Positions 1-58,303 of a stretch of 58,303 nt of DNA are shown in pieces. Numbering within the stretch: position 1 is the first letter of the stretch; each line of letters starts with the position of its first letter. Both the position numbers and the translations under genes were made by a program. Origin of the DNA: Magnetovibrio blakemorei (GTDB lineage: Bacteria > Pseudomonadota > Alphaproteobacteria > Rhodospirillales > Magnetovibrionaceae); contig NZ_MCGG01000007.1 of the NCBI RefSeq assembly GCF_001746755.1, positions 1-58,303 of the forward strand, written 5' to 3'. The notes under the pieces are model-generated. The model saw only the letters and a program-made list of their open reading frames with translations, ran no database searches and was not told the DNA's origin.

Positions 1-567
1 GCAAATGACTGGATAAATTCAGCAGTTCCTAGGAACATTGGCTATACGCATTGGTGCTTGGCTGAAAGTGCATTGAAAAAACAGCAGCCTTCAGAATTTG
101 TTTCACACATGAAAGAGGCAATTTTGTTAACCAAGGAAGCTATTAGTCGTGCTGAGCCTGTTCGAGAGCGTAAGAACGAGCAACGTAAGGGGTTAAACAA
201 CATAACATATTTTGTGATGCGTGTTATGGAGCAACAAGAAAAAGGGATACCTAAGCTTGCCTCCAAGGTAATCCTTAAGAAATATATCACGGCCCTGGAA
301 GACATCATGAAACCAATGGATGGGGGTGTGGTTGATGTTTTTGCCCTAGATACACTTGCTTGGGCACACGGTTTTCTGGGGAATGTCCAAAAACGCGACG
401 AAATGCAAATGAAAACGGCTAAGGCAGTCTACGAACTTGCACAACGTAATGCAAATGAGCAAATAGTTACCTTTTCCAATTTAAAAACCTTTTTGAGGAA
501 AGACTTGCATGACATTGTTAACGGTGTCGCTGCAATTCTAAACCCTAGTTTAGCGGGAACGCCTTAG
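1..567 (+). CDS. Unrecognised protein, C-terminal part (gene enters from left)
   Basis: The reading frame is open from the first base of the window to a TAG stop, so the gene starts upstream and at least 188 codons are visible. The product is a soluble, mostly helical, charged protein with no signal peptide or membrane segment and no motif I recognise; the helical periodicity could fit a TPR-like fold but I cannot show repeats. The DNA is clearly richer in A and T than the housekeeping genes that follow, and codon choice differs (many AAA, TTA, ATA codons). This suggests acquired DNA. No neighbour within 1 kb shares its strand and composition. Confidence 0.6.
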   Translation, partial: ANDWINSAVPRNIGYTHWCLAESALKKQQPSEFVSHMKEAILLTKEAISRAEPVRERKNEQRKGLNNITYFVMRVMEQQEKGIPKLASKVILKKYITALEDIMKPMDGGVVDVFALDTLAWAHGFLGNVQKRDEMQMKTAKAVYELAQRNANEQIVTFSNLKTFLRKDLHDIVNGVAAILNPSLAGTP

Positions 568-760
568 TTTTGATCAACTTTTCAGTAAAACAACAATGCA
601 CTGAACAACACATTGTGATTGGCCTTATCAGTTATCCGTGCAATATTAGAACCAAGCTTTCATCAATATCCGGATCAAGCTTTAAGTGGAGGATTATGGA
701 ATGACCTTCAAACCTAATGGGGGAGACTGAGCTCATTTGAGTTCCTTTTAGTAATCAATA

Positions 761-796
761 ACTGCGGTAGGTACAGAGTGCTGCCGCAGTTTTTTG
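761..796 (+). terminator. Rho-independent terminator
   Basis: A 10-base stem (ACTGCGGTAG pairing with CTGCCGCAGT through one G-T wobble), a 10-base loop and a run of six T. It lies about 195 bases past the stop of the first gene. It could end that gene's transcript or a separate small RNA made in the gap. Confidence 0.8.
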
Positions 797-819
797 ACTC
801 TGGTTCAGTACTCCTTCAC

Positions 820-842
820 CCCCCACCTCAAAGAGTATGGTC
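820..842 (+). repeat. 23-bp direct repeat, copy 1
   Basis: It matches the copy at 1893-1915 at 21 of 23 positions, in the same orientation. The shared core reads CCACCNCAAAGAGTATG. The two copies sit on either side of the UPF0114 gene, about 1.07 kb apart. Confidence 0.7.
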
Positions 843-970
843 CTCTCGGAGTTACGGGAACAGTTTACCAAACCTCCGAGCTCTAAAACCGTCGTCACTT
901 TTGCCCCCCTTAAACGTAACCATAGGGTGTTCAGAATGCAAACGTTCTACTCGCGCCAGTGTGCTGCGCC

Positions 971-1054
971 GTGGATGGCTTCGGCGCTGCGCTTCTCGCC
1001 ATGACGTTCTTTTTTTCGTCATCGCGAGCTCCCATAGGGGGCGTGGCGATCCAG
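971..1054. repeat. Inverted pair of 36-bp palindromic repeat units
   Basis: The left unit (971-1006, minus orientation) and right unit (1017-1054, plus orientation) face each other across a T-rich 10-base spacer. Both carry the ends typical of the family found here: CGTCAT at the inner edge and GATCCAG or a near variant at the outer edge. The inner arms GCCATGACG and CGTCATCGC can form a hairpin. Related units lie at 1826-1861 and 20280-20315. Confidence 0.7.
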
Positions 1055-1191
1055 CGGTGGGCAGCGCCCTCGTCCTCGGTTACGGCGTCAGTTTACCAAG
1101 CTCACCCAAACCCGGACACCGTAACCCATCATCTCACCAAGCCCTCCACGATGAGGACGGCTTTTTCGGGTTTGGGGAAGGTGGATGCGAT

Positions 1192-1710
1192 TTAATGGGT
1201 GCTGTTTTTGATCGCGTGGGCTTTTTCCACCAGCAGGTCCATCAGCGCCAGCAACACGCCCGAAACCACGAACGTGATGTGGATGATCAGCATCGAATAC
1301 AGCGTTTCTTTTGACGTCTGCTCGATGGCCATGAAGGTGCGCAAAAGTTGAATGCCGGAAATGGCCACGATGGACGCAAGCAATTTGAGCTTGAGGCCGG
1401 AGAAGTCGACCTTGCCCATCCAGTCGGGCCGGTCTTCGTGCTCTCCGGTGTCAATCTTGGACACAAAATTCTCATATCCGGCGAAAATCACCATCAGCAG
1501 CAGATTGCCCGCCAGCGACAGATCGATCAGCGTCAGCACCGCCAGGATGACCGCGTTCTCGCTCATGGTGAACACGGCTGGCGCAACGTGGATCAACTCT
1601 TGGGAAAACTTCACCAAAAGCATCGCCAAAGCCACCACCAACCCCAAATAAAACGGCGCCATGATCCATCGGCTGGCGAAAATCAGACGTTCGAGATTGC
1701 GTTCGATCAT
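1192..1710 (-). CDS. UPF0114/YqhA family inner-membrane protein
   Basis: A 172-residue protein with three to four hydrophobic segments (about residues 12-35, 55-78, 108-128 and 143-162). The start MIERNLERLIFASRW and the segment around DWMGKVDFSGLK are typical of the UPF0114/TIGR00645 family, whose biochemical role is unknown. I chose the ATG at the family's conserved N-terminus. The same frame stays open a further 240 codons upstream, but that extension runs antisense over tpiA and looks nothing like a protein. It is convergent with the first gene and divergent from tpiA, and is flanked on both sides by dispersed repeats. Confidence 0.85.
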   Translation of the reverse strand: MIERNLERLIFASRWIMAPFYLGLVVALAMLLVKFSQELIHVAPAVFTMSENAVILAVLTLIDLSLAGNLLLMVIFAGYENFVSKIDTGEHEDRPDWMGKVDFSGLKLKLLASIVAISGIQLLRTFMAIEQTSKETLYSMLIIHITFVVSGVLLALMDLLVEKAHAIKNSTH

Positions 1711-1825
1711 GATGGGAGTGTCCTTCGCGTGGAGAGTATGATGTGAAGGCAGTAAATAATCTCGGTATTTGAAAACGCAATACGCCATAGATAATTTACC
1801 GCTCTGTGCGTCAAAGCGTGGCGTC

Positions 1826-1861
1826 CTGGATCGCTTTGGCGCTTTGCTTCGCGCCATGACG
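1826..1861 (-). repeat. 36-bp palindromic repeat unit, single copy
   Basis: Read on the minus strand it starts CGTCATGGCG and ends GCGATCCAG. It is 36 bases long, exactly like the unit at 20280-20315, and matches it at 29 of 36 positions. Differences mostly fall in pairs that keep the internal alternation of GCG and GAA. Confidence 0.75.
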
Positions 1862-1892
1862 GGCTGGGGGGCAGGAGAGGTAAACCATTTAT

Positions 1893-1915
1893 CCCCCACC
1901 CCAAAGAGTATGTTC
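1893..1915 (+). repeat. 23-bp direct repeat, copy 2
   Basis: Second copy of the element at 820-842, differing at two positions. It lies just outside the 36-bp unit and about 75 bases before the tpiA start. Confidence 0.7.
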
Positions 1916-1989
1916 TTGTCCGGGGCGGGTGTGGTAGAACTCCTCAACTTAATTTTCTCATAAATAATCGCTTTACGGGGGTAGACACC

Positions 1990-2748
1990 ATGACCGCACG
2001 CCGCACTTTGATCGCTGGCAATTGGAAGATGAACGGCTTGAGCGCGGACGCGAAGGCGTTGGCGGGGGGCTTGGCGGAGAAGTTGAAGGCTGCGGGCGAG
2101 GTGAATTTTGAAATGTTGGTGTGTCCGCCGGCCATCATGATCCCCGTTGTGGCAGCCGCCATTTCGGGTTCGACCATGCAGTTGGGTGGTCAAGACAATC
2201 ACATGAACGAAAAGGGTGCGCACACCGGCGATACCTCGGCAGCGATGCTGAAAGACGCGGGTTGCGGCTATGCCATCGTCGGCCATTCCGAACGCCGCAC
2301 CGATCATGGCGAAAGCGATGAGGTGGTGAAGGCCAAGGCGGCTGCGGCCCAGGCCAACGGCTTGGTGGCCGTGGTGTGCATCGGCGAAACTGAAGCCCAG
2401 CGCGACGCGGGCAAGACCTTGGACGTTAACGGTTCGCAAATTGCCGGTTCCGTGCCCGATGGTTCGACTTCAGCCAACACCGTGATCGCTTATGAGCCGG
2501 TTTGGGCCATTGGCACCGGACGCACGCCGACCAGCGCTGAAGTGCAAGACGTGCACGCCTTTATCCGCGCCGAATTGGCGAAAAAGATCGGCCAGGCGGA
2601 AGCGGACAAAACCCGAATTCTCTATGGCGGTTCCATGAATCCAAAAAATGCCAAAGAACTGTTGGCCCTGGCCGACGTGGACGGCGGCTTGATCGGCGGC
2701 GCCAGTTTGAAGGTCGACGACTTCTGGGCGGTCGCCCAAAGCGCCTAG
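1990..2748 (+). CDS. tpiA: Triosephosphate isomerase
   Basis: Interconverts dihydroxyacetone phosphate and glyceraldehyde 3-phosphate in glycolysis and gluconeogenesis, in the cytoplasm. The 252-residue length is normal. Catalytic residues are all visible: Asn11 and Lys13 in GNWKMN, His99 in VGHSERR, Glu169 in AYEPVWAIGTG, and the phosphate-binding YGGS at 212-215. A GGGG ribosome-binding stretch precedes the ATG. It begins a co-directional run with secG, pyrG, kdsA and eno, although strong hairpins separate tpiA from secG and secG from pyrG. Confidence 0.98.
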   Translation: MTARRTLIAGNWKMNGLSADAKALAGGLAEKLKAAGEVNFEMLVCPPAIMIPVVAAAISGSTMQLGGQDNHMNEKGAHTGDTSAAMLKDAGCGYAIVGHSERRTDHGESDEVVKAKAAAAQANGLVAVVCIGETEAQRDAGKTLDVNGSQIAGSVPDGSTSANTVIAYEPVWAIGTGRTPTSAEVQDVHAFIRAELAKKIGQAEADKTRILYGGSMNPKNAKELLALADVDGGLIGGASLKVDDFWAVAQSA

Positions 2749-2833
2749 GTTAGGTGCCTCGTTTGACGCCGAAAGGGTAAGTTTTCTCTAGCCAAAGCGG
2801 CTTTTTGGGACTACATACGGCGCAACGCAATAA

Positions 2834-2861
2834 AAGAGCCTGAGGATCGCCTCAGGCTCTT
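2834..2861 (+). terminator. Perfect 12-bp hairpin after tpiA
   Basis: AAGAGCCTGAGG pairs without a mismatch with its complement across a four-base ATCG loop. Only a weak T content follows, so it may be an inefficient terminator or an RNA-stabilising hairpin rather than a full stop. It lies 30 bases ahead of the secG start. Confidence 0.65.
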
Positions 2862-2891
2862 GCTTATGACTCTTTCATTGGAATTGAAGAT

Positions 2892-3245
2892 ATGCTCACC
2901 GTTTTGCTTGTCGTCCACGTCCTCGTTACCATCGCTTTGATTGGCATCGTTTTGGTGCAAAAAAGTGAAGGCGGCGCCTTGGGTATTGGTGGCGGCGGCG
3001 GTGGCGGCGGCATGGGTGGTTTCATGACCGGACGCGAAACTGCGAACCTGCTGACCCGCACCACGGCGATCCTGGCGACCTTGTTCATGACCTTGAGTTT
3101 GGCCATCGCCATCGTCACCGGCGCGAACAAAGAACCGACCTCAATTCTCGATTCGGCACCAACTCCGGTTCAATCGGCCCCGGCACCTGTTGCTCCCGAG
3201 GTTCCCGCAGAGCCTGTAGCACCCACCGCGCCGGTCGCAGAATAG
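2892..3245 (+). CDS. secG: Preprotein translocase subunit SecG
   Basis: Small accessory subunit of the SecYEG channel that exports unfolded proteins across the inner membrane. It has the family layout: a first membrane helix at residues 1-23, a cytoplasmic loop with a glycine run (about 32-43), a second helix at about 55-77, and a Pro/Ala-rich tail (85-117). The 117 residues are usual for alphaproteobacteria, which carry this low-complexity tail. The order tpiA-secG-pyrG is widely conserved in the class. Confidence 0.93.
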   Translation: MLTVLLVVHVLVTIALIGIVLVQKSEGGALGIGGGGGGGGMGGFMTGRETANLLTRTTAILATLFMTLSLAIAIVTGANKEPTSILDSAPTPVQSAPAPVAPEVPAEPVAPTAPVAE

Positions 3246-3288
3246 TCAAGAAATCCGGGGGTCTCACCCCATGAGCCCAGCACTTCGA

Positions 3289-3325
3289 GGGGGGCGGCAA
3301 ACAGATGCCGCCTCTTTCGTTTTAC
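3289..3325 (+). terminator. Terminator-like hairpin between secG and pyrG
   Basis: A GGCGGCA arm pairs with TGCCGCC, extended by two further pairs, and is followed by TCTTTCGTTTT. The loop is six bases. It would limit read-through from secG into pyrG, which therefore probably has its own promoter in the remaining 30 bases or depends on read-through. Confidence 0.6.
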
Positions 3326-3350
3326 ACGCCTTCAAACTTGGATATATTGA

Positions 3351-4991
<1,641 letters not shown>

Positions 4992-5046
4992 TGTTACGGC
5001 TTAAAATGCCGCAGAGGCTCGGCCTCTTAAGTCTGAATGGAAAAAG

Positions 5047-5889
5047 ATGATCCAAAACCGCGTCAACGTTGGAAATGTAACTTTTGGCAATGATTTGCCG
5101 TTGGCGTTGATCGCCGGACCGTGCCAGATGGAAAGCCGGGATCATGCCATGGAAATGGCGGCGGCGTGCCAGGAACTGACGGCCAAGCTGGGCATTGGCT
5201 TTATCTTTAAAACCTCATACGACAAAGCCAACCGGACGTCCTTGGGCGGTGTGCGCGGTTTGGGGCTGGCCAAGGCCATGGATGTGTTCGCCGACATCAA
5301 AGCCACCTTAAACGTCCCGGTGCTGACCGACGTGCATGAAATTGAGCACTGTAAAATCGCCGCAGAAGTCGTCGACGTGCTGCAAATTCCGGCATTCTTG
5401 TGCCGCCAAACCGACCTGTTGGTCGCCGCGGCCCAAACGGGCAAAGTCGTGAATGTCAAAAAGGGTCAGTTTTTGGCCCCGTGGGACATGAAAAATGTGG
5501 TCGCCAAAATCACCGACAGCGGCAATCGCAATGTCATGATTACGGAACGCGGCACCAGTTTTGGCTACAACACCTTGGTCACCGATATGCGCGGTCTGCC
5601 GCAGATGGCGGCGGACACGGGCATGCCGATTATTTTTGACGCCACCCATTCGGTGCAACAGCCGGGCGGGCAGGGCGGATCAAGCGGTGGAGATCGCCGC
5701 TTTGCGCCCGTGTTGGCACGGGCCGCCGTTGCGGTGGGCGTGGCGGGCGTCTTTATCGAAACCCACCAAGACCCAGACAACGCCCCGTCTGACGGGCCAA
5801 ACATGATTCCCCTGCGTGAATTATCGGGCGTTCTGGAAACATTGCTTGCGATTGATCGGGTGGCAAAAGCGCATCCGGTATCGCTCTAA
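5047..5889 (+). CDS. kdsA: 3-deoxy-8-phosphooctulonate (KDO-8-P) synthase
   Basis: Condenses phosphoenolpyruvate with arabinose 5-phosphate to KDO-8-phosphate for the lipopolysaccharide core. It is 280 residues long, with signature stretches IAGPCQMES, FKTSYDKANRTS and THQDPDNAPSDG. Cys26 in AGPC marks the metal-dependent class; the metal-free class has Asn there. His in DATHSVQQ and the Glu/Asp of IETHQDPD are the expected other metal ligands. It lies 28 bases ahead of eno, with no terminator between, so the two are probably co-transcribed. Confidence 0.97.
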   Translation: MIQNRVNVGNVTFGNDLPLALIAGPCQMESRDHAMEMAAACQELTAKLGIGFIFKTSYDKANRTSLGGVRGLGLAKAMDVFADIKATLNVPVLTDVHEIEHCKIAAEVVDVLQIPAFLCRQTDLLVAAAQTGKVVNVKKGQFLAPWDMKNVVAKITDSGNRNVMITERGTSFGYNTLVTDMRGLPQMAADTGMPIIFDATHSVQQPGGQGGSSGGDRRFAPVLARAAVAVGVAGVFIETHQDPDNAPSDGPNMIPLRELSGVLETLLAIDRVAKAHPVSL

Positions 5890-5914
5890 CGATTGATAGG
5901 AAGAGGATAGCTAA

Positions 5915-7198
<1,284 letters not shown>

Positions 7199-7210
7199 GT
7201 TTTTTATACA

Positions 7211-7246
7211 AAAAAACGGCCCCCTGTAATTGGGGGCCGTTTTTTG
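7211..7246 (+). terminator. Rho-independent terminator after eno
   Basis: An ACGGCCCCC arm pairs with GGGGGCCGT around a short AT-rich loop, with A residues before and T residues after the stem. The A and T tracts make it able to work in both directions. It begins 12 bases past the eno stop. Confidence 0.92.
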
Positions 7247-7289
7247 TTAGGTTGGCAGACGCTAAAATTTTAGAGAGCCATGATCCAAA

Positions 7290-7577
7290 ATGAATAAAAA
7301 ATACCTGATTGCGGTGGCCGCGTTGATCACGCTGTCGTTTGTTGTGTTCAACGTCTACGAATCATCGACAGGTGAGTTTAAGTGCTCAAATACCCAGGCC
7401 GTGATTTTGGACAAGGAAAGTAAAGTCCTTGACCCAACTCATCCCGCCTTTGAAGACAGACAGCGCCAAAAAATCCTCACGATGACCAAATACTGCACGA
7501 TTTATGCGGATCAATGCAGCACGTTTGCGTCGGAACAATCGCAACGGGTGCAAGAAATCTGCAAGGCCTATCCTTAA
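7290..7577 (+). CDS. Small secreted or membrane-anchored protein, unknown
   Basis: A 95-residue product. Residues 5-22 are hydrophobic (YLIAVAALITLSFVVFNV) after a Lys-Lys start, giving either an uncleaved membrane anchor or a poor signal peptide. The rest is hydrophilic and carries four cysteines (about positions 32, 68, 75 and 90), consistent with two disulfides in the periplasm. I recognise no family. It is the first gene of the block inserted between eno and ftsB and lies 43 bases ahead of the DUF4197 gene in the same direction. Confidence 0.55.
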   Translation: MNKKYLIAVAALITLSFVVFNVYESSTGEFKCSNTQAVILDKESKVLDPTHPAFEDRQRQKILTMTKYCTIYADQCSTFASEQSQRVQEICKAYP

Positions 7578-7620
7578 ATACACTCTCAAACCGCCCCAAA
7601 ATCTTATGGAGTTTGCTGTG

Positions 7621-8412
7621 ATGATGAAGCGTCTTGTCGGTCCGACGTTAGCGGCTATAACATTCACCGGGCTGGCCGTTCTGGCGGGACCGACGGTTGC
7701 CTTGGATTGGGGCGGTGCGCTGAAGGGTGCCCTGGATACGGTGACGCAGGACAAGGCATCGGGCACGGGCACGAGTGCGCGTGCTGGCACGGGTGCCGCT
7801 CTGGGGCTATCGACCCAAGAGTTGACGGCCGGGTTGAAGGAAGCTTTGCGGGTGGGGGCTGATACCGTAGCCAAACAATTGGGGGCCATTGATGGTTTTA
7901 ACTCTGATCCCACTGTACACATTCCTTTGCCCAAAGAACTTCAAGCCGTGCGCTCGACCTTGTCGCGCATTGGTTTGGCAAGTTTAGCCGATGAGGTTGA
8001 AATTAAGCTCAATCGCGGTGCGGAAGCAGCCATGCCTCAGGCCAAAAAACTGGTCGTGGACGCAATTGCCGCCATGAGTTTAGAAGACGCCAAAGCCATC
8101 TTCAATGGCCCCAAAGATGCCGCCACACAATACTTTCGCCGGGTCTCTGGCCCGGGCTTGGAGAAAACGGTGGCGCCCGTGATCAACCAGACCCTTCAAG
8201 ATGTCGGCGCGATTGCAGCCTACGACCAATTGGTCGGCCAATACAGCACGCTGCCTTTTGTGCTAGACTTAAAAGCCGACCTAACGGCCCATGCCACCCG
8301 CTTGGCCTTGGACGGTTTGTTTTTGTATTTGGCCCAAGAAGAAGCTGCCATCCGCGAAAACCCCGCCAAGCGCAGCAGTGAAATTCTGGCCAAGGTTTTC
8401 GGCGCCCATTGA
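7621..8412 (+). CDS. DUF4197 family exported protein
   Basis: A 263-residue protein with a signal peptide ending near LAGPTVA, so it is probably periplasmic. The body matches DUF4197: SGL-like LSTQELTAGLKEALRVG, a central IPLPKELQAVRSTL, MSLEDAKAIFNGPKDAATQYFRR, and LDGLFLYLAQEEAAIRENPA near the end. The function of the family is not known. I chose the ATG at 7621 because a GGAG lies nine bases before it; the frame is open further upstream into the preceding gene, but that part is not signal-like. Confidence 0.85.
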   Translation: MMKRLVGPTLAAITFTGLAVLAGPTVALDWGGALKGALDTVTQDKASGTGTSARAGTGAALGLSTQELTAGLKEALRVGADTVAKQLGAIDGFNSDPTVHIPLPKELQAVRSTLSRIGLASLADEVEIKLNRGAEAAMPQAKKLVVDAIAAMSLEDAKAIFNGPKDAATQYFRRVSGPGLEKTVAPVINQTLQDVGAIAAYDQLVGQYSTLPFVLDLKADLTAHATRLALDGLFLYLAQEEAAIRENPAKRSSEILAKVFGAH

Positions 8413-8528
8413 GGATGTCTGAGGTGTATACTCAGGCTGAAATGGTGTTATGATTCAGACCTGATCCAGGCATGATGTGGCGTTTGTTGTTTTGTTGACT
8501 AAACTGAAAACACCGGAGACCCGAGACC

Positions 8529-10733
8529 GTGAGCCGATTAACACGACAATCGATCAACCAACGGCTTTTGGCTGGTGGTTTTTTGTTGATGGTCGTCTTG
8601 ATGGTGGTTTTGGGCGTGGGGGCGCAGCGTGCGGCCCGAACCCTCAGTGAAGTCACGTCAGATCTCTACAATCACCCCTATACCGTCAGCACAGCGTTGC
8701 TCAAAGCCAATGCCGGCATTATTGCGATGCAGGGTTACATGAAAGATGTGACGTTAGCGCAAACGCCATTTGACTTGAGTAACGCCGTCGCGAACGTGGA
8801 TCGCAATGAAAAAGACGTTCTCAAACAGTTCGATATCGCCGAAGAGCGGTTCTTGGGCGACCCCGTGCTGATCATTGAGGCGCGGCGTGTTTTTGAAAAC
8901 TGGAAAGGCGTGCGCAACGAGACCATCAATTTGGTGATAGCAGGCTATTCGGGAACCGCCGCCGCGCTGACCAAAGAACGTGGGGCCGCGTACGTTTCCG
9001 GCATGTCGTTGATTATGGACAACCTGCTTTTGCAGGTGCAAGCCAAGGCCACCGAATTCATTGCCCACAGCGAAGAAGAACGCGCCAACTCTCAACGCTT
9101 CATCACCATTTTGATGGTGTCCGTTGTGGTCATCGGCATTTTTGTGGCGACGTTTGTTTATCTCAAAATTCGCCAAGGGGCGCGTGAATTGATGCGGGCG
9201 AATAGCTTGATGTATGGGGTGGTCAATGGCTCACCCGATGCGATGCTGCTTCAAGAAGGGGAGCACTATATCGATTGCAATCCGGCGTCGCTGTCGATGA
9301 TCGGCTTCAAAAGACCCATCGACATATACAATGCGCGCCCCGCCGACCTTTCCCCACCCTTCCAAGCGGATGGTCGTCCTTCTGTAGAAAAGGCGGCCGA
9401 GTATATTGAAGAGGCGAGAGAAAAGGGCAGCAAGCGTTATGAATGGCTTCATAAGCGCGCAAACGGGGAGGTCTTCCCCGTTGAAGTTCTGTTGACGGCC
9501 TTAGATTTTGAAGGTCGTGATTTGCTGCATGTGGTGTGGCGCGATATTACGGAACGCAAACAGGCTGAGACCCAATTGCGCATTGCCAAAGAAGACGCCG
9601 AAATGGCCAACCGAGCCAAATCGGAGTTTTTGGCTTCTATGAGCCATGAACTGCGCACGCCGCTGAATGCGGTGATCGGTTTTGCCCAGATGATCAAGTT
9701 CGATCCGAAAAGTGATCTCAAAGCGCGTCAGATTGAATACCTTGATCACATTGAAGAAGGCGGCACCCACTTGCTGCGTCTGATCAATGATATTTTGGAC
9801 TTGTCCAAGGTCGAAGCGTATCAAACCGAATTGTACTTGACCGATATGAAGGTCTTTGACGCGGTTGAAAGCTGCGTTGCTTTGAGTGTGCCGTTGGGCT
9901 TGGCGCGAAAGATTGAAATCGAAAACACAATTGTCGATGAAGCGCCCATTGTGCTGCGCACGGACCCGATCCGGTTTAAGCAAGTTTTTCTGAACCTGCT
10001 GTCCAATGCCATCAAATACAACAAAATTGGCGGTTCCGTGAAGGTGCGCGGAGACATAACGGAAGATGGTTTTTATCGTATTTCGGTGACCGACACGGGG
10101 GTCGGCATTTCAGAAGAAGACTATCCGGGGCTATTTTTGATGTTTCACCGTCTTGGCGCCAATCCGTTGATTTCCAGCGAAGGCACTGGCATTGGCCTGG
10201 CGGTGACAAAGTTCTTGGTTGAACGCATGGCGGGACGCATCGGTGTCGAAAGCATCGTGGGCGAGGGGAGTACATTTTGGTTTGAACTGCCCTTGGCGTC
10301 CAATTCGGATGTGGTGATTTGGGATGATGAATTGCGCGTTGGTGTCGATGCCTTGGATAAAGATCATCAGGTGATTATCGCCTTGATGAACAGAACCGCT
10401 CATACGTCGCTGGATCAGCAAGAGCTTGATCTTGTGGTTAAGGAACTGGTCGAATACACCCATTATCACTTCAAACGTGAAGAAGCGCTGATGCAAAGCT
10501 TTCAGTATCCGGGTTTGAAAGAGCATCGCGCTCAACACCGCGATTTGATCACGCATGTGAACGCCTTAGCCAAAAAATGGCGGAAAAATCACGATCCTGA
10601 ATTGCTTCTTGATCTTCGAAATTTTCTGCGTGAATGGTGGATCGGTCACATCGTATCGGTGGATATCGACATTCGTGAATTCGTTCCCGTTGAGCATGGC
10701 GCCGTGCGTGACGTTCTTGACTCCATCAAATAA
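8529..10733 (+). CDS. Membrane sensor histidine kinase with C-terminal hemerythrin domain
   Basis: A 734-residue sensor. Order of parts: membrane helix (12-32); periplasmic four-helix bundle of the MCP type (about 33-190, with [19 protein letters not shown] and MKDVTLA); second helix (192-213); PAS domain (about 226-345, ending WRDITERK); HisKA with phospho-acceptor His373 in SMSHELRTP; ATPase with Asn493, DTGVG (522-526) and GTGIGL (552-557); and bacteriohemerythrin (about 600-718). All seven di-iron ligands are readable: His613, His647, Glu651, His666, His670, His707, Asp712. Hemerythrins bind oxygen reversibly, so oxygen or iron/redox sensing is the likely role (inference). There is no HAMP, no receiver domain and no adjacent response regulator. 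The start is GTG. Confidence 0.93.
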
Positions 10734-10825
10734 TGGTGTTTTCACAGCTTTCTGTGAGAATCATTTCCCAATGCTTGTAAGCGTGCTAGAGTCCTTTTGC
10801 GCCAAAGGGATAGGGGAGACCATCC

Positions 10826-12304
10826 ATGTTTGAAGCCGTTGAGTTGGGCCACGCCGTCAGCAAAGCCGATTACAATGCTGAGGTACCCAAGTTACGGGAG
10901 CAGCTGTTGGACATTCAGTTTGAACTGGGTGACAAAAAGCCATTTCCGGTGATTTTGATCATTTCCGGCGTGGATGGCGCGGGCAAAGGCGAAACCGTCA
11001 ACACGCTCAATTTTTGGATGGACCCGCGCAACATCCATGCGCACGCCATGGCCGATCCCAGTGATGAAGAGCTTGAGCGCCCGGCCATGTGGCGCTATTG
11101 GCGCAAATTGCCGCCGCGCGGCTCAATTGGGGTGTTTTTTGGCTCTTGGTACAGCCATCCCATGCGCATGCACATCGACGGTGGCAAAAGCATCGATTAT
11201 CTGGACAGTTATCTGGACGACTTTCTGCGCTTTGAACGTATGTTGGCGGACGAAGGGGCACTGATTCTTAAGTTTTGGCTGCACTTGTCCAAGGATGATC
11301 TGAAAAAGCGTTTGAGCCAATTGGACAAAGACAAAGCCACCACATGGCGGGTCGGGAAAAAAGAATGGGATCGCTATGATCGCTATGATGATTTGCGCCC
11401 GGTGGCCGAGCACGTTCTGCGTCGCACCTCGACCGGACATGCGCCCTGGATCGTGGTCGAAAGTGCGGACGAAAAATACAGAAACTTGACCGTTGCCAAA
11501 ACCTTGCTCAAAGCTGTAAAGGCGCGCCTGGAAACAGGTGCCAAGCCCATTGCGGCTTCCGTGCCGGTGCAAGCCTTGGATCACGGCGATGGCATCAATC
11601 TTTTGAACACACTGGATTACTCCAAGTCTTTAGATAAAAAGATCTACAAAGAGCAGCTTGAGCATTATCAAGGGCGCTTGAACAAGCTGTGTCGCTCCAA
11701 AAAATTCCGCAACCATTCGATTGTTGCCGTGTTCGAAGGCAATGACGCCGCAGGCAAAGGCGGTTCCATTCGCCGCGTCATCGGGGCGATGGACAGTCGC
11801 ATGTACAACATCATTCCCATTGCCGCGCCGACGGATGAGGAAAAGGCCCAGCCGTACCTGTGGCGGTTCTGGCGTCATCTGCCGGGGCGGGGTAAGGCGG
11901 TTATTTTTGACCGTTCTTGGTATGGCCGCGTGTTGGTGGAGCGGGTTGAGGGCTATTGTTCCCAAGCCGATTGGATGCGCGCCTATAGTGAGATCAACGA
12001 CTTTGAAGAAGAAATGGCCCGTCACGGCATCATCGTCGTGAAATTCTGGCTGTCGATCACCGATGAAGAGCAGTTGGCGCGGTTTAAAGAACGCGAAGCC
12101 ACCGGCTATAAGCGCTTTAAACTCACCGACGAAGATTGGCGCAACCGCGATAAGTGGGACGCGTATTCGAGTGCGGTGTGCGACATGGTCGAACGCACCT
12201 CTACCGAAATCGCACCGTGGACGGTGGTTGAAGCCAATTCCAAGTACTATGCCCGCATCAAGGTCTTGAAAACCCTGTGCAAACGCTTGGAGGCGGAGCT
12301 TTAA
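10826..12304 (+). CDS. pap: Polyphosphate:AMP phosphotransferase (tandem PPK2)
   Basis: Two fused PPK2 domains, the arrangement of class II enzymes that phosphorylate AMP to ADP with polyphosphate. Domain 1 (about 1-230) has Walker A GVDGAGKGE; domain 2 (about 265-492) has GNDAAGKGG. Both have the lid arginine regions (WRYWRKLPPRG, WRFWRHLPGRG) and the SWY segment. In characterised members the second half is catalytic. At 492 residues it is full length. A GGGGAG site precedes the ATG. A short hairpin (TCACAG/CTGTGA) and a possible TGCTAGAGT -10 element lie in the 92 bases before it. No polyphosphate-making ppk1 is seen here. Confidence 0.92.
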   Translation: MFEAVELGHAVSKADYNAEVPKLREQLLDIQFELGDKKPFPVILIISGVDGAGKGETVNTLNFWMDPRNIHAHAMADPSDEELERPAMWRYWRKLPPRGSIGVFFGSWYSHPMRMHIDGGKSIDYLDSYLDDFLRFERMLADEGALILKFWLHLSKDDLKKRLSQLDKDKATTWRVGKKEWDRYDRYDDLRPVAEHVLRRTSTGHAPWIVVESADEKYRNLTVAKTLLKAVKARLETGAKPIAASVPVQALDHGDGINLLNTLDYSKSLDKKIYKEQLEHYQGRLNKLCRSKKFRNHSIVAVFEGNDAAGKGGSIRRVIGAMDSRMYNIIPIAAPTDEEKAQPYLWRFWRHLPGRGKAVIFDRSWYGRVLVERVEGYCSQADWMRAYSEINDFEEEMARHGIIVVKFWLSITDEEQLARFKEREATGYKRFKLTDEDWRNRDKWDAYSSAVCDMVERTSTEIAPWTVVEANSKYYARIKVLKTLCKRLEAEL

Positions 12305-12883
12305 TTACACCTTCTCCATCTTTCTGTGGGGCGGGGGCGGCAGCAACACCTGGACGTCGTCACCGGTATTGACCCAGCCGCCTTTTATGACGACGGCCAT
12401 GACGCCTGCTTTGCGGATCAAATTGCCATCGATGTCTTTGTCCAATAGGGCTTGTCTCAGACCCGGTTGGAACGCGTCCAACTGGGTACAGGGGTTGCGC
12501 AACCCCGTCAGCTCAACTAAGGCGTCAGTCCCGATGTGAAGTCGGGTTCCCGTTGGCATGCCCAGCAAGTTTAGGCTGCGCGTCAAAATGTTTTCGCCGA
12601 TATCACCGGCCTGGAGATCGAAACCTTTGGCTGCCAGCTCCTCGAAGAGTTCTGCGTGCACAAGATGAACTTGGCGCAGGTTCGGCTGCGTCGGGTCTTT
12701 TTTAACGCGTGAGCGGTGCTTGACCGTTAGTCCTGCGTGCGCGTCCCCTTCAACCCCCAAGCCCGCAAGCAGATGAATGTGCGTCTGTACGACCTTGGAG
12801 AACGCGTGACCAGGGTCCAACGCGACGGCCTCGACAGTGCCGCTGGGTGTTGAGAAGGGGGAGGGTGAGGTCAGGTTATCCAT
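12305..12883 (-). CDS. MOSC domain protein
   Basis: A 192-residue MOSC (molybdenum cofactor sulfurase C-terminal) protein. Motifs include the opening GTVEAVALDPGHAFSKV, GVEGDAHAG, GDIGENILTRSLNL and the conserved cysteine in GLRNPCTQLD. Stand-alone MOSC proteins handle Moco-bound sulfur or reduce N-hydroxylated compounds; the substrate here is unknown. I chose the ATG at 12883 because a G-rich site (GGGGGAT) sits just ahead of it; the frame stays open upstream towards ftsB but without family resemblance. It faces pap tail to tail with no gap, and diverges from ftsB. Confidence 0.88.
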   Translation of the reverse strand: MDNLTSPSPFSTPSGTVEAVALDPGHAFSKVVQTHIHLLAGLGVEGDAHAGLTVKHRSRVKKDPTQPNLRQVHLVHAELFEELAAKGFDLQAGDIGENILTRSLNLLGMPTGTRLHIGTDALVELTGLRNPCTQLDAFQPGLRQALLDKDIDGNLIRKAGVMAVVIKGGWVNTGDDVQVLLPPPPHRKMEKV

Positions 12884-13055
12884 TATCCCCCCATCCCACC
12901 ACAGACCTGTTTCGGTTTGATGACTGTGTTGATTCAGGCAGATGGAAGAAAGGTCAAAAACTTCATCATTTTTTAACTTGTTGTGACTCATAGTGAAGCG
13001 AATCGGCGAGAAGCGTCGCAGTTTTTTCACCAATCGACCAGAAGAAGGCTTGGTC

Positions 13056-13409
13056 ATGGGGATTTTTCGAGAAGTCAAAGTCCGCGCAGGCCAGATCGCA
13101 TGGCCGGTTATCGGCATGTCGGTGGTCGTGTATTTCGCCTATCACGCCGTTCAAGGTGATCGCGGCTTGTTGGCGCTTGGAAAATTGCGCGGCGAAGTTG
13201 ACACCTTGCAGGCCGAAGTTCTCGATGTGCGCAATGCGCGTTTTGAGCTGGACGCCAAAGTCACCATGCTGCGGGTGGCCACCTTAGACCCGGATCTCTT
13301 GGAAGAACGCGCCCGCTTGTTGCTGGGGTACGGCCATGACGACGAGTTGGTCGTGATCTTGCGCCCCAATGACACCTCTGCCACTGCGCTGGCCGCATAC
13401 AAACGCTAA
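13056..13409 (+). CDS. ftsB: Cell division protein FtsB (septum formation initiator)
   Basis: A 117-residue bitopic membrane protein: one membrane helix at about 13-32 (AWPVIGMSVVVYFAYHA) and a periplasmic coiled coil at about 38-75 (LRGEVDTLQAEVLDVRNAR), followed by RVATLDPDLLEERARLLLGY, the usual FtsB/DivIC ending. It joins FtsL and FtsQ in the divisome. I chose the ATG preceded by AGAAGG; an in-frame start 21 codons earlier would add a basic, unrelated stretch. In related genomes it sits between eno and pdhA, as here apart from inserted genes on both sides. Confidence 0.9.
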   Translation: MGIFREVKVRAGQIAWPVIGMSVVVYFAYHAVQGDRGLLALGKLRGEVDTLQAEVLDVRNARFELDAKVTMLRVATLDPDLLEERARLLLGYGHDDELVVILRPNDTSATALAAYKR

Positions 13410-13485
13410 TCATCTGTTGTTCATTCGCGTGCCATCAGGCACCGTAGGCTCCTGCCCACTGATCGTTTAAGTAAACGGAGCCGTC

Positions 13486-13818
13486 ATGACCCAATCCACC
13501 ATTCCCGCCAAAGCCACCTACAGCGTGATCTTCGCCAACCAACGCACCAAAACCGATCCCAAGGGATACGCCAAGATGGCGGATCGCATGGTCGAGTTGG
13601 TGGCCCAACAGCCGGGCTGTTTGGGCTTTGACAGCGCCCGCGATGCCCGCGGTTTCGGCATTACGGTTTCGTATTGGGAAAGCTTGGAAGCCATTAAAGC
13701 CTGGCGTCATCACCCCGAGCACATGCAGGCCCAGGCGGATGGGCGCAACAAATGGTATGCTCATTACGATCTGCACATTGCCAAGATCGAACACAGTCAT
13801 TCGTTCTCGCAAACCTGA
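13486..13818 (+). CDS. ABM-fold (antibiotic biosynthesis) monooxygenase-like protein
   Basis: A 110-residue single-domain protein of the dimeric alpha/beta-barrel ABM superfamily. Readable marks: YSVIFANQR at the first strand, MVELVAQQPGCLGFDS, TVSYWESLEAIKAWRHHPEH, and a histidine-rich end. Members are cofactor-free monooxygenases or heme-related enzymes, but many act on unknown substrates, and no neighbour fixes the role. A GTAAACGGAG site precedes the ATG. It separates ftsB from pdhA, which are otherwise adjacent in relatives. Confidence 0.82.
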   Translation: MTQSTIPAKATYSVIFANQRTKTDPKGYAKMADRMVELVAQQPGCLGFDSARDARGFGITVSYWESLEAIKAWRHHPEHMQAQADGRNKWYAHYDLHIAKIEHSHSFSQT

Positions 13819-14166
13819 GCCTCCCAAGCCATAGCCCTTCAAACTTGAGCTTGTAATGAGGGCTGCGCATTATTATTTCATGAAGGGTGATGAAATCGTA
13901 ATGAATGTCACTTTTTTGGGTGTTTTGTGCAATACAAATTGCGCCGTTAATCAATTTCAAGTTAATCGCTAATAATCCTTTTAAATCAATATTTTAGCTT
14001 TGTTAATATCCCTTGCATGTCAGCCTGGGCACGGGTAAGGTTACATCACTTCGCCACATAAGAAGGTTCCGAGGCTGGTGTTCAAACGCCAGTGCCTCTT
14101 AAAGAACCCAGACTGCATACCCTTGATGTGTAGTGGCGTTCTTTTTGGTTATGGAGGTGACCTCAT
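13819..14166 (+). promoter_or_regulatory. Leader of the pyruvate dehydrogenase operon
   Basis: 348 bases without a gene, AT-rich in the middle, ahead of a very strong GGAGGTGA ribosome site for pdhA. Two inverted repeats could be operators: ATTTCAT-8-ATGAAAT (13875-13896) and GCAAT-4-ATTGC (13929-13942). A hairpin (14071-14098, GAGGC/GCCTC extended past a two-base bulge) and a second, looser stem (AAAGAAC with GTTCTTT, around 14101-14145) lie in the probable untranslated leader. I cannot place the promoter boxes with certainty. Confidence 0.5.
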
Positions 14167-15249
14167 ATGGCGAAAGCAACTCAGGCGAAAGCCGCCCCGG
14201 CGAATTCCACGGCAAAGCAAAATAAATCGACCGATGGTTCGGCCAAAAAAACGGCCCGTCGTCGTCCCGGCAAGGCCCAACCCCCAGCTTCTGCCGAAGA
14301 CTTGCTGGGCTTTTATCGGGACATGCTGTTGATCCGGCGCTTTGAAGAAAAAGCCGGGCAATTGTACGGTATGGGTTTGATCGGCGGGTTCTGCCATTTG
14401 TACATCGGCCAAGAGGCTGTCGTCGCTGGCGTGCACGCCAACGCGTTGCCCCAAGACAGTGTCATCACCTCGTACCGCGATCACGGCCACATGCTGGCGT
14501 GCGGCATGCCGCCGGATGGTGTGATGGCGGAACTGACGGGGCGCGAAGGTGGGCTGTCCAAGGGCAAAGGCGGCTCCATGCACATGTTCAGCCGGGAAAA
14601 GAATTTTTATGGCGGCCACGGCATCGTCGGCGCGCAGGTGCCGCTGGGCACCGGCTTGGCGTTCGCGCACAAGTACAAAAAGGACGGCGGGGTTTGTTAC
14701 ACCTACTTCGGTGACGGCTCCGTCAACCAGGGCCAGGTTTATGAAAGCTTCAACATGGCGCAGCTGTGGAAGCTGCCGGTGTTGTACATCATTGAAAACA
14801 ACAAATACGGCATGGGCACGTCTATTCAGCGTTCTTCTTCGACGACGGAATTGTATCAGCGCGGCTCCGCCCACGGCATTCCCGGCACCCAGGTCGATGG
14901 CATGGACGTCATCAAAGTGCGCGACGCCACCGCCGAAGCCTTGGAACACGTGCGCGGCGGAAAAGGCCCGTACATATTGGAAATGCTGACGTACCGTTAT
15001 CGCGGCCATTCCATGTCCGATCCGGCGAAATACAGATCCAAAGACGAGGTGTCCAAGGTCCGCTCCGAACAAGATCCCATCGACAATCTACGGCAGATGA
15101 TTTTGTCCACCAACGCCGCCGATGAAGCCACCTTGAAGGCCATCGACGGGGACATCAAAGCCATCGTCACCCACGCCGCCGATTTTGCCAAAGCCAGCCC
15201 CGAGCCCCAGTTGTCGGAACTCTACACCGACATCTTGGTCGAAGCTTGA
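14167..15249 (+). CDS. pdhA: Pyruvate dehydrogenase E1 component, alpha subunit
   Basis: Thiamine-diphosphate subunit of the E1 heterotetramer, which decarboxylates pyruvate and hands the acetyl group to lipoate. It is 360 residues long. A basic Ala/Lys-rich N-terminal leader (1-40) precedes the conserved [25 protein letters not shown]. The diphosphate-binding motif runs [15 protein letters not shown] to IENN. The loop [15 protein letters not shown] is typical of E1-alpha. It is first in a pdhABC-lpd operon with 11-20 base spacings; pdhB starts 19 bases after its stop. Confidence 0.97.
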
Positions 15250-15268
15250 GCGCAGGGAGGACTTACAC

Positions 15269-16660
15269 ATGCCCATTCAAATTTTGATGCCCGCCCTGTC
15301 GCCAACCATGACCGAGGGCAATCTCGCCAAGTGGAACGTTGCGGAAGGCGATACCATTTCCGCAGGTGACGTGATCTGCGAAATCGAAACCGACAAGGCC
15401 ACCATGGAAGTGGAAGCCGTCGACGAAGGTGTGATGGGCAAAATCCTCATTCCCGGCGGGACCGAGGCCGTGGCCGTGAATGCGGTCATCGCTTTGTTGC
15501 TGGAAGAGGGCGAAGACAAAAGCGCCCTGGACATGGTGGAGATGGCCGGACAAACGCCAAAATCCAACCCGGCACCCGTTGCCACCGATTCACCCGCCAT
15601 GGCCGCCCATGCGGACCCGGCACCTGTGTCGGCTCCAGCCGCCGCAGCGGAAATTCTGGAGCCCGAATACGACGGCCCAATGATCACCCAGACCTTGCGG
15701 GAATCCTTGCGTGACGCCATGGCCGAAGAAATGCGCCGCGACGACAGCGTGTTTTTGATGGGCGAAGAGGTCGCCCAGTATCAAGGCGCATACAAGGTGT
15801 CTCAGGGCTTGCTGGATGAATTTGGCGAAGACCGCATCATCGACACGCCGATCACCGAATACGGTTTTTCAGGTCTTGCGGTGGGCGCATCGTTTGCGGG
15901 CTTGAAACCGATTGTGGAGTTCATGACCTTTAACTTTTCCATGCAGGCCATCGACCACATTGTCAACTCGGCGGCCAAGACGCTCTATATGTCGGGCGGC
16001 CAGATGGGCAGCTCCATCGTGTTTCGTGGTGCCAACGGTGCGGCGTCCCGCGTCGGTGCGCAGCATTCCCAGTGTTTTGCCGCGTGGTACAGCCAAGTGC
16101 CGGGCTTGAAAGTTGTGGCCCCTTGGTCGGGTGCGGACGCAAAGGGCTTGCTGAAAGCCGCGATTCGCGACCCCAACCCGGTGGTGTTTTTGGAAAATGA
16201 ACTGCTTTACGGCACCTCTTTCGAAGTCCCCGCAAGCGAAGACTTTGTTTTGCCCATCGGCAAGGCCAAGATTGAACGGACTGGCACCGACGTCACCATT
16301 ACGGCATTTTCGCGCATGGTCGGCTTGGCCCTGGAAGCCGCTGAGCTGTTGGCTGCCGAGGGCATTTCCGCCGAAGTCATCAACCTGCGCACCATTCGCC
16401 CGTTGGATACAGGGACCATCATCAATTCGGTGAAAAAGACCAACCGCATCGTGTCGGTCGAAGAAGGCTGGCCGCAATCGGGCGTGGGTGCGGAAATCGT
16501 CGCCCAGGTGATGGAAAACGCGTTCGATTATTTGGACGCGCCAGTCGTGCGCGTGCATGGCGAAGACGTGCCGATGCCCTATGCCGCCAATCTTGAAGCG
16601 TTGACCTTGCCGACCCCTGAAAAAATCAAAGCGGCCGCGAAAGCGGTTTGCTACGCCTGA
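15269..16660 (+). CDS. pdhB: Pyruvate dehydrogenase E1 component, beta subunit with lipoyl domain
   Basis: 463 residues. An N-terminal lipoyl domain (1-80, lipoylated Lys43 in ETDKATMEV) and an Ala/Pro linker (about 95-135) precede a transketolase-like E1-beta core (about 140-463) with [12 protein letters not shown]-like [26 protein letters not shown] and [15 protein letters not shown]. The lipoyl extension on E1-beta is a known feature of alphaproteobacterial complexes. I chose the ATG preceded by AGGGAGGA; an earlier in-frame codon lies inside pdhA. The lipoyl domain is nearly the same as the one at the start of pdhC. Confidence 0.97.
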
Positions 16661-16674
16661 GCGGGAGAAAGAGC

Positions 16675-17952
16675 ATGCCCATCGAAATCTTGATGCCTGC
16701 CTTGTCACCGACCATGACGGAAGGCAATTTGGCGAAATGGACCGTTGCTGAGGGCGACAAAGTCGCTGCGGGCGACGTCCTTTGCGAAATCGAAACCGAC
16801 AAAGCGACCATGGAAGTGGAAGCGGTTGACGAAGGCGTTATCGGCAAAATCCTGGTCCCCGGCGGCACCGAAGCGGTGGCCGTGAACGCGCCCATTGCGC
16901 TGTTGTTGGAAGAGGGCGAAGACGCCTCGGCGTTGGAGGGCTTTAGCCCGTCTGCGGCGGCACCTGCTGCAGCGGCTCCGGCGGCGGCACCGGCTCCGGC
17001 TCAGGCACCTGCGGCTTCGGTTGCACCAGCTCCAGTGGCCCAGGCACCAGCAGGAACGCGGGTGTTTGCCTCACCGTTGGCGCGGCGCATTGCGGCTGAC
17101 AAAGGTTTGGACATGGCCCAAGTTGCGGGCTCCGGCCCCCATGGGCGCATCGTCAAACGTGACGTCGACCAAGCGAAACCCGGTGCTAAGTCCGCACCAG
17201 CGGCGGCCTCGACACCTGCCACGTCTCCGGCCATCAGCGTCAATGATCCGGTGTTTGCCAACATGCCGGAATTCGAAGCTGTGCCCAATTCCAACATGCG
17301 CAAAATCATCGCCAAGCGTCTGACTGCGTCGGCCCGCGACATTCCGCACTTCAATCTGACGGTGGATGTGGAAATCGATAAATTGCTGGCTATTCGTAAA
17401 GACATCAACGGTCGCGAAGGCTCGCCTTATAAAATCTCCGTTAACGACTTTATCGTTAAGGCCTGTGCGGTGGCCTTGGTGCATGTGCCCGACTGCAACG
17501 TCGCCTTCACCGACGATGCCATTTTGCACTTTAAAAAGGTCGACATCGCCATCGCGGTGGCCATCGACGGCGGGCTGATCACACCCATCGTTAAGGATGC
17601 CGCATCCAAAGGCTTGGCAGCACTCTCAAACGAAGTCAAAGTGCTGGCGGGCAAAGCGCGCGACGGCAAGCTGGCCCCCGAAGAATTCCAGGGCGGCACC
17701 TTTACGGTGTCCAACTTGGGCATGTTCGGGGTGAAGGCGTTTAATTCCATCATCAATCCCCCCCAAGGCGGCATTTTGTCGGTGGGCGCGGGCGAACAGC
17801 GGGCCGTGGTGAAAAACGGCGAGCTGGCCATCGCCACGGTGGTGACGCTGACCTTGGCGGTCGATCATCGCTGCATCGACGGCGCAACCGGGGCGGCGTT
17901 TATCAAAGAACTCAAATCGCTGATCGAAGATCCGATCACGATGATGGTGTAG
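16675..17952 (+). CDS. pdhC: Dihydrolipoamide acetyltransferase, E2 of pyruvate dehydrogenase
   Basis: Core subunit that moves the acetyl group from lipoate to CoA. In its 425 residues are one lipoyl domain (1-80, Lys43), an Ala/Pro linker (about 95-130), a peripheral subunit-binding domain ([19 protein letters not shown], about 132-168), a second linker, and the catalytic domain (about 200-425) ending with the active-site [18 protein letters not shown] ribosome site lies in the 14-base gap after pdhB. Normal alphaproteobacterial architecture. Confidence 0.97.
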
Positions 17953-17963
17953 GGATCAAGAGC

Positions 17964-19364
17964 ATGGCCGATACAAACTTCGACATCATCGTCGTCGGTG
18001 GCGGACCGGGCGGCTACGTGGCCGCCATTCGCGCCGCGCAATTGAAGATGAAGGTGGCGCTGGTGGAAGCCAACCATTTGGGCGGCATTTGCCTGAACTG
18101 GGGCTGTATTCCGACCAAGGCGCTGCTGCGCTCAAGTGAAATTTATCACAACATGCAGCACGCCAAAAACTATGGCCTGAGTGCGGACGGCATCGGTTTT
18201 GATCTGGACGCCATCGTGCAGCGGTCGCGCAAAATCTCCAAGCAACTCAACAACGGCGTCGGCCATTTGCTCAAAAAAAACAAAGTCACCGTGTTTGACG
18301 GCTATGGCACGCTGAACGGTGCGGGCAAACTGCACGTGGAAAAAGACGGCAAAACGGTTGCCGATTTAACGTCTAAACACATCATCCTCGCCACCGGAGC
18401 GCGGGCGCGCATCTTGCCGGGCATGGAACCGGACGGCCAGTTGATCTGGTATTACAAAGACGCTTTGGTGCCCAACGTTGTGCCCAAACGTTTGTTGGTG
18501 ATCGGCTCCGGCGCCATCGGCATCGAATTCGCCAGCTTCTTTCACACCATGGGCTCAAAAACCACGGTGGTGGAAATGGTTGACCGGGTGGTTCCGGCGG
18601 AAGACGCGGAAATCTCGGCGTTTTTGCAAAAGTCCTTGGTCAAAGACGGCATGGAGATTTTGACCTCTGCGGGCGTAAAAGCGCTGAAAAAGGGCAAAGA
18701 CAGCGTCACCGCGACCTTGGAATTTGGCGGTAAAACGGAGACCCGCGAATTTGACCGCGTCATCGTGGCGGCGGGCATCGTCGGCAACGTCGAAAAATTG
18801 GGCCTGGAAGGCACCAAGGTCAAAGTGGACCGCACCCACATCGTCGTTAATGAATGGTTGGAAACGGGTGAGCCCGGCGTCTACGCCATTGGCGACGTCG
18901 CGGGCGCACCGTGGCTGGCCCACAAGGCCTCTCACGAAGGCGTGCTGTGCGTGGAAAAGATCGCAGGCACCAAAGGCCTGCACCCCATCAACCCGGACCG
19001 CATTCCGGGCTGCACCTACTGCCGTCCGCAAATCGCCTCGGTCGGCCTGACCGAAGCCCAAGCCAAAGAGCGCGGCCTCAAAGTCAAAGTCGGCCGCTTC
19101 CCCTTCCAAGGCAACGGCAAAGCCATCGCCTTGGGCGAACCCGATGGCCTGATCAAAGTGCTGTTCGACGACAAAACCGGCGAACTGCTGGGCGCCCACA
19201 TGATCGGCGCCGAGGTCACCGAACTGATCCAAGGCTACGGCATCGCCATGGAGCTGGAAACCACCGAAGCGGAACTGATGCACACGGTCTTCGCCCACCC
19301 CACGCTTTCGGAAATGATGCACGAAAGCGTGCTGGATGCGTACGGCCGGGCGGTGCATTTCTAA
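17964..19364 (+). CDS. lpd: Dihydrolipoamide dehydrogenase (E3)
   Basis: Flavoprotein that re-oxidises lipoate with NAD+, completing the complex encoded by the three genes upstream (11-base gap after pdhC). It is 466 residues long. The FAD-binding VVGGGPGGY starts near residue 10, the redox disulfide is Cys43-Cys48 (GGICLNWGCIPT), the NAD site is VIGSGAIGIEFASFF, and the catalytic His-Glu pair lies in HPTLSEMMHE at the C-terminus. No terminator is visible after it; lipA, the usual next gene, is 2.7 kb further on. Confidence 0.97.
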   Translation: MADTNFDIIVVGGGPGGYVAAIRAAQLKMKVALVEANHLGGICLNWGCIPTKALLRSSEIYHNMQHAKNYGLSADGIGFDLDAIVQRSRKISKQLNNGVGHLLKKNKVTVFDGYGTLNGAGKLHVEKDGKTVADLTSKHIILATGARARILPGMEPDGQLIWYYKDALVPNVVPKRLLVIGSGAIGIEFASFFHTMGSKTTVVEMVDRVVPAEDAEISAFLQKSLVKDGMEILTSAGVKALKKGKDSVTATLEFGGKTETREFDRVIVAAGIVGNVEKLGLEGTKVKVDRTHIVVNEWLETGEPGVYAIGDVAGAPWLAHKASHEGVLCVEKIAGTKGLHPINPDRIPGCTYCRPQIASVGLTEAQAKERGLKVKVGRFPFQGNGKAIALGEPDGLIKVLFDDKTGELLGAHMIGAEVTELIQGYGIAMELETTEAELMHTVFAHPTLSEMMHESVLDAYGRAVHF

Positions 19365-19540
19365 CGGCTAAAGAGTGCGTCCACACCGCTGGATCGTCAC
19401 GGCATTAAACGGGTGCGCGCAACAACTGCTGAGGTCTGGTTGTGGAGTTAAGTAAACTGCCAGCGTAACCGCACCGTAACTGCTGTTGCCGGACCACCAT
19501 AGGGTACGGCTGATGACAAAGCGCGGTTGTTGGGGGCATA

Positions 19541-20242
19541 ATGGAAGACGAATTAAAAAAACATATCCGCAAGGCCGTTGAAATCAAAACATCTGGTAGA
19601 TGGGCTGAGCTCGATCAAAAAATTTGCCAGTTGGCTGATAATCATAACGGGCATGAAACGTGGCAGATTAAAGTGCTTCGCTCGTTGTGCTTCAGAAACT
19701 TCTCTGAATACCTTGCTCTCAAAAAGGCATATGAGGATTTTGGATCGGAGCCATCGCTGCTTGCGTGGCGCGCCAGAAATCTTCTCGAAATATCCGTTTG
19801 GTCACTTTATTGCGCCCGGAATAGAGAAAATACTCGGATTTTTTTTGAAGATTCTGGGCGGGATATCATCGGTATACCTAATGAGTTTATAAAGTGGGGA
19901 AAGATCACCTCGAAGGATGATGATTGGCTGAAGCACATTGAAAGCGTAAAGCAGGATATCTCTACGCGGTTCGCTTCAGAGGGAATTGAATCTTTAGATG
20001 GCTCATACAAACAGGTTCGTAGTGCAGCGTCAGAGTGTGGTTTTGAGGATGGTTTTAATGTCTTTTACAAACTGTTTTCGAAATTTGCCCATCCAACAGC
20101 GATGCTGATTATGGCTGATACTGAACTGGAAAAAGAAAAATTGCAGAAGAATATGTTTTTTAGTCACGGTTGCATGTTTTTCGTCGGAGCTTTTACAGAG
20201 CTGGAGAAGGCGCTGTCAGTGCTGGATGAGCATCCTGCGTAA
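19541..20242 (+). CDS. Unrecognised AT-rich protein
   Basis: A 233-residue soluble protein, mostly helical, with no signal or membrane segment. It is much richer in A and T than lpd and lipA, with matching codon use, which points to transfer. A late segment FYKLFSKFAHPTAMLI with a conserved-looking His, and CMFFVGAFTELEKAL after it, resemble what is seen in DUF5677/HEPN-like helical proteins, but I cannot assign the family. The 176 bases before it hold no gene; 36-bp repeat units follow its stop. Confidence 0.6.
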   Translation: MEDELKKHIRKAVEIKTSGRWAELDQKICQLADNHNGHETWQIKVLRSLCFRNFSEYLALKKAYEDFGSEPSLLAWRARNLLEISVWSLYCARNRENTRIFFEDSGRDIIGIPNEFIKWGKITSKDDDWLKHIESVKQDISTRFASEGIESLDGSYKQVRSAASECGFEDGFNVFYKLFSKFAHPTAMLIMADTELEKEKLQKNMFFSHGCMFFVGAFTELEKALSVLDEHPA

Positions 20243-20254
20243 CGCCGTCTTTTT

Positions 20255-20315
20255 GGATTGCGATGACGAGGGAAAAGAGCGTCATTGCGAGGAGCAACGC
20301 GACGAAACGATCCAG
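20255..20315 (+). repeat. 36-bp palindromic repeat unit with partial inverted partner
   Basis: The full unit is 20280-20315 (starts CGTCATTGCGAG, ends CGATCCAG). A shortened inverted arm (20255-20268, GGATTGCGATGACG) faces it across 11 bases, so TTGCGATGACG and CGTCATTGCGA can form a hairpin. This is the same layout as at 971-1054. It lies between two accessory genes and might also act as their only transcription barrier. Confidence 0.72.
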
Positions 20316-20337
20316 GCTGCTTTAAAAGAATACGAAA

Positions 20338-20796
20338 ATGACCCCAACCATCCGCCCCCTCAAAACCACCGACGAATCCGCGTGGCGGGCGTTGTGGGCT
20401 GGGTATTTGGACTTTTATGAGAACCCGGATTTGGATCCTAAAATCACGGACAACACCTGGGCGATGCTGGCTGGGGAGCGCGGAGATGTGTTTGGCTTGG
20501 TGGCGGAGTTGGACGGTCGGGTCGTTGGCATTGTCAACAGCATCGTGCACGCCAACACTTTGATCGATAAGCCGATTTGTTATTTGGAGGACTTGTTTGT
20601 TTCTCCCGACGTGCGCGGGCAGGGGGCCGGGCGGGCGTTGATTGAGGGCGTTGTTGCGCGGGCCGAGCAAGAGGGTTGGGGCCAAGTTTATTGGCGCACG
20701 GCCACCAACAACCCGGCGCGGGTGTTGTACGATCAAGTTGGCGAAGTTATCGACTTTGTGACCTATGTGCGAAAACTGGGTGTGCAGACCGTTTAA
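20338..20796 (+). CDS. GNAT-family N-acetyltransferase
   Basis: A 152-residue single-domain acyltransferase that would use acetyl-CoA; the substrate is unknown. The acetyl-CoA loop is VRGQGAGRAL (about 101-110) after LEDLFVSPD, and the C-terminal TATNNPARVLYDQVGEVIDF-type strand is typical of motif B. There is no strong ribosome site. It lies directly upstream of arsR, whose promoter overlaps the gap after its stop, and is probably transcribed separately. Confidence 0.85.
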   Translation: MTPTIRPLKTTDESAWRALWAGYLDFYENPDLDPKITDNTWAMLAGERGDVFGLVAELDGRVVGIVNSIVHANTLIDKPICYLEDLFVSPDVRGQGAGRALIEGVVARAEQEGWGQVYWRTATNNPARVLYDQVGEVIDFVTYVRKLGVQTV

Positions 20797-20801
20797 AGCG
20801 C

Positions 20802-20836
20802 TTGACTCATCGTATCATTTCTATATATCTAGAAAT
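20802..20836 (+). promoter_or_regulatory. arsRM promoter with palindromic operator; probably leaderless
   Basis: TTGACT at 20802-20807 and TATATC at 20824-20829 are spaced by 16 bases. A palindrome (ATTTCTA, six bases, TAGAAAT; 20817-20836) covers the -10 box and ends one base before the arsR ATG. Start of transcription would fall at about 20836-20837, so the mRNA should begin at or within a base of the start codon. ArsR bound here would block RNA polymerase, giving feedback control released by arsenite. Confidence 0.6.
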
Positions 20837-21157
20837 ATGGATAAATCAGAAACCATCGCGGCCCTCGCGGCCTTGGCGCACGACACCCGTTTGGACGTGT
20901 TTCGTTTGCTGATCAAAGCCGGACCAGACGGTTTGGCGGTCGGGCGCATCGGGGACGCCTTGAACGTACCGCCCGCCACGCTCAATCACCATCTGGCGCA
21001 GCTCAAGCAAGCGGGGCTGGTGCTGTGCGTGCGCGACGGGCGCAAATTGATCCACCGTGCGGACTACGCGCGGATGGAGGGGATGATGAGTTATCTGATG
21101 GAAAATTGCTGCACGGGCAGTGCTTGCGCCCCAACTTCTCACTCAAACGAGGCCTGA
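20837..21157 (+). CDS. arsR: ArsR-family arsenic-responsive repressor
   Basis: A 106-residue winged-helix repressor. The helix-turn-helix region is ALNVPPATLNHHLAQLKQAGLV. The classical CxC metal site in the DNA-binding helix is absent. A C-terminal cluster (Cys91, Cys92, Cys97 in NCCTGSAC) resembles the Cys95-Cys96-Cys102 site known in the Acidithiobacillus ferrooxidans ArsR, so arsenite binding at the C-terminus is likely. I chose the ATG right after the operator; an earlier in-frame codon lies inside the GNAT gene. arsM begins one base after its stop. Confidence 0.9.
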   Translation: MDKSETIAALAALAHDTRLDVFRLLIKAGPDGLAVGRIGDALNVPPATLNHHLAQLKQAGLVLCVRDGRKLIHRADYARMEGMMSYLMENCCTGSACAPTSHSNEA

Positions 21158-21158
21158 C

Positions 21159-22016
21159 ATGAGCGAACACACTTCTCAAGACCATACCGTGCGCACAACC
21201 GTGCGGGAAAACTACGCCAAAATCGCCGAAAGCGGTGGCAATTCTGGCTGTTGTGGACCGACGACGGGCGGCGGCAGCAGTTGCTGCGGCCCGGCGGATG
21301 ATGCGGAAATCCCCAGCGCCGAACAGATGAGTGCCTTTTTCGGCTACAGCGCTCAGGAAATGGCTTTGGTGCCCGAAGGCGCAAATTTGGGTCTCGGTTG
21401 CGGCAACCCCCAAGCCATCGCCGCCATGAAAGCGGGCGAGGTGGTGATCGATTTGGGTTCAGGTGCCGGATTTGATGCGTTTTTGGCGGCGGGTAAAGTG
21501 GGTTCAGGCGGGCGCGTTATCGGCATCGATATGACCCACGAAATGCTCAATAAAGCCCGCAGCAATGCCGAAAAGGGTGGTTATAACAACGTTGAGTTCC
21601 GCCTTGGCGAAATCGAATACCTGCCCATAGCTGACAATACGGCCGACGTCATTATTTCCAACTGCGTCATCAATTTATCGCCCAACAAGCCCCAGGTGCT
21701 TTCTGAGGCCTTCCGCGTGCTGAAGCCAGGCGGCCGTTTGGCGATTTCCGATGTGGTCGCCACCGCGCCGTTCCCCGACGATTTTAAAGATGACGACCAT
21801 CTGCTGTCGGGCTGCGTCACCGGGGCCAGTCTGGTGAGTGAGATGCAAACGTGGCTGGAGGCTGCGGGCTTCACAAAAGTGTTGATTGATATCAAGGAAG
21901 AAAGCCGCGAAGGTATCGCAGACTGGGCGCCGGGGCGAGGCGTCGAAAACTACGTGGTGTCGGCGATTATTACGGGCGTCAAACCGGGTGGATGCTGCGG
22001 CGGGGGAACGTGTTGA
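21159..22016 (+). CDS. arsM: Arsenite S-adenosylmethionine methyltransferase
   Basis: Methylates As(III) to methylated and volatile arsenicals as a detoxification step. It is 285 residues long. The SAM site is VIDLGSGAGFDAF (about 96-108). Cysteines expected to hold arsenite are present: Cys81 (GLGCG), Cys169 (IISNCVINLS) and Cys219 (LLSGCVTGA). There are also paired cysteines near the N-terminus (31-32 and 42-43) and at the end (279-280 and 285), common in bacterial members. It forms a two-gene operon with arsR; no arsB, acr3 or arsC is in the window. Confidence 0.94.
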   Translation: MSEHTSQDHTVRTTVRENYAKIAESGGNSGCCGPTTGGGSSCCGPADDAEIPSAEQMSAFFGYSAQEMALVPEGANLGLGCGNPQAIAAMKAGEVVIDLGSGAGFDAFLAAGKVGSGGRVIGIDMTHEMLNKARSNAEKGGYNNVEFRLGEIEYLPIADNTADVIISNCVINLSPNKPQVLSEAFRVLKPGGRLAISDVVATAPFPDDFKDDDHLLSGCVTGASLVSEMQTWLEAAGFTKVLIDIKEESREGIADWAPGRGVENYVVSAIITGVKPGGCCGGGTC

Positions 22017-22061
22017 GTGCGGACTGTTGACGCAAAGCTTATGAGGCTATAGTCAGTTCTT

Positions 22062-23027
22062 ATGGAACCAGAAATAAAACAAAAACACCGCCATCCGGAA
22101 AAGCGCAATCTTCCGGACAAGCCCAGCCCGCGCAAACCAGCGTGGATACGGGTGAAGGCCCCGACGTCGAAAGAATACGGCGAAACCCGGCGGTTGATGC
22201 GTGAAAAGAACCTCCACACCGTGTGTGAAGAGGCGGCGTGCCCCAACATCGGGGAATGCTGGTCCGCCAAGCATGCGACCGTGATGATTTTGGGCGAAAT
22301 TTGCACCCGCGCGTGCGCCTTTTGCAACGTCACCACGGGCAAGCCGAATGCGTTGGATGTGATGGAGCCGGAAAACACCGGCATCGCGGCTCGTGAAATG
22401 GGCTTGAAGCACATGGTCATCACGTCCGTCGACCGGGATGATTTGGCGGACGGCGGGGCGGAGCAGTTCGCCCGTTCGATCCAAAAGGTCCACGAACTGT
22501 CGCCGGGCACCACCGTCGAAGTGCTGACCCCTGACTTTCGCCACAAAGATGGTGCGTTGGAAATCGTCATCGCCGCGCGTCCCGACGTGTTTAACCACAA
22601 TTTGGAAACCGTGCCGGGGCTGTATCCGCAAATCCGTCCGGGGGCCCGGTATTTTCATTCCCTGCGCTTGTTGGACCGGGCCAAGGAAATCGACCCGCTG
22701 GTGTTCACCAAGTCGGGCCTGATGGTGGGCTTGGGCGAAACCCGCGAACAGGTTTTGCAGGTGATGGACGACATGCGCTCCGCCAACATCGATTTTTTGA
22801 CCATCGGCCAATACTTGCAGCCGACCCCCAAGCACGTCGCCGTGGACCGCTTTGTGACGCCCGAAGAGTTTGACGAATACAAACGGGTCGCGCTGTCCAA
22901 GGGCTTTTTGCATGTGGCGTCCACGCCCATGACCCGGTCGAGCTATCACGCCGACAAAGACTTCACGGCGCTTAAAGCCGCCAGAACCGCCCAGTTAGAG
23001 GCCGCCTTGGCCAAGCAAAAGGGCTAA
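22062..23027 (+). CDS. lipA: Lipoyl synthase
   Basis: Radical-SAM enzyme that inserts two sulfurs into protein-bound octanoyl groups, making the lipoate used by PdhB and PdhC. It is 321 residues long. The auxiliary cluster cysteines are 55, 60 and 66 ([12 protein letters not shown]); the SAM cluster is Cys81, 85 and 88 (CTRACAFC); the C-terminal RSSYHAD supplies the serine ligand. ratA begins two bases after the stop, so the two are co-transcribed. The gene is separated from lpd by the arsenic block. Confidence 0.97.
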
Positions 23028-23029
23028 GC

Positions 23030-23464
23030 ATGGCGTCTTATAGTGAAACACGACGCCTCGAGGGCTTGAGCGCCGAGCAGATGTTCGATTTGGTGCTGGA
23101 CGTCGCCAAGTACCCGGAATTCCTGCCCTGGTGTGTGGCTACCCGAGTGAAATCTAGGTCCGAGACCGAAATGGTCGCCGACATGGCGGTGGGCTTTAAG
23201 ATGCTGCGGGAAAAATACACCTCGCACGTCCATTGGGACCGACCTCATCACATCCACATCAAAGACGCGGGCGGACCGTTCAAGTTTTTGGAAACGGATT
23301 GGCTGTTTCGAGATACCGAAGGTGGCTGTGAAATCGATTTCCGCATCGATTTTGAATTCAGATCAGCGCTTTTGGAAAGCGTCATGGGGCGCATCTTCAC
23401 CGAAGCCGCACACAAAATGATGGCGGCCTTCGTTACCCGCGCCAAAGATATATATTTAATTTAA
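23030..23464 (+). CDS. RatA/COQ10 family START-domain protein
   Basis: A 144-residue START-like lipid-binding protein. Typical stretches are MFDLVLDVAKYPEFLPWC, VGFKMLREKYTS and FRSALLESVMGRIFTEAAHKMMAAFVTRA. Homologues either assist ubiquinone function (COQ10) or, in E. coli, act on the ribosome (RatA); in alphaproteobacteria next to lipA the COQ10-like role seems likelier, by inference. It converges on pncC with a two-base gap and no terminator. Confidence 0.88.
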   Translation: MASYSETRRLEGLSAEQMFDLVLDVAKYPEFLPWCVATRVKSRSETEMVADMAVGFKMLREKYTSHVHWDRPHHIHIKDAGGPFKFLETDWLFRDTEGGCEIDFRIDFEFRSALLESVMGRIFTEAAHKMMAAFVTRAKDIYLI

Positions 23465-23466
23465 TA

Positions 23467-23964
23467 TCAACCTTCTACCGCGCAACAATTCAGAAGTAAC
23501 TTTAACCCGCTTTCGACCGCTTGGATACGCACGCGGTCTCGGTCGCCTTTGAAAACATGGCGCTCATGGCGGGTCGCAAAGCCTTTGCGGGCACACGCGA
23601 TGTGCACCAGACCGACGGGCTTTTCCGCGCTGCCGCCGCCGGGGCCGGCGATGCCGGTGACCGACAGGCTCAAATCAGCGTTAGAATGGGCCAGGGCCCC
23701 TTCGGCCATGTCACGGGCGACTTCTTCGCTGACCGCACCGACGGTGTCGAACAAAGGTGCCGGAACGCCCAGCATCTGGGTTTTGGCTTCATTGGTGTAG
23801 GTGACAAATCCGCGTTCAAACACACTTGATGATCCCGCGACCGAGGTGATGCACCCACTGATCAGGCCACCGGTGCACGATTCAGCCACCGTCAGCTTGA
23901 GATTGGCTTCTTTGCAGGCTTCCAACAGGTCTTCGGCCATTACGTAGAGAATTTCGGGGAACAT
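23467..23964 (-). CDS. pncC: CinA-type nicotinamide-nucleotide amidohydrolase
   Basis: A stand-alone C-terminal CinA domain (165 residues) that deamidates NMN to NaMN in NAD recycling. Motifs: TVAESCTGGLIS, AVSEEVARDMAEGA and VTGIAGPGGGSAEKPVGLV. The N-terminal MoaB-like half found in full CinA is absent, as in many alphaproteobacteria. I chose the ATG two bases after the pgpA stop; a start 45 codons earlier would run through pgpA in another frame. It is translated behind pgpA in one operon. Confidence 0.92.
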   Translation of the reverse strand: MFPEILYVMAEDLLEACKEANLKLTVAESCTGGLISGCITSVAGSSSVFERGFVTYTNEAKTQMLGVPAPLFDTVGAVSEEVARDMAEGALAHSNADLSLSVTGIAGPGGGSAEKPVGLVHIACARKGFATRHERHVFKGDRDRVRIQAVESGLKLLLNCCAVEG

Positions 23965-23966
23965 GG

Positions 23967-24530
23967 TCACAGCCCCCATCCGGTAACATACGTTTCCCCA
24001 TACACCATCAGCAGGGCCAAAACGGCCAAGCCCACAAGGCCCGCCAACACATCGTCGATCATCACCCCCCAAGCCCCGCCAATGGTCCGGTCTGCCCACG
24101 ATATGGGCCAGGGTTTAAAGACGTCGAAGAGGCGAAACAAAACAAACCCGATGGCGTAAGCGACCGGGTCCAAGGGGGCTGCCAGCAACACAATCCACAT
24201 CCCGACCACTTCGTCGATAACAATCGCGCCGGGATCGTGGTCCCCGCTTTTGTCCATGTAAACCTTGCTGGCCCATAGTCCGACCAGAAAAATCACTAAG
24301 GTGGCAACGCCCAGCGCGTACAGTCCGCCGATTTTCACCAACACCCAGGCAAACGGTAGCGCCCCCAACGAGCCCCACGTGCCCGGTGCCTTGGGCAGAT
24401 AACCCGCCCCAAACCAGGTGGCCAGCAAAACGCCAGGGTGTTCCAGACTCGGCCGCACGTGAGGAGCTCTGGGAGCAAGACCAGACGGGGATTCGGGCGT
24501 GGGCGTGGGTTCTTGGGTAAACTTAATCAT
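23967..24530 (-). CDS. pgpA: Phosphatidylglycerophosphatase A
   Basis: Inner-membrane phosphatase that converts phosphatidylglycerophosphate to phosphatidylglycerol. It is 187 residues long. A Pro-rich cytoplasmic N-terminus precedes the core with ATWFGAGYLPKAPGTWGSL, VIDEVVGMW and RLFDVFKPWPISWADR, and about four membrane segments. The first of a two-gene operon with pncC. Its promoter must lie in the 450-base gap shared with the M23 gene. Confidence 0.95.
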   Translation of the reverse strand: MIKFTQEPTPTPESPSGLAPRAPHVRPSLEHPGVLLATWFGAGYLPKAPGTWGSLGALPFAWVLVKIGGLYALGVATLVIFLVGLWASKVYMDKSGDHDPGAIVIDEVVGMWIVLLAAPLDPVAYAIGFVLFRLFDVFKPWPISWADRTIGGAWGVMIDDVLAGLVGLAVLALLMVYGETYVTGWGL

Positions 24531-24983
24531 CGCAAAACCTCGATCCGTTTCTCAATATTGTTGCCAACGGAGGCGCTGAGCGTGAGCACAGATTAACCTC
24601 TTGGGAGACAGGCACAAGGACAGAGTTGTAAGTTTACAATGATTTTAAAGTATTGCCGCAGGCCCAGATTGAAGGAGCAACCCTCTGAAATGAAAGTTAT
24701 TTTTCGCACTCTGCACAGATTGTGGCCGCGTAAAAAAAACACCTGAACAAGCCGAATTCGCTTGCCACTCCTGGTCTGGACAGATACGTTTTTACTGCGT
24801 CATAGGACTTGATCATCACAAGCGCTGTTTTTCGCTTTGTGAAATGGATTTATGCAGCAGCGGGGGTGCCTCCCGAATACAAGAATATTAACACTCGGTC
24901 ATTGCCGAGAGGGTTGTTTTTGTGTTTTTAGGTCAAACAGAAAGGCGTGTGCCTATTCGGTGCGCAAAGGGAAACAAAAGTGA
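24531..24983. other. Divergent intergenic region, 453 bases
   Basis: No coding sequence seen. It must hold the promoters of pgpA (minus) and of the M23/bactofilin operon (plus). Structures visible on the plus strand: CACAAGCG paired with CGCTTTGTG with one bulge (24817-24841), CGGG/CCCG around 24860-24875, and CTCGG-6-CCGAG (24894-24909) followed by a T-rich stretch like a weak terminator. The last would attenuate a transcript entering the M23 gene or end a short leader RNA. Confidence 0.4.
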
Positions 24984-26336
24984 ATGACTGACGATCGTCA
25001 GAAAAGCTTTAAGACGGGGCCGCATTCCTTTTCTGCGTCATCTGCGTTCGCGTCGGCCAAACGCTGGGCCGATGACCGCCTTGCTCTGGTTTTTCCTTAC
25101 AAACAAATCGTCTATCGTTCACACGGCAAAGCTTCTTGCCTGAATCTGACCTCCCGCCTGCAAGGTTCTATTGCAGGCGTTTTGTTAATTGTTGCAGGTT
25201 GGGTTGCGTTTACATCGGGCAGCATGCTCAACCATGATCTTGAATTGACCGCCAAAGACGCGCAAATCGCCAATGTCCGGGTGGCCTATCGCTCTTTGCT
25301 GGGCGAAGTCGCGGATTATCAAAAACGTTTTTCCAGCGTTGTGAACAATTTGGAAACCAATCATGAGATGATGTTGGAGTTGGCAGGGCAGAACTCGCGC
25401 CTGCAAAAAGACCTCAAGTCTTTAAGCTCGTCGCGTAAAGAACGTGCCGAAGTCGAGCAAACCCGCATCACCATGACCGAACATCTCGATAGCGTTGAAA
25501 GCCAGATGCAGTCCTTGGCACAACGCAATTTCTCTCTTAAAGACGACATGTCCACCATCGAAACGGATTTGCAGGATGCTTTGACCCAGCGCAACACTGC
25601 GCTGATGGAAAGCACGCAGATGCGTCGCGACATCAAGGTTCTGGAAAACAAACTGGTGAACCTTGAAGAAAAGGAAAACACCACCGTCGAGCGTTTGACC
25701 ACCCAGGCGGAAATGTTCATCACCAGTATGGAGCTTCTGATTGAAACGGCTGGACTGGACGTCGACGATTTGATGGCCGGTGATGATGCCTTGGTGGCGG
25801 GGCAAGGCGGACCGTTTATCGCCTTGCAAGGCGATGGTCGTCCCGCGGGTCGCTTGAAAGCGAAATTGCAGAACCTTGAAAACCGCTTGGCCTATTCCGA
25901 TAGCTTGCAATCCGTGGTCAAGAAAATGCCTTTTGCGGTGCCGCTTCAAGGCTTTTACATGACGTCAAAATTTGGTAAACGTCGTGACCCGGTGAACCAC
26001 AAGTGGTCCATGCATTATGGCTTGGACTTTGGGTCTTCGCCGCATGCGGCGGTGTATGTGACAGCCCCTGGTAAGGTCACGTATGCGGGCTGGAAGGGCA
26101 GTTTCGGCAAAATGGTCGAGGTTGACCACGGGGCGGGGATTAAGACCCGTTATGGTCACATGAGCAAAGTCACAGTTAAAACGGGACAAATGATCAATTT
26201 CGGGGATAAGGTCGGCGTGATCGGTAACACCGGTCGCAGCACAGGCAAACACGTTCATTATGAAATTTTGTTCCGCGACAAGGCCCTCGATCCCATGAAA
26301 TTTATCAAGGCAGGACGTTATGTTTTCAAAGAATAA
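24984..26336 (+). CDS. M23 peptidoglycan endopeptidase with coiled coil
   Basis: A 450-residue bitopic membrane protein: cytoplasmic N-terminus (about 60 residues), one membrane helix (RLQGSIAGVLLIVAGWVAF), a long periplasmic coiled coil (about 85-250), and a LytM domain. Zinc ligands are His344 and Asp348 (HYGLD) and His425 (HVH), with catalytic His392 (RYGHM), so it should be an active D,D-endopeptidase. Its end overlaps the bactofilin start by 17 bases, meaning tight co-expression. In other bacteria M23 proteins of this shape work with bactofilins to shape the cell. Confidence 0.93.
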   Translation: MTDDRQKSFKTGPHSFSASSAFASAKRWADDRLALVFPYKQIVYRSHGKASCLNLTSRLQGSIAGVLLIVAGWVAFTSGSMLNHDLELTAKDAQIANVRVAYRSLLGEVADYQKRFSSVVNNLETNHEMMLELAGQNSRLQKDLKSLSSSRKERAEVEQTRITMTEHLDSVESQMQSLAQRNFSLKDDMSTIETDLQDALTQRNTALMESTQMRRDIKVLENKLVNLEEKENTTVERLTTQAEMFITSMELLIETAGLDVDDLMAGDDALVAGQGGPFIALQGDGRPAGRLKAKLQNLENRLAYSDSLQSVVKKMPFAVPLQGFYMTSKFGKRRDPVNHKWSMHYGLDFGSSPHAAVYVTAPGKVTYAGWKGSFGKMVEVDHGAGIKTRYGHMSKVTVKTGQMINFGDKVGVIGNTGRSTGKHVHYEILFRDKALDPMKFIKAGRYVFKE

Positions 26337-26898
26337 AAAAACCCAACAGGCTTCCAATGCCCAACCCCGTTCGGTTCCGTCCATCATCAGTGCGGATTTA
26401 AAGATCGTCGGCGATCTGTCCAGCACCGGTGAAATTCAAATTGACGGTGAAGTGACCGGTGACATCCGTTCCAAGGTCTTGCTGGTCGGGGAAACGGCGT
26501 CTGTGCGCGGTGAAATCCGCGCAGAAACGGTACGTGTGCACGGTCATGTGAACGGCCAAATTAAGGCCACCTATGTCAATTTGGCCAAGTCCGCGCACGT
26601 GGTTGGTGACATCTTGCATGAAAACTTGTCGATCCAGGAAGGGGCGTTCTTGGAAGGTCACATCACGCATATGAGTGAGCAACAGGTTCGCGATTCAGCC
26701 GTTCACCCGATCGATGCCTCAAAACCTGCTGAAGACCGGGTGAATTTGGTGGTTAAGGGCGGCAGTGCAACGCAGCAAAAGCCGCAAGCTCAGAACGTCC
26801 AGAAAACTGAGGCTGTTAAGGTAGAAGCAACGGCGGCCGACGGCGACGACAAGTCCAAACCCGCAGATCCGCTAGCCAAAGCGGCAACCGCCGGATAA
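26320..26898 (+). CDS. Bactofilin
   Basis: Polymer-forming cytoskeletal protein of 192 residues. The central beta-helix domain (about 20-125) shows the repeating short strands of the family: IISADLKIVGDLSSTGEIQ, then DGEVTGDIRSKVLLVG, VRGEIRAETVRVHGHVNG. A short basic N-terminus may serve membrane attachment; the C-terminal 60 residues are low-complexity and charged. It overlaps the upstream M23 gene, which fits the known functional link between bactofilin scaffolds and LytM hydrolases. Confidence 0.94.
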   Translation: MFSKNKKTQQASNAQPRSVPSIISADLKIVGDLSSTGEIQIDGEVTGDIRSKVLLVGETASVRGEIRAETVRVHGHVNGQIKATYVNLAKSAHVVGDILHENLSIQEGAFLEGHITHMSEQQVRDSAVHPIDASKPAEDRVNLVVKGGSATQQKPQAQNVQKTEAVKVEATAADGDDKSKPADPLAKAATAG

Positions 26899-26949
26899 AT
26901 CATCCTCTTTTGGTTCTAAAGCTCATTTCCGCGTGAGCATGACCGCGCG

Positions 26950-28986
26950 TCAGCGCGTGTCTTGTTGCGCCAAGCGTTGAGCGCCATCCTGAGAAGGGGC
27001 GTCCTGGGCCGTCTGGGTTGCGCGGTAGACGCCTAAGTTTTCCAGAACCCGTTGCACATAGTTGCGCGTTTCCGAATACGGAATCATTTCCACCCAATCG
27101 ATGATATCGACCTCGGCGTTGCGAGGATCGCCAAAGCTACGCATCCAGGTCTTCACCCGGTGTGGCCCGGCGTTGTAGGCGGCCAGCGCCATCGGGTACG
27201 AGCCCTTGAACTGCTCAACCATGTCGGCCAAATAAACTTGGCCAATGATCAAATTGTAGTGGGGATCGTTGAGCAGTTTGTCGCGGGAATAGGGGATGCG
27301 ATTGTCTTTGGCGACTTTTTGGGCGGTCGCGGGCATCACCTGCATCAATCCCCGCGCTCCGGCATGGCTTTGGGCCTCCGCATAAAAGGCGCTTTCTTGA
27401 CGAATCACGGCCAACACCAAGGGGGTCTCGACGGTGTTCCCGCTTTTGGGTTGGGGGGGCGTCAGGCGTGGATAGCCCAAGGCACCCAAAGGAACGCCGG
27501 CCTGTTCCGATTCCTTGGCGATTTTTACCGCCAGATCGGGACGTCCATGGGTGCTGGCGAACGCGGCGGCCAAATGCTTCCACCCTGGCGTGTCGCTGCT
27601 GTCAGCCAACCCCAACACCAAGGTGCGCATGCGATCTTGCAAGCCCAATTGGGACAACACGACCACGGCTTTGCTGATGGGGTGGGCGGTGAAATTGGCG
27701 GTATCGGTTTTGGTCGGGCTGGGCAGGGACAACGGCCCGGTGATGGACTGACCCAGGCGCGCCCGCGCCAACTGCCCGTAATAGGTGGTGGAAAACTCTG
27801 CAGCGCGGTTCAACATGGTTTGGGCTTGCTGCTTTTGCCCCAGATCGCTGGCGGCACGGGCCGACCAATAGGCCCCACGGGCGACGCTGATGGGGTAGCT
27901 GACGGCGTTCAGCATGTTGTTGAAATGCTTTTTCGCGCTGGTTGGGTCTTTCAAAAAACGCAACGCAATCCAGCCCGATATCCATTCGGCATCCGAATAC
28001 TCGGCGGCATCGTCAGGGCTCAGGCCGTGCTGGCTGGTGATGGCGTAAGCGCTTTTCGGCTGGTTGTCTTGCAACATGTTCCGGGCGACGATGGCGCGCT
28101 CTTTCCACCATTTGTCGGGCCGAATAGGGTCGCCGTGGATATCCTTGAACATCTCCGCCGCTTCGTCGGAACGGCCTTTGCGTCGCCGCCAGCGCAATCG
28201 TTCATAGACCAACCCCGGATCATTGGCCAATTCAGGGGCTGATTTGATCACATCGGCGATGGCTTTGTCGACGTTGCCTTTTCTTTGTTGCAGCGACAAG
28301 CGGGCGACGGCCAACTTTCGGGTTTTTTTGTCGACCTTCCACATTTGGCGTTGGGCGGGCCAAGCGCGCTCTTCCCAAATGAGACGATCCAGACGGTCCA
28401 AATCGTCTTGGTCGGTGATGAATTCTCTATACTGGCGATAAACGTGGTCTTCTTCGCTTTTGGTGAAGTTTCCAGCAACCCAGATGGCGCGGATGTCTTT
28501 GATGGCCTGAGGCTTTGCCACTTTATTTTTGCCCGCCAAGCTCAGCTGGGCTTCGGCCTTGCGCAATTTGCCCAAGGTCGATACCGGACCGCCCATGGTC
28601 TTGAACCAGTCCAGGGTTTCTGTCGCGCTCAGACTGGACGGCATGGTTTCTTCGGCGCGTTTGAGCATGGCGTCGCGCTGTGGCCAGCCTTGGTATTGCA
28701 CCAAAAAGGGTTTGAGATCCTTAAACGTCGCGGGCGTATTGGCCGCCGTTAAATAGCTCCACACCAAGGCCCGCACCAGATCAGGGTTTTTAAGCAGACG
28801 AATGAGCTTCAGCGCGTCCTTGAAACGGTTGCGATCGATGGCGGTGAAGACCGCTTGAACGGTTTTGGCGTCTGCGCTGATGGCTTTCTCGGCAAATGCC
28901 GACTGCGGTGCGGCCGCGAACAGCAGCCCCACAAGACAAAGCACCGCCCACCCCCCCAGTTTGCGGGGGAACGCGAACGACCTCAT
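26950..28986 (-). CDS. slt: Soluble lytic murein transglycosylase
   Basis: Exported enzyme that cleaves the glycan strand of peptidoglycan to 1,6-anhydro products. About 678 residues: signal peptide (ending AAPQSAFA), a long helical superhelix (U and L domains, about 35-500), and the C-terminal SLT domain with catalytic Glu in VIRQESAFY, AGARGLMQVMPATA and ALAAYNAGPHRVKTW. I chose the ATG that starts the signal peptide, preceded by AGGGA; an ATG 12 codons earlier is possible. Divergent from dapA, as in relatives. Confidence 0.94.
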   Translation of the reverse strand: MRSFAFPRKLGGWAVLCLVGLLFAAAPQSAFAEKAISADAKTVQAVFTAIDRNRFKDALKLIRLLKNPDLVRALVWSYLTAANTPATFKDLKPFLVQYQGWPQRDAMLKRAEETMPSSLSATETLDWFKTMGGPVSTLGKLRKAEAQLSLAGKNKVAKPQAIKDIRAIWVAGNFTKSEEDHVYRQYREFITDQDDLDRLDRLIWEERAWPAQRQMWKVDKKTRKLAVARLSLQQRKGNVDKAIADVIKSAPELANDPGLVYERLRWRRRKGRSDEAAEMFKDIHGDPIRPDKWWKERAIVARNMLQDNQPKSAYAITSQHGLSPDDAAEYSDAEWISGWIALRFLKDPTSAKKHFNNMLNAVSYPISVARGAYWSARAASDLGQKQQAQTMLNRAAEFSTTYYGQLARARLGQSITGPLSLPSPTKTDTANFTAHPISKAVVVLSQLGLQDRMRTLVLGLADSSDTPGWKHLAAAFASTHGRPDLAVKIAKESEQAGVPLGALGYPRLTPPQPKSGNTVETPLVLAVIRQESAFYAEAQSHAGARGLMQVMPATAQKVAKDNRIPYSRDKLLNDPHYNLIIGQVYLADMVEQFKGSYPMALAAYNAGPHRVKTWMRSFGDPRNAEVDIIDWVEMIPYSETRNYVQRVLENLGVYRATQTAQDAPSQDGAQRLAQQDTR

Positions 28987-29197
28987 AGATGATCCCTGGA
29001 CGTGCACACTTGATCCGTTCATGATCTTAACAAACGTGAAACGTGGCGCAGGGTACGCGCAATGTAGAGGTTGCTCAAGGGGGGCGCTGAGGACCTACCA
29101 AAATCCTTTTGCAAGTGACGCTTGCCCCTCATCATCAGAGGCGTTAAGTTCGCCGACTTATTTTGACCAACCCTATGCGCCCTCAGGAGTCCTTCAC

Positions 29198-30073
29198 ATG
29201 TACAAGGGATCTTTCGTTGCCCTCCTCACCCCGTTCCAAGATGGAATCGTGGATGAAAAAGCTTACCAATCGTTTGTCGATTGGCAGGTTAAACAGGGGA
29301 CTGATGGCGTGATTCCGTGTGGCACCACGGGCGAATCGCCAACCTTGACGCACGCCGAGCATCGCCGCGTGACGGAAATGTGCATCGAAGTCACGGCTGG
29401 CCGGATTCCGGTGATGGCGGGGGCGGGGTCAAACTCAACCGCCGAAGCGGTGGCTCTGGCAGTCCATGCCGAACAGGCTGGGGCCAATTCCGTATTGGTG
29501 GTGACGCCGTATTACAACAAGCCCACCCAGGCGGGCTTGTATGCACACTTTAAAGCCGTCAACGATGCGGTGGGCATTCCCATCTTCATCTACAACATTC
29601 CGGGCCGCTCCGTGGTGGATATGTCGCTTGAGACCATGAAGCGTTTGTCTGAGTTGCCCAATATTGCGGGGGTTAAGGATGCCACCGGTGATGTGGCGCG
29701 GCCGGTTGCCTACGCCAAAGCCTTAGGTCCTGATTTTTGCCAAATGTCCGGCGAAGACGCCACCGCCATTCCGTACCTGGCGGCGGGCGGTCACGGTTGC
29801 ATTTCGGTGACTGCGAACATTGCGCCCGCGCTGTGTGCCGAACAGCACGCGGCTTGGGCCGCAGGCAATGTGGCGCGGGCCATGGAAATCCAGCAAATGC
29901 TGATTCCCGTACACCAATCCATGTTCTGCGAAAGCAGCCCCGGTCCGGTCAAGTACGCGGCTCAACTGATGGGCCTGTGCAGCGCCGAAATGCGCTTGCC
30001 GCTGTGTGAAATTGCCGACAGCTCCAAGATTCAAGTCGAAAATGCGATCCGCACCCTCGGCCTGATCAACTAG
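29198..30073 (+). CDS. dapA: 4-hydroxy-tetrahydrodipicolinate synthase
   Basis: First committed step of lysine and diaminopimelate synthesis: pyruvate plus aspartate semialdehyde. It is 291 residues long. Schiff-base Lys160 lies in IAGVKDATGD, Tyr132 in FIYNIPGR, and the Thr pair in PCGTTGESPTL. A CAGGAG ribosome site precedes the ATG; the frame is open far upstream but that part is antisense to slt. smpB follows after 18 bases. Confidence 0.97.
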   Translation: MYKGSFVALLTPFQDGIVDEKAYQSFVDWQVKQGTDGVIPCGTTGESPTLTHAEHRRVTEMCIEVTAGRIPVMAGAGSNSTAEAVALAVHAEQAGANSVLVVTPYYNKPTQAGLYAHFKAVNDAVGIPIFIYNIPGRSVVDMSLETMKRLSELPNIAGVKDATGDVARPVAYAKALGPDFCQMSGEDATAIPYLAAGGHGCISVTANIAPALCAEQHAAWAAGNVARAMEIQQMLIPVHQSMFCESSPGPVKYAAQLMGLCSAEMRLPLCEIADSSKIQVENAIRTLGLIN

Positions 30074-30091
30074 GGGTGACTGCAGGGCGCC

Positions 30092-30586
30092 ATGGCGACA
30101 AAAAAGAAAAAAAAGGGCATCGACGGTGTAATCGTCGCGCAAAACCGTAAGGCGCGTCACGATTATTTCATCGAAGACACCTATGAGGCCGGCATCATGC
30201 TGGTGGGCTCAGAGGTGAAATCGTTGCGTCGCGGCTCGTCTTCCATCGGCGAAGCGTATGCGGTTGAAAAAGAGGGAGAACTCTTCCTCGTCAATGCCTA
30301 TATCCCTGAGTACGCAGCTGCGGCTCAATACAACGGTCACGAACCCAAGCGCGAACGCAAGCTGTTGCTGCACCGCCGACAGATTGACCGTTTGATGGCC
30401 AGCATTCAGCGCGATGGTTACACCGTTGTGCCCTTGAGTATCTTTTTCAACCCGCGCGGCATCGCCAAGGTTGAACTGGGACTGGGCAAAGGCAAAAACA
30501 AAGGCGACAAGCGTCAGTCCAGCAAAGACCGGGACTGGAAACGCGACAAAGCCCGTTTGTTGAGCCATAACCAGCGGGAAACGTAA
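30092..30586 (+). CDS. smpB: SsrA-binding protein SmpB
   Basis: Partner of tmRNA in rescuing stalled ribosomes. Its 164 residues show the family core: [39 protein letters not shown] and a basic C-terminal tail ([20 protein letters not shown]) that enters the mRNA channel. The tmRNA gene itself is not in the window. Co-directional with dapA, a common arrangement in alphaproteobacteria. Confidence 0.97.
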
Positions 30587-30627
30587 CCAAAAGCGGGGGT
30601 GCGCCGAATTTATTCTGAGAGGAAAGC

Positions 30628-31356
30628 ATGCCCGACAACACCCCCGACGACACACAAGACACCCCGCCAAAAGGCCTGACCGGCGATCGAGACGGCACGC
30701 TATTGGGTTCCATCAAGAAAAAATTGGTGGCCACCAAAGAACAATGGGCGCGTGACGGGCGCGGCATGAGCCAGCCGTCCGATGCCAAACCGAAACCCGA
30801 AAAACCCCGCTTGCCCCCCGGCCAACGCTTGACCCAAGATTTCCCGGTGCTCGATCTCGGCATTCAGCCGCCGATTGATCCCAAAGATTGGCGATTGACG
30901 GTGTCGGGGCTGGTGGACAACCCCATCGATTGGGGGTGGCAGGATTTTCAAGACCAACCCCATGAGACCTTCATCACCGACATCCATTGTGTGACCACCT
31001 GGTCGCGCTATGACAACACTTGGCAGGGGGTGTCGGGCAAGCACTTTTTGTCCGTCGTTAAGCCTCAAGCGGCGGCCAAGCATATGGTGTTCCATTCGCA
31101 TGACGGCTACACCACCAATGTGCCCATAGAGGCCTTTGCCGACGACGAAGTGATCATCGCTCACACCTGGAACGGCGAGCCCATCAGTCGTGCGCACGGC
31201 GGGCCCATCCGCCCCATCATTCCCAAGCTGTATTTGTGGAAAAGCGCCAAATGGGTGAAGCACATCACTTTCTTGGACAAAGACGCACCCGGTTTTTGGG
31301 AAGTGCGCGGCTATCACAACGAAGCCGATCCGTGGAAGGAAGAGCGTTATGGGTAA
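30628..31356 (+). CDS. SUOX-fold molybdopterin oxidoreductase, cytoplasmic
   Basis: A 242-residue sulfite-oxidase-fold protein. The molybdenum-ligating Cys121 lies in TDIHCVTTWSRYD; other marks are DWRLTVSGLVDNP and AHGGPIRPIIPKLYLWKSAKWV. There is no Tat or Sec signal (the N-terminus is acidic, then basic), so it is probably cytoplasmic, unlike MsrP. The natural substrate is not known. Its last eight bases overlap the glutathione peroxidase gene, so the two are translated together. Confidence 0.88.
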   Translation: MPDNTPDDTQDTPPKGLTGDRDGTLLGSIKKKLVATKEQWARDGRGMSQPSDAKPKPEKPRLPPGQRLTQDFPVLDLGIQPPIDPKDWRLTVSGLVDNPIDWGWQDFQDQPHETFITDIHCVTTWSRYDNTWQGVSGKHFLSVVKPQAAAKHMVFHSHDGYTTNVPIEAFADDEVIIAHTWNGEPISRAHGGPIRPIIPKLYLWKSAKWVKHITFLDKDAPGFWEVRGYHNEADPWKEERYG

Positions 31357-31900
31357 CGTCATGACGAAGTTGTTCGCCGCCGTATTGGCGGTGTTTGTGG
31401 GAACGCCGTCGTTGGCCGTTGCGGCCACGGCGTTTGATTTCAGCTTCACGTCAATTGAGGGCGAAGACTTACCGCTGGCCCAATACCGGGGCAAGGCCGT
31501 GTTGGTGGTCAATACCGCGTCCTTGTGCGGCTTCACCCCCCAGTACGAAGGCTTGCAAGCGCTGTGGGAAACCTATGGCGATAAGGGCTTGGTGGTGTTG
31601 GGGGTGCCGTCGAATGATTTTGGCGGCCAAGAGCCGGGTTCCAGCCGCGAAATCAAAGATTTTTGCGCCACCAATTACCTTGTGACGTTTCCACTGGCTG
31701 ATAAAGAAGTGGTCAGCGGCTCAGACGCACACCCATTTTATAAATGGGCGCGGGCTGAACTGGGTGTGCTGGCCGCGCCCAAATGGAACTTTCACAAATA
31801 CCTGATCGCTCCCGACGGTCGCTTGGTGGACTGGTTTTCCACCACCACAAAACCGGGCAGCCCCAAAATAGCCAAAGCTGTAGAGGCCGTGTTGCCGTAA
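31349..31900 (+). CDS. Glutathione peroxidase family protein, exported
   Basis: A thiol peroxidase of 183 residues with a signal peptide (about 1-26, ending SLAVAA). The peroxidatic Cys60 is in NTASLCGFTPQY (cysteine, not selenocysteine); Gln94 is in FGGQEPG, and the Trp-Asn pair in KWNFHKYL. A further Cys106 may resolve the sulfenate, making the enzyme thioredoxin- or peptide-thiol-dependent. Its ATG is inside the end of the SUOX gene; a second ATG four codons later could also serve. It abuts the next gene tail to tail. Confidence 0.9.
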   Translation: MGNVMTKLFAAVLAVFVGTPSLAVAATAFDFSFTSIEGEDLPLAQYRGKAVLVVNTASLCGFTPQYEGLQALWETYGDKGLVVLGVPSNDFGGQEPGSSREIKDFCATNYLVTFPLADKEVVSGSDAHPFYKWARAELGVLAAPKWNFHKYLIAPDGRLVDWFSTTTKPGSPKIAKAVEAVLP

Positions 31901-32428
31901 TTATTCATAGATCTCGCATGTCGCCACGCATAATTTGGGGTCGTTTTGGCAGTCGATTTTTTGTCGGTCGGCGGTTTCGCAGGAGCCTTTGACGCGCAGA
32001 TTGAAGGTTACGCCGTTATCATAGCCGCACCGTGCGACGCAACGCCCTGATTTGAGGTCACACTTGGTTTCGACGTTGATGATTTTTGACGCTTTGATGG
32101 TGTCGACCGGCTGCGTGCATTGGATATAGGAGAGATATTCCTTATCGGCGCTCATGGCGGCCCACAGCGCTTTGTTTTTACCTTTGGCAAATTTTTCATA
32201 CGGGGTGCATTCACCCTGTTTTTCCAACATGGGCGAGCACGTTTCGCGGTACAGGTTCTTTATATCCGTCTCGCTTGGGCAGTCACCGAGCATTTGTGCC
32301 GCGCTGAGGCTTGGGCAGGTTACGGGGAACGAGTTGCCCGCCTGTGCAGGTGTTGCAAGAAATCCCAAACTCATCAATGCACAAAGGCCGATCAGTTTGA
32401 AAAGAGATAAAGAGCGGCTTTTTTTCAT
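31901..32428 (-). CDS. Secreted cysteine-rich protein, unknown
   Basis: 175 residues with a clear signal peptide ending ATPAQA. The mature part has about twelve cysteines, spread in pairs (for example TCPSL, GDCPSE, ETCSPM, GECTPY, TKCDLKSGRCVARC, GSCETA, IDCQNDPKLCVATC), as expected for a disulfide-rich periplasmic protein. I know no family. I chose the ATG at the signal peptide, 11 codons inside the open frame. Its stop codon directly touches the stop of the glutathione peroxidase gene. Confidence 0.7.
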   Translation of the reverse strand: MKKSRSLSLFKLIGLCALMSLGFLATPAQAGNSFPVTCPSLSAAQMLGDCPSETDIKNLYRETCSPMLEKQGECTPYEKFAKGKNKALWAAMSADKEYLSYIQCTQPVDTIKASKIINVETKCDLKSGRCVARCGYDNGVTFNLRVKGSCETADRQKIDCQNDPKLCVATCEIYE

Positions 32429-32616
32429 GGTTGTGTCCCGTATACTATTTGCCAGATCCATCAGATGAAGAGTGTTATCTTAGAGGGGAAAATGCGCCTT
32501 GCCCATGGTCAAGGCCAAAACGGTAAAATGAGCTATGCATTAGGTCGTACCATTGATATCTCATGAGCGAGTAGCTAGATTACATATCATTGAGATAATT
32601 AGATAAGGTTCCGTTC
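32429..32616. promoter_or_regulatory. Divergent promoter region
   Basis: 188 bases between two genes read outward, so it should hold both promoters. It is AT-rich towards the response regulator. A GCCTTG-8-CAAGGC inverted repeat near 32491-32512 could be an operator. I see no clear coding sequence. Confidence 0.4.
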
Positions 32617-32988
32617 GTGGCTAAAATTCTTGTGATAGACGATGATCAAAGCATCTTGGATTTCATCCAATCGTGTTTGGAAGATGAAGATGAATACGAG
32701 GTGGTCACCGCATTGGACGGAGAGCGCGGTCTGGTCGAATGTGAGAGATCGTCCTTCGATCTTATCTTAACGGATATCTTTATGCCGTTTCGTGATGGTT
32801 TGGATATCATCCGTGAAGTTTCCAAGATGTATCCCAAGACCAAAACCATCGCCATGACCAGCCATTACGGCGTCGGACACACGGATTATCTGAAAGCCGC
32901 AGAAGTCATTGGCGCGGATCTGAATCTGCGCAAACCGTTTTCCTGTGCAGATTTAATGGCAGCGTTCGAACAACTTCAAATTTCTTAA
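32617..32988 (+). CDS. Single-domain response regulator (CheY-like)
   Basis: A 123-residue receiver domain without an output domain. The acid pocket is Asp8-Asp9-Asp10, the phospho-acceptor is Asp53 in LTDIFMP, the switch Ser/Thr is in AMTSHYG, and the lysine is in LRKPF. The start is GTG, preceded by an AAGG. No kinase is adjacent. It could act by protein contact, as CheY or phosphorelay shuttles do, and could be a partner of an orphan kinase elsewhere, such as the hemerythrin kinase in this window, but nothing in the sequence proves that. Confidence 0.9.
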   Translation: MAKILVIDDDQSILDFIQSCLEDEDEYEVVTALDGERGLVECERSSFDLILTDIFMPFRDGLDIIREVSKMYPKTKTIAMTSHYGVGHTDYLKAAEVIGADLNLRKPFSCADLMAAFEQLQIS

Positions 32989-33132
32989 AAGTTAATTGGG
33001 GGGGCGGCGAAAAAACGCTCGTATAAGGCGGAGTTTCTCTTGCCGTGGGCGCGTTGTCGCCGTAAAATTGCTGCGTTGCACAATTTTTAAATGTGTATAT
33101 CAAAGCCCTACCTAAAAAGGACCTCCCTGTTT

Positions 33133-33372
33133 ATGAGCACGCCTAAAAAACAACTTCTTCACCTGGTCTTCGGCGGTCATGTGAAAGACCCCCAGGGGGT
33201 CGAATTTGACAATCTCAGCAAGCTCGATATCGTTGGCATTTACCCCAACAATGCTGAAGCCCTGGACGCATGGCGTTCAAAATCCCACGCCAACGTTGAC
33301 GACGCCAACGTGAAGTATGTGGTGGTGCACCTGCATCGTATGCTCGACGATCCCGAGCACGAAGACGAATAA
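33133..33372 (+). CDS. DUF4170 family protein
   Basis: A 79-residue protein with the family pattern HLVFGGHVKDPQGVEFDNLSK, VGIYPNNAEALDAWRSKSHANVDDA and YVVVHLHRMLDP-like end. DUF4170 proteins are short, nearly confined to alphaproteobacteria, and of unknown function. I chose the ATG inside the open frame that begins the conserved part; the preceding 14 codons are not family-like. A good terminator follows 12 bases after the stop. Confidence 0.85.
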   Translation: MSTPKKQLLHLVFGGHVKDPQGVEFDNLSKLDIVGIYPNNAEALDAWRSKSHANVDDANVKYVVVHLHRMLDDPEHEDE

Positions 33373-33384
33373 CGCCCTTTAAGC

Positions 33385-33418
33385 AGCCCCACGAAGTTTA
33401 TGACTCGTGGGGCTCTTT
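33385..33418 (+). terminator. Terminator shared by convergent genes
   Basis: AGCCCCACGA pairs perfectly with TCGTGGGGCT across a 10-base loop, followed by CTCTTTG. It closes the DUF4170 transcript. The stop codon of the convergent DUF4169 gene is inside the loop. Confidence 0.75.
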
Positions 33419-33664
33419 GTCGTGTTGTTCTGGGTCGTGTTGCTCTGGGGCGTGTAGTTCTGGGTCGTGTTGCTTTGGCGGCTCATCATCCGTTTTGCGT
33501 TTTTTACCCGCCAGTTTTTTATCTTCAAGGGCCTTTTGCGCCGCCGTTAAGGCCTTGAGGGCCCTTGGCGTGCCGTAATCGATGCGGTTTTGCTGTGCGC
33601 GTTCGTCTTTTAAGGCGCGGACTTTGGTTTTGCGAAACCGGTTTAAGTTAACGATATCGGCCAT
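33398..33664 (-). CDS. DUF4169 family protein with His-Asp-Glu repeat tail
   Basis: An 88-residue basic-then-acidic protein. The start MADIVNLNRFRKTKVRA is the DUF4169 hallmark; function unknown. The last 25 residues are built from repeats of about five residues with QHDPE or close variants, encoded by four tandem 15-bp units. Such a His/Asp/Glu-rich end could bind metal, but that is a guess. It precedes no gene on its strand closely; thrH ends 19 bases upstream of its start, so both may be in one operon running down from NYN. Confidence 0.82.
   Translation of the reverse strand: MADIVNLNRFRKTKVRALKDERAQQNRIDYGTPRALKALTAAQKALEDKKLAGKKRKTDDEPPKQHDPELHAPEQHDPEQHDKEPHES
33420..33479 (+). repeat. 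Four tandem 15-bp units inside the DUF4169 gene
   Basis: Units of the form TCGTGTTGTTCTGGG are repeated four times with one to three changes each. They encode the five-residue protein repeat on the minus strand. A multiple of three keeps the frame, so copy number may vary between strains. Confidence 0.8.
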
Positions 33665-33682
33665 TTATGTCCTTAGGAGCCC

Positions 33683-34291
33683 TTAAGAACGCGGTTCCGT
33701 GTTCAGCAAATAAACCGCCGCTTCGGCGTAATTGGTGAAGTGCGGGTAGGCGGGGAAATCATCCAAAACGGCTTGCGGGCTGCGGAAAAAGGCGCTGACG
33801 TGGGCGGCTTGAATCATCCCCGTGTCGTTGTAGCTGTCACCCATGGCGGCGGTCACAAAGTTTAGTGCTTTCAAGGCATTGACCGATTTTGTTTTGTGAT
33901 CTGTGGTGCGCAGGCGATAACCGGAAATGCGCCCGTCATCCGTCACGTCCAGGTAGTGACAAAACAGTGTCGGCAGCCCCAATTGTTCCATCAACGGCTT
34001 GGCGAAGTCGTAAAAGGTGTCTGACAAGATGATGACCTGAGCTTGAGCGCGCAGTTCATCCAAAAAGTCCTTGGCCCCGTCCATCGGTCCCATGGCGGCG
34101 ATGACGTCGCGGATCAGGTCCAGCTTGATGCCGTGTTCATCCAAGATTTTGAGGCGGTGACGCATCAACTGGTCATAATCTTTGATGTCGCGGGTGGTGA
34201 GACGCAGATCCTCGATCCCGGTTTTGTCGGCAACGCCGAGCCAAATCTCGGGGACCAAAACCCCCTCCATATCCAAACAAATGACGCGCAT
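33683..34291 (-). CDS. thrH: ThrH-type phosphoserine phosphatase / homoserine phosphotransferase
   Basis: HAD-superfamily enzyme of 202 residues, close to the well-studied Pseudomonas ThrH, which dephosphorylates phosphoserine and can pass the phosphate to homoserine. Motif I is CLDMEGVLVPEIW (nucleophile Asp7), then TTRDIKDYDQLM, motif II ILSDTFYDFA, and motif IV GDSYNDTGM. Likely role: serine synthesis, with threonine pathway activity possible. It lies 81 bases downstream of the udg stop codon on the same strand. Confidence 0.92.
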   Translation of the reverse strand: MRVICLDMEGVLVPEIWLGVADKTGIEDLRLTTRDIKDYDQLMRHRLKILDEHGIKLDLIRDVIAAMGPMDGAKDFLDELRAQAQVIILSDTFYDFAKPLMEQLGLPTLFCHYLDVTDDGRISGYRLRTTDHKTKSVNALKALNFVTAAMGDSYNDTGMIQAAHVSAFFRSPQAVLDDFPAYPHFTNYAEAAVYLLNTEPRS

Positions 34292-34372
34292 AAAAACCTC
34301 AAAACTCGGAATCGGTTAAAACAAGCGCTGATGGTAGCAAACGCGGGCGCGGGCGCAATGCTCAAATGGGGT

Positions 34373-35002
34373 TCAAATGGATAAAGCGCGAAACACATCG
34401 TGAAACATGGCTTCGGTCAACCGTCCGGTGTTGGTGTTGTAACGCGAACAGTGATAGCTGTCGGTCAAAATCAGACCGCCGCCCACATCATGCTGAGCGC
34501 AGTGGGCGAATTTAAAGGCAGACAGTTTGTGCCCCAAAGCCTTGAGCACCGCGTCATGGGCAACACTGCCCAAGGCAATGAGCGCCTTTAAGTTGGGCAT
34601 CGCCTGAATTTCGGCCCGCAAAAAAGAATTGCACGTGGTGACTTCTGCGCCGATCACCTTGTTTTGCGGTGGCACGCAGCGCACCGCATTGGTGATGCGG
34701 CACTTTGTCAATTCGAGACCGTCGTCTCGGCTGGCCCCATAGGTCCCTTGACCAAGCCCGAACTTCAGCACCGTGGGATACAAAAGATCACCGGCATAAT
34801 CGCCCGTAAAAGGCCGCGCCGTGCGGTTGGCCCCTTTCAGTCCGGGGGCCAGTCCGACAATCAGCAAGGCGGCGGAGAGGGGGCCGAAGCTGGGCACCGG
34901 GGCATTGTGGAAATCTCCATAAGCCGCCCGATTGGCGGCGCGAAACTCCACCAATCGGGGGCATAGGGAACAATCGGGTGCGGGAACGTTAAGCTCGGAC
35001 AT
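34373..35002 (-). CDS. Family 5 (UDGb-type) uracil-DNA glycosylase
   Basis: Iron-sulfur DNA repair enzyme of 209 residues. Cluster cysteines are in CSLCPRL near the N-terminus, RCVPPQNK and TTCNSFL. Active-site motif 1 is GLAPGLKGANRTARPFTGD and motif 3 SYHCSRYNTNTGRLT, both family 5 hallmarks. I chose the ATG (MSELNVP); a TTG two codons earlier is also in frame. The gene follows the NYN gene by about ten bases, forming an operon. Confidence 0.9.
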   Translation of the reverse strand: MSELNVPAPDCSLCPRLVEFRAANRAAYGDFHNAPVPSFGPLSAALLIVGLAPGLKGANRTARPFTGDYAGDLLYPTVLKFGLGQGTYGASRDDGLELTKCRITNAVRCVPPQNKVIGAEVTTCNSFLRAEIQAMPNLKALIALGSVAHDAVLKALGHKLSAFKFAHCAQHDVGGGLILTDSYHCSRYNTNTGRLTEAMFHDVFRALSI

Positions 35003-35013
35003 CGCCAAAGCGA

Positions 35014-35694
35014 TCAGATCAACTTGGAGAAGTCGCCGGGGGTTTTCGGTGCATCGTCGTCTCGGTCCAGATCGTCGGCCATGTTGCCGTTCAGGTCGGG
35101 CTGCTCGTGAGCCACCGCTGAGTTGGGATGCACGTAGTCTTCACGCGGTGCCCGCATCGGGCGGTCGCCGCCGCGACCAATGCTTTTTTGCAAATCGACC
35201 AATTCGATAAAGTGATCGGCTTGACGGCGCAATTCATCGGCCACCATGGGCGGTTGCGATTTGACCGTGCTGACCACGGAGCAGCGCAGCCCTTTGCGTT
35301 GAATGGCTTCGATCAAGCGGCGGAAGTCGCCGTCACCGGAAAACAGCACCACATGGTCAAGGTTTTCCGCCATTTCCATCACGTCAATGGCCAGCTCGAT
35401 ATCCATGTTGCCTTTGATTTTGCGTCGCCCGGCGCTGTCGGTGAATTCCTTGGTCGGCTTTGTGACCATGGTGTAGCCGTTGTAATCCAACCAATCGACC
35501 AGCGGGCGCAAGGGGGAATATTCGGCGTCGTCCATCAACGCGGTGTAATAAAAGGCCCGCACCAGATGACCCTTGGCGGCGAAATGTTCCAGCAAGCGTT
35601 TGTAGTCGATGTCAAAATCAAGAGCCCGCGCGGCGGCGTAAAGGTTGGAGCCGTCAATAAACAAACCAATGCGTTCCTGGGGGTAAAAAATCAT
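35014..35694 (-). CDS. NYN domain (LabA/DUF88) family protein
   Basis: A 226-residue protein with a PIN-like NYN nuclease domain (about 1-165). Acidic catalytic residues are in LFIDGSNLYAAAR, GNMDIELAIDVM and LFSGDGDFRRLIEA. Such proteins are thought to cut RNA. The C-terminal 50 residues are charged and disordered. I chose the ATG with AAAGGA ahead of it, three codons inside the open frame. It is divergent from folK and first in the NYN-udg operon. Confidence 0.9.
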   Translation of the reverse strand: MIFYPQERIGLFIDGSNLYAAARALDFDIDYKRLLEHFAAKGHLVRAFYYTALMDDAEYSPLRPLVDWLDYNGYTMVTKPTKEFTDSAGRRKIKGNMDIELAIDVMEMAENLDHVVLFSGDGDFRRLIEAIQRKGLRCSVVSTVKSQPPMVADELRRQADHFIELVDLQKSIGRGGDRPMRAPREDYVHPNSAVAHEQPDLNGNMADDLDRDDDAPKTPGDFSKLI

Positions 35695-35796
35695 ATGAAT
35701 CAATCCTTTATGGTATCAAAAAAACGAAATATATCCGAAATATGGAAGATGGCTTATAGGTAGGCTTGGTGAGGTAAGCGTGCAAGGCATTTTAGG

Positions 35797-36339
35797 ATGA
35801 TTTTGATTGGGATCGGGGCAAACTTGCCATCGGAACGTTTTGGCAGCCCCGTTGCGACCGTCGAAGCCGCTGTGATGGCCCTGGCGGAGCGGCCTGAGGT
35901 AAAGGTTTTGCGCCGTTCACGCTGGTTTGAAAGCGCCCCGGTGCCGATGAGCGATCAGCCTTGGTACGTCAACGGGGCGTGCATTGTCGAAACGCGTCTG
36001 GACGCGCCCGCGCTGTTGGCCGTGTTGCATGCCATTGAAGCCGATTTCGGTCGGGTGCGCGGTGAAAAAAATGCTCCGCGGGTGCTGGACTTGGATTTGC
36101 TGGCTTATGACGACTTCGTCAGCACCGACTCTGACCCGTTTTGCGTGCCTCATCCACGCCTGCATGAACGCGCGTTTGTGTTGTTGCCGTTGCGTGATTT
36201 GGTGCCGGGCTGGTCGCATCCGACGACTTTACAGTCCCTGGACGCGTTGATCGCGGCCTTGTCCAGCGAACAGATTGCCCGCCCTCTCGAAGATCCTCAT
36301 ACCCCCGAAGACAGCGATTTTGATGAGGATTGGGACTAG
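35797..36339 (+). CDS. folK: 2-amino-4-hydroxy-6-hydroxymethyldihydropteridine pyrophosphokinase
   Basis: Transfers pyrophosphate from ATP to the pterin in folate synthesis. 180 residues: IGIGANLPSE at the start, SRWFESAPVP, and the signature RVLDLDLLAYDD followed by VPHPRLHERAFVLLPL. The C-terminal 25 residues are strongly acidic, an extension beyond the usual domain. Folate partners folP and folB are not present. rpoZ follows, separated by a gap with a small tandem duplication. Confidence 0.95.
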   Translation: MILIGIGANLPSERFGSPVATVEAAVMALAERPEVKVLRRSRWFESAPVPMSDQPWYVNGACIVETRLDAPALLAVLHAIEADFGRVRGEKNAPRVLDLDLLAYDDFVSTDSDPFCVPHPRLHERAFVLLPLRDLVPGWSHPTTLQSLDALIAALSSEQIARPLEDPHTPEDSDFDEDWD

Positions 36340-36433
36340 GTTTAGCCCCAATGCCTGAAAAAGTTTGAAAAATCGGGTAATATTATTTCGTTAAATGTTG
36401 CCATTTCCCGGCCAACCCCATATATAATCGCCA

Positions 36434-36463
36434 GATTCACACCCTTGTGATTCACACCCTTGC
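36434..36463 (+). repeat. 15-bp tandem duplication before rpoZ
   Basis: GATTCACACCCTTG plus one variable base occurs twice head to tail, ending 17 bases before the rpoZ ATG. It lies in the probable promoter or leader, so copy number could affect rpoZ expression. Confidence 0.8.
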
Positions 36464-36480
36464 ATTGGAGTGCTTGCCTC

Positions 36481-36906
36481 ATGGCCCGCGTTACGGTCGA
36501 AGATTGCGTTACAAAAATTCCCAACCGCTTTGAACTGGTGATGACCGCCGCGCAGCGTGCGCGCGACATTTCCGCCGGTGCGGAACTGACGATGGATCGC
36601 GACAACGATAAAAATCCTGTCGTTGCCCTGCGTGAAATCGCCGATGAAACGGTTGATTACGACGTTCTTCAAGAAACCTTGGTGAAAAGCTTGCAGCGTT
36701 ATGTTGAAAGCGATGAGCCCATGGAAGAAGAAATGGACATGCGCGCGTTGCAGCAAGACGTGTCCGGTGAAATCTTTACGGCCAACGAAGACGACGAAGT
36801 TCTGGAAGATGAACTGACCGTTCACGACGTCGCCGCCGAAGACGTCGAAAGCGCCATGGCTGAAGCTGAAGCCATGATGGAAGGGGCTGAAATCGAGGAG
36901 GATTAA
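36481..36906 (+). CDS. rpoZ: RNA polymerase omega subunit
   Basis: Assembly subunit of RNA polymerase, also part of the ppGpp-binding site 1. 141 residues, longer than the about 90 of E. coli: the core is [28 protein letters not shown]-type sequence at the start, and the last 60 residues form a very acidic tail. The tail is common in alphaproteobacteria. The chosen ATG is the conserved one; an earlier in-frame codon lies in the tandem duplication. The stringent-response gene rsh comes next. Confidence 0.95.
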
Positions 36907-36913
36907 TATGATC

Positions 36914-36945
36914 CGGCACGCTCAACGTAACCTTAAAGCGTGCCG
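36914..36945 (+). terminator. Hairpin between rpoZ and rsh
   Basis: CGGCACGCT pairs perfectly with AGCGTGCCG across a 14-base loop, seven bases after the rpoZ stop. There is no T tract, so termination would be weak; partial read-through into rsh is likely. Confidence 0.45.
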
Positions 36946-37017
36946 TCCTCTTGGGTATACGGCCTTAAAAGACATACCTGCAAAGCCCTTTGCTCTTGGT
37001 GAGTGGAGGGCTTTTGC

Positions 37018-39195
37018 GTGATTCGTCAGTTCGAACTTGTCGAAATTATCAAATCATACGATCCGTCCGCCAACGAGGACTTGATCAACCGCGCCTACGT
37101 CTATGCCATGAAAGCGCATGGCTCGCAGCTCAGGGCCTCTGGGGACCCGTATTTCTCGCACCCCCTTGAGGTTGCGGGCATCTTAACGGGCTACCGGCTC
37201 GATACCGCCACCATCGCCACGGCGCTTTTGCACGATGTGGTCGAAGACACCTTCGCCACCAACGAAGAGCTGGAAAAAATGTTTGGCGTGGAAATCGCCA
37301 AGCTGGTGGACGGCGTCACCAAGTTGACCCAGATCGAATTGCAATCGGATCATTCCAAGCAAGCGGAAAACTTCCGCAAGCTGTTGTTGGCCATGTCCGA
37401 AGACATTCGGGTTTTGCTGGTCAAGCTGGCGGATCGTCTGCACAACATGCGCACGCTGCATTTCATCAAAAACCCCGAGAAACGCAAGCGCATCGCCACC
37501 GAGACCATGGAGATTTTTTCGCCTCTGGCCGAACGCATCGGCATGCAGGAAATGAAAAACGAACTGGACGACTTGGCGTTCGGCGAAATCAATGCAGAAG
37601 CGCGCGACAGTGTGTTGAAGCGCCTGGATTATTTGCGCGACGAAGGCAAAACCCTGGTCCCCAGCATCATTGAAGAGCTGTCCAAAACCCTGCAGGAAAA
37701 TGGCCTCAACGCCGAAGTTACGGGGCGGGAAAAAACCCCGTATTCCATTTGGCGCAAGATGCAGCACAAAGACGTGCCGTTTGAAGCCATGTCCGACATC
37801 ATGGCGTTTCGCATTGGCGTCGATAACATCGAAGACTGTTACAAGGCCTTGGGCGTCATCCACAACGCCTATCGGGTGGTTCCGGGGCGCTTTAAAGATT
37901 ACATCTCCGTGCCCAAGCCCAATGGCTATCAATCTTTGCACACGGGCATCATCGGCCCGGAAAAGCACCGCATTGAAATCCAAATTCGCACCCGCAGTAT
38001 GCACGATGTGGCGGAAAACGGTGTCGCGGCGCATTGGCGCTATAAATCTGAAAATGGTGTCAGCGGCAAACCCACCGATGGCAAGCAATACCGTTGGCTG
38101 CGCGAATTGTTGGAAATTCTGGAAACGGCTGCGGAACCCGAAGAGTTCTTGGAACACACCAAGTTGGAGATGTTCCAAGACCAAGTGTTTTGCTTTACGC
38201 CCAAGGGCGATCTGATCAACTTGCCCCAAGACGCCACCCCGGTGGATTTCGCCTACGCCGTGCACACCGAAGTGGGCGACCGCACCGTGGGGGTCAAAAT
38301 CAATGGCCGCATGATGCCGTTGCGCACGCGGCTGAAAAACGGCGATCAAGTCGATATCGTGACGTCAAAGACCCACACGCCGTCGCCGACGTGGGAAAAT
38401 TTTGTGGTCACCGGCAAGGCGCGCGCCCGCATTCGGCGCTATGTGCGCGCGAAAGAACGCGATCAATACGTCGCGCTGGGCAGTGCCATGCTGGAACGCG
38501 CGTTCCTGGAAGCCGAATACCCGATGACGGAAAAGGCCCTCAAAGGGGTCTTGAAGATCTTCCAAAAGGACACCGTGGATGACTTGATCGCCCAGGTCGG
38601 CATGGGCCATATCACCGCGCGCGATGTTTTGGGCGCCGTATACCCCGGCACCAAAAAAGAAAGCATGGCCCACAAGCTCAGTAAAATCGTGCCCATCGGC
38701 AGAGCACGGGCCAATCGGGCCAAGAAAAAAGGCGGCTACGCCGGCATTCCCATTCGGGGCCTCATCCCCGGTATGGCTGTGCACTACGCGGGCTGTTGCC
38801 ATCCTTTGCCGGGTGATCGGATTGTTGGAATCATCACCACCGGCAAGGGCGTCACCATCCACACCATCGACTGTGAAGGCCTGCACCAGTACGAAGACCA
38901 GACCGAGCGCTGGATCGACGTGTCGTGGGAACAATCGGAAGAGCAAGAGAACGACAACCATGTCAGCCGCTTGCATTTGACGCTGTTGAACGTGCCGGGT
39001 GCCTTGGGGGCACTGTCCACCGTGGTGGCGCGGGGCAAAGCCAATATTTCCAACTTGAAGATCGTATCTCGGTCGACGGATTTTTATGACATGCTGGTGG
39101 ATGTCGAAGTCCGCGACGTCAAACATTTGAGCGAGATCATCGCGGCTTTGCGCGCCACGCCGGAAATCAATTCCATCGAACGTGCGCGCGGATAA
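37018..39195 (+). CDS. rsh: RelA/SpoT bifunctional (p)ppGpp synthetase/hydrolase
   Basis: Single stringent-response enzyme of alphaproteobacteria, 725 residues. The HD hydrolase domain (His48 in YFSHPLEV; His72-Asp73 in LLHDVVEDT), the synthetase domain with RFKDYISVPKPNGYQSLHT and EIQIRT, TGS (CFTPKGDLINLP), a zinc-finger-like segment with HYAGCCHPLPGD, and the ACT domain at the end are all intact, so both activities are expected. I chose the GTG at 37018 (MIRQFELVE), preceded by GGAGGG; family members start at exactly this point. Confidence 0.96.
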   Translation: MIRQFELVEIIKSYDPSANEDLINRAYVYAMKAHGSQLRASGDPYFSHPLEVAGILTGYRLDTATIATALLHDVVEDTFATNEELEKMFGVEIAKLVDGVTKLTQIELQSDHSKQAENFRKLLLAMSEDIRVLLVKLADRLHNMRTLHFIKNPEKRKRIATETMEIFSPLAERIGMQEMKNELDDLAFGEINAEARDSVLKRLDYLRDEGKTLVPSIIEELSKTLQENGLNAEVTGREKTPYSIWRKMQHKDVPFEAMSDIMAFRIGVDNIEDCYKALGVIHNAYRVVPGRFKDYISVPKPNGYQSLHTGIIGPEKHRIEIQIRTRSMHDVAENGVAAHWRYKSENGVSGKPTDGKQYRWLRELLEILETAAEPEEFLEHTKLEMFQDQVFCFTPKGDLINLPQDATPVDFAYAVHTEVGDRTVGVKINGRMMPLRTRLKNGDQVDIVTSKTHTPSPTWENFVVTGKARARIRRYVRAKERDQYVALGSAMLERAFLEAEYPMTEKALKGVLKIFQKDTVDDLIAQVGMGHITARDVLGAVYPGTKKESMAHKLSKIVPIGRARANRAKKKGGYAGIPIRGLIPGMAVHYAGCCHPLPGDRIVGIITTGKGVTIHTIDCEGLHQYEDQTERWIDVSWEQSEEQENDNHVSRLHLTLLNVPGALGALSTVVARGKANISNLKIVSRSTDFYDMLVDVEVRDVKHLSEIIAALRATPEINSIERARG

Positions 39196-39209
39196 CGGAC
39201 CAAACCTGG

Positions 39210-39863
39210 ATGACTTTGCGCATTGTCTTTGTTCACGGCTGGGGCTTTGATGCGTCCTTTTGGACGCCGCTAAAAGATGCCTTAAGTGGGGATGTCGACA
39301 GTTTTTGCGTCGATCTGGGCTTTTTCGGCCATGCCAATTTGGATATACCCGCAGACGACCGTCCCACCGTTGCCATTGGTCATTCCTTGGGTGTCGCGTG
39401 GTTGCTGCGCCATAGTAGACTTGGGCCCTTGTCGGCATTGGTGTCGATCAACGGTTTTGCCCGTTTTACCAAAGCCGCAGACTTTCCCTTTGGCCAGGAC
39501 CCGCGCATTTTGCGCCGCATGCAGGTTGGTTTCGAAAAGAACCCCAAAACCGTTTATCGGGATTTTATGACGCTGTGCGGTGTCTCCGATCCCCAAGCCC
39601 AAGGGCTCGAAATTGAGCCCTTGGGCGCCAGCTTGGCTGATTTGATGGACATAGACGAGCGTGCCGCCTTGGCGGCTTGTGACGTCCCTGTGCTGGCCTT
39701 GGCGGGTGATGCGGATGCGCTGGTGTCCGCCCCCATGAGCCAGCAGACGTTCGCCGATCATCAGTTGGTGATGAAGGCGGGCGGCGGGCATGTGCTGGCG
39801 CACACCGATACCCAGTGGTGTGCGGATCACATTGATGTCTTTTTGAAAGACCACCGCGCATGA
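39210..39863 (+). CDS. BioH/BioG-like alpha/beta hydrolase (pimeloyl-ACP methyl ester esterase)
   Basis: A 217-residue alpha/beta hydrolase. Start VFVHGWGFDASFW, nucleophile Ser59 in IGHSLG, probable Asp169 in LAGDADALV and His194 in GGGHVLAHTD complete the triad. It overlaps bioC by four bases (ATGA), so the likely job is to remove the methyl group that BioC adds to the malonyl/pimeloyl carrier in biotin synthesis. The family member (BioH, BioG or another isozyme) cannot be fixed by eye. Confidence 0.82.
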   Translation: MTLRIVFVHGWGFDASFWTPLKDALSGDVDSFCVDLGFFGHANLDIPADDRPTVAIGHSLGVAWLLRHSRLGPLSALVSINGFARFTKAADFPFGQDPRILRRMQVGFEKNPKTVYRDFMTLCGVSDPQAQGLEIEPLGASLADLMDIDERAALAACDVPVLALAGDADALVSAPMSQQTFADHQLVMKAGGGHVLAHTDTQWCADHIDVFLKDHRA

Positions 39864-40636
39864 GCAAAGCCCATAAGGCGCGCATTGCCGAGGCCTTTTC
39901 CCGCTCCGCCCAAACGTATGATCAGAGCGCCCAGACCCAAGATCATGTGGCCTCGCATGTTGCCGCTATTGTTCTAAACAATAACATTAATAAAAATATA
40001 CAGGTGCTTGAAATTGGCTGTGGTACAGGGGCGCTGACGCGTCGATTGCTGGCTGGAATTGAGGGCGGGACGTTTTTCATCACCGACATTGCCCCCGATA
40101 TGCTGGCGATGTGTCAAAGTGCCCACGATGATCCACGCGCTCGGTTTGCCTGCCTCGATGGCGAGCATTTGGACTTGCAAGGTGAAACGTTTGATTTGAT
40201 CGTCAGCAGTCTGGCGGTACAATGGTTTGGCGATTTGCAGGCGGCCCTGGAGCGGCTCGCCTTGCACTTAAGCCCTGGGGGCCGATTGGTGTTTTCCACT
40301 TTGGGGGACAAAACCTTTGCCAATTGGCGGGCAACCCATACCGAATTGGGCCTGCGTGCGGGCATCAGTGGTTTTGTTGCGCCCACCGATTTGGCCCGGA
40401 TGTGGCCCAAAACGGGACGTGGCGAAGTCACCGAATGGATGCTGCCCAAGCGCTATGAAGATGCCTTGGCGTTTGCCCGCGCGCTTAAAGACATTGGGGC
40501 CCACACACCGAGCCCGGACCATCAGCCGCTTGGAGCAAAAGACTTCCGTCGCATGTCCGCGCACTTGGGTGCGGATTTCACCGACAGTTACCACATACTA
40601 TTTGGCCTGTTTACCAAGAGCGACATCAAACTGTAA
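39860..40636 (+). CDS. bioC: Malonyl-ACP O-methyltransferase BioC
   Basis: SAM-dependent methyltransferase that starts pimelate synthesis for biotin by masking the free carboxyl of malonyl-ACP. 258 residues: the opening FSRSAQTYDQSAQTQ is a BioC hallmark, and the SAM motif is LEIGCGTGALTRRLL. The substrate-binding stretch near SLAVQWFGDL is also typical. It is translationally coupled to the upstream esterase gene. The remaining bio genes (bioA, B, D and F) are not in the window. Confidence 0.9.
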   Translation: MSKAHKARIAEAFSRSAQTYDQSAQTQDHVASHVAAIVLNNNINKNIQVLEIGCGTGALTRRLLAGIEGGTFFITDIAPDMLAMCQSAHDDPRARFACLDGEHLDLQGETFDLIVSSLAVQWFGDLQAALERLALHLSPGGRLVFSTLGDKTFANWRATHTELGLRAGISGFVAPTDLARMWPKTGRGEVTEWMLPKRYEDALAFARALKDIGAHTPSPDHQPLGAKDFRRMSAHLGADFTDSYHILFGLFTKSDIKL

Positions 40637-40696
40637 CGTGTTATTTTTCCCACAAAAATGCTTTCCAGTGCGGTTCAGATATGGGAAAAGCCTAGA

Positions 40697-41299
40697 ATGT
40701 TCTTGCGTCGTCAAAAGCTTTCTGTGTTGAGCCGGGTTCGCCAGTTTTTCTGGCCGAGCGCAGGATGGCATCGTTCGACCCGTTATGTATTTCACCGGGT
40801 GGCGCGCATTCCCGGTTCGGCCTATTCGTTGGCCGCCGGTTTTGCGTGCGGCGCGGCGATTTCGTTCACCCCGTTTATCGGCCTTCATTTTATTTTATCG
40901 GCGCTGTTGGCGCTGTTGCTGCGCGCCAATGTGTTGGCCAGCGCCATCGGTACGGCGGTGGGCAATCCATGGACGTTTCCGTTCATTTGGATCGGCGTGT
41001 TTAACGTCGGCAGTTGGATTATGCGCATTGACGACGCAGACGCGAAGCATGTCGATTTTCTCGACGTGCTCACCGAAAGCATGCAGGCCTTTCACCGCTT
41101 GGACTTTGAATTCTTAGCCGAAACCTCTGGCCCCATTTTGGTGCCGATGTTGGTGGGCGCGGTGCCGGTGTCGATTTTGGTGTGGATCTTGTTTTATGTG
41201 ACGTTGCGCCCCATGATTTCCAAGTATCAAGCCATCCGTCACCACAGGCGAACACGCAAGCACATCAAAATTCCTCCCGTGACACAGGACAAAAGCTGA
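40697..41299 (+). CDS. DUF2062 family membrane protein
   Basis: 200 residues with a basic N-terminus and about three membrane segments. DUF2062 marks are GSAYSLAAGFACGAAISFTPFIGLHFIL, GTAVGNPWTFPFIW and VLVPMLVGAVPVSIL. Function unknown. The gene precedes pdxJ with one base between stop and start, as in many relatives. I chose the ATG at MFLRRQK; a start 13 codons earlier is possible but is not family-like. Confidence 0.88.
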   Translation: MFLRRQKLSVLSRVRQFFWPSAGWHRSTRYVFHRVARIPGSAYSLAAGFACGAAISFTPFIGLHFILSALLALLLRANVLASAIGTAVGNPWTFPFIWIGVFNVGSWIMRIDDADAKHVDFLDVLTESMQAFHRLDFEFLAETSGPILVPMLVGAVPVSILVWILFYVTLRPMISKYQAIRHHRRTRKHIKIPPVTQDKS

Positions 41300-41300
41300 C

Positions 41301-42053
41301 ATGACCTCCCCAGATTTGCAGCCTGATCTCAGATTGGGCATTAACATCGATCACGTCGCCACCATTCGCAATGCCCGTGGCGGCGTTTATCCTGACCCTT
41401 TGCGCGCAGCCCATATGGCGGCGGCGGCGGGGGCAGACGGCATCACCGCGCATTTGCGCGAAGACCGTCGCCACATCACCGACACCGACATTTTGCGCCT
41501 GTGCGACGAAATCGATTTGCCGTTGAACCTGGAAATGGCGGCCACCGAAGAAATGCTGGCCATTGCGCTGCGTCATAAACCGCACGCGGCGTGCATCGTT
41601 CCGGAAAAACGTGAAGAACGCACCACCGAAGGCGGTTTGGATGTGATGGGCGGCTTTGACAAGCTCAAACCCTTTATCACCAAGCTCACCAACGTGGGCG
41701 TCCGGGTCTCGTTGTTCATCGAACCTGACGTGGCGGCCCTGGACGCCGCCAAGGCGCTGGGGGCGCCCGTGGTGGAGCTTCACACGGGGGCGTACTGCGA
41801 CTTGTTAGGGAGTGCGCAAGACGTAGAGCTGGCGCGCATCCGGCGTGCCGCTCAACACGCTCAGGACTTGGGGCTGGAATGCCATGCGGGTCACGGCCTC
41901 AATTATGATACGGTCAAGCCGATTGCCGCCATTGCGTCCATCAAAGAACTCAACATCGGCCATTTTTTGGTCGGCGAAGCTATTTTTGTCGGCTTTGAGG
42001 CCTCGATCCGGGAAATGCGTCGCTTGATGGATGAGGCGAGGGGGCGTGGATGA
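41301..42053 (+). CDS. pdxJ: Pyridoxine 5'-phosphate synthase
   Basis: Closes the pyridoxine ring from 1-deoxyxylulose 5-phosphate and aminoacetone 3-phosphate in vitamin B6 synthesis. 250 residues with LGINIDHVATIRNARGG, ADGITAHLREDRRHI, NLEMAATEEM and CHAGHGLNYDTV. Its last four bases are the first four of acpS, so the genes are translated together. Confidence 0.97.
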   Translation: MTSPDLQPDLRLGINIDHVATIRNARGGVYPDPLRAAHMAAAAGADGITAHLREDRRHITDTDILRLCDEIDLPLNLEMAATEEMLAIALRHKPHAACIVPEKREERTTEGGLDVMGGFDKLKPFITKLTNVGVRVSLFIEPDVAALDAAKALGAPVVELHTGAYCDLLGSAQDVELARIRRAAQHAQDLGLECHAGHGLNYDTVKPIAAIASIKELNIGHFLVGEAIFVGFEASIREMRRLMDEARGRG

Positions 42054-42457
42054 TTTTGGGCGTTGGCACCGATCTTTGCGACATTCGACGCATTGAGCAG
42101 ACCCTGACGCGCTTTGGCGATCGCTTTACGGATCGCATCTACACGCCCTTGGAAATTCAAAAAGCGCAAAAACGCGGGGCATCGGCTGCCAATCGTTATG
42201 CTATGTTTTATGCCGCAAAAGAGGCCTGCGCCAAGGCTTTGGGTACCGGATTTAGGGATGGCGTGTTCTGGCGCGACTTGAAAGTCGACAATTTGCCCAG
42301 CGGTCAGCCCATCATGGCCCTTTCCAACGGGGCCCTGGAAAGGCTACAAACCCTTACGCCGGATGATTTTGAGGCGAAAATTGACATTTCTTTGACGGAT
42401 GAGTATCCCATGGCCCACGCCATGGTCGTCATTTCAGCCCAGCCTAAACGGGCCTAA
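42050..42457 (+). CDS. acpS: Holo-[acyl-carrier-protein] synthase
   Basis: Attaches 4'-phosphopantetheine from CoA to acyl carrier protein for fatty-acid synthesis. 135 residues; magnesium-binding Asp in GVGTDLCDIRRIE and Glu in YAAKEACAKALGTG are present. It overlaps pdxJ by four bases and precedes lepB by 21 bases, in the order typical for the class. Confidence 0.95.
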   Translation: MILGVGTDLCDIRRIEQTLTRFGDRFTDRIYTPLEIQKAQKRGASAANRYAMFYAAKEACAKALGTGFRDGVFWRDLKVDNLPSGQPIMALSNGALERLQTLTPDDFEAKIDISLTDEYPMAHAMVVISAQPKRA

Positions 42458-42478
42458 TCAAGAAACAACGGACTTTTT

Positions 42479-43252
42479 ATGACCGATAACCCTTTAGACG
42501 TAGAAGACCTGCTCAGTGGCAAACCCGTTGAGGGCGAAGGCTTGTGGGACACGATGAAAACCATCGGTTTTGCCGTCGCCATTGCCCTTTTGGTGCGTAC
42601 CTTTGCCTTTGAGCCGTTTTCCATTCCATCGGGGTCCATGATCCCCACGCTGTTGGTGGGCGATTATTTGTTCGTGTCCAAGTCGTCGTATGGCTATTCC
42701 AAACATGCGTTGCCGTTCAGTCTGCCATTGATTCCGGGTCGAATTTTGTATGAAGCGCCCAAGCGCGGCGACGTGATGGTGTTCAAGCTGCCCACCGACG
42801 GCAAAACCGATTACATCAAGCGCATCATTGGCCTGCCCGGTGACACCATCCAGGTGCGCGGCGGAATATTGCACATTAACGGCGTCGCGGTGAAACGCGA
42901 ACGGGTCGACAATTACGTCTACCAAACCACCCAAGGCAATTTCATCAATACGGTTCTTTACACCGAAACCCTGCCCAATGGGATCACCCATCCCGTCATT
43001 GAAATTTCGGACAGCTTCCCGCAAGACAACACCCAAGTTTATACGGTGCCGGAAGATCACTTTTTCGCCATGGGCGACAACCGGGACAATTCACGGGATT
43101 CACGCTTTTTGATGGACGTTGGCTTCATTCCGAAGGAAAACCTGGTCGGTCGCGCCGAAATGTTGTTCTTTTCCATCGATGGATCGTTTTGGAAAGTTTG
43201 GACGTGGCCGTGGTCGGTGCGCTTTGAGCGTTTCTTTACGGGGGTGAACTGA
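42479..43252 (+). CDS. lepB: Signal peptidase I
   Basis: Inner-membrane Ser/Lys protease that removes signal peptides from exported proteins. 257 residues: one membrane helix (about 26-44), catalytic Ser53 in PSGSMIPTLLVGD, catalytic Lys114 in DYIKRIIGLPGD, and the late box FAMGDNRDNSRDSR. Four bases separate it from rnc. Confidence 0.97.
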   Translation: MTDNPLDVEDLLSGKPVEGEGLWDTMKTIGFAVAIALLVRTFAFEPFSIPSGSMIPTLLVGDYLFVSKSSYGYSKHALPFSLPLIPGRILYEAPKRGDVMVFKLPTDGKTDYIKRIIGLPGDTIQVRGGILHINGVAVKRERVDNYVYQTTQGNFINTVLYTETLPNGITHPVIEISDSFPQDNTQVYTVPEDHFFAMGDNRDNSRDSRFLMDVGFIPKENLVGRAEMLFFSIDGSFWKVWTWPWSVRFERFFTGVN

Positions 43253-43256
43253 CCGA

Positions 43257-43949
43257 ATGGCAGCCACAGCCAAATCGACCCTTGAGGCCTTGCAAGACAT
43301 CTTGGGCCACAGCTTTACCGACGAAGATTTGCTTGAGCAGGCCTTGCGCCACGCGTCCACCACCGAACAGCGCACCAAATCCAACGAACGGTTGGAGTTT
43401 TTGGGCGACCGGGTGCTGGGGCTGGTGATCGCCGAGACTTTGTATGCGCAGTTTCCCAGCGAAGAAGAGGGCGAATTGGCGCGTCGCTTTGCCGGTCTGA
43501 CTTCCCGTGAGGCCTTGACCCGCATCGCCGATGACATCAATTTGGTCGATTTTGCCCAGACTCAAACGGTCGATGCCGAAACCCTGGCGCGCAGCCATGC
43601 GTCGGTGGCTTCTGATACCATGGAGGCGGTTTTGGGGGCCTTGTACCTGGATGGCGGGCTCGACATTGCCGGGGCGTTTGTGCAAAAACACTGGGATGCG
43701 CTGATCGGTGAAGACATCGAACCGCCCAAAGATGCCAAAACAGCCTTGCAGGAATGGGCCCAGGCCCGCGCATTGGGTTTGCCGCAATACACCATCGTGA
43801 ACCGCACCGGCCCCGACCATGCGCCGACCTTCACCATCCGGGTGATGGTCAAGGATTTTGGCGTTGCCGATGGCGAGGGCTCAAGCCGACGCAATGCAGA
43901 ACAAGAGGCCGCAGCCGAACTGCTGGCCCAATTGGAGAAGACACAATGA
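43257..43949 (+). CDS. rnc: Ribonuclease III
   Basis: Double-stranded RNA endonuclease for rRNA and mRNA processing. 230 residues: the nuclease domain (about 1-155) has the signature NERLEFLGDRVLGL and a second acidic patch at SDTMEAVLGALYLDGG; the dsRNA-binding domain (about 160-228) ends with GEGSSRRNAEQEAAAELL. It overlaps era by four bases (ATGA). Confidence 0.97.
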   Translation: MAATAKSTLEALQDILGHSFTDEDLLEQALRHASTTEQRTKSNERLEFLGDRVLGLVIAETLYAQFPSEEEGELARRFAGLTSREALTRIADDINLVDFAQTQTVDAETLARSHASVASDTMEAVLGALYLDGGLDIAGAFVQKHWDALIGEDIEPPKDAKTALQEWAQARALGLPQYTIVNRTGPDHAPTFTIRVMVKDFGVADGEGSSRRNAEQEAAAELLAQLEKTQ

Positions 43950-44863
43950 GCGAAGACGCCACAAAAACGGGTTCCGAGGACCGTTGCGGCTTCATCGCCG
44001 TGCTCGGCGCGCCCAACGCGGGCAAATCCACTTTGGTGAACCGCATCGTCGGCACCAAGGTGTCGATCGTTTCGCCCAAGGTGCAAACCACCCGCGCACG
44101 GGTCATGGGGATTGCCCTTCAAGGGCGCGCCCAGTTGGTGTTCATCGATACGCCGGGTATTTTTGAGCCGCGCCGCCGGTTGGACCGCGCCATGGTCGCC
44201 GCCGCCTGGGGCGGAGCGGGGGATGCAGATATATCCTTGCTGTTGGTTGATGCCGACAAAGGCATCGATAGCAACACCGCCAAAATCATCGAGCGCATGA
44301 AGGTGGAACACAAACGCGCCCACTTGGTGTTGAACAAGGTCGATAAGGTCGCCAAGCCCAAGTTGTTGGAGCTGACCTCTCGGCTCAAAGATGGCCCGTT
44401 CGACGAAATTTTTATGATTTCCGCCCTGGACGGTTCCGGCGTGGATGATTTGGTGACGTTTTTGGCCGGACAAATCCCCGAAGGCCCATGGCATTTCCCC
44501 GAAGACCAAGTCTCAGACATGACGGAGCGGTTGTTGGCGGCGGAAATCACCCGCGAAAAGCTCTATTTGCAACTGCGCCAGGAATTGCCGTATTCGACCA
44601 CCGTGGAAACGGAAACCTGGGAAGAATTCGACAATGGCTCGGTCAAAATCGAACAGGTCATCTTTGTCGAGCGCGACAGTCAAAAATCCATCATTTTGGG
44701 CAAAAACGGCCAAATGATCAAACAACTGGGTGCCGATTCACGTAAAGACTTGGAAGAAATCCTGGATCGTCGTGTGCACTTGTTCTTATTTGTCAAAGTG
44801 CGGGAAAAGTGGGGCGACGATCCCGAACGCTATCGCGATTGGGGCTTGGACTTCGACGCTTAA
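43946..44863 (+). CDS. era: GTPase Era
   Basis: GTPase for 16S rRNA maturation and 30S assembly. 305 residues: G1 GAPNAGKST, G3 DTPGIF, G4 NKVDK, then a KH RNA-binding domain (about 205-290) with ILGKNGQMIKQLGADSR. I chose the ATG overlapping the rnc stop; the open frame upstream is rnc read in another frame. The lepB-rnc-era-recO order is standard, but two genes intervene before recO here. Confidence 0.97.
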   Translation: MSEDATKTGSEDRCGFIAVLGAPNAGKSTLVNRIVGTKVSIVSPKVQTTRARVMGIALQGRAQLVFIDTPGIFEPRRRLDRAMVAAAWGGAGDADISLLLVDADKGIDSNTAKIIERMKVEHKRAHLVLNKVDKVAKPKLLELTSRLKDGPFDEIFMISALDGSGVDDLVTFLAGQIPEGPWHFPEDQVSDMTERLLAAEITREKLYLQLRQELPYSTTVETETWEEFDNGSVKIEQVIFVERDSQKSIILGKNGQMIKQLGADSRKDLEEILDRRVHLFLFVKVREKWGDDPERYRDWGLDFDA

Positions 44864-44933
44864 GGCCTTCATCATTTCGCCTTAAAGATGCGTTCAGATA
44901 CCTCAAATCAACGGTTCACGAAGAGGATGGGTT

Positions 44934-45761
44934 ATGAAGCATGTCGTTTATATTGCTGTTCTTGCAGCCGGTTTGGCGTTGAGCGGGTGTGACGACACAC
45001 CGCAAAATCAAGAATCCGCTTCTTATGCCCAAGGTCCTCGTCCGCAAATGACGCTGATGGCCGACGCCCCGATGGCGCGCAATAAGGCGGTAGCCTACCA
45101 AGACGGCCCGCGCATGGAAATTGGGCGCAATTATGCCATCGAAATCACCGAGGGCACGGTTAGCGAGGCTTTGCAGGCAGACCGCGATGTGTGTTTGCAG
45201 TTGGGCTGTGTGGTGACGGCGGTGAACACGTCTGATCAATTCGACGCGCCCAATGGTTCGCTCAACGCTTTTGTCCCCCAAGCCAACGCCGCCAAATTTC
45301 ACGACCACTTGGTGGGCGCGCCCAACCGGGTCATAACGTCGTTTAACGAAACAGCGCAAAACCGCGAAGACAACTACCAAGACGTCAAAGTGCGTTTGGA
45401 ACGTTTGGAATACATGCGCAAACGGCTGTACGGCTTGGCCGATCAAAAGTCCGACAAGGTGGCGGATTTGTTACAGGTGGAACGCGAACTGATGCGCGTC
45501 GAAACGGACATTGAACGCCTCACCCAAGATCGTAAGGGAATCGAAAAAGTTACGGATAATGTTAGCTTTTTCATTTCCTACACGGTCCAGCCGCCAAAGG
45601 CTGGGGACGTCAACTTCGCACCCTTGAAAGGCTTGTTCTCGGACATGGCGAACACCTTCATTACCGCCGTGCGCTATACAGCCGTATGGCTGGCTAGGTG
45701 GTTGCCTGCCGCGCTGTTGATTGGTCTTGTCGTGTTGGGTATTCGCCGTCGTTTTCGTTAG
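44934..45761 (+). CDS. DUF4349 family lipoprotein
   Basis: A 275-residue envelope protein. The lipobox LALSGC puts the acylated cysteine at 19. A periplasmic domain follows (EITEGTVSEALQADRDVCLQLG, VRLERLEYMRKRL), then a coiled coil (about 145-190, LLQVERELMRVETDIERL), and one membrane helix at the C-terminus (LPAALLIGLVVLGI) before RRRFR. DUF4349 function is unknown. It sits between era and a convergent aminotransferase gene. Confidence 0.85.
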   Translation: MKHVVYIAVLAAGLALSGCDDTPQNQESASYAQGPRPQMTLMADAPMARNKAVAYQDGPRMEIGRNYAIEITEGTVSEALQADRDVCLQLGCVVTAVNTSDQFDAPNGSLNAFVPQANAAKFHDHLVGAPNRVITSFNETAQNREDNYQDVKVRLERLEYMRKRLYGLADQKSDKVADLLQVERELMRVETDIERLTQDRKGIEKVTDNVSFFISYTVQPPKAGDVNFAPLKGLFSDMANTFITAVRYTAVWLARWLPAALLIGLVVLGIRRRFR

Positions 45762-45775
45762 GTCTTTTTAGGTCC

Positions 45776-45801
45776 AGCCCGAGATGCAAACATCTCGGGC
45801 T
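45776..45801 (+). terminator. Perfect hairpin between convergent genes
   Basis: AGCCCGAGATG pairs without mismatch with CATCTCGGGCT across a CAAA loop. There is no clean U tract on either strand, although the plus side is preceded by CTTTTTA. It probably separates the DUF4349 and aminotransferase transcripts. Confidence 0.6.
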
Positions 45802-45812
45802 GCCCACTGAGA

Positions 45813-46997
45813 TTACGCCAGCAAAACCTTCTGTGCCGCTTGGGCCGCACCGCCATTTCCGGTGTTCGCGCCCATGTCGGTCAAGGTGCCTTCCAGCGCC
45901 GACAACACCAAGGTGACATGGCGGGGGCTGGAACTTTGCCCCATCAAGCCGATGCGCCACACTTTGCCTGCCAAGGCGCCCAGACCGGCACCGATTTCGA
46001 TGCCGAAATCCGCCAGCATGCGCCGTCGCACCAAGGCTTCGTCAACGCCGCCGGGAATCTTGACCGCGTTCAACTGCGGCAAGCGGTAGCCTTCTTCCAC
46101 CAACAAGGTCAGCCCCAACGCTTCCAAGCCCGCTTTTAAGGCCAAGTGGTTTTTGGCGTGGCGTTTCCAGGCGTTTTCCAGGCCTTCTTCCTTCAACATT
46201 ACCAAGCTTTCGTGCAGCGCATAAAGCGTGTTCACAGGCGCGGTGTGGTGGTAAGAGCGGGTTGCCCCTTCGCTGCTCCAATACCCCATGATCAGATTTA
46301 AGTCCAAAAACCAGCTTTGAACCTTGTGATTGCGTCCGCGAATGGTTTCCAGGGCGCGCTCGCTGAAGGTCACGGGCGACAGGCCCGGCACGCAGCTCAA
46401 ACACTTTTGCGTGCCCGAATAACAGGCATCGATTTTCCACTCATCCACCAATACCGGCGTGCCCGCCAACGATGTCACCGCATCCATGATCGTCAGTGCA
46501 TCAAATTTTTGCGCCAAGGCGGAAATCGCAGCGGCGTCCGATTGCACCCCGGTCGAGGTTTCGGCGTGCACAAACGCAACGGCCTTCACGCCCGGATTGG
46601 CTTTCAGCGCGTCTTCCAGCTTGTTCAAGTCAATGGGCGTGCCCCAGTCGTCAACGACTTTGATGGCCGTCGCCCCACAGCGTTCGACATTTTCGACCAT
46701 GCGCCCGCCGAACACGCCGTTGACGCACACAATCACGTTGTCGCCCGGTTCCACAAGATTGACAAAAGCGCATTCCATGCCCGCTGAACCCGGCGCGCTG
46801 ATGGGCAAGGTCATCTGGTTGGTGGTTTGAAAGGCGTAATGCAGCAAGCCCTTGATTTCATCCATCATCATAATGAATTCGGGGTCCAAGTGGCCGATCA
46901 CGGGACGGCCAAGGGCTTGCAAAACCCGCGAATGGATGTCGGAAGGGCCGGGGCCCATGAGCACACGGCTCGGGGGATGGAAGGAGGAAACGGTCAT
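45813..46997 (-). CDS. Class V PLP aminotransferase (alanine/serine-glyoxylate type)
   Basis: 394 residues. The N-terminal GPGPSDIHSRVLQALGRPVIGHLDPEF is typical of the alanine-glyoxylate/serine-glyoxylate/serine-pyruvate group. The PLP lysine is in SGTQKCLSCVPGL, and the aspartate contacting the ring nitrogen is in TIMDAVTSL; HAETSTGV precedes it. The amino donor cannot be told from sequence. I chose the ATG starting MTVSSFHPPSR; the longer frame has no family match. It points away from recO, separating it from era. Confidence 0.88.
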   Translation of the reverse strand: MTVSSFHPPSRVLMGPGPSDIHSRVLQALGRPVIGHLDPEFIMMMDEIKGLLHYAFQTTNQMTLPISAPGSAGMECAFVNLVEPGDNVIVCVNGVFGGRMVENVERCGATAIKVVDDWGTPIDLNKLEDALKANPGVKAVAFVHAETSTGVQSDAAAISALAQKFDALTIMDAVTSLAGTPVLVDEWKIDACYSGTQKCLSCVPGLSPVTFSERALETIRGRNHKVQSWFLDLNLIMGYWSSEGATRSYHHTAPVNTLYALHESLVMLKEEGLENAWKRHAKNHLALKAGLEALGLTLLVEEGYRLPQLNAVKIPGGVDEALVRRRMLADFGIEIGAGLGALAGKVWRIGLMGQSSSPRHVTLVLSALEGTLTDMGANTGNGGAAQAAQKVLLA

Positions 46998-47114
46998 GTG
47001 TCTGAGATCCCAAAGAGAGGTAGGCGGGGAGGGTGAATGTTTAAGTAAGGCTTCTGGCATTCTTTTTCAACATCTTGACTTCCTGTCAACGATCCAGTGC
47101 GTACAATGCGCTTC

Positions 47115-47873
47115 ATGGATTGGCAAGATGACGCCATAGTGTTAACGGCAAAACGTCACGGCGAAACGTCGGCCATCGTGACGCTGCTGACCCGTGAGCG
47201 CGGCGCCCATGCGGGCTTGATCAAAGGCGGTTTCGCCAAACGCAAACGCGCCACCTTGGAGCCCGGCAACCGCGTCCACGCCACCTGGCGGGCCAGACTG
47301 ACCGAGCACTTGGGCAATTTCCAACTGGAAACCGTGCACGCGCACGCCGCAGAGCTGATGAACAGCCCCGATCGCTTGGCGGGCTTGTCGGCGGCCCTGT
47401 CCATGTGCGCGGCGGCGTTGCCCGAACGTGAACCGCATCCGGCGCTGTTTGAAGTGCTGGGGGCATTTTTGGACGCGCTGGAGCACGCCGACATTGGCCC
47501 CGACTTGAAAAGCTGGGGCAGCCTTTACGTCAAGTGGGAACTGGGTTTGCTGCAAGAACTGGGCTTTCGCTTGGACTTGAAATACTGCGCGGCCACAGGC
47601 GTCAGCGACGATTTGGTGTGGGTGTCGCCCAAATCGGCCCGTGCGGTGTCGCGCGAAGCTGGCCGTCCCTATGAAGCGCAATTGCTGGCATTGCCGGCCT
47701 TTGTGCAGGGCGACGGCGGCGTGGCAGAGAGCGTTGAAGAGGTTCTCAAGGGCCTTAAGCTGAGCGGTTATTTTCTCGACCGCCACGTTTTTGCCCCTCA
47801 TCAACGGCAAATGCCCCAAGCCCGGTCGAGGCTGATAGAACGCCTGTTAAATCATAAGGAAAGGCCTAGATGA
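47115..47873 (+). CDS. recO: DNA repair protein RecO
   Basis: Loads RecA on SSB-coated DNA together with RecR in the RecFOR pathway. 252 residues: OB-fold start MDWQDDAIVLTAKRHGETSAIVTLLTR, helical middle, and a zinc-less C-terminal domain. I chose this ATG as it matches RecO starts; two earlier in-frame codons exist at 47097 and 47106. No ribosome site is visible. TACAAT at 47102-47107 would place transcription start near this ATG. The end overlaps the next gene by four bases. Confidence 0.9.
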   Translation: MDWQDDAIVLTAKRHGETSAIVTLLTRERGAHAGLIKGGFAKRKRATLEPGNRVHATWRARLTEHLGNFQLETVHAHAAELMNSPDRLAGLSAALSMCAAALPEREPHPALFEVLGAFLDALEHADIGPDLKSWGSLYVKWELGLLQELGFRLDLKYCAATGVSDDLVWVSPKSARAVSREAGRPYEAQLLALPAFVQGDGGVAESVEEVLKGLKLSGYFLDRHVFAPHQRQMPQARSRLIERLLNHKERPR

Positions 47874-48877
47874 TGCGCATTTTTTATGTCTTTTGGGTGA
47901 TGGTGGTTGTGCTCTTTGCGCAAAGCGCCCGCGCGCTTGAAGTGGGGGGCTTAACCCTGCCGCTGGACTGTGTGCTGGGGGAAAGCTGCTGGATTCCCAA
48001 TTATGTGGACTTAAAACTCGGCAAAGGGGTCTTGGATTACACCTGCGGCGATGCCAGTTACGACGCCGAACCGGGAGCCCATCACAAGGGTACGGACTTC
48101 GCGGTGCGTGATATGGCGGCGGTCAAGGCCGGCGTGGCGGTGCGGGCGGCGGCAGCGGGGCGGGTGCTTGGCGTTCGCGATGGCGAAGTTGACGTTTTTT
48201 ATGACCACACCCAGGCCAGTTCCGTTCAAAGCAAAGAATGCGGCAACGGTGTGCGCATCGAGCACGCAGGCGGCATCACCACCCAATACTGTCACCTGCG
48301 CAGGGGCAGCGTTCAAGTGACTGCGGGGGGGCACGTGGTCCAAGGGCAACAACTGGGCTTGGTGGGGCTGTCCGGTCAAACCCAGTTCCCCCATCTGCAT
48401 TTTCAGGTGGAGCAGGGCAAAACCGTGCTTGATCCCTTCGCAGGTCTGGAACGCAAAGCCGCCTGCGGCGTTGGTGAAGCCCCTTTGTGGGACCGAAAGA
48501 CCTTGGACGCGCTGCCTTACCAGCCTACAGCCATCTATCACGTGGGCTTTGCGCCGGGTAAACCCGACCGTGCGGCCATCAAGGCTGGGGCGCTGAACAG
48601 CCTTGATCTGCCCAAAACCGCGCCCGCGCTGGTGGTGTGGGCGGAACTGTTTCGGGTCCAGGCCGGGGATCTTCTTGAGTTCACCATCACTGATCCGAGT
48701 GGCACCAGAATTCATGACCAGAGGCTTAAGATCGACGCTAAAAAAGCTTATTATTGGGCCTTCAGTGGGTTGCGCCTCAAACAGGTGGCTTGGCCCAGCG
48801 GAACCTATCGGGGCGATGTGCGCCTCATACGGGGCGAGCAGACCTTTTTGTCCACACGCCAGATCGAAGTGCGCTGA
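47870..48877 (+). CDS. Exported M23 family peptidase
   Basis: 335 residues with a signal peptide (ending QSARA). The LytM domain (about 60-190) keeps its zinc ligands: His72 and Asp76 (HHKGTDFAV) and His177 (HLHF), with His142 (YCHL) as catalytic base. The C-terminal 145 residues are a separate beta-rich domain with no family I know. Unlike the M23 protein at 25 kb it has no coiled coil or membrane anchor. It is translationally coupled to recO, probably an accident of packing. Confidence 0.88.
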   Translation: MMRIFYVFWVMVVVLFAQSARALEVGGLTLPLDCVLGESCWIPNYVDLKLGKGVLDYTCGDASYDAEPGAHHKGTDFAVRDMAAVKAGVAVRAAAAGRVLGVRDGEVDVFYDHTQASSVQSKECGNGVRIEHAGGITTQYCHLRRGSVQVTAGGHVVQGQQLGLVGLSGQTQFPHLHFQVEQGKTVLDPFAGLERKAACGVGEAPLWDRKTLDALPYQPTAIYHVGFAPGKPDRAAIKAGALNSLDLPKTAPALVVWAELFRVQAGDLLEFTITDPSGTRIHDQRLKIDAKKAYYWAFSGLRLKQVAWPSGTYRGDVRLIRGEQTFLSTRQIEVR

Positions 48878-48893
48878 CACCGGGATTGTCAGG

Positions 48894-48899
48894 TATAAT
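48894..48899 (+). promoter_or_regulatory. Possible parC -10 box
   Basis: A consensus TATAAT lies 40 bases before the parC ATG, just after the M23 stop. A matching -35 hexamer at normal spacing is not obvious, so this is only a candidate. Confidence 0.3.
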
Positions 48900-48938
48900 T
48901 CGTTCTCAGAACCGATTCGATAAAGTGAGCCTAAATCC

Positions 48939-51182
48939 ATGTCAGAACCCGCCCCGGAAGGGGAAATTCGCGATACCCGTTTAGCCGATGCGCTGTCAGA
49001 GCGTTATCTGTCCTATGCCATGTCGACCATCATGTCGCGCTCGCTGCCCGATGTGCGCGATGGCTTGAAGCCGGTGCATCGCCGCTTGCTGTTTGCCATG
49101 CAGCAGTTGAAGCTGGACCCCAAGTCCGGTTTCAAGAAATGCGCCCGCGTGGTCGGTGACGTTATGGGTAAATATCACCCTCACGGCGATGCGTCGATTT
49201 ACGACGCCATGGTTAGAATGTCGCAGGAATTCGCGGTTCGTTACCCCCTAGTAGATGGACAAGGCAACTTCGGTAACATTGACGGCGATAATGCCGCCGC
49301 TATGCGCTACACCGAAGCGCGCATGACCGAAGTCGCCATGGCTTTGTTGGACGGTATCGACCAGGATACGGTCGATTTTCGCCCCACCTACGACGGCGAA
49401 GAAAGTGAACCCATCGTGTTGCCGTCGAACTTCCCCAACTTGCTGGCCAATGGCGCGGCAGGGATTGCGGTGGGTATGGCAACCAGCATTCCGCCCCACA
49501 ATGTGGGGGAGCTGTGCGATGCGCTCAAACACTTGATCAAGTTTCCAAACGCCACCATCGACAAGCTGGTTGAATTCGTGCCCGGCCCCGATTTTCCCAC
49601 CGGTGGCGAATTGGTGGAAAATCGTGACGCCATTGTCGAGGCCTACAAAACCGGACGCGGTGGCTTTCGCGTGCGCGCCAAATGGGAAGTCGAAGACTTA
49701 GGGCGCGGCACCTATCAGATCGTCATCACCGAAATTCCCTACCAGGTGCAAAAGTCCAAGTTGATCGAAAAGATCGCCGAACTCATCAACGACAAACGGC
49801 TGCCGATTTTGACCGACGTGCGCGACGAAAGTGCCGAGGACATTCGCGTCGTCTTGGAACCGCGCACCGGCAAGGTCGAAGCGGCCATGTTGATGGAACA
49901 GATGTTTCGCATGACCGAGTTGGAAAGTCGTTTTTCGCTGAACATGAATGTGCTGGATGCCTATAACACGCCGCGCGTGATGAACTTGCGCGAAGTCTTG
50001 GCCGCATTCTTGGAACACCGCATGGTGGTCCTGGTACGCGGGTCCAATTTCCGTTTGGGGCAAATTGAGCGCCGCTTGGAAATTCTCGGCGGTATGCTGG
50101 TTGCGTATCTGAACCTGGACGAAGTGATCCGCATCATCCGCGAAGAAGACAACGCCAAACAGGTGATGATGGCGACCTTCAAGCTTTCCGACGTGCAGGC
50201 CGAAGCCATTTTGAACATGCGCTTGCGGCAATTGCGCAAATTGGAAGAAATGGAAATTCGCACCGAAAACGACGCTTTGGTGGTGGAGCAAACCGCCTTG
50301 AATACGTTGTTGAACGATGAAGAGCTGCGCTGGAAGTCGATTGCGGGGCAAATCAACGAGATCAAAGAAAAATTTGGCCAGAAAACTGAAATCGGCAAAC
50401 GTCGCACGGTGGTCGGTGACGCGCCGACCGCCGTGATCGTGCCGTTGGAAGCCATGATCGAACGCGAACCGATTACGGTCGTGTGTTCGCAAAAGGGCTG
50501 GATCAGGGCCATCAAGGGTCATTTGAGCGACGAACAAGTCAAGGACATCAAGTACAAAGAGGGCGACAAAGAACGTTACACCCTTGCCGCCCAAACCACC
50601 GATAAAATCTTGATTTTCGCCACCAACGGACGCTTTTACACGCTCGGCTGCGATAAGTTGCCGGGCGGACGCGGCCATGGCGAGCCCCTGCGCCTGATGA
50701 TCGACTTGCCCAATGACGCCGACATCACCGAAATGCTGGTCCATGTGACGGGGCGCAAGTTGTTGGTGGCGTCAGACAGTGCACACGGCTTTATCGTGCC
50801 CGAAGACGACGTTTTGGCGCAGACTAAAAACGGCAAAGTGGTGCTGAACGTCAGTCCTGGGGCCGAGGCGACGTCGTGCACGATTGTGCCCGAAGGGGCC
50901 GACAGCATTGCGGTCATCGGTTCAAACCGAAAAATCGTCATTTTCCCCATTGCCGAGCTTCCCGAAATAACCCGCGGCAAAGGGGTGATTTTGCAGCGTT
51001 ACAAAAAAGGCGGCGGGGCGGTGTTGCGCGATGCCAAGGCATTTACCTTGACTGAGGGGCTTTCGTTCCCATTTGGAAGTGGTTGGCGAACGGAAACGGA
51101 TTTGTTGCGCTGGCAAGGCAAACGGGCCGGTGCGGGGGCCTTGGCACCGCGCGGTTTTCCAACGTCGAATAAGTTTGCGTAA
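48939..51182 (+). CDS. parC: DNA topoisomerase IV subunit A
   Basis: DNA-breaking subunit that decatenates chromosomes with ParE. 747 residues: DRYLSYAM-like [29 protein letters not shown] at the start, active-site Tyr124 in [10 protein letters not shown], coiled coil around [13 protein letters not shown], and a reduced C-terminal beta-pinwheel (about 495-747) ending short of the GyrA box (no QRRGGKG motif), which separates it from GyrA. Quinolone-region residues [17 protein letters not shown] look ordinary. Confidence 0.95.
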
Positions 51183-51265
51183 TTTGATGGCGTCTTGAGG
51201 CCAAAGGCCCTTTGCTTCATAATTGCGCGCTGTCTTCGTTAGGTTTTTCTTGGAGTTACCCCACT

Positions 51266-51901
51266 GTGACACACGCAACGCTTCCCTACACGACCTTGAT
51301 CGACACCTTGTGGCCGACCACAGGGCGCTCCAATAGCGTATTGCGCGGGGCCGCGTTGGCGATGGTGGGGTCTTTGTTGCTGGCCTTGTCGGCCAAGATT
51401 CAGGTCCCTTTGTTCCCTGTGCCTATGACCTTTGGTACGTTGGCGATTTTGACCTTGGGCATGGCCTATGGCTGGCGCTTGGCCGGGGCGACGTTGATGT
51501 TGTACATGATCGAAGGCGCCATCGGTTTGCCGGTTTTTGCCGGCACGCCGGAAAAAGGCATCGGCCTTGCGTATATGATGGGCAGCACTGGCGGCTATTT
51601 GTTGGGCTATACCCTGGCGGCGATGGCGGTCGGGTGGTTGGCGCAACAAGGTTGGGACCGGACGTTTTTGGGCACCGCATTGGCGATGCTGGTGGGCAAT
51701 GCCCTCATATATATACCGGGCCTGATCTGGCTGGGGGTACTGTTCGGCTGGGACAAACCGATCTTTGAATGGGGCTTTACGCCGTTTATTTTGGGCGATG
51801 TCATCAAGCTTGGTCTTGCCATGGTGATTTTGCCGCTGGCGTGGCAGGTGATGGGCAAGCGCAGCCAAGATAGCCTTGGTGAAAAAAGGCCATCCGCATG
51901 A
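51266..51901 (+). CDS. bioY: Biotin transporter BioY
   Basis: Substrate-binding membrane subunit for biotin uptake, 211 residues and about six membrane helices. Family marks: LSAKIQVPLFPVPMTFGTLAI, GAIGLPVFAG, GSTGGYLLGY and NALIYIPGLIWLG. I chose the GTG preceded by GGAG ten bases away; an upstream start would add a non-conserved leader. No bioM or bioN is adjacent, so it works alone or with shared ECF energising proteins. It overlaps the next gene by four bases. Confidence 0.92.
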   Translation: MTHATLPYTTLIDTLWPTTGRSNSVLRGAALAMVGSLLLALSAKIQVPLFPVPMTFGTLAILTLGMAYGWRLAGATLMLYMIEGAIGLPVFAGTPEKGIGLAYMMGSTGGYLLGYTLAAMAVGWLAQQGWDRTFLGTALAMLVGNALIYIPGLIWLGVLFGWDKPIFEWGFTPFILGDVIKLGLAMVILPLAWQVMGKRSQDSLGEKRPSA

Positions 51902-52395
51902 GCGACAATCAGGGCCGGGGAGACCGCGGTATCGATATGGGGCGCTCGACACAAGGCGCACCTTTAAATGTTGAAGATCTTTACGGCTTCCTGGAAGGCA
52001 CGTGGCAGTTTGAGCGTAAAGTTCACGACACGTTGTTGGGTCAAGAGGGTGACTGCATCGGCGTCGCCCAGTTTTACGCCAACGGCAATACCCTCAATTA
52101 CGAAGAAGAGGGGGAATTGACCATGGGCGAGATCGTGGTCTCGACCGAGCGCAAATATCTTTATAAATTTATCGCGCCTTCTATGGCGGAAGTGCGCTTT
52201 TCAGACGGGCGCTTTTTTCACGTCCTTGATTTGACCAAGGGCATGGTGCGGGTCGAGCATCAGTGCGGCGACGATACCTATCACGGAGTCTATCGAGTGG
52301 TGGAACCGCGGATGTGGCTGTCGGTGTGGCGGATCATCGGCCCCAGAAAATCGCAAGTCATCACAACCCGCTATTTGCGCGTTACCGCCAATTAA
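51898..52395 (+). CDS. DUF6314 family protein
   Basis: A 165-residue soluble protein. The family pattern is visible: DLYGFLEGTWQFERKV, ISERKYLYKF-like region VVSTERKYLYKF, FSDGRFFHVLDL, EHQCGDDTYHGVYRV and WRIIGPRKSQVITTRYLR. The shape suggests a small beta-barrel of the calycin type, but function is unknown. It is coupled to bioY by a four-base overlap and converges on the TRAP operon with a nine-base gap. Confidence 0.82.
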   Translation: MSDNQGRGDRGIDMGRSTQGAPLNVEDLYGFLEGTWQFERKVHDTLLGQEGDCIGVAQFYANGNTLNYEEEGELTMGEIVVSTERKYLYKFIAPSMAEVRFSDGRFFHVLDLTKGMVRVEHQCGDDTYHGVYRVVEPRMWLSVWRIIGPRKSQVITTRYLRVTAN

Positions 52396-52404
52396 GCTGG
52401 GCTT

Positions 52405-54006
52405 TTAGCCGAAAATAACCGATGGCAACCACGTCGCCAAGGCCGGGAACAGCACCAAAAGTCCCAAACCGATCACCTGAATGGCGACATACGGCATGAC
52501 GCCGCGATAGATGTCGCCGGTGGTGACGGAATCGGGGGCCACGCCGCGCAGGTAAAACAGCGCAAAACCAAACGGCGGGGTGAGGAACGACGTTTGCAGG
52601 TTCATCGCCATCATGATGCCCAGCCACACCGGATCGATGTCCATGCGCAACAACACCGGGGCGACAATGGGCACCACGACAAAGGTGATTTCGATAAAAT
52701 CGAGGATGAAGCCCAAAAAGAACATCACCACCATCACCACAAAGATGGCGCCCCACTTGCCACCCGGTAAATCGGCCAGCATAGTATGAACCAGATCGTC
52801 GCCGCCCAGTCCGCGAAACACCAACGAGAACACCCCAGCACCAATTAAAATGACAAACACCATGGCGGAAATTTCCATGGTCGTGCGCATGACTTCGAAC
52901 AAAATGGGATCGCTGCTGCCATCCAGCTTGGTTTCCAGCACGCGCTTTAGGCTTGTTGCCAGCCCCCACATAAGCAAAATGGAGCAGCCCAACGCAACGA
53001 CGATCGCCGCCATATTCACGGGATCAATGTGGTCAAGGTTCATGCGTAGATCGAAAACGTTGGCCAGGATGAGCATGATGATCAGGGCAATGCCGCCGAT
53101 GATAATGGCGCGGCCTCGTCCTTCGTTTAAGCGTATTCCTGCCAACATCAGTGAACCGACTGCGCCCACACTGGCCGCCTCCGTTGGTGTCGCAGCACCA
53201 CTCAGGATCGAGCCCAGAACGGCAACGATCAGCACAATCGGCGGCACCATGGCGTGAAGGATGCGCTTTAACAGCCCGTCGACGTTGAGTTCTTCTTGGG
53301 GAATGGCGGGGGAGCTTTCCGGCTTCAACCACGCCATGAGAATTTGATAGCCGATGTACAGGCCGACCAGCATCAGGCCCGGCAGCAGCGCGCCGGCAAA
53401 CAAATCGCCCACCGACACGGGGGTCGGCGACCAGTTGCCGATGGCGCGTTGGGCATCTTGATAGGCGTTTGAGATTTGATCGCCCAACAGCACCAACACG
53501 ATGGAGGGCGGGATGATTTGTCCCAAGGTGCCCGCCGCACAAATGGACCCGCACGACAAAGACGGCGAATAGCCCCGCTTGAGCATGGTGGGCAGGCTCA
53601 ATAAGCCCATGGTGACCACGGTGGCCCCGACAATCCCGGTGCTGGCCGCCAACAGCGCCCCCACGACGGCGACGGAGATGCCCAACCCGCCGCGCAACGA
53701 GCCGAACAGCATGCCCATGGCGTCAAGCAGTTCTTCCGCCACTTTGGAGCGTTCCAGCATCACGCCCATGAACACGAACATCGGTACGGCGACCAAAATG
53801 CTGTTGTCCATGGCGGTGCCGTAAATGCGCGACGGGATGGCGCCGAAATCTGAAAAGGTAAAAACGTCGAACGACCAACCGATGACGGCAAACGCCAAGC
53901 CCGTTCCCGCCAGGGAAAAAGCCACCGGAAAACCGCCCAGCAGCACCAGACAAACGGTGAAGAACATCACCACGGCGAGGATTTCGTTGAGTGGAATCAG
54001 GTCCAT
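52405..54006 (-). CDS. dctM: TRAP transporter large permease (DctM)
   Basis: Transport subunit of a sodium-driven TRAP system. 533 residues, about 12-14 membrane helices, longer than the usual 430 as is common in TakP-type systems. Family marks: MFVFMGVMLERSKVAEELLDAMG, GIVGATVVTMGLLSLPTMLKRGYSPSLSCG-type segment with IPPSIVLVLLGDQ, and the late MNLQTSFLTPPFGFALFYLRG. Its ATG overlaps the dctQ stop by one base. Confidence 0.94.
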   Translation of the reverse strand: MDLIPLNEILAVVMFFTVCLVLLGGFPVAFSLAGTGLAFAVIGWSFDVFTFSDFGAIPSRIYGTAMDNSILVAVPMFVFMGVMLERSKVAEELLDAMGMLFGSLRGGLGISVAVVGALLAASTGIVGATVVTMGLLSLPTMLKRGYSPSLSCGSICAAGTLGQIIPPSIVLVLLGDQISNAYQDAQRAIGNWSPTPVSVGDLFAGALLPGLMLVGLYIGYQILMAWLKPESSPAIPQEELNVDGLLKRILHAMVPPIVLIVAVLGSILSGAATPTEAASVGAVGSLMLAGIRLNEGRGRAIIIGGIALIIMLILANVFDLRMNLDHIDPVNMAAIVVALGCSILLMWGLATSLKRVLETKLDGSSDPILFEVMRTTMEISAMVFVILIGAGVFSLVFRGLGGDDLVHTMLADLPGGKWGAIFVVMVVMFFLGFILDFIEITFVVVPIVAPVLLRMDIDPVWLGIMMAMNLQTSFLTPPFGFALFYLRGVAPDSVTTGDIYRGVMPYVAIQVIGLGLLVLFPALATWLPSVIFG

Positions 54007-54548
54007 CAGACGTGCGCCCCGTCTTCGCGAGCCTGCCGGGTGTTATGCCCGGTCAGCGTCAGCAGGGAGCGCAAAAACATAGATACCCCTTGCACAGCCA
54101 TCAATGAGGCGAATGCGAGAATCAGCGTTTTCAGAATATAGACAAAGGGGAGCCCACTGGTTTGGAGCGATGTTTCATGAGTTGCCCAGGATTGCACGAC
54201 ATAGGGCCAGGACCACCACCAAATGAATATGCACACCGGCAGCAATAGCACCAGTGCCCCAATGGCATCGACCATCGCTTTGGCGAACTGGGAATGTTCG
54301 CGATAAAAAATATCGACCCGTACATGACCTTCGTGCAGCAGCGTGTAACTCGCCCCCAGCAAAAACAAGATCGAATGCAGATAGATGACTGAATCCTGCA
54401 TCGATTGAGAACCAAAGTTGAAGATATAGCGCATCACCACAATCAGGAACTGCACCAACACCATGATGATGGCGGTCCACGATACGATGCGCCCAAGCCG
54501 GTTGTTAAAACGGTCTATGGCAAGGTACAGCTGTTCGAGGAACCTCAT
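54006..54548 (-). CDS. dctQ: TRAP transporter small permease (DctQ)
   Basis: Four-helix membrane subunit of 180 residues that pairs with DctM. Marks: AIDRFNNRLGRIVSWTAIIMVLVQF, SMQDSVIYLHSILFLLGASYTL and HVRVDIFYR. Located between dctP and dctM; a strong terminator precedes it, so the permease should be made at lower level than the binding protein. Confidence 0.92.
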   Translation of the reverse strand: MRFLEQLYLAIDRFNNRLGRIVSWTAIIMVLVQFLIVVMRYIFNFGSQSMQDSVIYLHSILFLLGASYTLLHEGHVRVDIFYREHSQFAKAMVDAIGALVLLLPVCIFIWWWSWPYVVQSWATHETSLQTSGLPFVYILKTLILAFASLMAVQGVSMFLRSLLTLTGHNTRQAREDGAHV

Positions 54549-54607
54549 GATTGCCTGCTTGCTTGGCCCCCCGCGAGGGAGACTGAATTCAAATTCGGTC
54601 TTGAGTT

Positions 54608-54638
54608 AAAAAAGGGACGGCGCAATCGCCGCCGTCCC
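54608..54638 (-). terminator. Intra-operon terminator between dctP and dctQ
   Basis: Read on the minus strand, GGGACGGCG pairs perfectly with CGCCGTCCC across a seven-base loop and is followed by six T. It begins 20 bases past the dctP stop and about 60 before dctQ. It would end most transcripts after dctP, giving an excess of binding protein over permease. Confidence 0.85.
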
Positions 54639-54658
54639 AAATTGATCCCTGGTCCCGG

Positions 54659-55804
54659 TTATCCGCCGTACGTGTAATCGAGTGCGCGGGCGGCGGTGAA
54701 AGCCATTTCGGACTTGGACGTCCAATCCAGGGCTTGCTTGCGGAAGCTCATGAAACTGTCGTAAATTTTCCGGGTCATGGGGTCCGAAGACGCGACCTCC
54801 GCCAACACGACGCCCGACGCTTCGCCCAAGGCTTTGAGGATATCGTCCGACTGGCGGCGCAATTGCACGCCATGTTCTTCGACCAAAGTTTTCAGGGCAC
54901 CGCCGTTGTTGGCGTTGAACTCGGCCAGCATGCGGTTGTTTTCGGCGGCGCAAGCGAACGCCACAATGGCTTGGTCTTGGGCGCTGAAGCTATTCCACAC
55001 GGTGGTGTTGATGCCGCAGCTCAGCGTCGAGCCCGGTTCGTGAAAGCCTGGGTAGTAGTAATATTTGGCGACCTTATAAAAGCCCATGGCCAGATCGTTC
55101 CACGGTCCGACCCATTCGGTGGCGTCGATGGCACCCGATTGCAGGGCGGAGAAAATTTCGCTGGCGGGCGTGGTGATGGATTGCCCGCCGAGCTGACGGA
55201 TCACTTCACCGCCCAGGCCCGGCATCCGCATTTTCAGGCCCTTGTAATCTTCGACGGTGTTGATTTCCTTGTTGAACCAACCGCCCATCTGCACCCCGGT
55301 GTTGCCCGCGGCGAACGCTTTGACGTTGAAACCCGCCGCCAGTTCATCCCACAGGTCTTGGCCGCCGCCGTAATAAAGCCAGGCGTCCATTTCCGTCGCG
55401 GTCAGGCCGAACGGCACGGTGGTGAAAAAGTTGAAAGCCTTGGAGTTGCCCTGCCAGTAATATTCCGCGCCGTGGTACATGTCGGCGGTGCCGCTGGACA
55501 CGGCGTTGAAGGATTCCAGTGCCGGGACCAGTTCGCCGCCGCCGTAAAGCTTCACCGAGATACGACCTTCGGTCATTGCGCTGATGGAATCCGCCAGGCG
55601 TTGCGCACCGGTGCCCACGCCGGGAAAGCCTTTCGGCCAGGTGGTGACCATCTTCAATTGACGCAGCTGTTTGGAAAGCGCGGGGGCGGCGGGTGCGACC
55701 TCTTTGGGGGCTGCGGCTTGTTCTTCTTTGCCGCATGCCGTCAACGCGGCTGCACCAGCGGCCAGGGCCGCGCCTTTAACAAAATCACGACGTTTCATAT
55801 TCAA
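54659..55804 (-). CDS. dctP: TRAP transporter substrate-binding protein (TakP-type DctP)
   Basis: Periplasmic binding protein of 381 residues. The N-terminus combines a twin-arginine motif (KRRDFVKG) with a lipobox-like LTAC, so it may be a lipoprotein. The body (VTTWPKGFPGVGTGAQRLADSI, GELVPALESFNAVSSGTADM) is that of the TakP group, which binds alpha-keto acids or related monocarboxylates such as lactate; which one is not decidable here. First gene of the dctPQM operon. Confidence 0.92.
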   Translation of the reverse strand: MNMKRRDFVKGAALAAGAAALTACGKEEQAAAPKEVAPAAPALSKQLRQLKMVTTWPKGFPGVGTGAQRLADSISAMTEGRISVKLYGGGELVPALESFNAVSSGTADMYHGAEYYWQGNSKAFNFFTTVPFGLTATEMDAWLYYGGGQDLWDELAAGFNVKAFAAGNTGVQMGGWFNKEINTVEDYKGLKMRMPGLGGEVIRQLGGQSITTPASEIFSALQSGAIDATEWVGPWNDLAMGFYKVAKYYYYPGFHEPGSTLSCGINTTVWNSFSAQDQAIVAFACAAENNRMLAEFNANNGGALKTLVEEHGVQLRRQSDDILKALGEASGVVLAEVASSDPMTRKIYDSFMSFRKQALDWTSKSEMAFTAARALDYTYGG

Positions 55805-56003
55805 TGAATCCTCCCGGACAGGGCTTGTAACTTGGGGGTAAAAGTGCTGATTCTTTTGATGCGGACCCGACCCTTCAGATAGGTTGGCATCCCAAAAAAG
55901 ACTATCTTGGTTAGCGAATGTTTCGCAATGTCTATTTGAACATTTGTTGCCGGTCCCGCAGGGAGACCTTCAAATGTATTAAGGGGCAAATGTAATAGGG
56001 GCC
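55805..56003 (-). promoter_or_regulatory. Upstream region of the TRAP operon
   Basis: 199 bases between the dctP start and the stop of the aminoacyl-transferase gene. Two CAAATGTA-type elements 16 bases apart (55971-55985 and 55987-56000) and an inverted CATTTG near 55940 could form a regulator site. The promoter itself cannot be placed with confidence. Confidence 0.35.
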
Positions 56004-56753
56004 TTACGTCTCGGATGATTTGCGATGCAGCGGGGTGCCCAAGCGTTTCCATCCGTCTGGTGTATAAGCTTCCAAGGGGCGGAAATTGCGCTTGTAATCC
56101 ATCTTCGGGCTGCCTTGAACCCAATAACCCAGATAGACGTAATCCAGGTCCAATTCACGCGCGCGTTCAATCAGCCACAAGACCACAAACGTCCCCAAGC
56201 TGCGGCTTGGGTCCGTTGTTGAGAAAAAGCTGTAAACCGCGCTTAGGCCATCAGCCAGACGGTCAACGAGACACCCGGCCAGCAGTTCACCGCTTTCGCT
56301 TCTGAATTCGACCAGGTTGGAATGTACAGGGGTTTCTTCGACCAAGGCACGGTAATCGGAATGGCCCATAAGCGCCATATCGCCGTCGCCGTGACGGGTG
56401 TCGATGTAGGCTTTGAACAAATCATATTGTTCGCGCGATGCCACGGCGGCGCGCTCGCCCACCTCCAGGTCGGCATTGCGCGTCTGAATACGCCGTTGCG
56501 TGCGGCTGGGGACGAAGTCACGCACCGGCACGCGCACAGAGACACAGGCGGAACAGCCATCGCACACAGGGGCATAAGCGATGGTATGGCTGCGCCTAAA
56601 ACCGGCCAATGACAGTTTGTCATTCAAGGCCTTGGCCTCCGGTCCCATCAGTTCGGTCACCATCCTGCGTTCAATGCGGTCGGCCAAATACGGGCACGGC
56701 AAAGGCGTGGTGGTGAAAAAGAAATGGGTTTTAGAGGCCGTGTCGTAGCGCAT
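56004..56753 (-). CDS. bpt: Aspartate/glutamate leucyl(arginyl)-tRNA-protein transferase
   Basis: N-end rule enzyme that adds an amino acid (leucine in characterised Bpt proteins) to substrates starting with Asp or Glu, marking them for ClpS-ClpAP. 249 residues: CPYLADRIERRMVTELMGP, paired cysteines in CDGCSACVSVRVPV, RTQRRIQTRN, and the late YLGYWVQGSPKMDYKRNFRPLE. I chose the ATG at MRYDTASKTHFFF; earlier codons are not family-like. It lies 72 bases past motB on the same strand. Confidence 0.93.
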   Translation of the reverse strand: MRYDTASKTHFFFTTTPLPCPYLADRIERRMVTELMGPEAKALNDKLSLAGFRRSHTIAYAPVCDGCSACVSVRVPVRDFVPSRTQRRIQTRNADLEVGERAAVASREQYDLFKAYIDTRHGDGDMALMGHSDYRALVEETPVHSNLVEFRSESGELLAGCLVDRLADGLSAVYSFFSTTDPSRSLGTFVVLWLIERARELDLDYVYLGYWVQGSPKMDYKRNFRPLEAYTPDGWKRLGTPLHRKSSET

Positions 56754-56825
56754 CGAGCGTGTCCAAAATCTGATTGTTTCTATGAGAACAGACAAAGAGA
56801 CATTGAGCAATCCTTCATATGAAGG

Positions 56826-57740
56826 TCATTCGCCGTTGATGATGCTTGGGGGCGGACCGGGCGGGGGCGCAGGTTCGCCGGTGCCGCGCAGCAAAATGAT
56901 CGACAGGCGACGGTTCTTGGCGTCACTGGGATCTTCTGGAATCAAGGGGTCCGTCGCCGCTTTGCCGACAATGCGGGCCATTCGGGATTCGGGAACGCCC
57001 AATTTCAGCAGGGCGCGGCGTGCTGAATTGGCGCGGTCGGCAGACAGTTCCCAGTTGGTGTAGCTTTGATTGCCGCCGCCCATAGGAACGGCGTCCGTAT
57101 GGCCGCTGATGGCGATGTCTTGAGGCATTTTTTTGATGATTTCGGCGACCAAGCCCAACACCCGTTCGGTGTGCTCGTACATACTCGCGCCACCTGACGG
57201 AAACATCGATAAGCCATCTCGGTCGATGAGCTGGATGCGCATGCCTTCCGGGGTGTTGTCGATCATCAGGCTTTCTGCCATCTGCTGGAATTCGGGCAGG
57301 GTTTCCAGCTTGTCTTTCAGGTCCTTTTCAGCCTTGTCGAACTGGTCTTGTTCCGCTTTGGCTTTGGTTTCCTGGGCGTCCACTTCGGCTTCGATGGGCT
57401 TGTCTTGCATGGCCTCGCCACCCGAACCGGCAGAAGGAGGCGGTAAGTCCATGGTCACCGTGGGGCGACTGACAGTGTCTTCCAAAGCCCCATCGACGGC
57501 CACCGTGGTGCCGCCCAAAATTTGTCCGGAACCACTTTGCGAGGTCGAACTGACGGTTGGGGCAAAATAATCCGCGATGCCTTCCAGCTGTTCTTGGGAA
57601 ACCGCATTCAACAGCCACAACAGCAAAAAGAACGCCATCATCGCGGTGACGAAATCCGCATAGGCGATTTTCCACGCGCCACCATGATGGCCGCCACCGC
57701 CTTTTTTTATTTTTTTGATGATGATCGGTTGCTGGTCCAT
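56826..57740 (-). CDS. motB: Flagellar motor stator protein MotB
   Basis: Anchors the stator to peptidoglycan and carries the proton-site aspartate. 304 residues: basic Gly-rich cytoplasmic start, membrane helix (about 24-45) with the essential Asp29 in YADFVTAMMAFFLLLW, a Ser/Gln-rich linker, and an OmpA-like domain (about 170-290) with ISGHTDAVP and NWELSADRANSARR. The aspartate points to proton drive. It follows motA by 84 bases. Confidence 0.96.
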   Translation of the reverse strand: MDQQPIIIKKIKKGGGGHHGGAWKIAYADFVTAMMAFFLLLWLLNAVSQEQLEGIADYFAPTVSSTSQSGSGQILGGTTVAVDGALEDTVSRPTVTMDLPPPSAGSGGEAMQDKPIEAEVDAQETKAKAEQDQFDKAEKDLKDKLETLPEFQQMAESLMIDNTPEGMRIQLIDRDGLSMFPSGGASMYEHTERVLGLVAEIIKKMPQDIAISGHTDAVPMGGGNQSYTNWELSADRANSARRALLKLGVPESRMARIVGKAATDPLIPEDPSDAKNRRLSIILLRGTGEPAPPPGPPPSIINGE

Positions 57741-57824
57741 GCCGTTAGGCGTCTCCGGTCAGCGGGACGGCGTCCCCCAAATGTGCACTACAGACGTGAG
57801 CGGCCCCAAAGGGCAAAGCCGACA

Positions 57825-58303
57825 TTATTCAGCCTTGCCGACATTTTGCAATGAATCTTCAAGATCTTTGAAGCTGGGACGCAGGTGCGCCGGGATGGTC
57901 TTACGGGAAAATTCAATCGAAACCTGCGGGGCATAGCCCTGCATATGGGCGATGATGCCAGCCTTGATGCAGGTGAAATAACTGGCTTCTTCATTCATGG
58001 TGGCACCCATGGATGCCGCCATTGGGCCGACGAACCCATAGGAAAACAAAATACCACTAAACGTACCGACCAAGGCTGCACCGATCAGGTGACCGAGAAT
58101 TTCCGGCGGTTCGGTGATCGAGCCCATGGTGTGAATAATACCCAACACGGCGGCCACAATACCCAATGCGGGCAGGCCATCCGCCAGTGCGTTCATGGCA
58201 GCGTGAATGGCATGATCAGACTCATGATGGCTTTCCAACTCGATGTCCATGATGTTTTCAACTTCATGCGAGTTGGAGGTGCCCAGGGTCAACATGCGCA
58301 AAT
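57825..58303 (-). CDS. motA: Flagellar motor stator protein MotA, C-terminal part
   Basis: The frame is open to the right edge, so the N-terminal half is missing. The visible 159 codons cover the end of the cytoplasmic loop and the last two membrane helices (ADGLPALGIVAAVLGIIHTMG and LVGTFSGILFSYGFVGPMA), including the Pro/Glu-rich stretch typical of MotA. Pairs with motB downstream to form the stator ring. Confidence 0.94.
   Translation of the reverse strand, partial: LRMLTLGTSNSHEVENIMDIELESHHESDHAIHAAMNALADGLPALGIVAAVLGIIHTMGSITEPPEILGHLIGAALVGTFSGILFSYGFVGPMAASMGATMNEEASYFTCIKAGIIAHMQGYAPQVSIEFSRKTIPAHLRPSFKDLEDSLQNVGKAE

Follow-up and report, generated by a model that had tools for sequence, protein, structure and literature searches.

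A hemerythrin-tailed histidine kinase of Magnetovibrio blakemorei belongs to a family of cassette kinases with a possible DivK-type output

In this work, we have analysed a gene of Magnetovibrio blakemorei that codes for a sensor histidine kinase ending in a hemerythrin (Hr) domain, and that lies in a window (the whole stretch of DNA analysed) of 58,303 nucleotides. The HisKA-HATPase-Hr end of this protein is a cassette found behind exchangeable inputs, with conserved iron ligands and kinase motifs, and in cassette-bearing genomes the non-canonical DivK-like receivers are associated with hemerythrins. We propose, in a reading whose chances we put just short of even, that the Hr domain serves these kinases as a shared oxygen or redox gate, and that their core signals to DivK-type receivers, mainly extra DivK paralogues. 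The window kinase, which has no receiver gene nearby, would behave like its relatives. If the gate is real, many stimuli would be filtered through one iron-based oxygen/redox switch in one cell, and the switch would sit at the output end of the kinase and not at its input end, an uncommon place among metal-based sensor kinases.

The gene is a single ORF, and the reverse-strand reading of the same positions is interrupted by stops. Its features are:

8529..10733, + strand: HK-Hr gene, 734 aa, GTG start, stop codon counted in
8553..9056, + strand: 4HB_MCP_1 sensory module, residues 9-176 (Pfam 28.5 bits, cut-off 27)
9234..9554, + strand: PAS domain, residues 236-342 (PAS_9, 42.6 bits)
9615..9818, + strand: HisKA dimerisation/phosphoacceptor domain, residues 363-430 (Pfam 69.8 bits)
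9645-9647, + strand: phosphoacceptor H373 in HELRT (SHELRTP), motif read
9963..10298, + strand: HATPase_c catalytic domain, residues 479-590 (Pfam 86.6 bits)
10299..10319, + strand: ATPase-hemerythrin junction, seven residues 591-597 (cassette alignment)
10320..10682, + strand: hemerythrin domain, residues 598-718 (TIGR02481 105 bits; PF01814 50.6 bits)
10365..10367, + strand: iron ligand H613 (cassette alignment)
10467..10481, + strand: iron ligands H647 and E651, HxxxE (cassette alignment)
10524..10538, + strand: iron ligands H666 and H670, HxxxH (cassette alignment)
10647..10664, + strand: iron ligands H707 and D712, HxxxxD (cassette alignment)

All five Pfam domains scored above their gathering thresholds when the 734-aa protein was searched. 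Pfam Hemerythrin (PF01814) covers residues 605-708 with 50.6 bits against a cut-off of 25.3, NCBIfam TIGR02481 (hemeryth_dom) covers residues 598-718 with 105 bits against 51.75, and the best relative of the domain among solved structures is the bacteriohemerythrin 4xpy (E=2.7e-10). The original prediction had described a complete kinase core, seven correctly spaced di-iron ligands, an Hr domain lying after the ATPase domain and two further inputs, a periplasmic helical bundle and a PAS domain, and each of these was upheld. H373 and the nucleotide-binding residues N489/N493, D522/G524/G526 and G552/G554/G556 are all in place, the ligand numbering is right, the domain order follows from the Pfam and NCBIfam matches, with the Hr domain starting 7 residues past the end of the HATPase match in one ORF, and the two inputs correspond to 4HB_MCP_1 and PAS_9. 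Read from the letters, hydrophobic helices at about 14-34 and 190-212 presumably flank the periplasmic four-helix bundle. Pfam finds no receiver domain in the protein, which is therefore not a hybrid histidine kinase, nor is it DivJ, since the NCBIfam DivJ equivalog gives 157.2 bits, far under the cut-off of 1000. The gene is flanked by a DUF4197 gene and a PPK2 gene, and the closest receiver domain on its contig is about 22 kb off, so we regard it as an orphan kinase. A promoter scan found 2 sites, against 2.1 in shuffled sequences.

How could a hemerythrin at this place act on the kinase? We picture a sensor kinase bound to the membrane, with the fixed HisKA-HATPase-Hr cassette as its catalytic end. 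The hemerythrin would carry a putative di-iron site responding to oxygen or redox state, and upon oxidation or oxygen binding this domain, lying behind the ATPase, would alter its hold on the ATPase domain, the state of the iron pair being passed on through a short rigid junction. Kinase (or phosphatase) activity would go up or down in this way, on top of the signal from the kinase's own input, in the window kinase the periplasmic helical bundle and PAS. Phosphate would then be exchanged, in either direction, with single-domain receivers of the DivK type, above all with the lineage's extra DivK paralogues, and low-oxygen or redox information would enter the DivK node of cell-cycle control. The HELRT motif presumably marks a kinase also able to act as a phosphatase, so the Hr domain might act on either activity. 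The conserved seven-residue junction, free of indels, would be compatible with mechanical coupling; the kinase core is nearly indel-free too, and the absence of indels is therefore a property of the whole cassette, not of the junction alone. An AlphaFold2 model (input of 8 sequences: the window protein, L065-L070 and L293) has a mean pLDDT of 73.6, a pTM of 0.54 and four helices at 611-718; its pLDDT falls below 50 at junction residues 593-609 and from 709 onward, which makes the model of no use for the coupling question.

The original prediction had also set the architecture apart from the usual contexts of Hr, and this stood in part: it is rare outside the order and not rare within the lineage. 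A unique architecture is ruled out by the own genome (3.64 Mb in 91 contigs), where 12 of the 77 HisKA matches (75 above cut-off) belong to HisKA-HATPase-Hr cassettes behind differing inputs; across 10 of these copies the inputs comprise LuxQ-periplasm, PAS, 5TM-5TMR_LYT, NIT+HAMP and others. In the copies on contigs C89 and C41, which form a close pair, a receiver domain follows the Hr domain, the receiver of the first C41 copy (L022) being 97% identical to that of C89. In a second C41 cassette, at the end of the contig (L022, about 3.7-6.49 kb), the reading frame breaks within the Hr domain. The kinase of the C20 cassette (L016:2989-5141, -) is split into two overlapping frames immediately upstream of the H-box, either a pseudogene or a draft error, and one C41 copy has the last ligand pair one residue closer. 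Hemerythrins are plentiful in this genome, with 31 PF01814 matches (29 above cut-off), comparable to the 31-37 Hrs given for two Magnetospirillum species (PMC2556348). Many of the 31 are single-domain proteins, and there is an Hr-receiver fusion on C42.

Beyond the own genome, we searched with a profile (A1) running from the G2 box to the end of the Hr domain; cassettes score above 200 bits over positions of about 1-180, among the matches listed, while stand-alone Hrs score 141 bits or less. The cassette is present in at least 23 of the 317 genomes of the order (one of them, G082, has it only in broken or contig-end form) and in at least 3 of 384 other genomes in the class sample; in the phylum sample none was found in 397 other genomes at 1e-36. 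The three samples partly overlap, and the genome counts are lower bounds because the best 8 to 10 candidates per genome were scored. For comparison of members we gathered 56 cassettes from 25 genomes, 55 of them with an H-box (L166, which lacks it, is in the 56 and outside the 55). Left out were L163 and L185 of G082 (broken frame; end of a contig), L176 (a contig-end piece of G022), the second C41 copy (broken frame) and L180-L183 (other junction); three comparators, L184, L186 and L187, are without the cassette.

Every one of the 56 members has HATPase and Hr, and 55 have HisKA. The Hr domain stands at one end of the catalytic core in every member, whereas the inputs vary: PAS types, HAMP (12), dCache_1 (8), GAF_2 (5), MASE3 (3), 5TM-5TMR_LYT (2), SBP_bac_3 (2), NIT (1) and CheR (1), with a receiver after the Hr domain in two. 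Across the 55 cassettes the orthodox HisKA kinase motifs (H-box, N, G1 and G2 boxes), present in the window protein, are near-invariant. All seven iron ligands are retained in 53 of the 55, which exceeds chance, given that in the average Hr column of this alignment the commonest residue occupies only 53% of rows. The distance from the G2 box to W598 is 47 positions in all 55, the W598-H613 and H613-H647 lengths are constant and no indel occurs between the G2 box and H647; from the H-box to the G2 box there are 179 positions in 52 of 55. The two exceptions to ligand retention are L148 (G014), with three of the seven gone, and L167 (G127), with one gone. On their sequences both are candidates for natural ligand-independent kinases, and the fixed cassette with its swapped inputs, these two ligand-losers included, offers natural variants for mapping Hr-to-kinase signalling.

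Kinase-Hr fusions apparently arose more than once, since L180-L183 have another junction (in L181-L183 the G2 box lies 108-111 residues from the HxxxE motif, against 95); by their sequences they are apparently independent fusions. Another order, kinase-receiver-Hr, is seen in L116:1-1953 (+) of G021, with an Hr near the cassette type and an unrelated-looking kinase core. In the tree of the 55 cassettes the own copies are scattered, and 28 of its 52 inner branches are left open by low support. The window copy branches off alone and deep, with L158 (G060) and L135 (G009) nearest to it by path. Recent amplification within the genome is not supported: shuffling gives 10.2 changes on average, the 11 own copies take 9, a count as low being reached in 89 of 500 shuffles, and the identity of the window copy to any other is 55% at most. 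The simplest reading of the tree would be a high turnover of the cassette among genomes. Scanning genome contigs with the window protein gave 8 loci, all matching the PAS/kinase part and none across the Hr domain; a search of plasmids gave kinases of a general kind, with coverage of the query below 80% throughout, and a scan of viral contigs one Hr match.

Several known proteins share part of this design. As the original prediction had it, hemerythrins occur mostly as single-domain proteins or on chemoreceptors and GGDEF proteins (PMC4919030, PMC2556348, PMC9388753), the most frequent architectures being MCP-Hr and Hr-GGDEF (Alvarez-Carreno et al. 2016, PMC4919030). The PMC9388753 review names MCP, GGDEF, HD-GYP and P-type ATPase as Hr partners; the terms 'HisKA', 'HATPase' and 'two-component' are absent from its text. 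It describes bacterial Hr sensors by oxygen binding or redox-dependent catalysis, quick autooxidation, a wide substrate tunnel and fusion to an N- or C-terminal functional domain, and the window protein shows the last of these features. DcrH, Bhr-DGC and Bhr-HD-GYP likewise have an Hr with canonical ligands fused to a signalling output, and in the DcrH chemoreceptor the Hr is also C-terminal (PMC9388753); they differ from the window protein, whose output is a histidine kinase. The same domain pairing was counted by Bailly et al. in 2008, who list histidine kinase domains 4 times in 84 chimeric Hrs (PMC2556348), as a count that comes, in the relevant part of that paper, without domain order, family, ligands or partners. 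The architecture is not rare in its lineage, fusions of histidine kinase and Hr were already counted in 2008, and we recognised no characterised HK-Hr protein in a literature search whose coverage falls short of most subscription journals. FixL-type and globin-coupled kinases are haem-based and carry an N-terminal oxygen-sensing domain. In them, as proposed for the window protein, a histidine kinase is under the control of a metal cofactor and its oxygen state; the window protein is unlike them in having a predicted di-iron domain, placed after the ATPase domain.

What are the partners of these kinases? About 25 nt downstream of the C20 cassette there is a 123-aa frame with a single receiver domain, which among solved receivers scores 150 bits with Caulobacter DivK (1m5t) and 83 with the next, PleD. 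It falls outside the canonical DivK clade, and the next own receiver is 38% identical within the set searched. The DivK-like neighbours came up with a broad receiver profile, two diverged seeds having missed them. There are three DivK-like receivers in the own genome, two of them (C20 and C37) adjoining a cassette and one (C28) alone; an Hr lies within 3 kb of 2 of these 3, against 5 of 77 other receiver matches, 2 of the 5 being cassette-fused receivers. ChpT, a part of the pathway below DivK, is present in this genome.

In 26 cassette-bearing genomes we found, at a threshold of 1e-25, 39 DivK-like places spread over 22 genomes. Their tree places 22 in one clade (99/98 support), exactly one per genome, which we label canonical, and 17 outside it. 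The ORFs neighbouring each place were scored with Hr and kinase profiles, and an Hr is linked (fused or adjacent) to 10 of the 17 non-canonical members against 1 of the 22 canonical ones. The ten comprise receivers beside a cassette kinase (G000:C20, G000:C37, G009:C263), beside a cassette-type Hr remnant (G128:C8), beside a free Hr (G010:C31, G128:C29) and fused to an Hr in one ORF (G010:C49, G012:C53, G022:C49, G083:C28); the lone canonical case, in G003, is an opposite-strand 840-aa ORF with an Hr, 385 nt off. By Fisher's test, which ignores phylogeny, the difference gives p=2.6e-4 with G003 and 3.1e-5 without it. DivK-Hr fusions occur in 6 of the 317 genomes of the order, 4 of the 6 being among the 23 cassette genomes (p=2.9e-4, phylogeny again ignored); in G067 the match to the fusion covers only positions 1-216 of 254. 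The fusions have the receiver first and then the Hr in frames of 256-264 aa (L241:3691-4476, -; L246:8332-9099, -; L258:2121-2912, +; L260:4048-4833, +); the search across the order added L277 and L278. No paper treating DivK together with hemerythrin was found in the literature searched.

The window kinase itself resembles the kinases beside these receivers. In the phosphoacceptor domain it shares 65-66% of residues with the three DivK-adjacent kinases, 55-62% with other own cassettes and 38-59% with 21 other own HisKA domains. The residues at what we take to be the specificity positions (H+7, +8, +11 and +12) are NAGF; they were considered as proof of a common partner and discarded, because NAGF also occurs in 13 of 21 other own kinases (the 21 include the broken C41 cassette kinase) and so does not single out DivK kinases.

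Several findings weigh against DivK as the general output. G007, 99% complete and with three gathered cassettes, lacks both a DivK-like match at 1e-25 and a ChpT match over cut-off, and G014, G082 and G095 (59-83% complete) also lack a DivK match at that threshold. Of the 56 cassette loci only 3, within the stretches of DNA examined, have a DivK-like gene beside them, and the window gene is not one of these. The Hr-linked label clusters on the DivK tree, so the cases are not independent: with 9 of the 10 labelled it takes 5 changes, where shuffling gives 8.2 on average and came as low in 3 of 500 runs, and the C20 and C37 cassette kinases are sisters (94/93). Some linked cases are damaged: the C20 kinase frame is broken, G128:C8 retains only an Hr remnant and the G128:C29 receiver has lost its normal start. 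In the DivK-Hr fusions an Asp stands at the position matching the sixth ligand His (H707), which makes their Hr a different type from the cassette Hr. Taken with G007, the rarity of adjacency and the damaged cases, this means that the DivK link may hold for part of the family.

It is possible, though less likely than the DivK-type output, that the kinases are oxygen- or redox-gated and signal to various receivers, with the DivK neighbourhoods forming only a subgroup; the partners would then include the fused receiver of two own copies, hybrid partners and distant response regulators. The two own post-Hr receivers, only 24-33% identical to the DivK-like ones in partial alignments, point this way, as do the other receivers near L144, L151 and L155, the 53 loci with no DivK-like neighbour and the cassettes of G007; the 10 of 17 non-canonical DivK genes tied to Hr and the nearness of Hr to 2 of 3 own DivK-like receivers, against 5 of 77 others, argue for the DivK-type output that we favour. 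If the DivK link holds, oxygen or redox state would act on the DivK-CtrA cell-cycle pathway by a direct molecular route, and whether such bacteria tie division or polarity to oxygen could be tested on purified proteins. Going further, and with rather less confidence than in the shared gate, we suggest an oxygen/redox layer on the DivK node made up of Hr-tailed kinases, adjacent DivK paralogues and DivK-Hr fusions, in which kinase and receiver would both be set by oxygen or redox state.

DivJ and PleC, HisKA kinases of the PdhS type, act on DivK (PMC4211667), a partner that is only proposed for the cassette kinases. PleC-DivK and no DivJ has been described in Magnetospirillum and Rhodospirillum (Brilli et al. 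2010, PMC2877005), to which we infer that the own order is near. If the absence of DivJ holds there too, our guess, by analogy, is that another DivK kinase would be wanted.

We consider it improbable that the Hr domain is an oxygen or iron store, a scavenger or an anchor, holding the kinase or supplying or protecting chemistry with no gating. A role in binding or delivering oxygen is ascribed to single-domain Hrs (PMC11841059, PMC12607906), and the genome is rich in all kinds of Hr; against this, the Hr keeps its fixed place in 56 of 56 gathered members while the inputs change. Di-iron sites react with several small molecules. A site that gates the kinase and reports NO, peroxide or iron itself, in place of oxygen or general redox state, nevertheless appears quite unlikely to us: a bhr-domain protein has been linked to O2 and/or NO sensing (PMC12607906), and on the other side stand the seven canonical Hr ligands kept in 53 of 55 cassettes, sequence data that do not discriminate between ligands.

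The PPK2-family gene next to the window kinase gene (10826-12304, +) starts 92 nt downstream of it on the same strand. For the Hr gene bhr-66, a nearby polyphosphate kinase and response regulator have been described, along with higher expression in hypoxia (PMC12607906), a likeness of neighbourhood that is possibly a coincidence.
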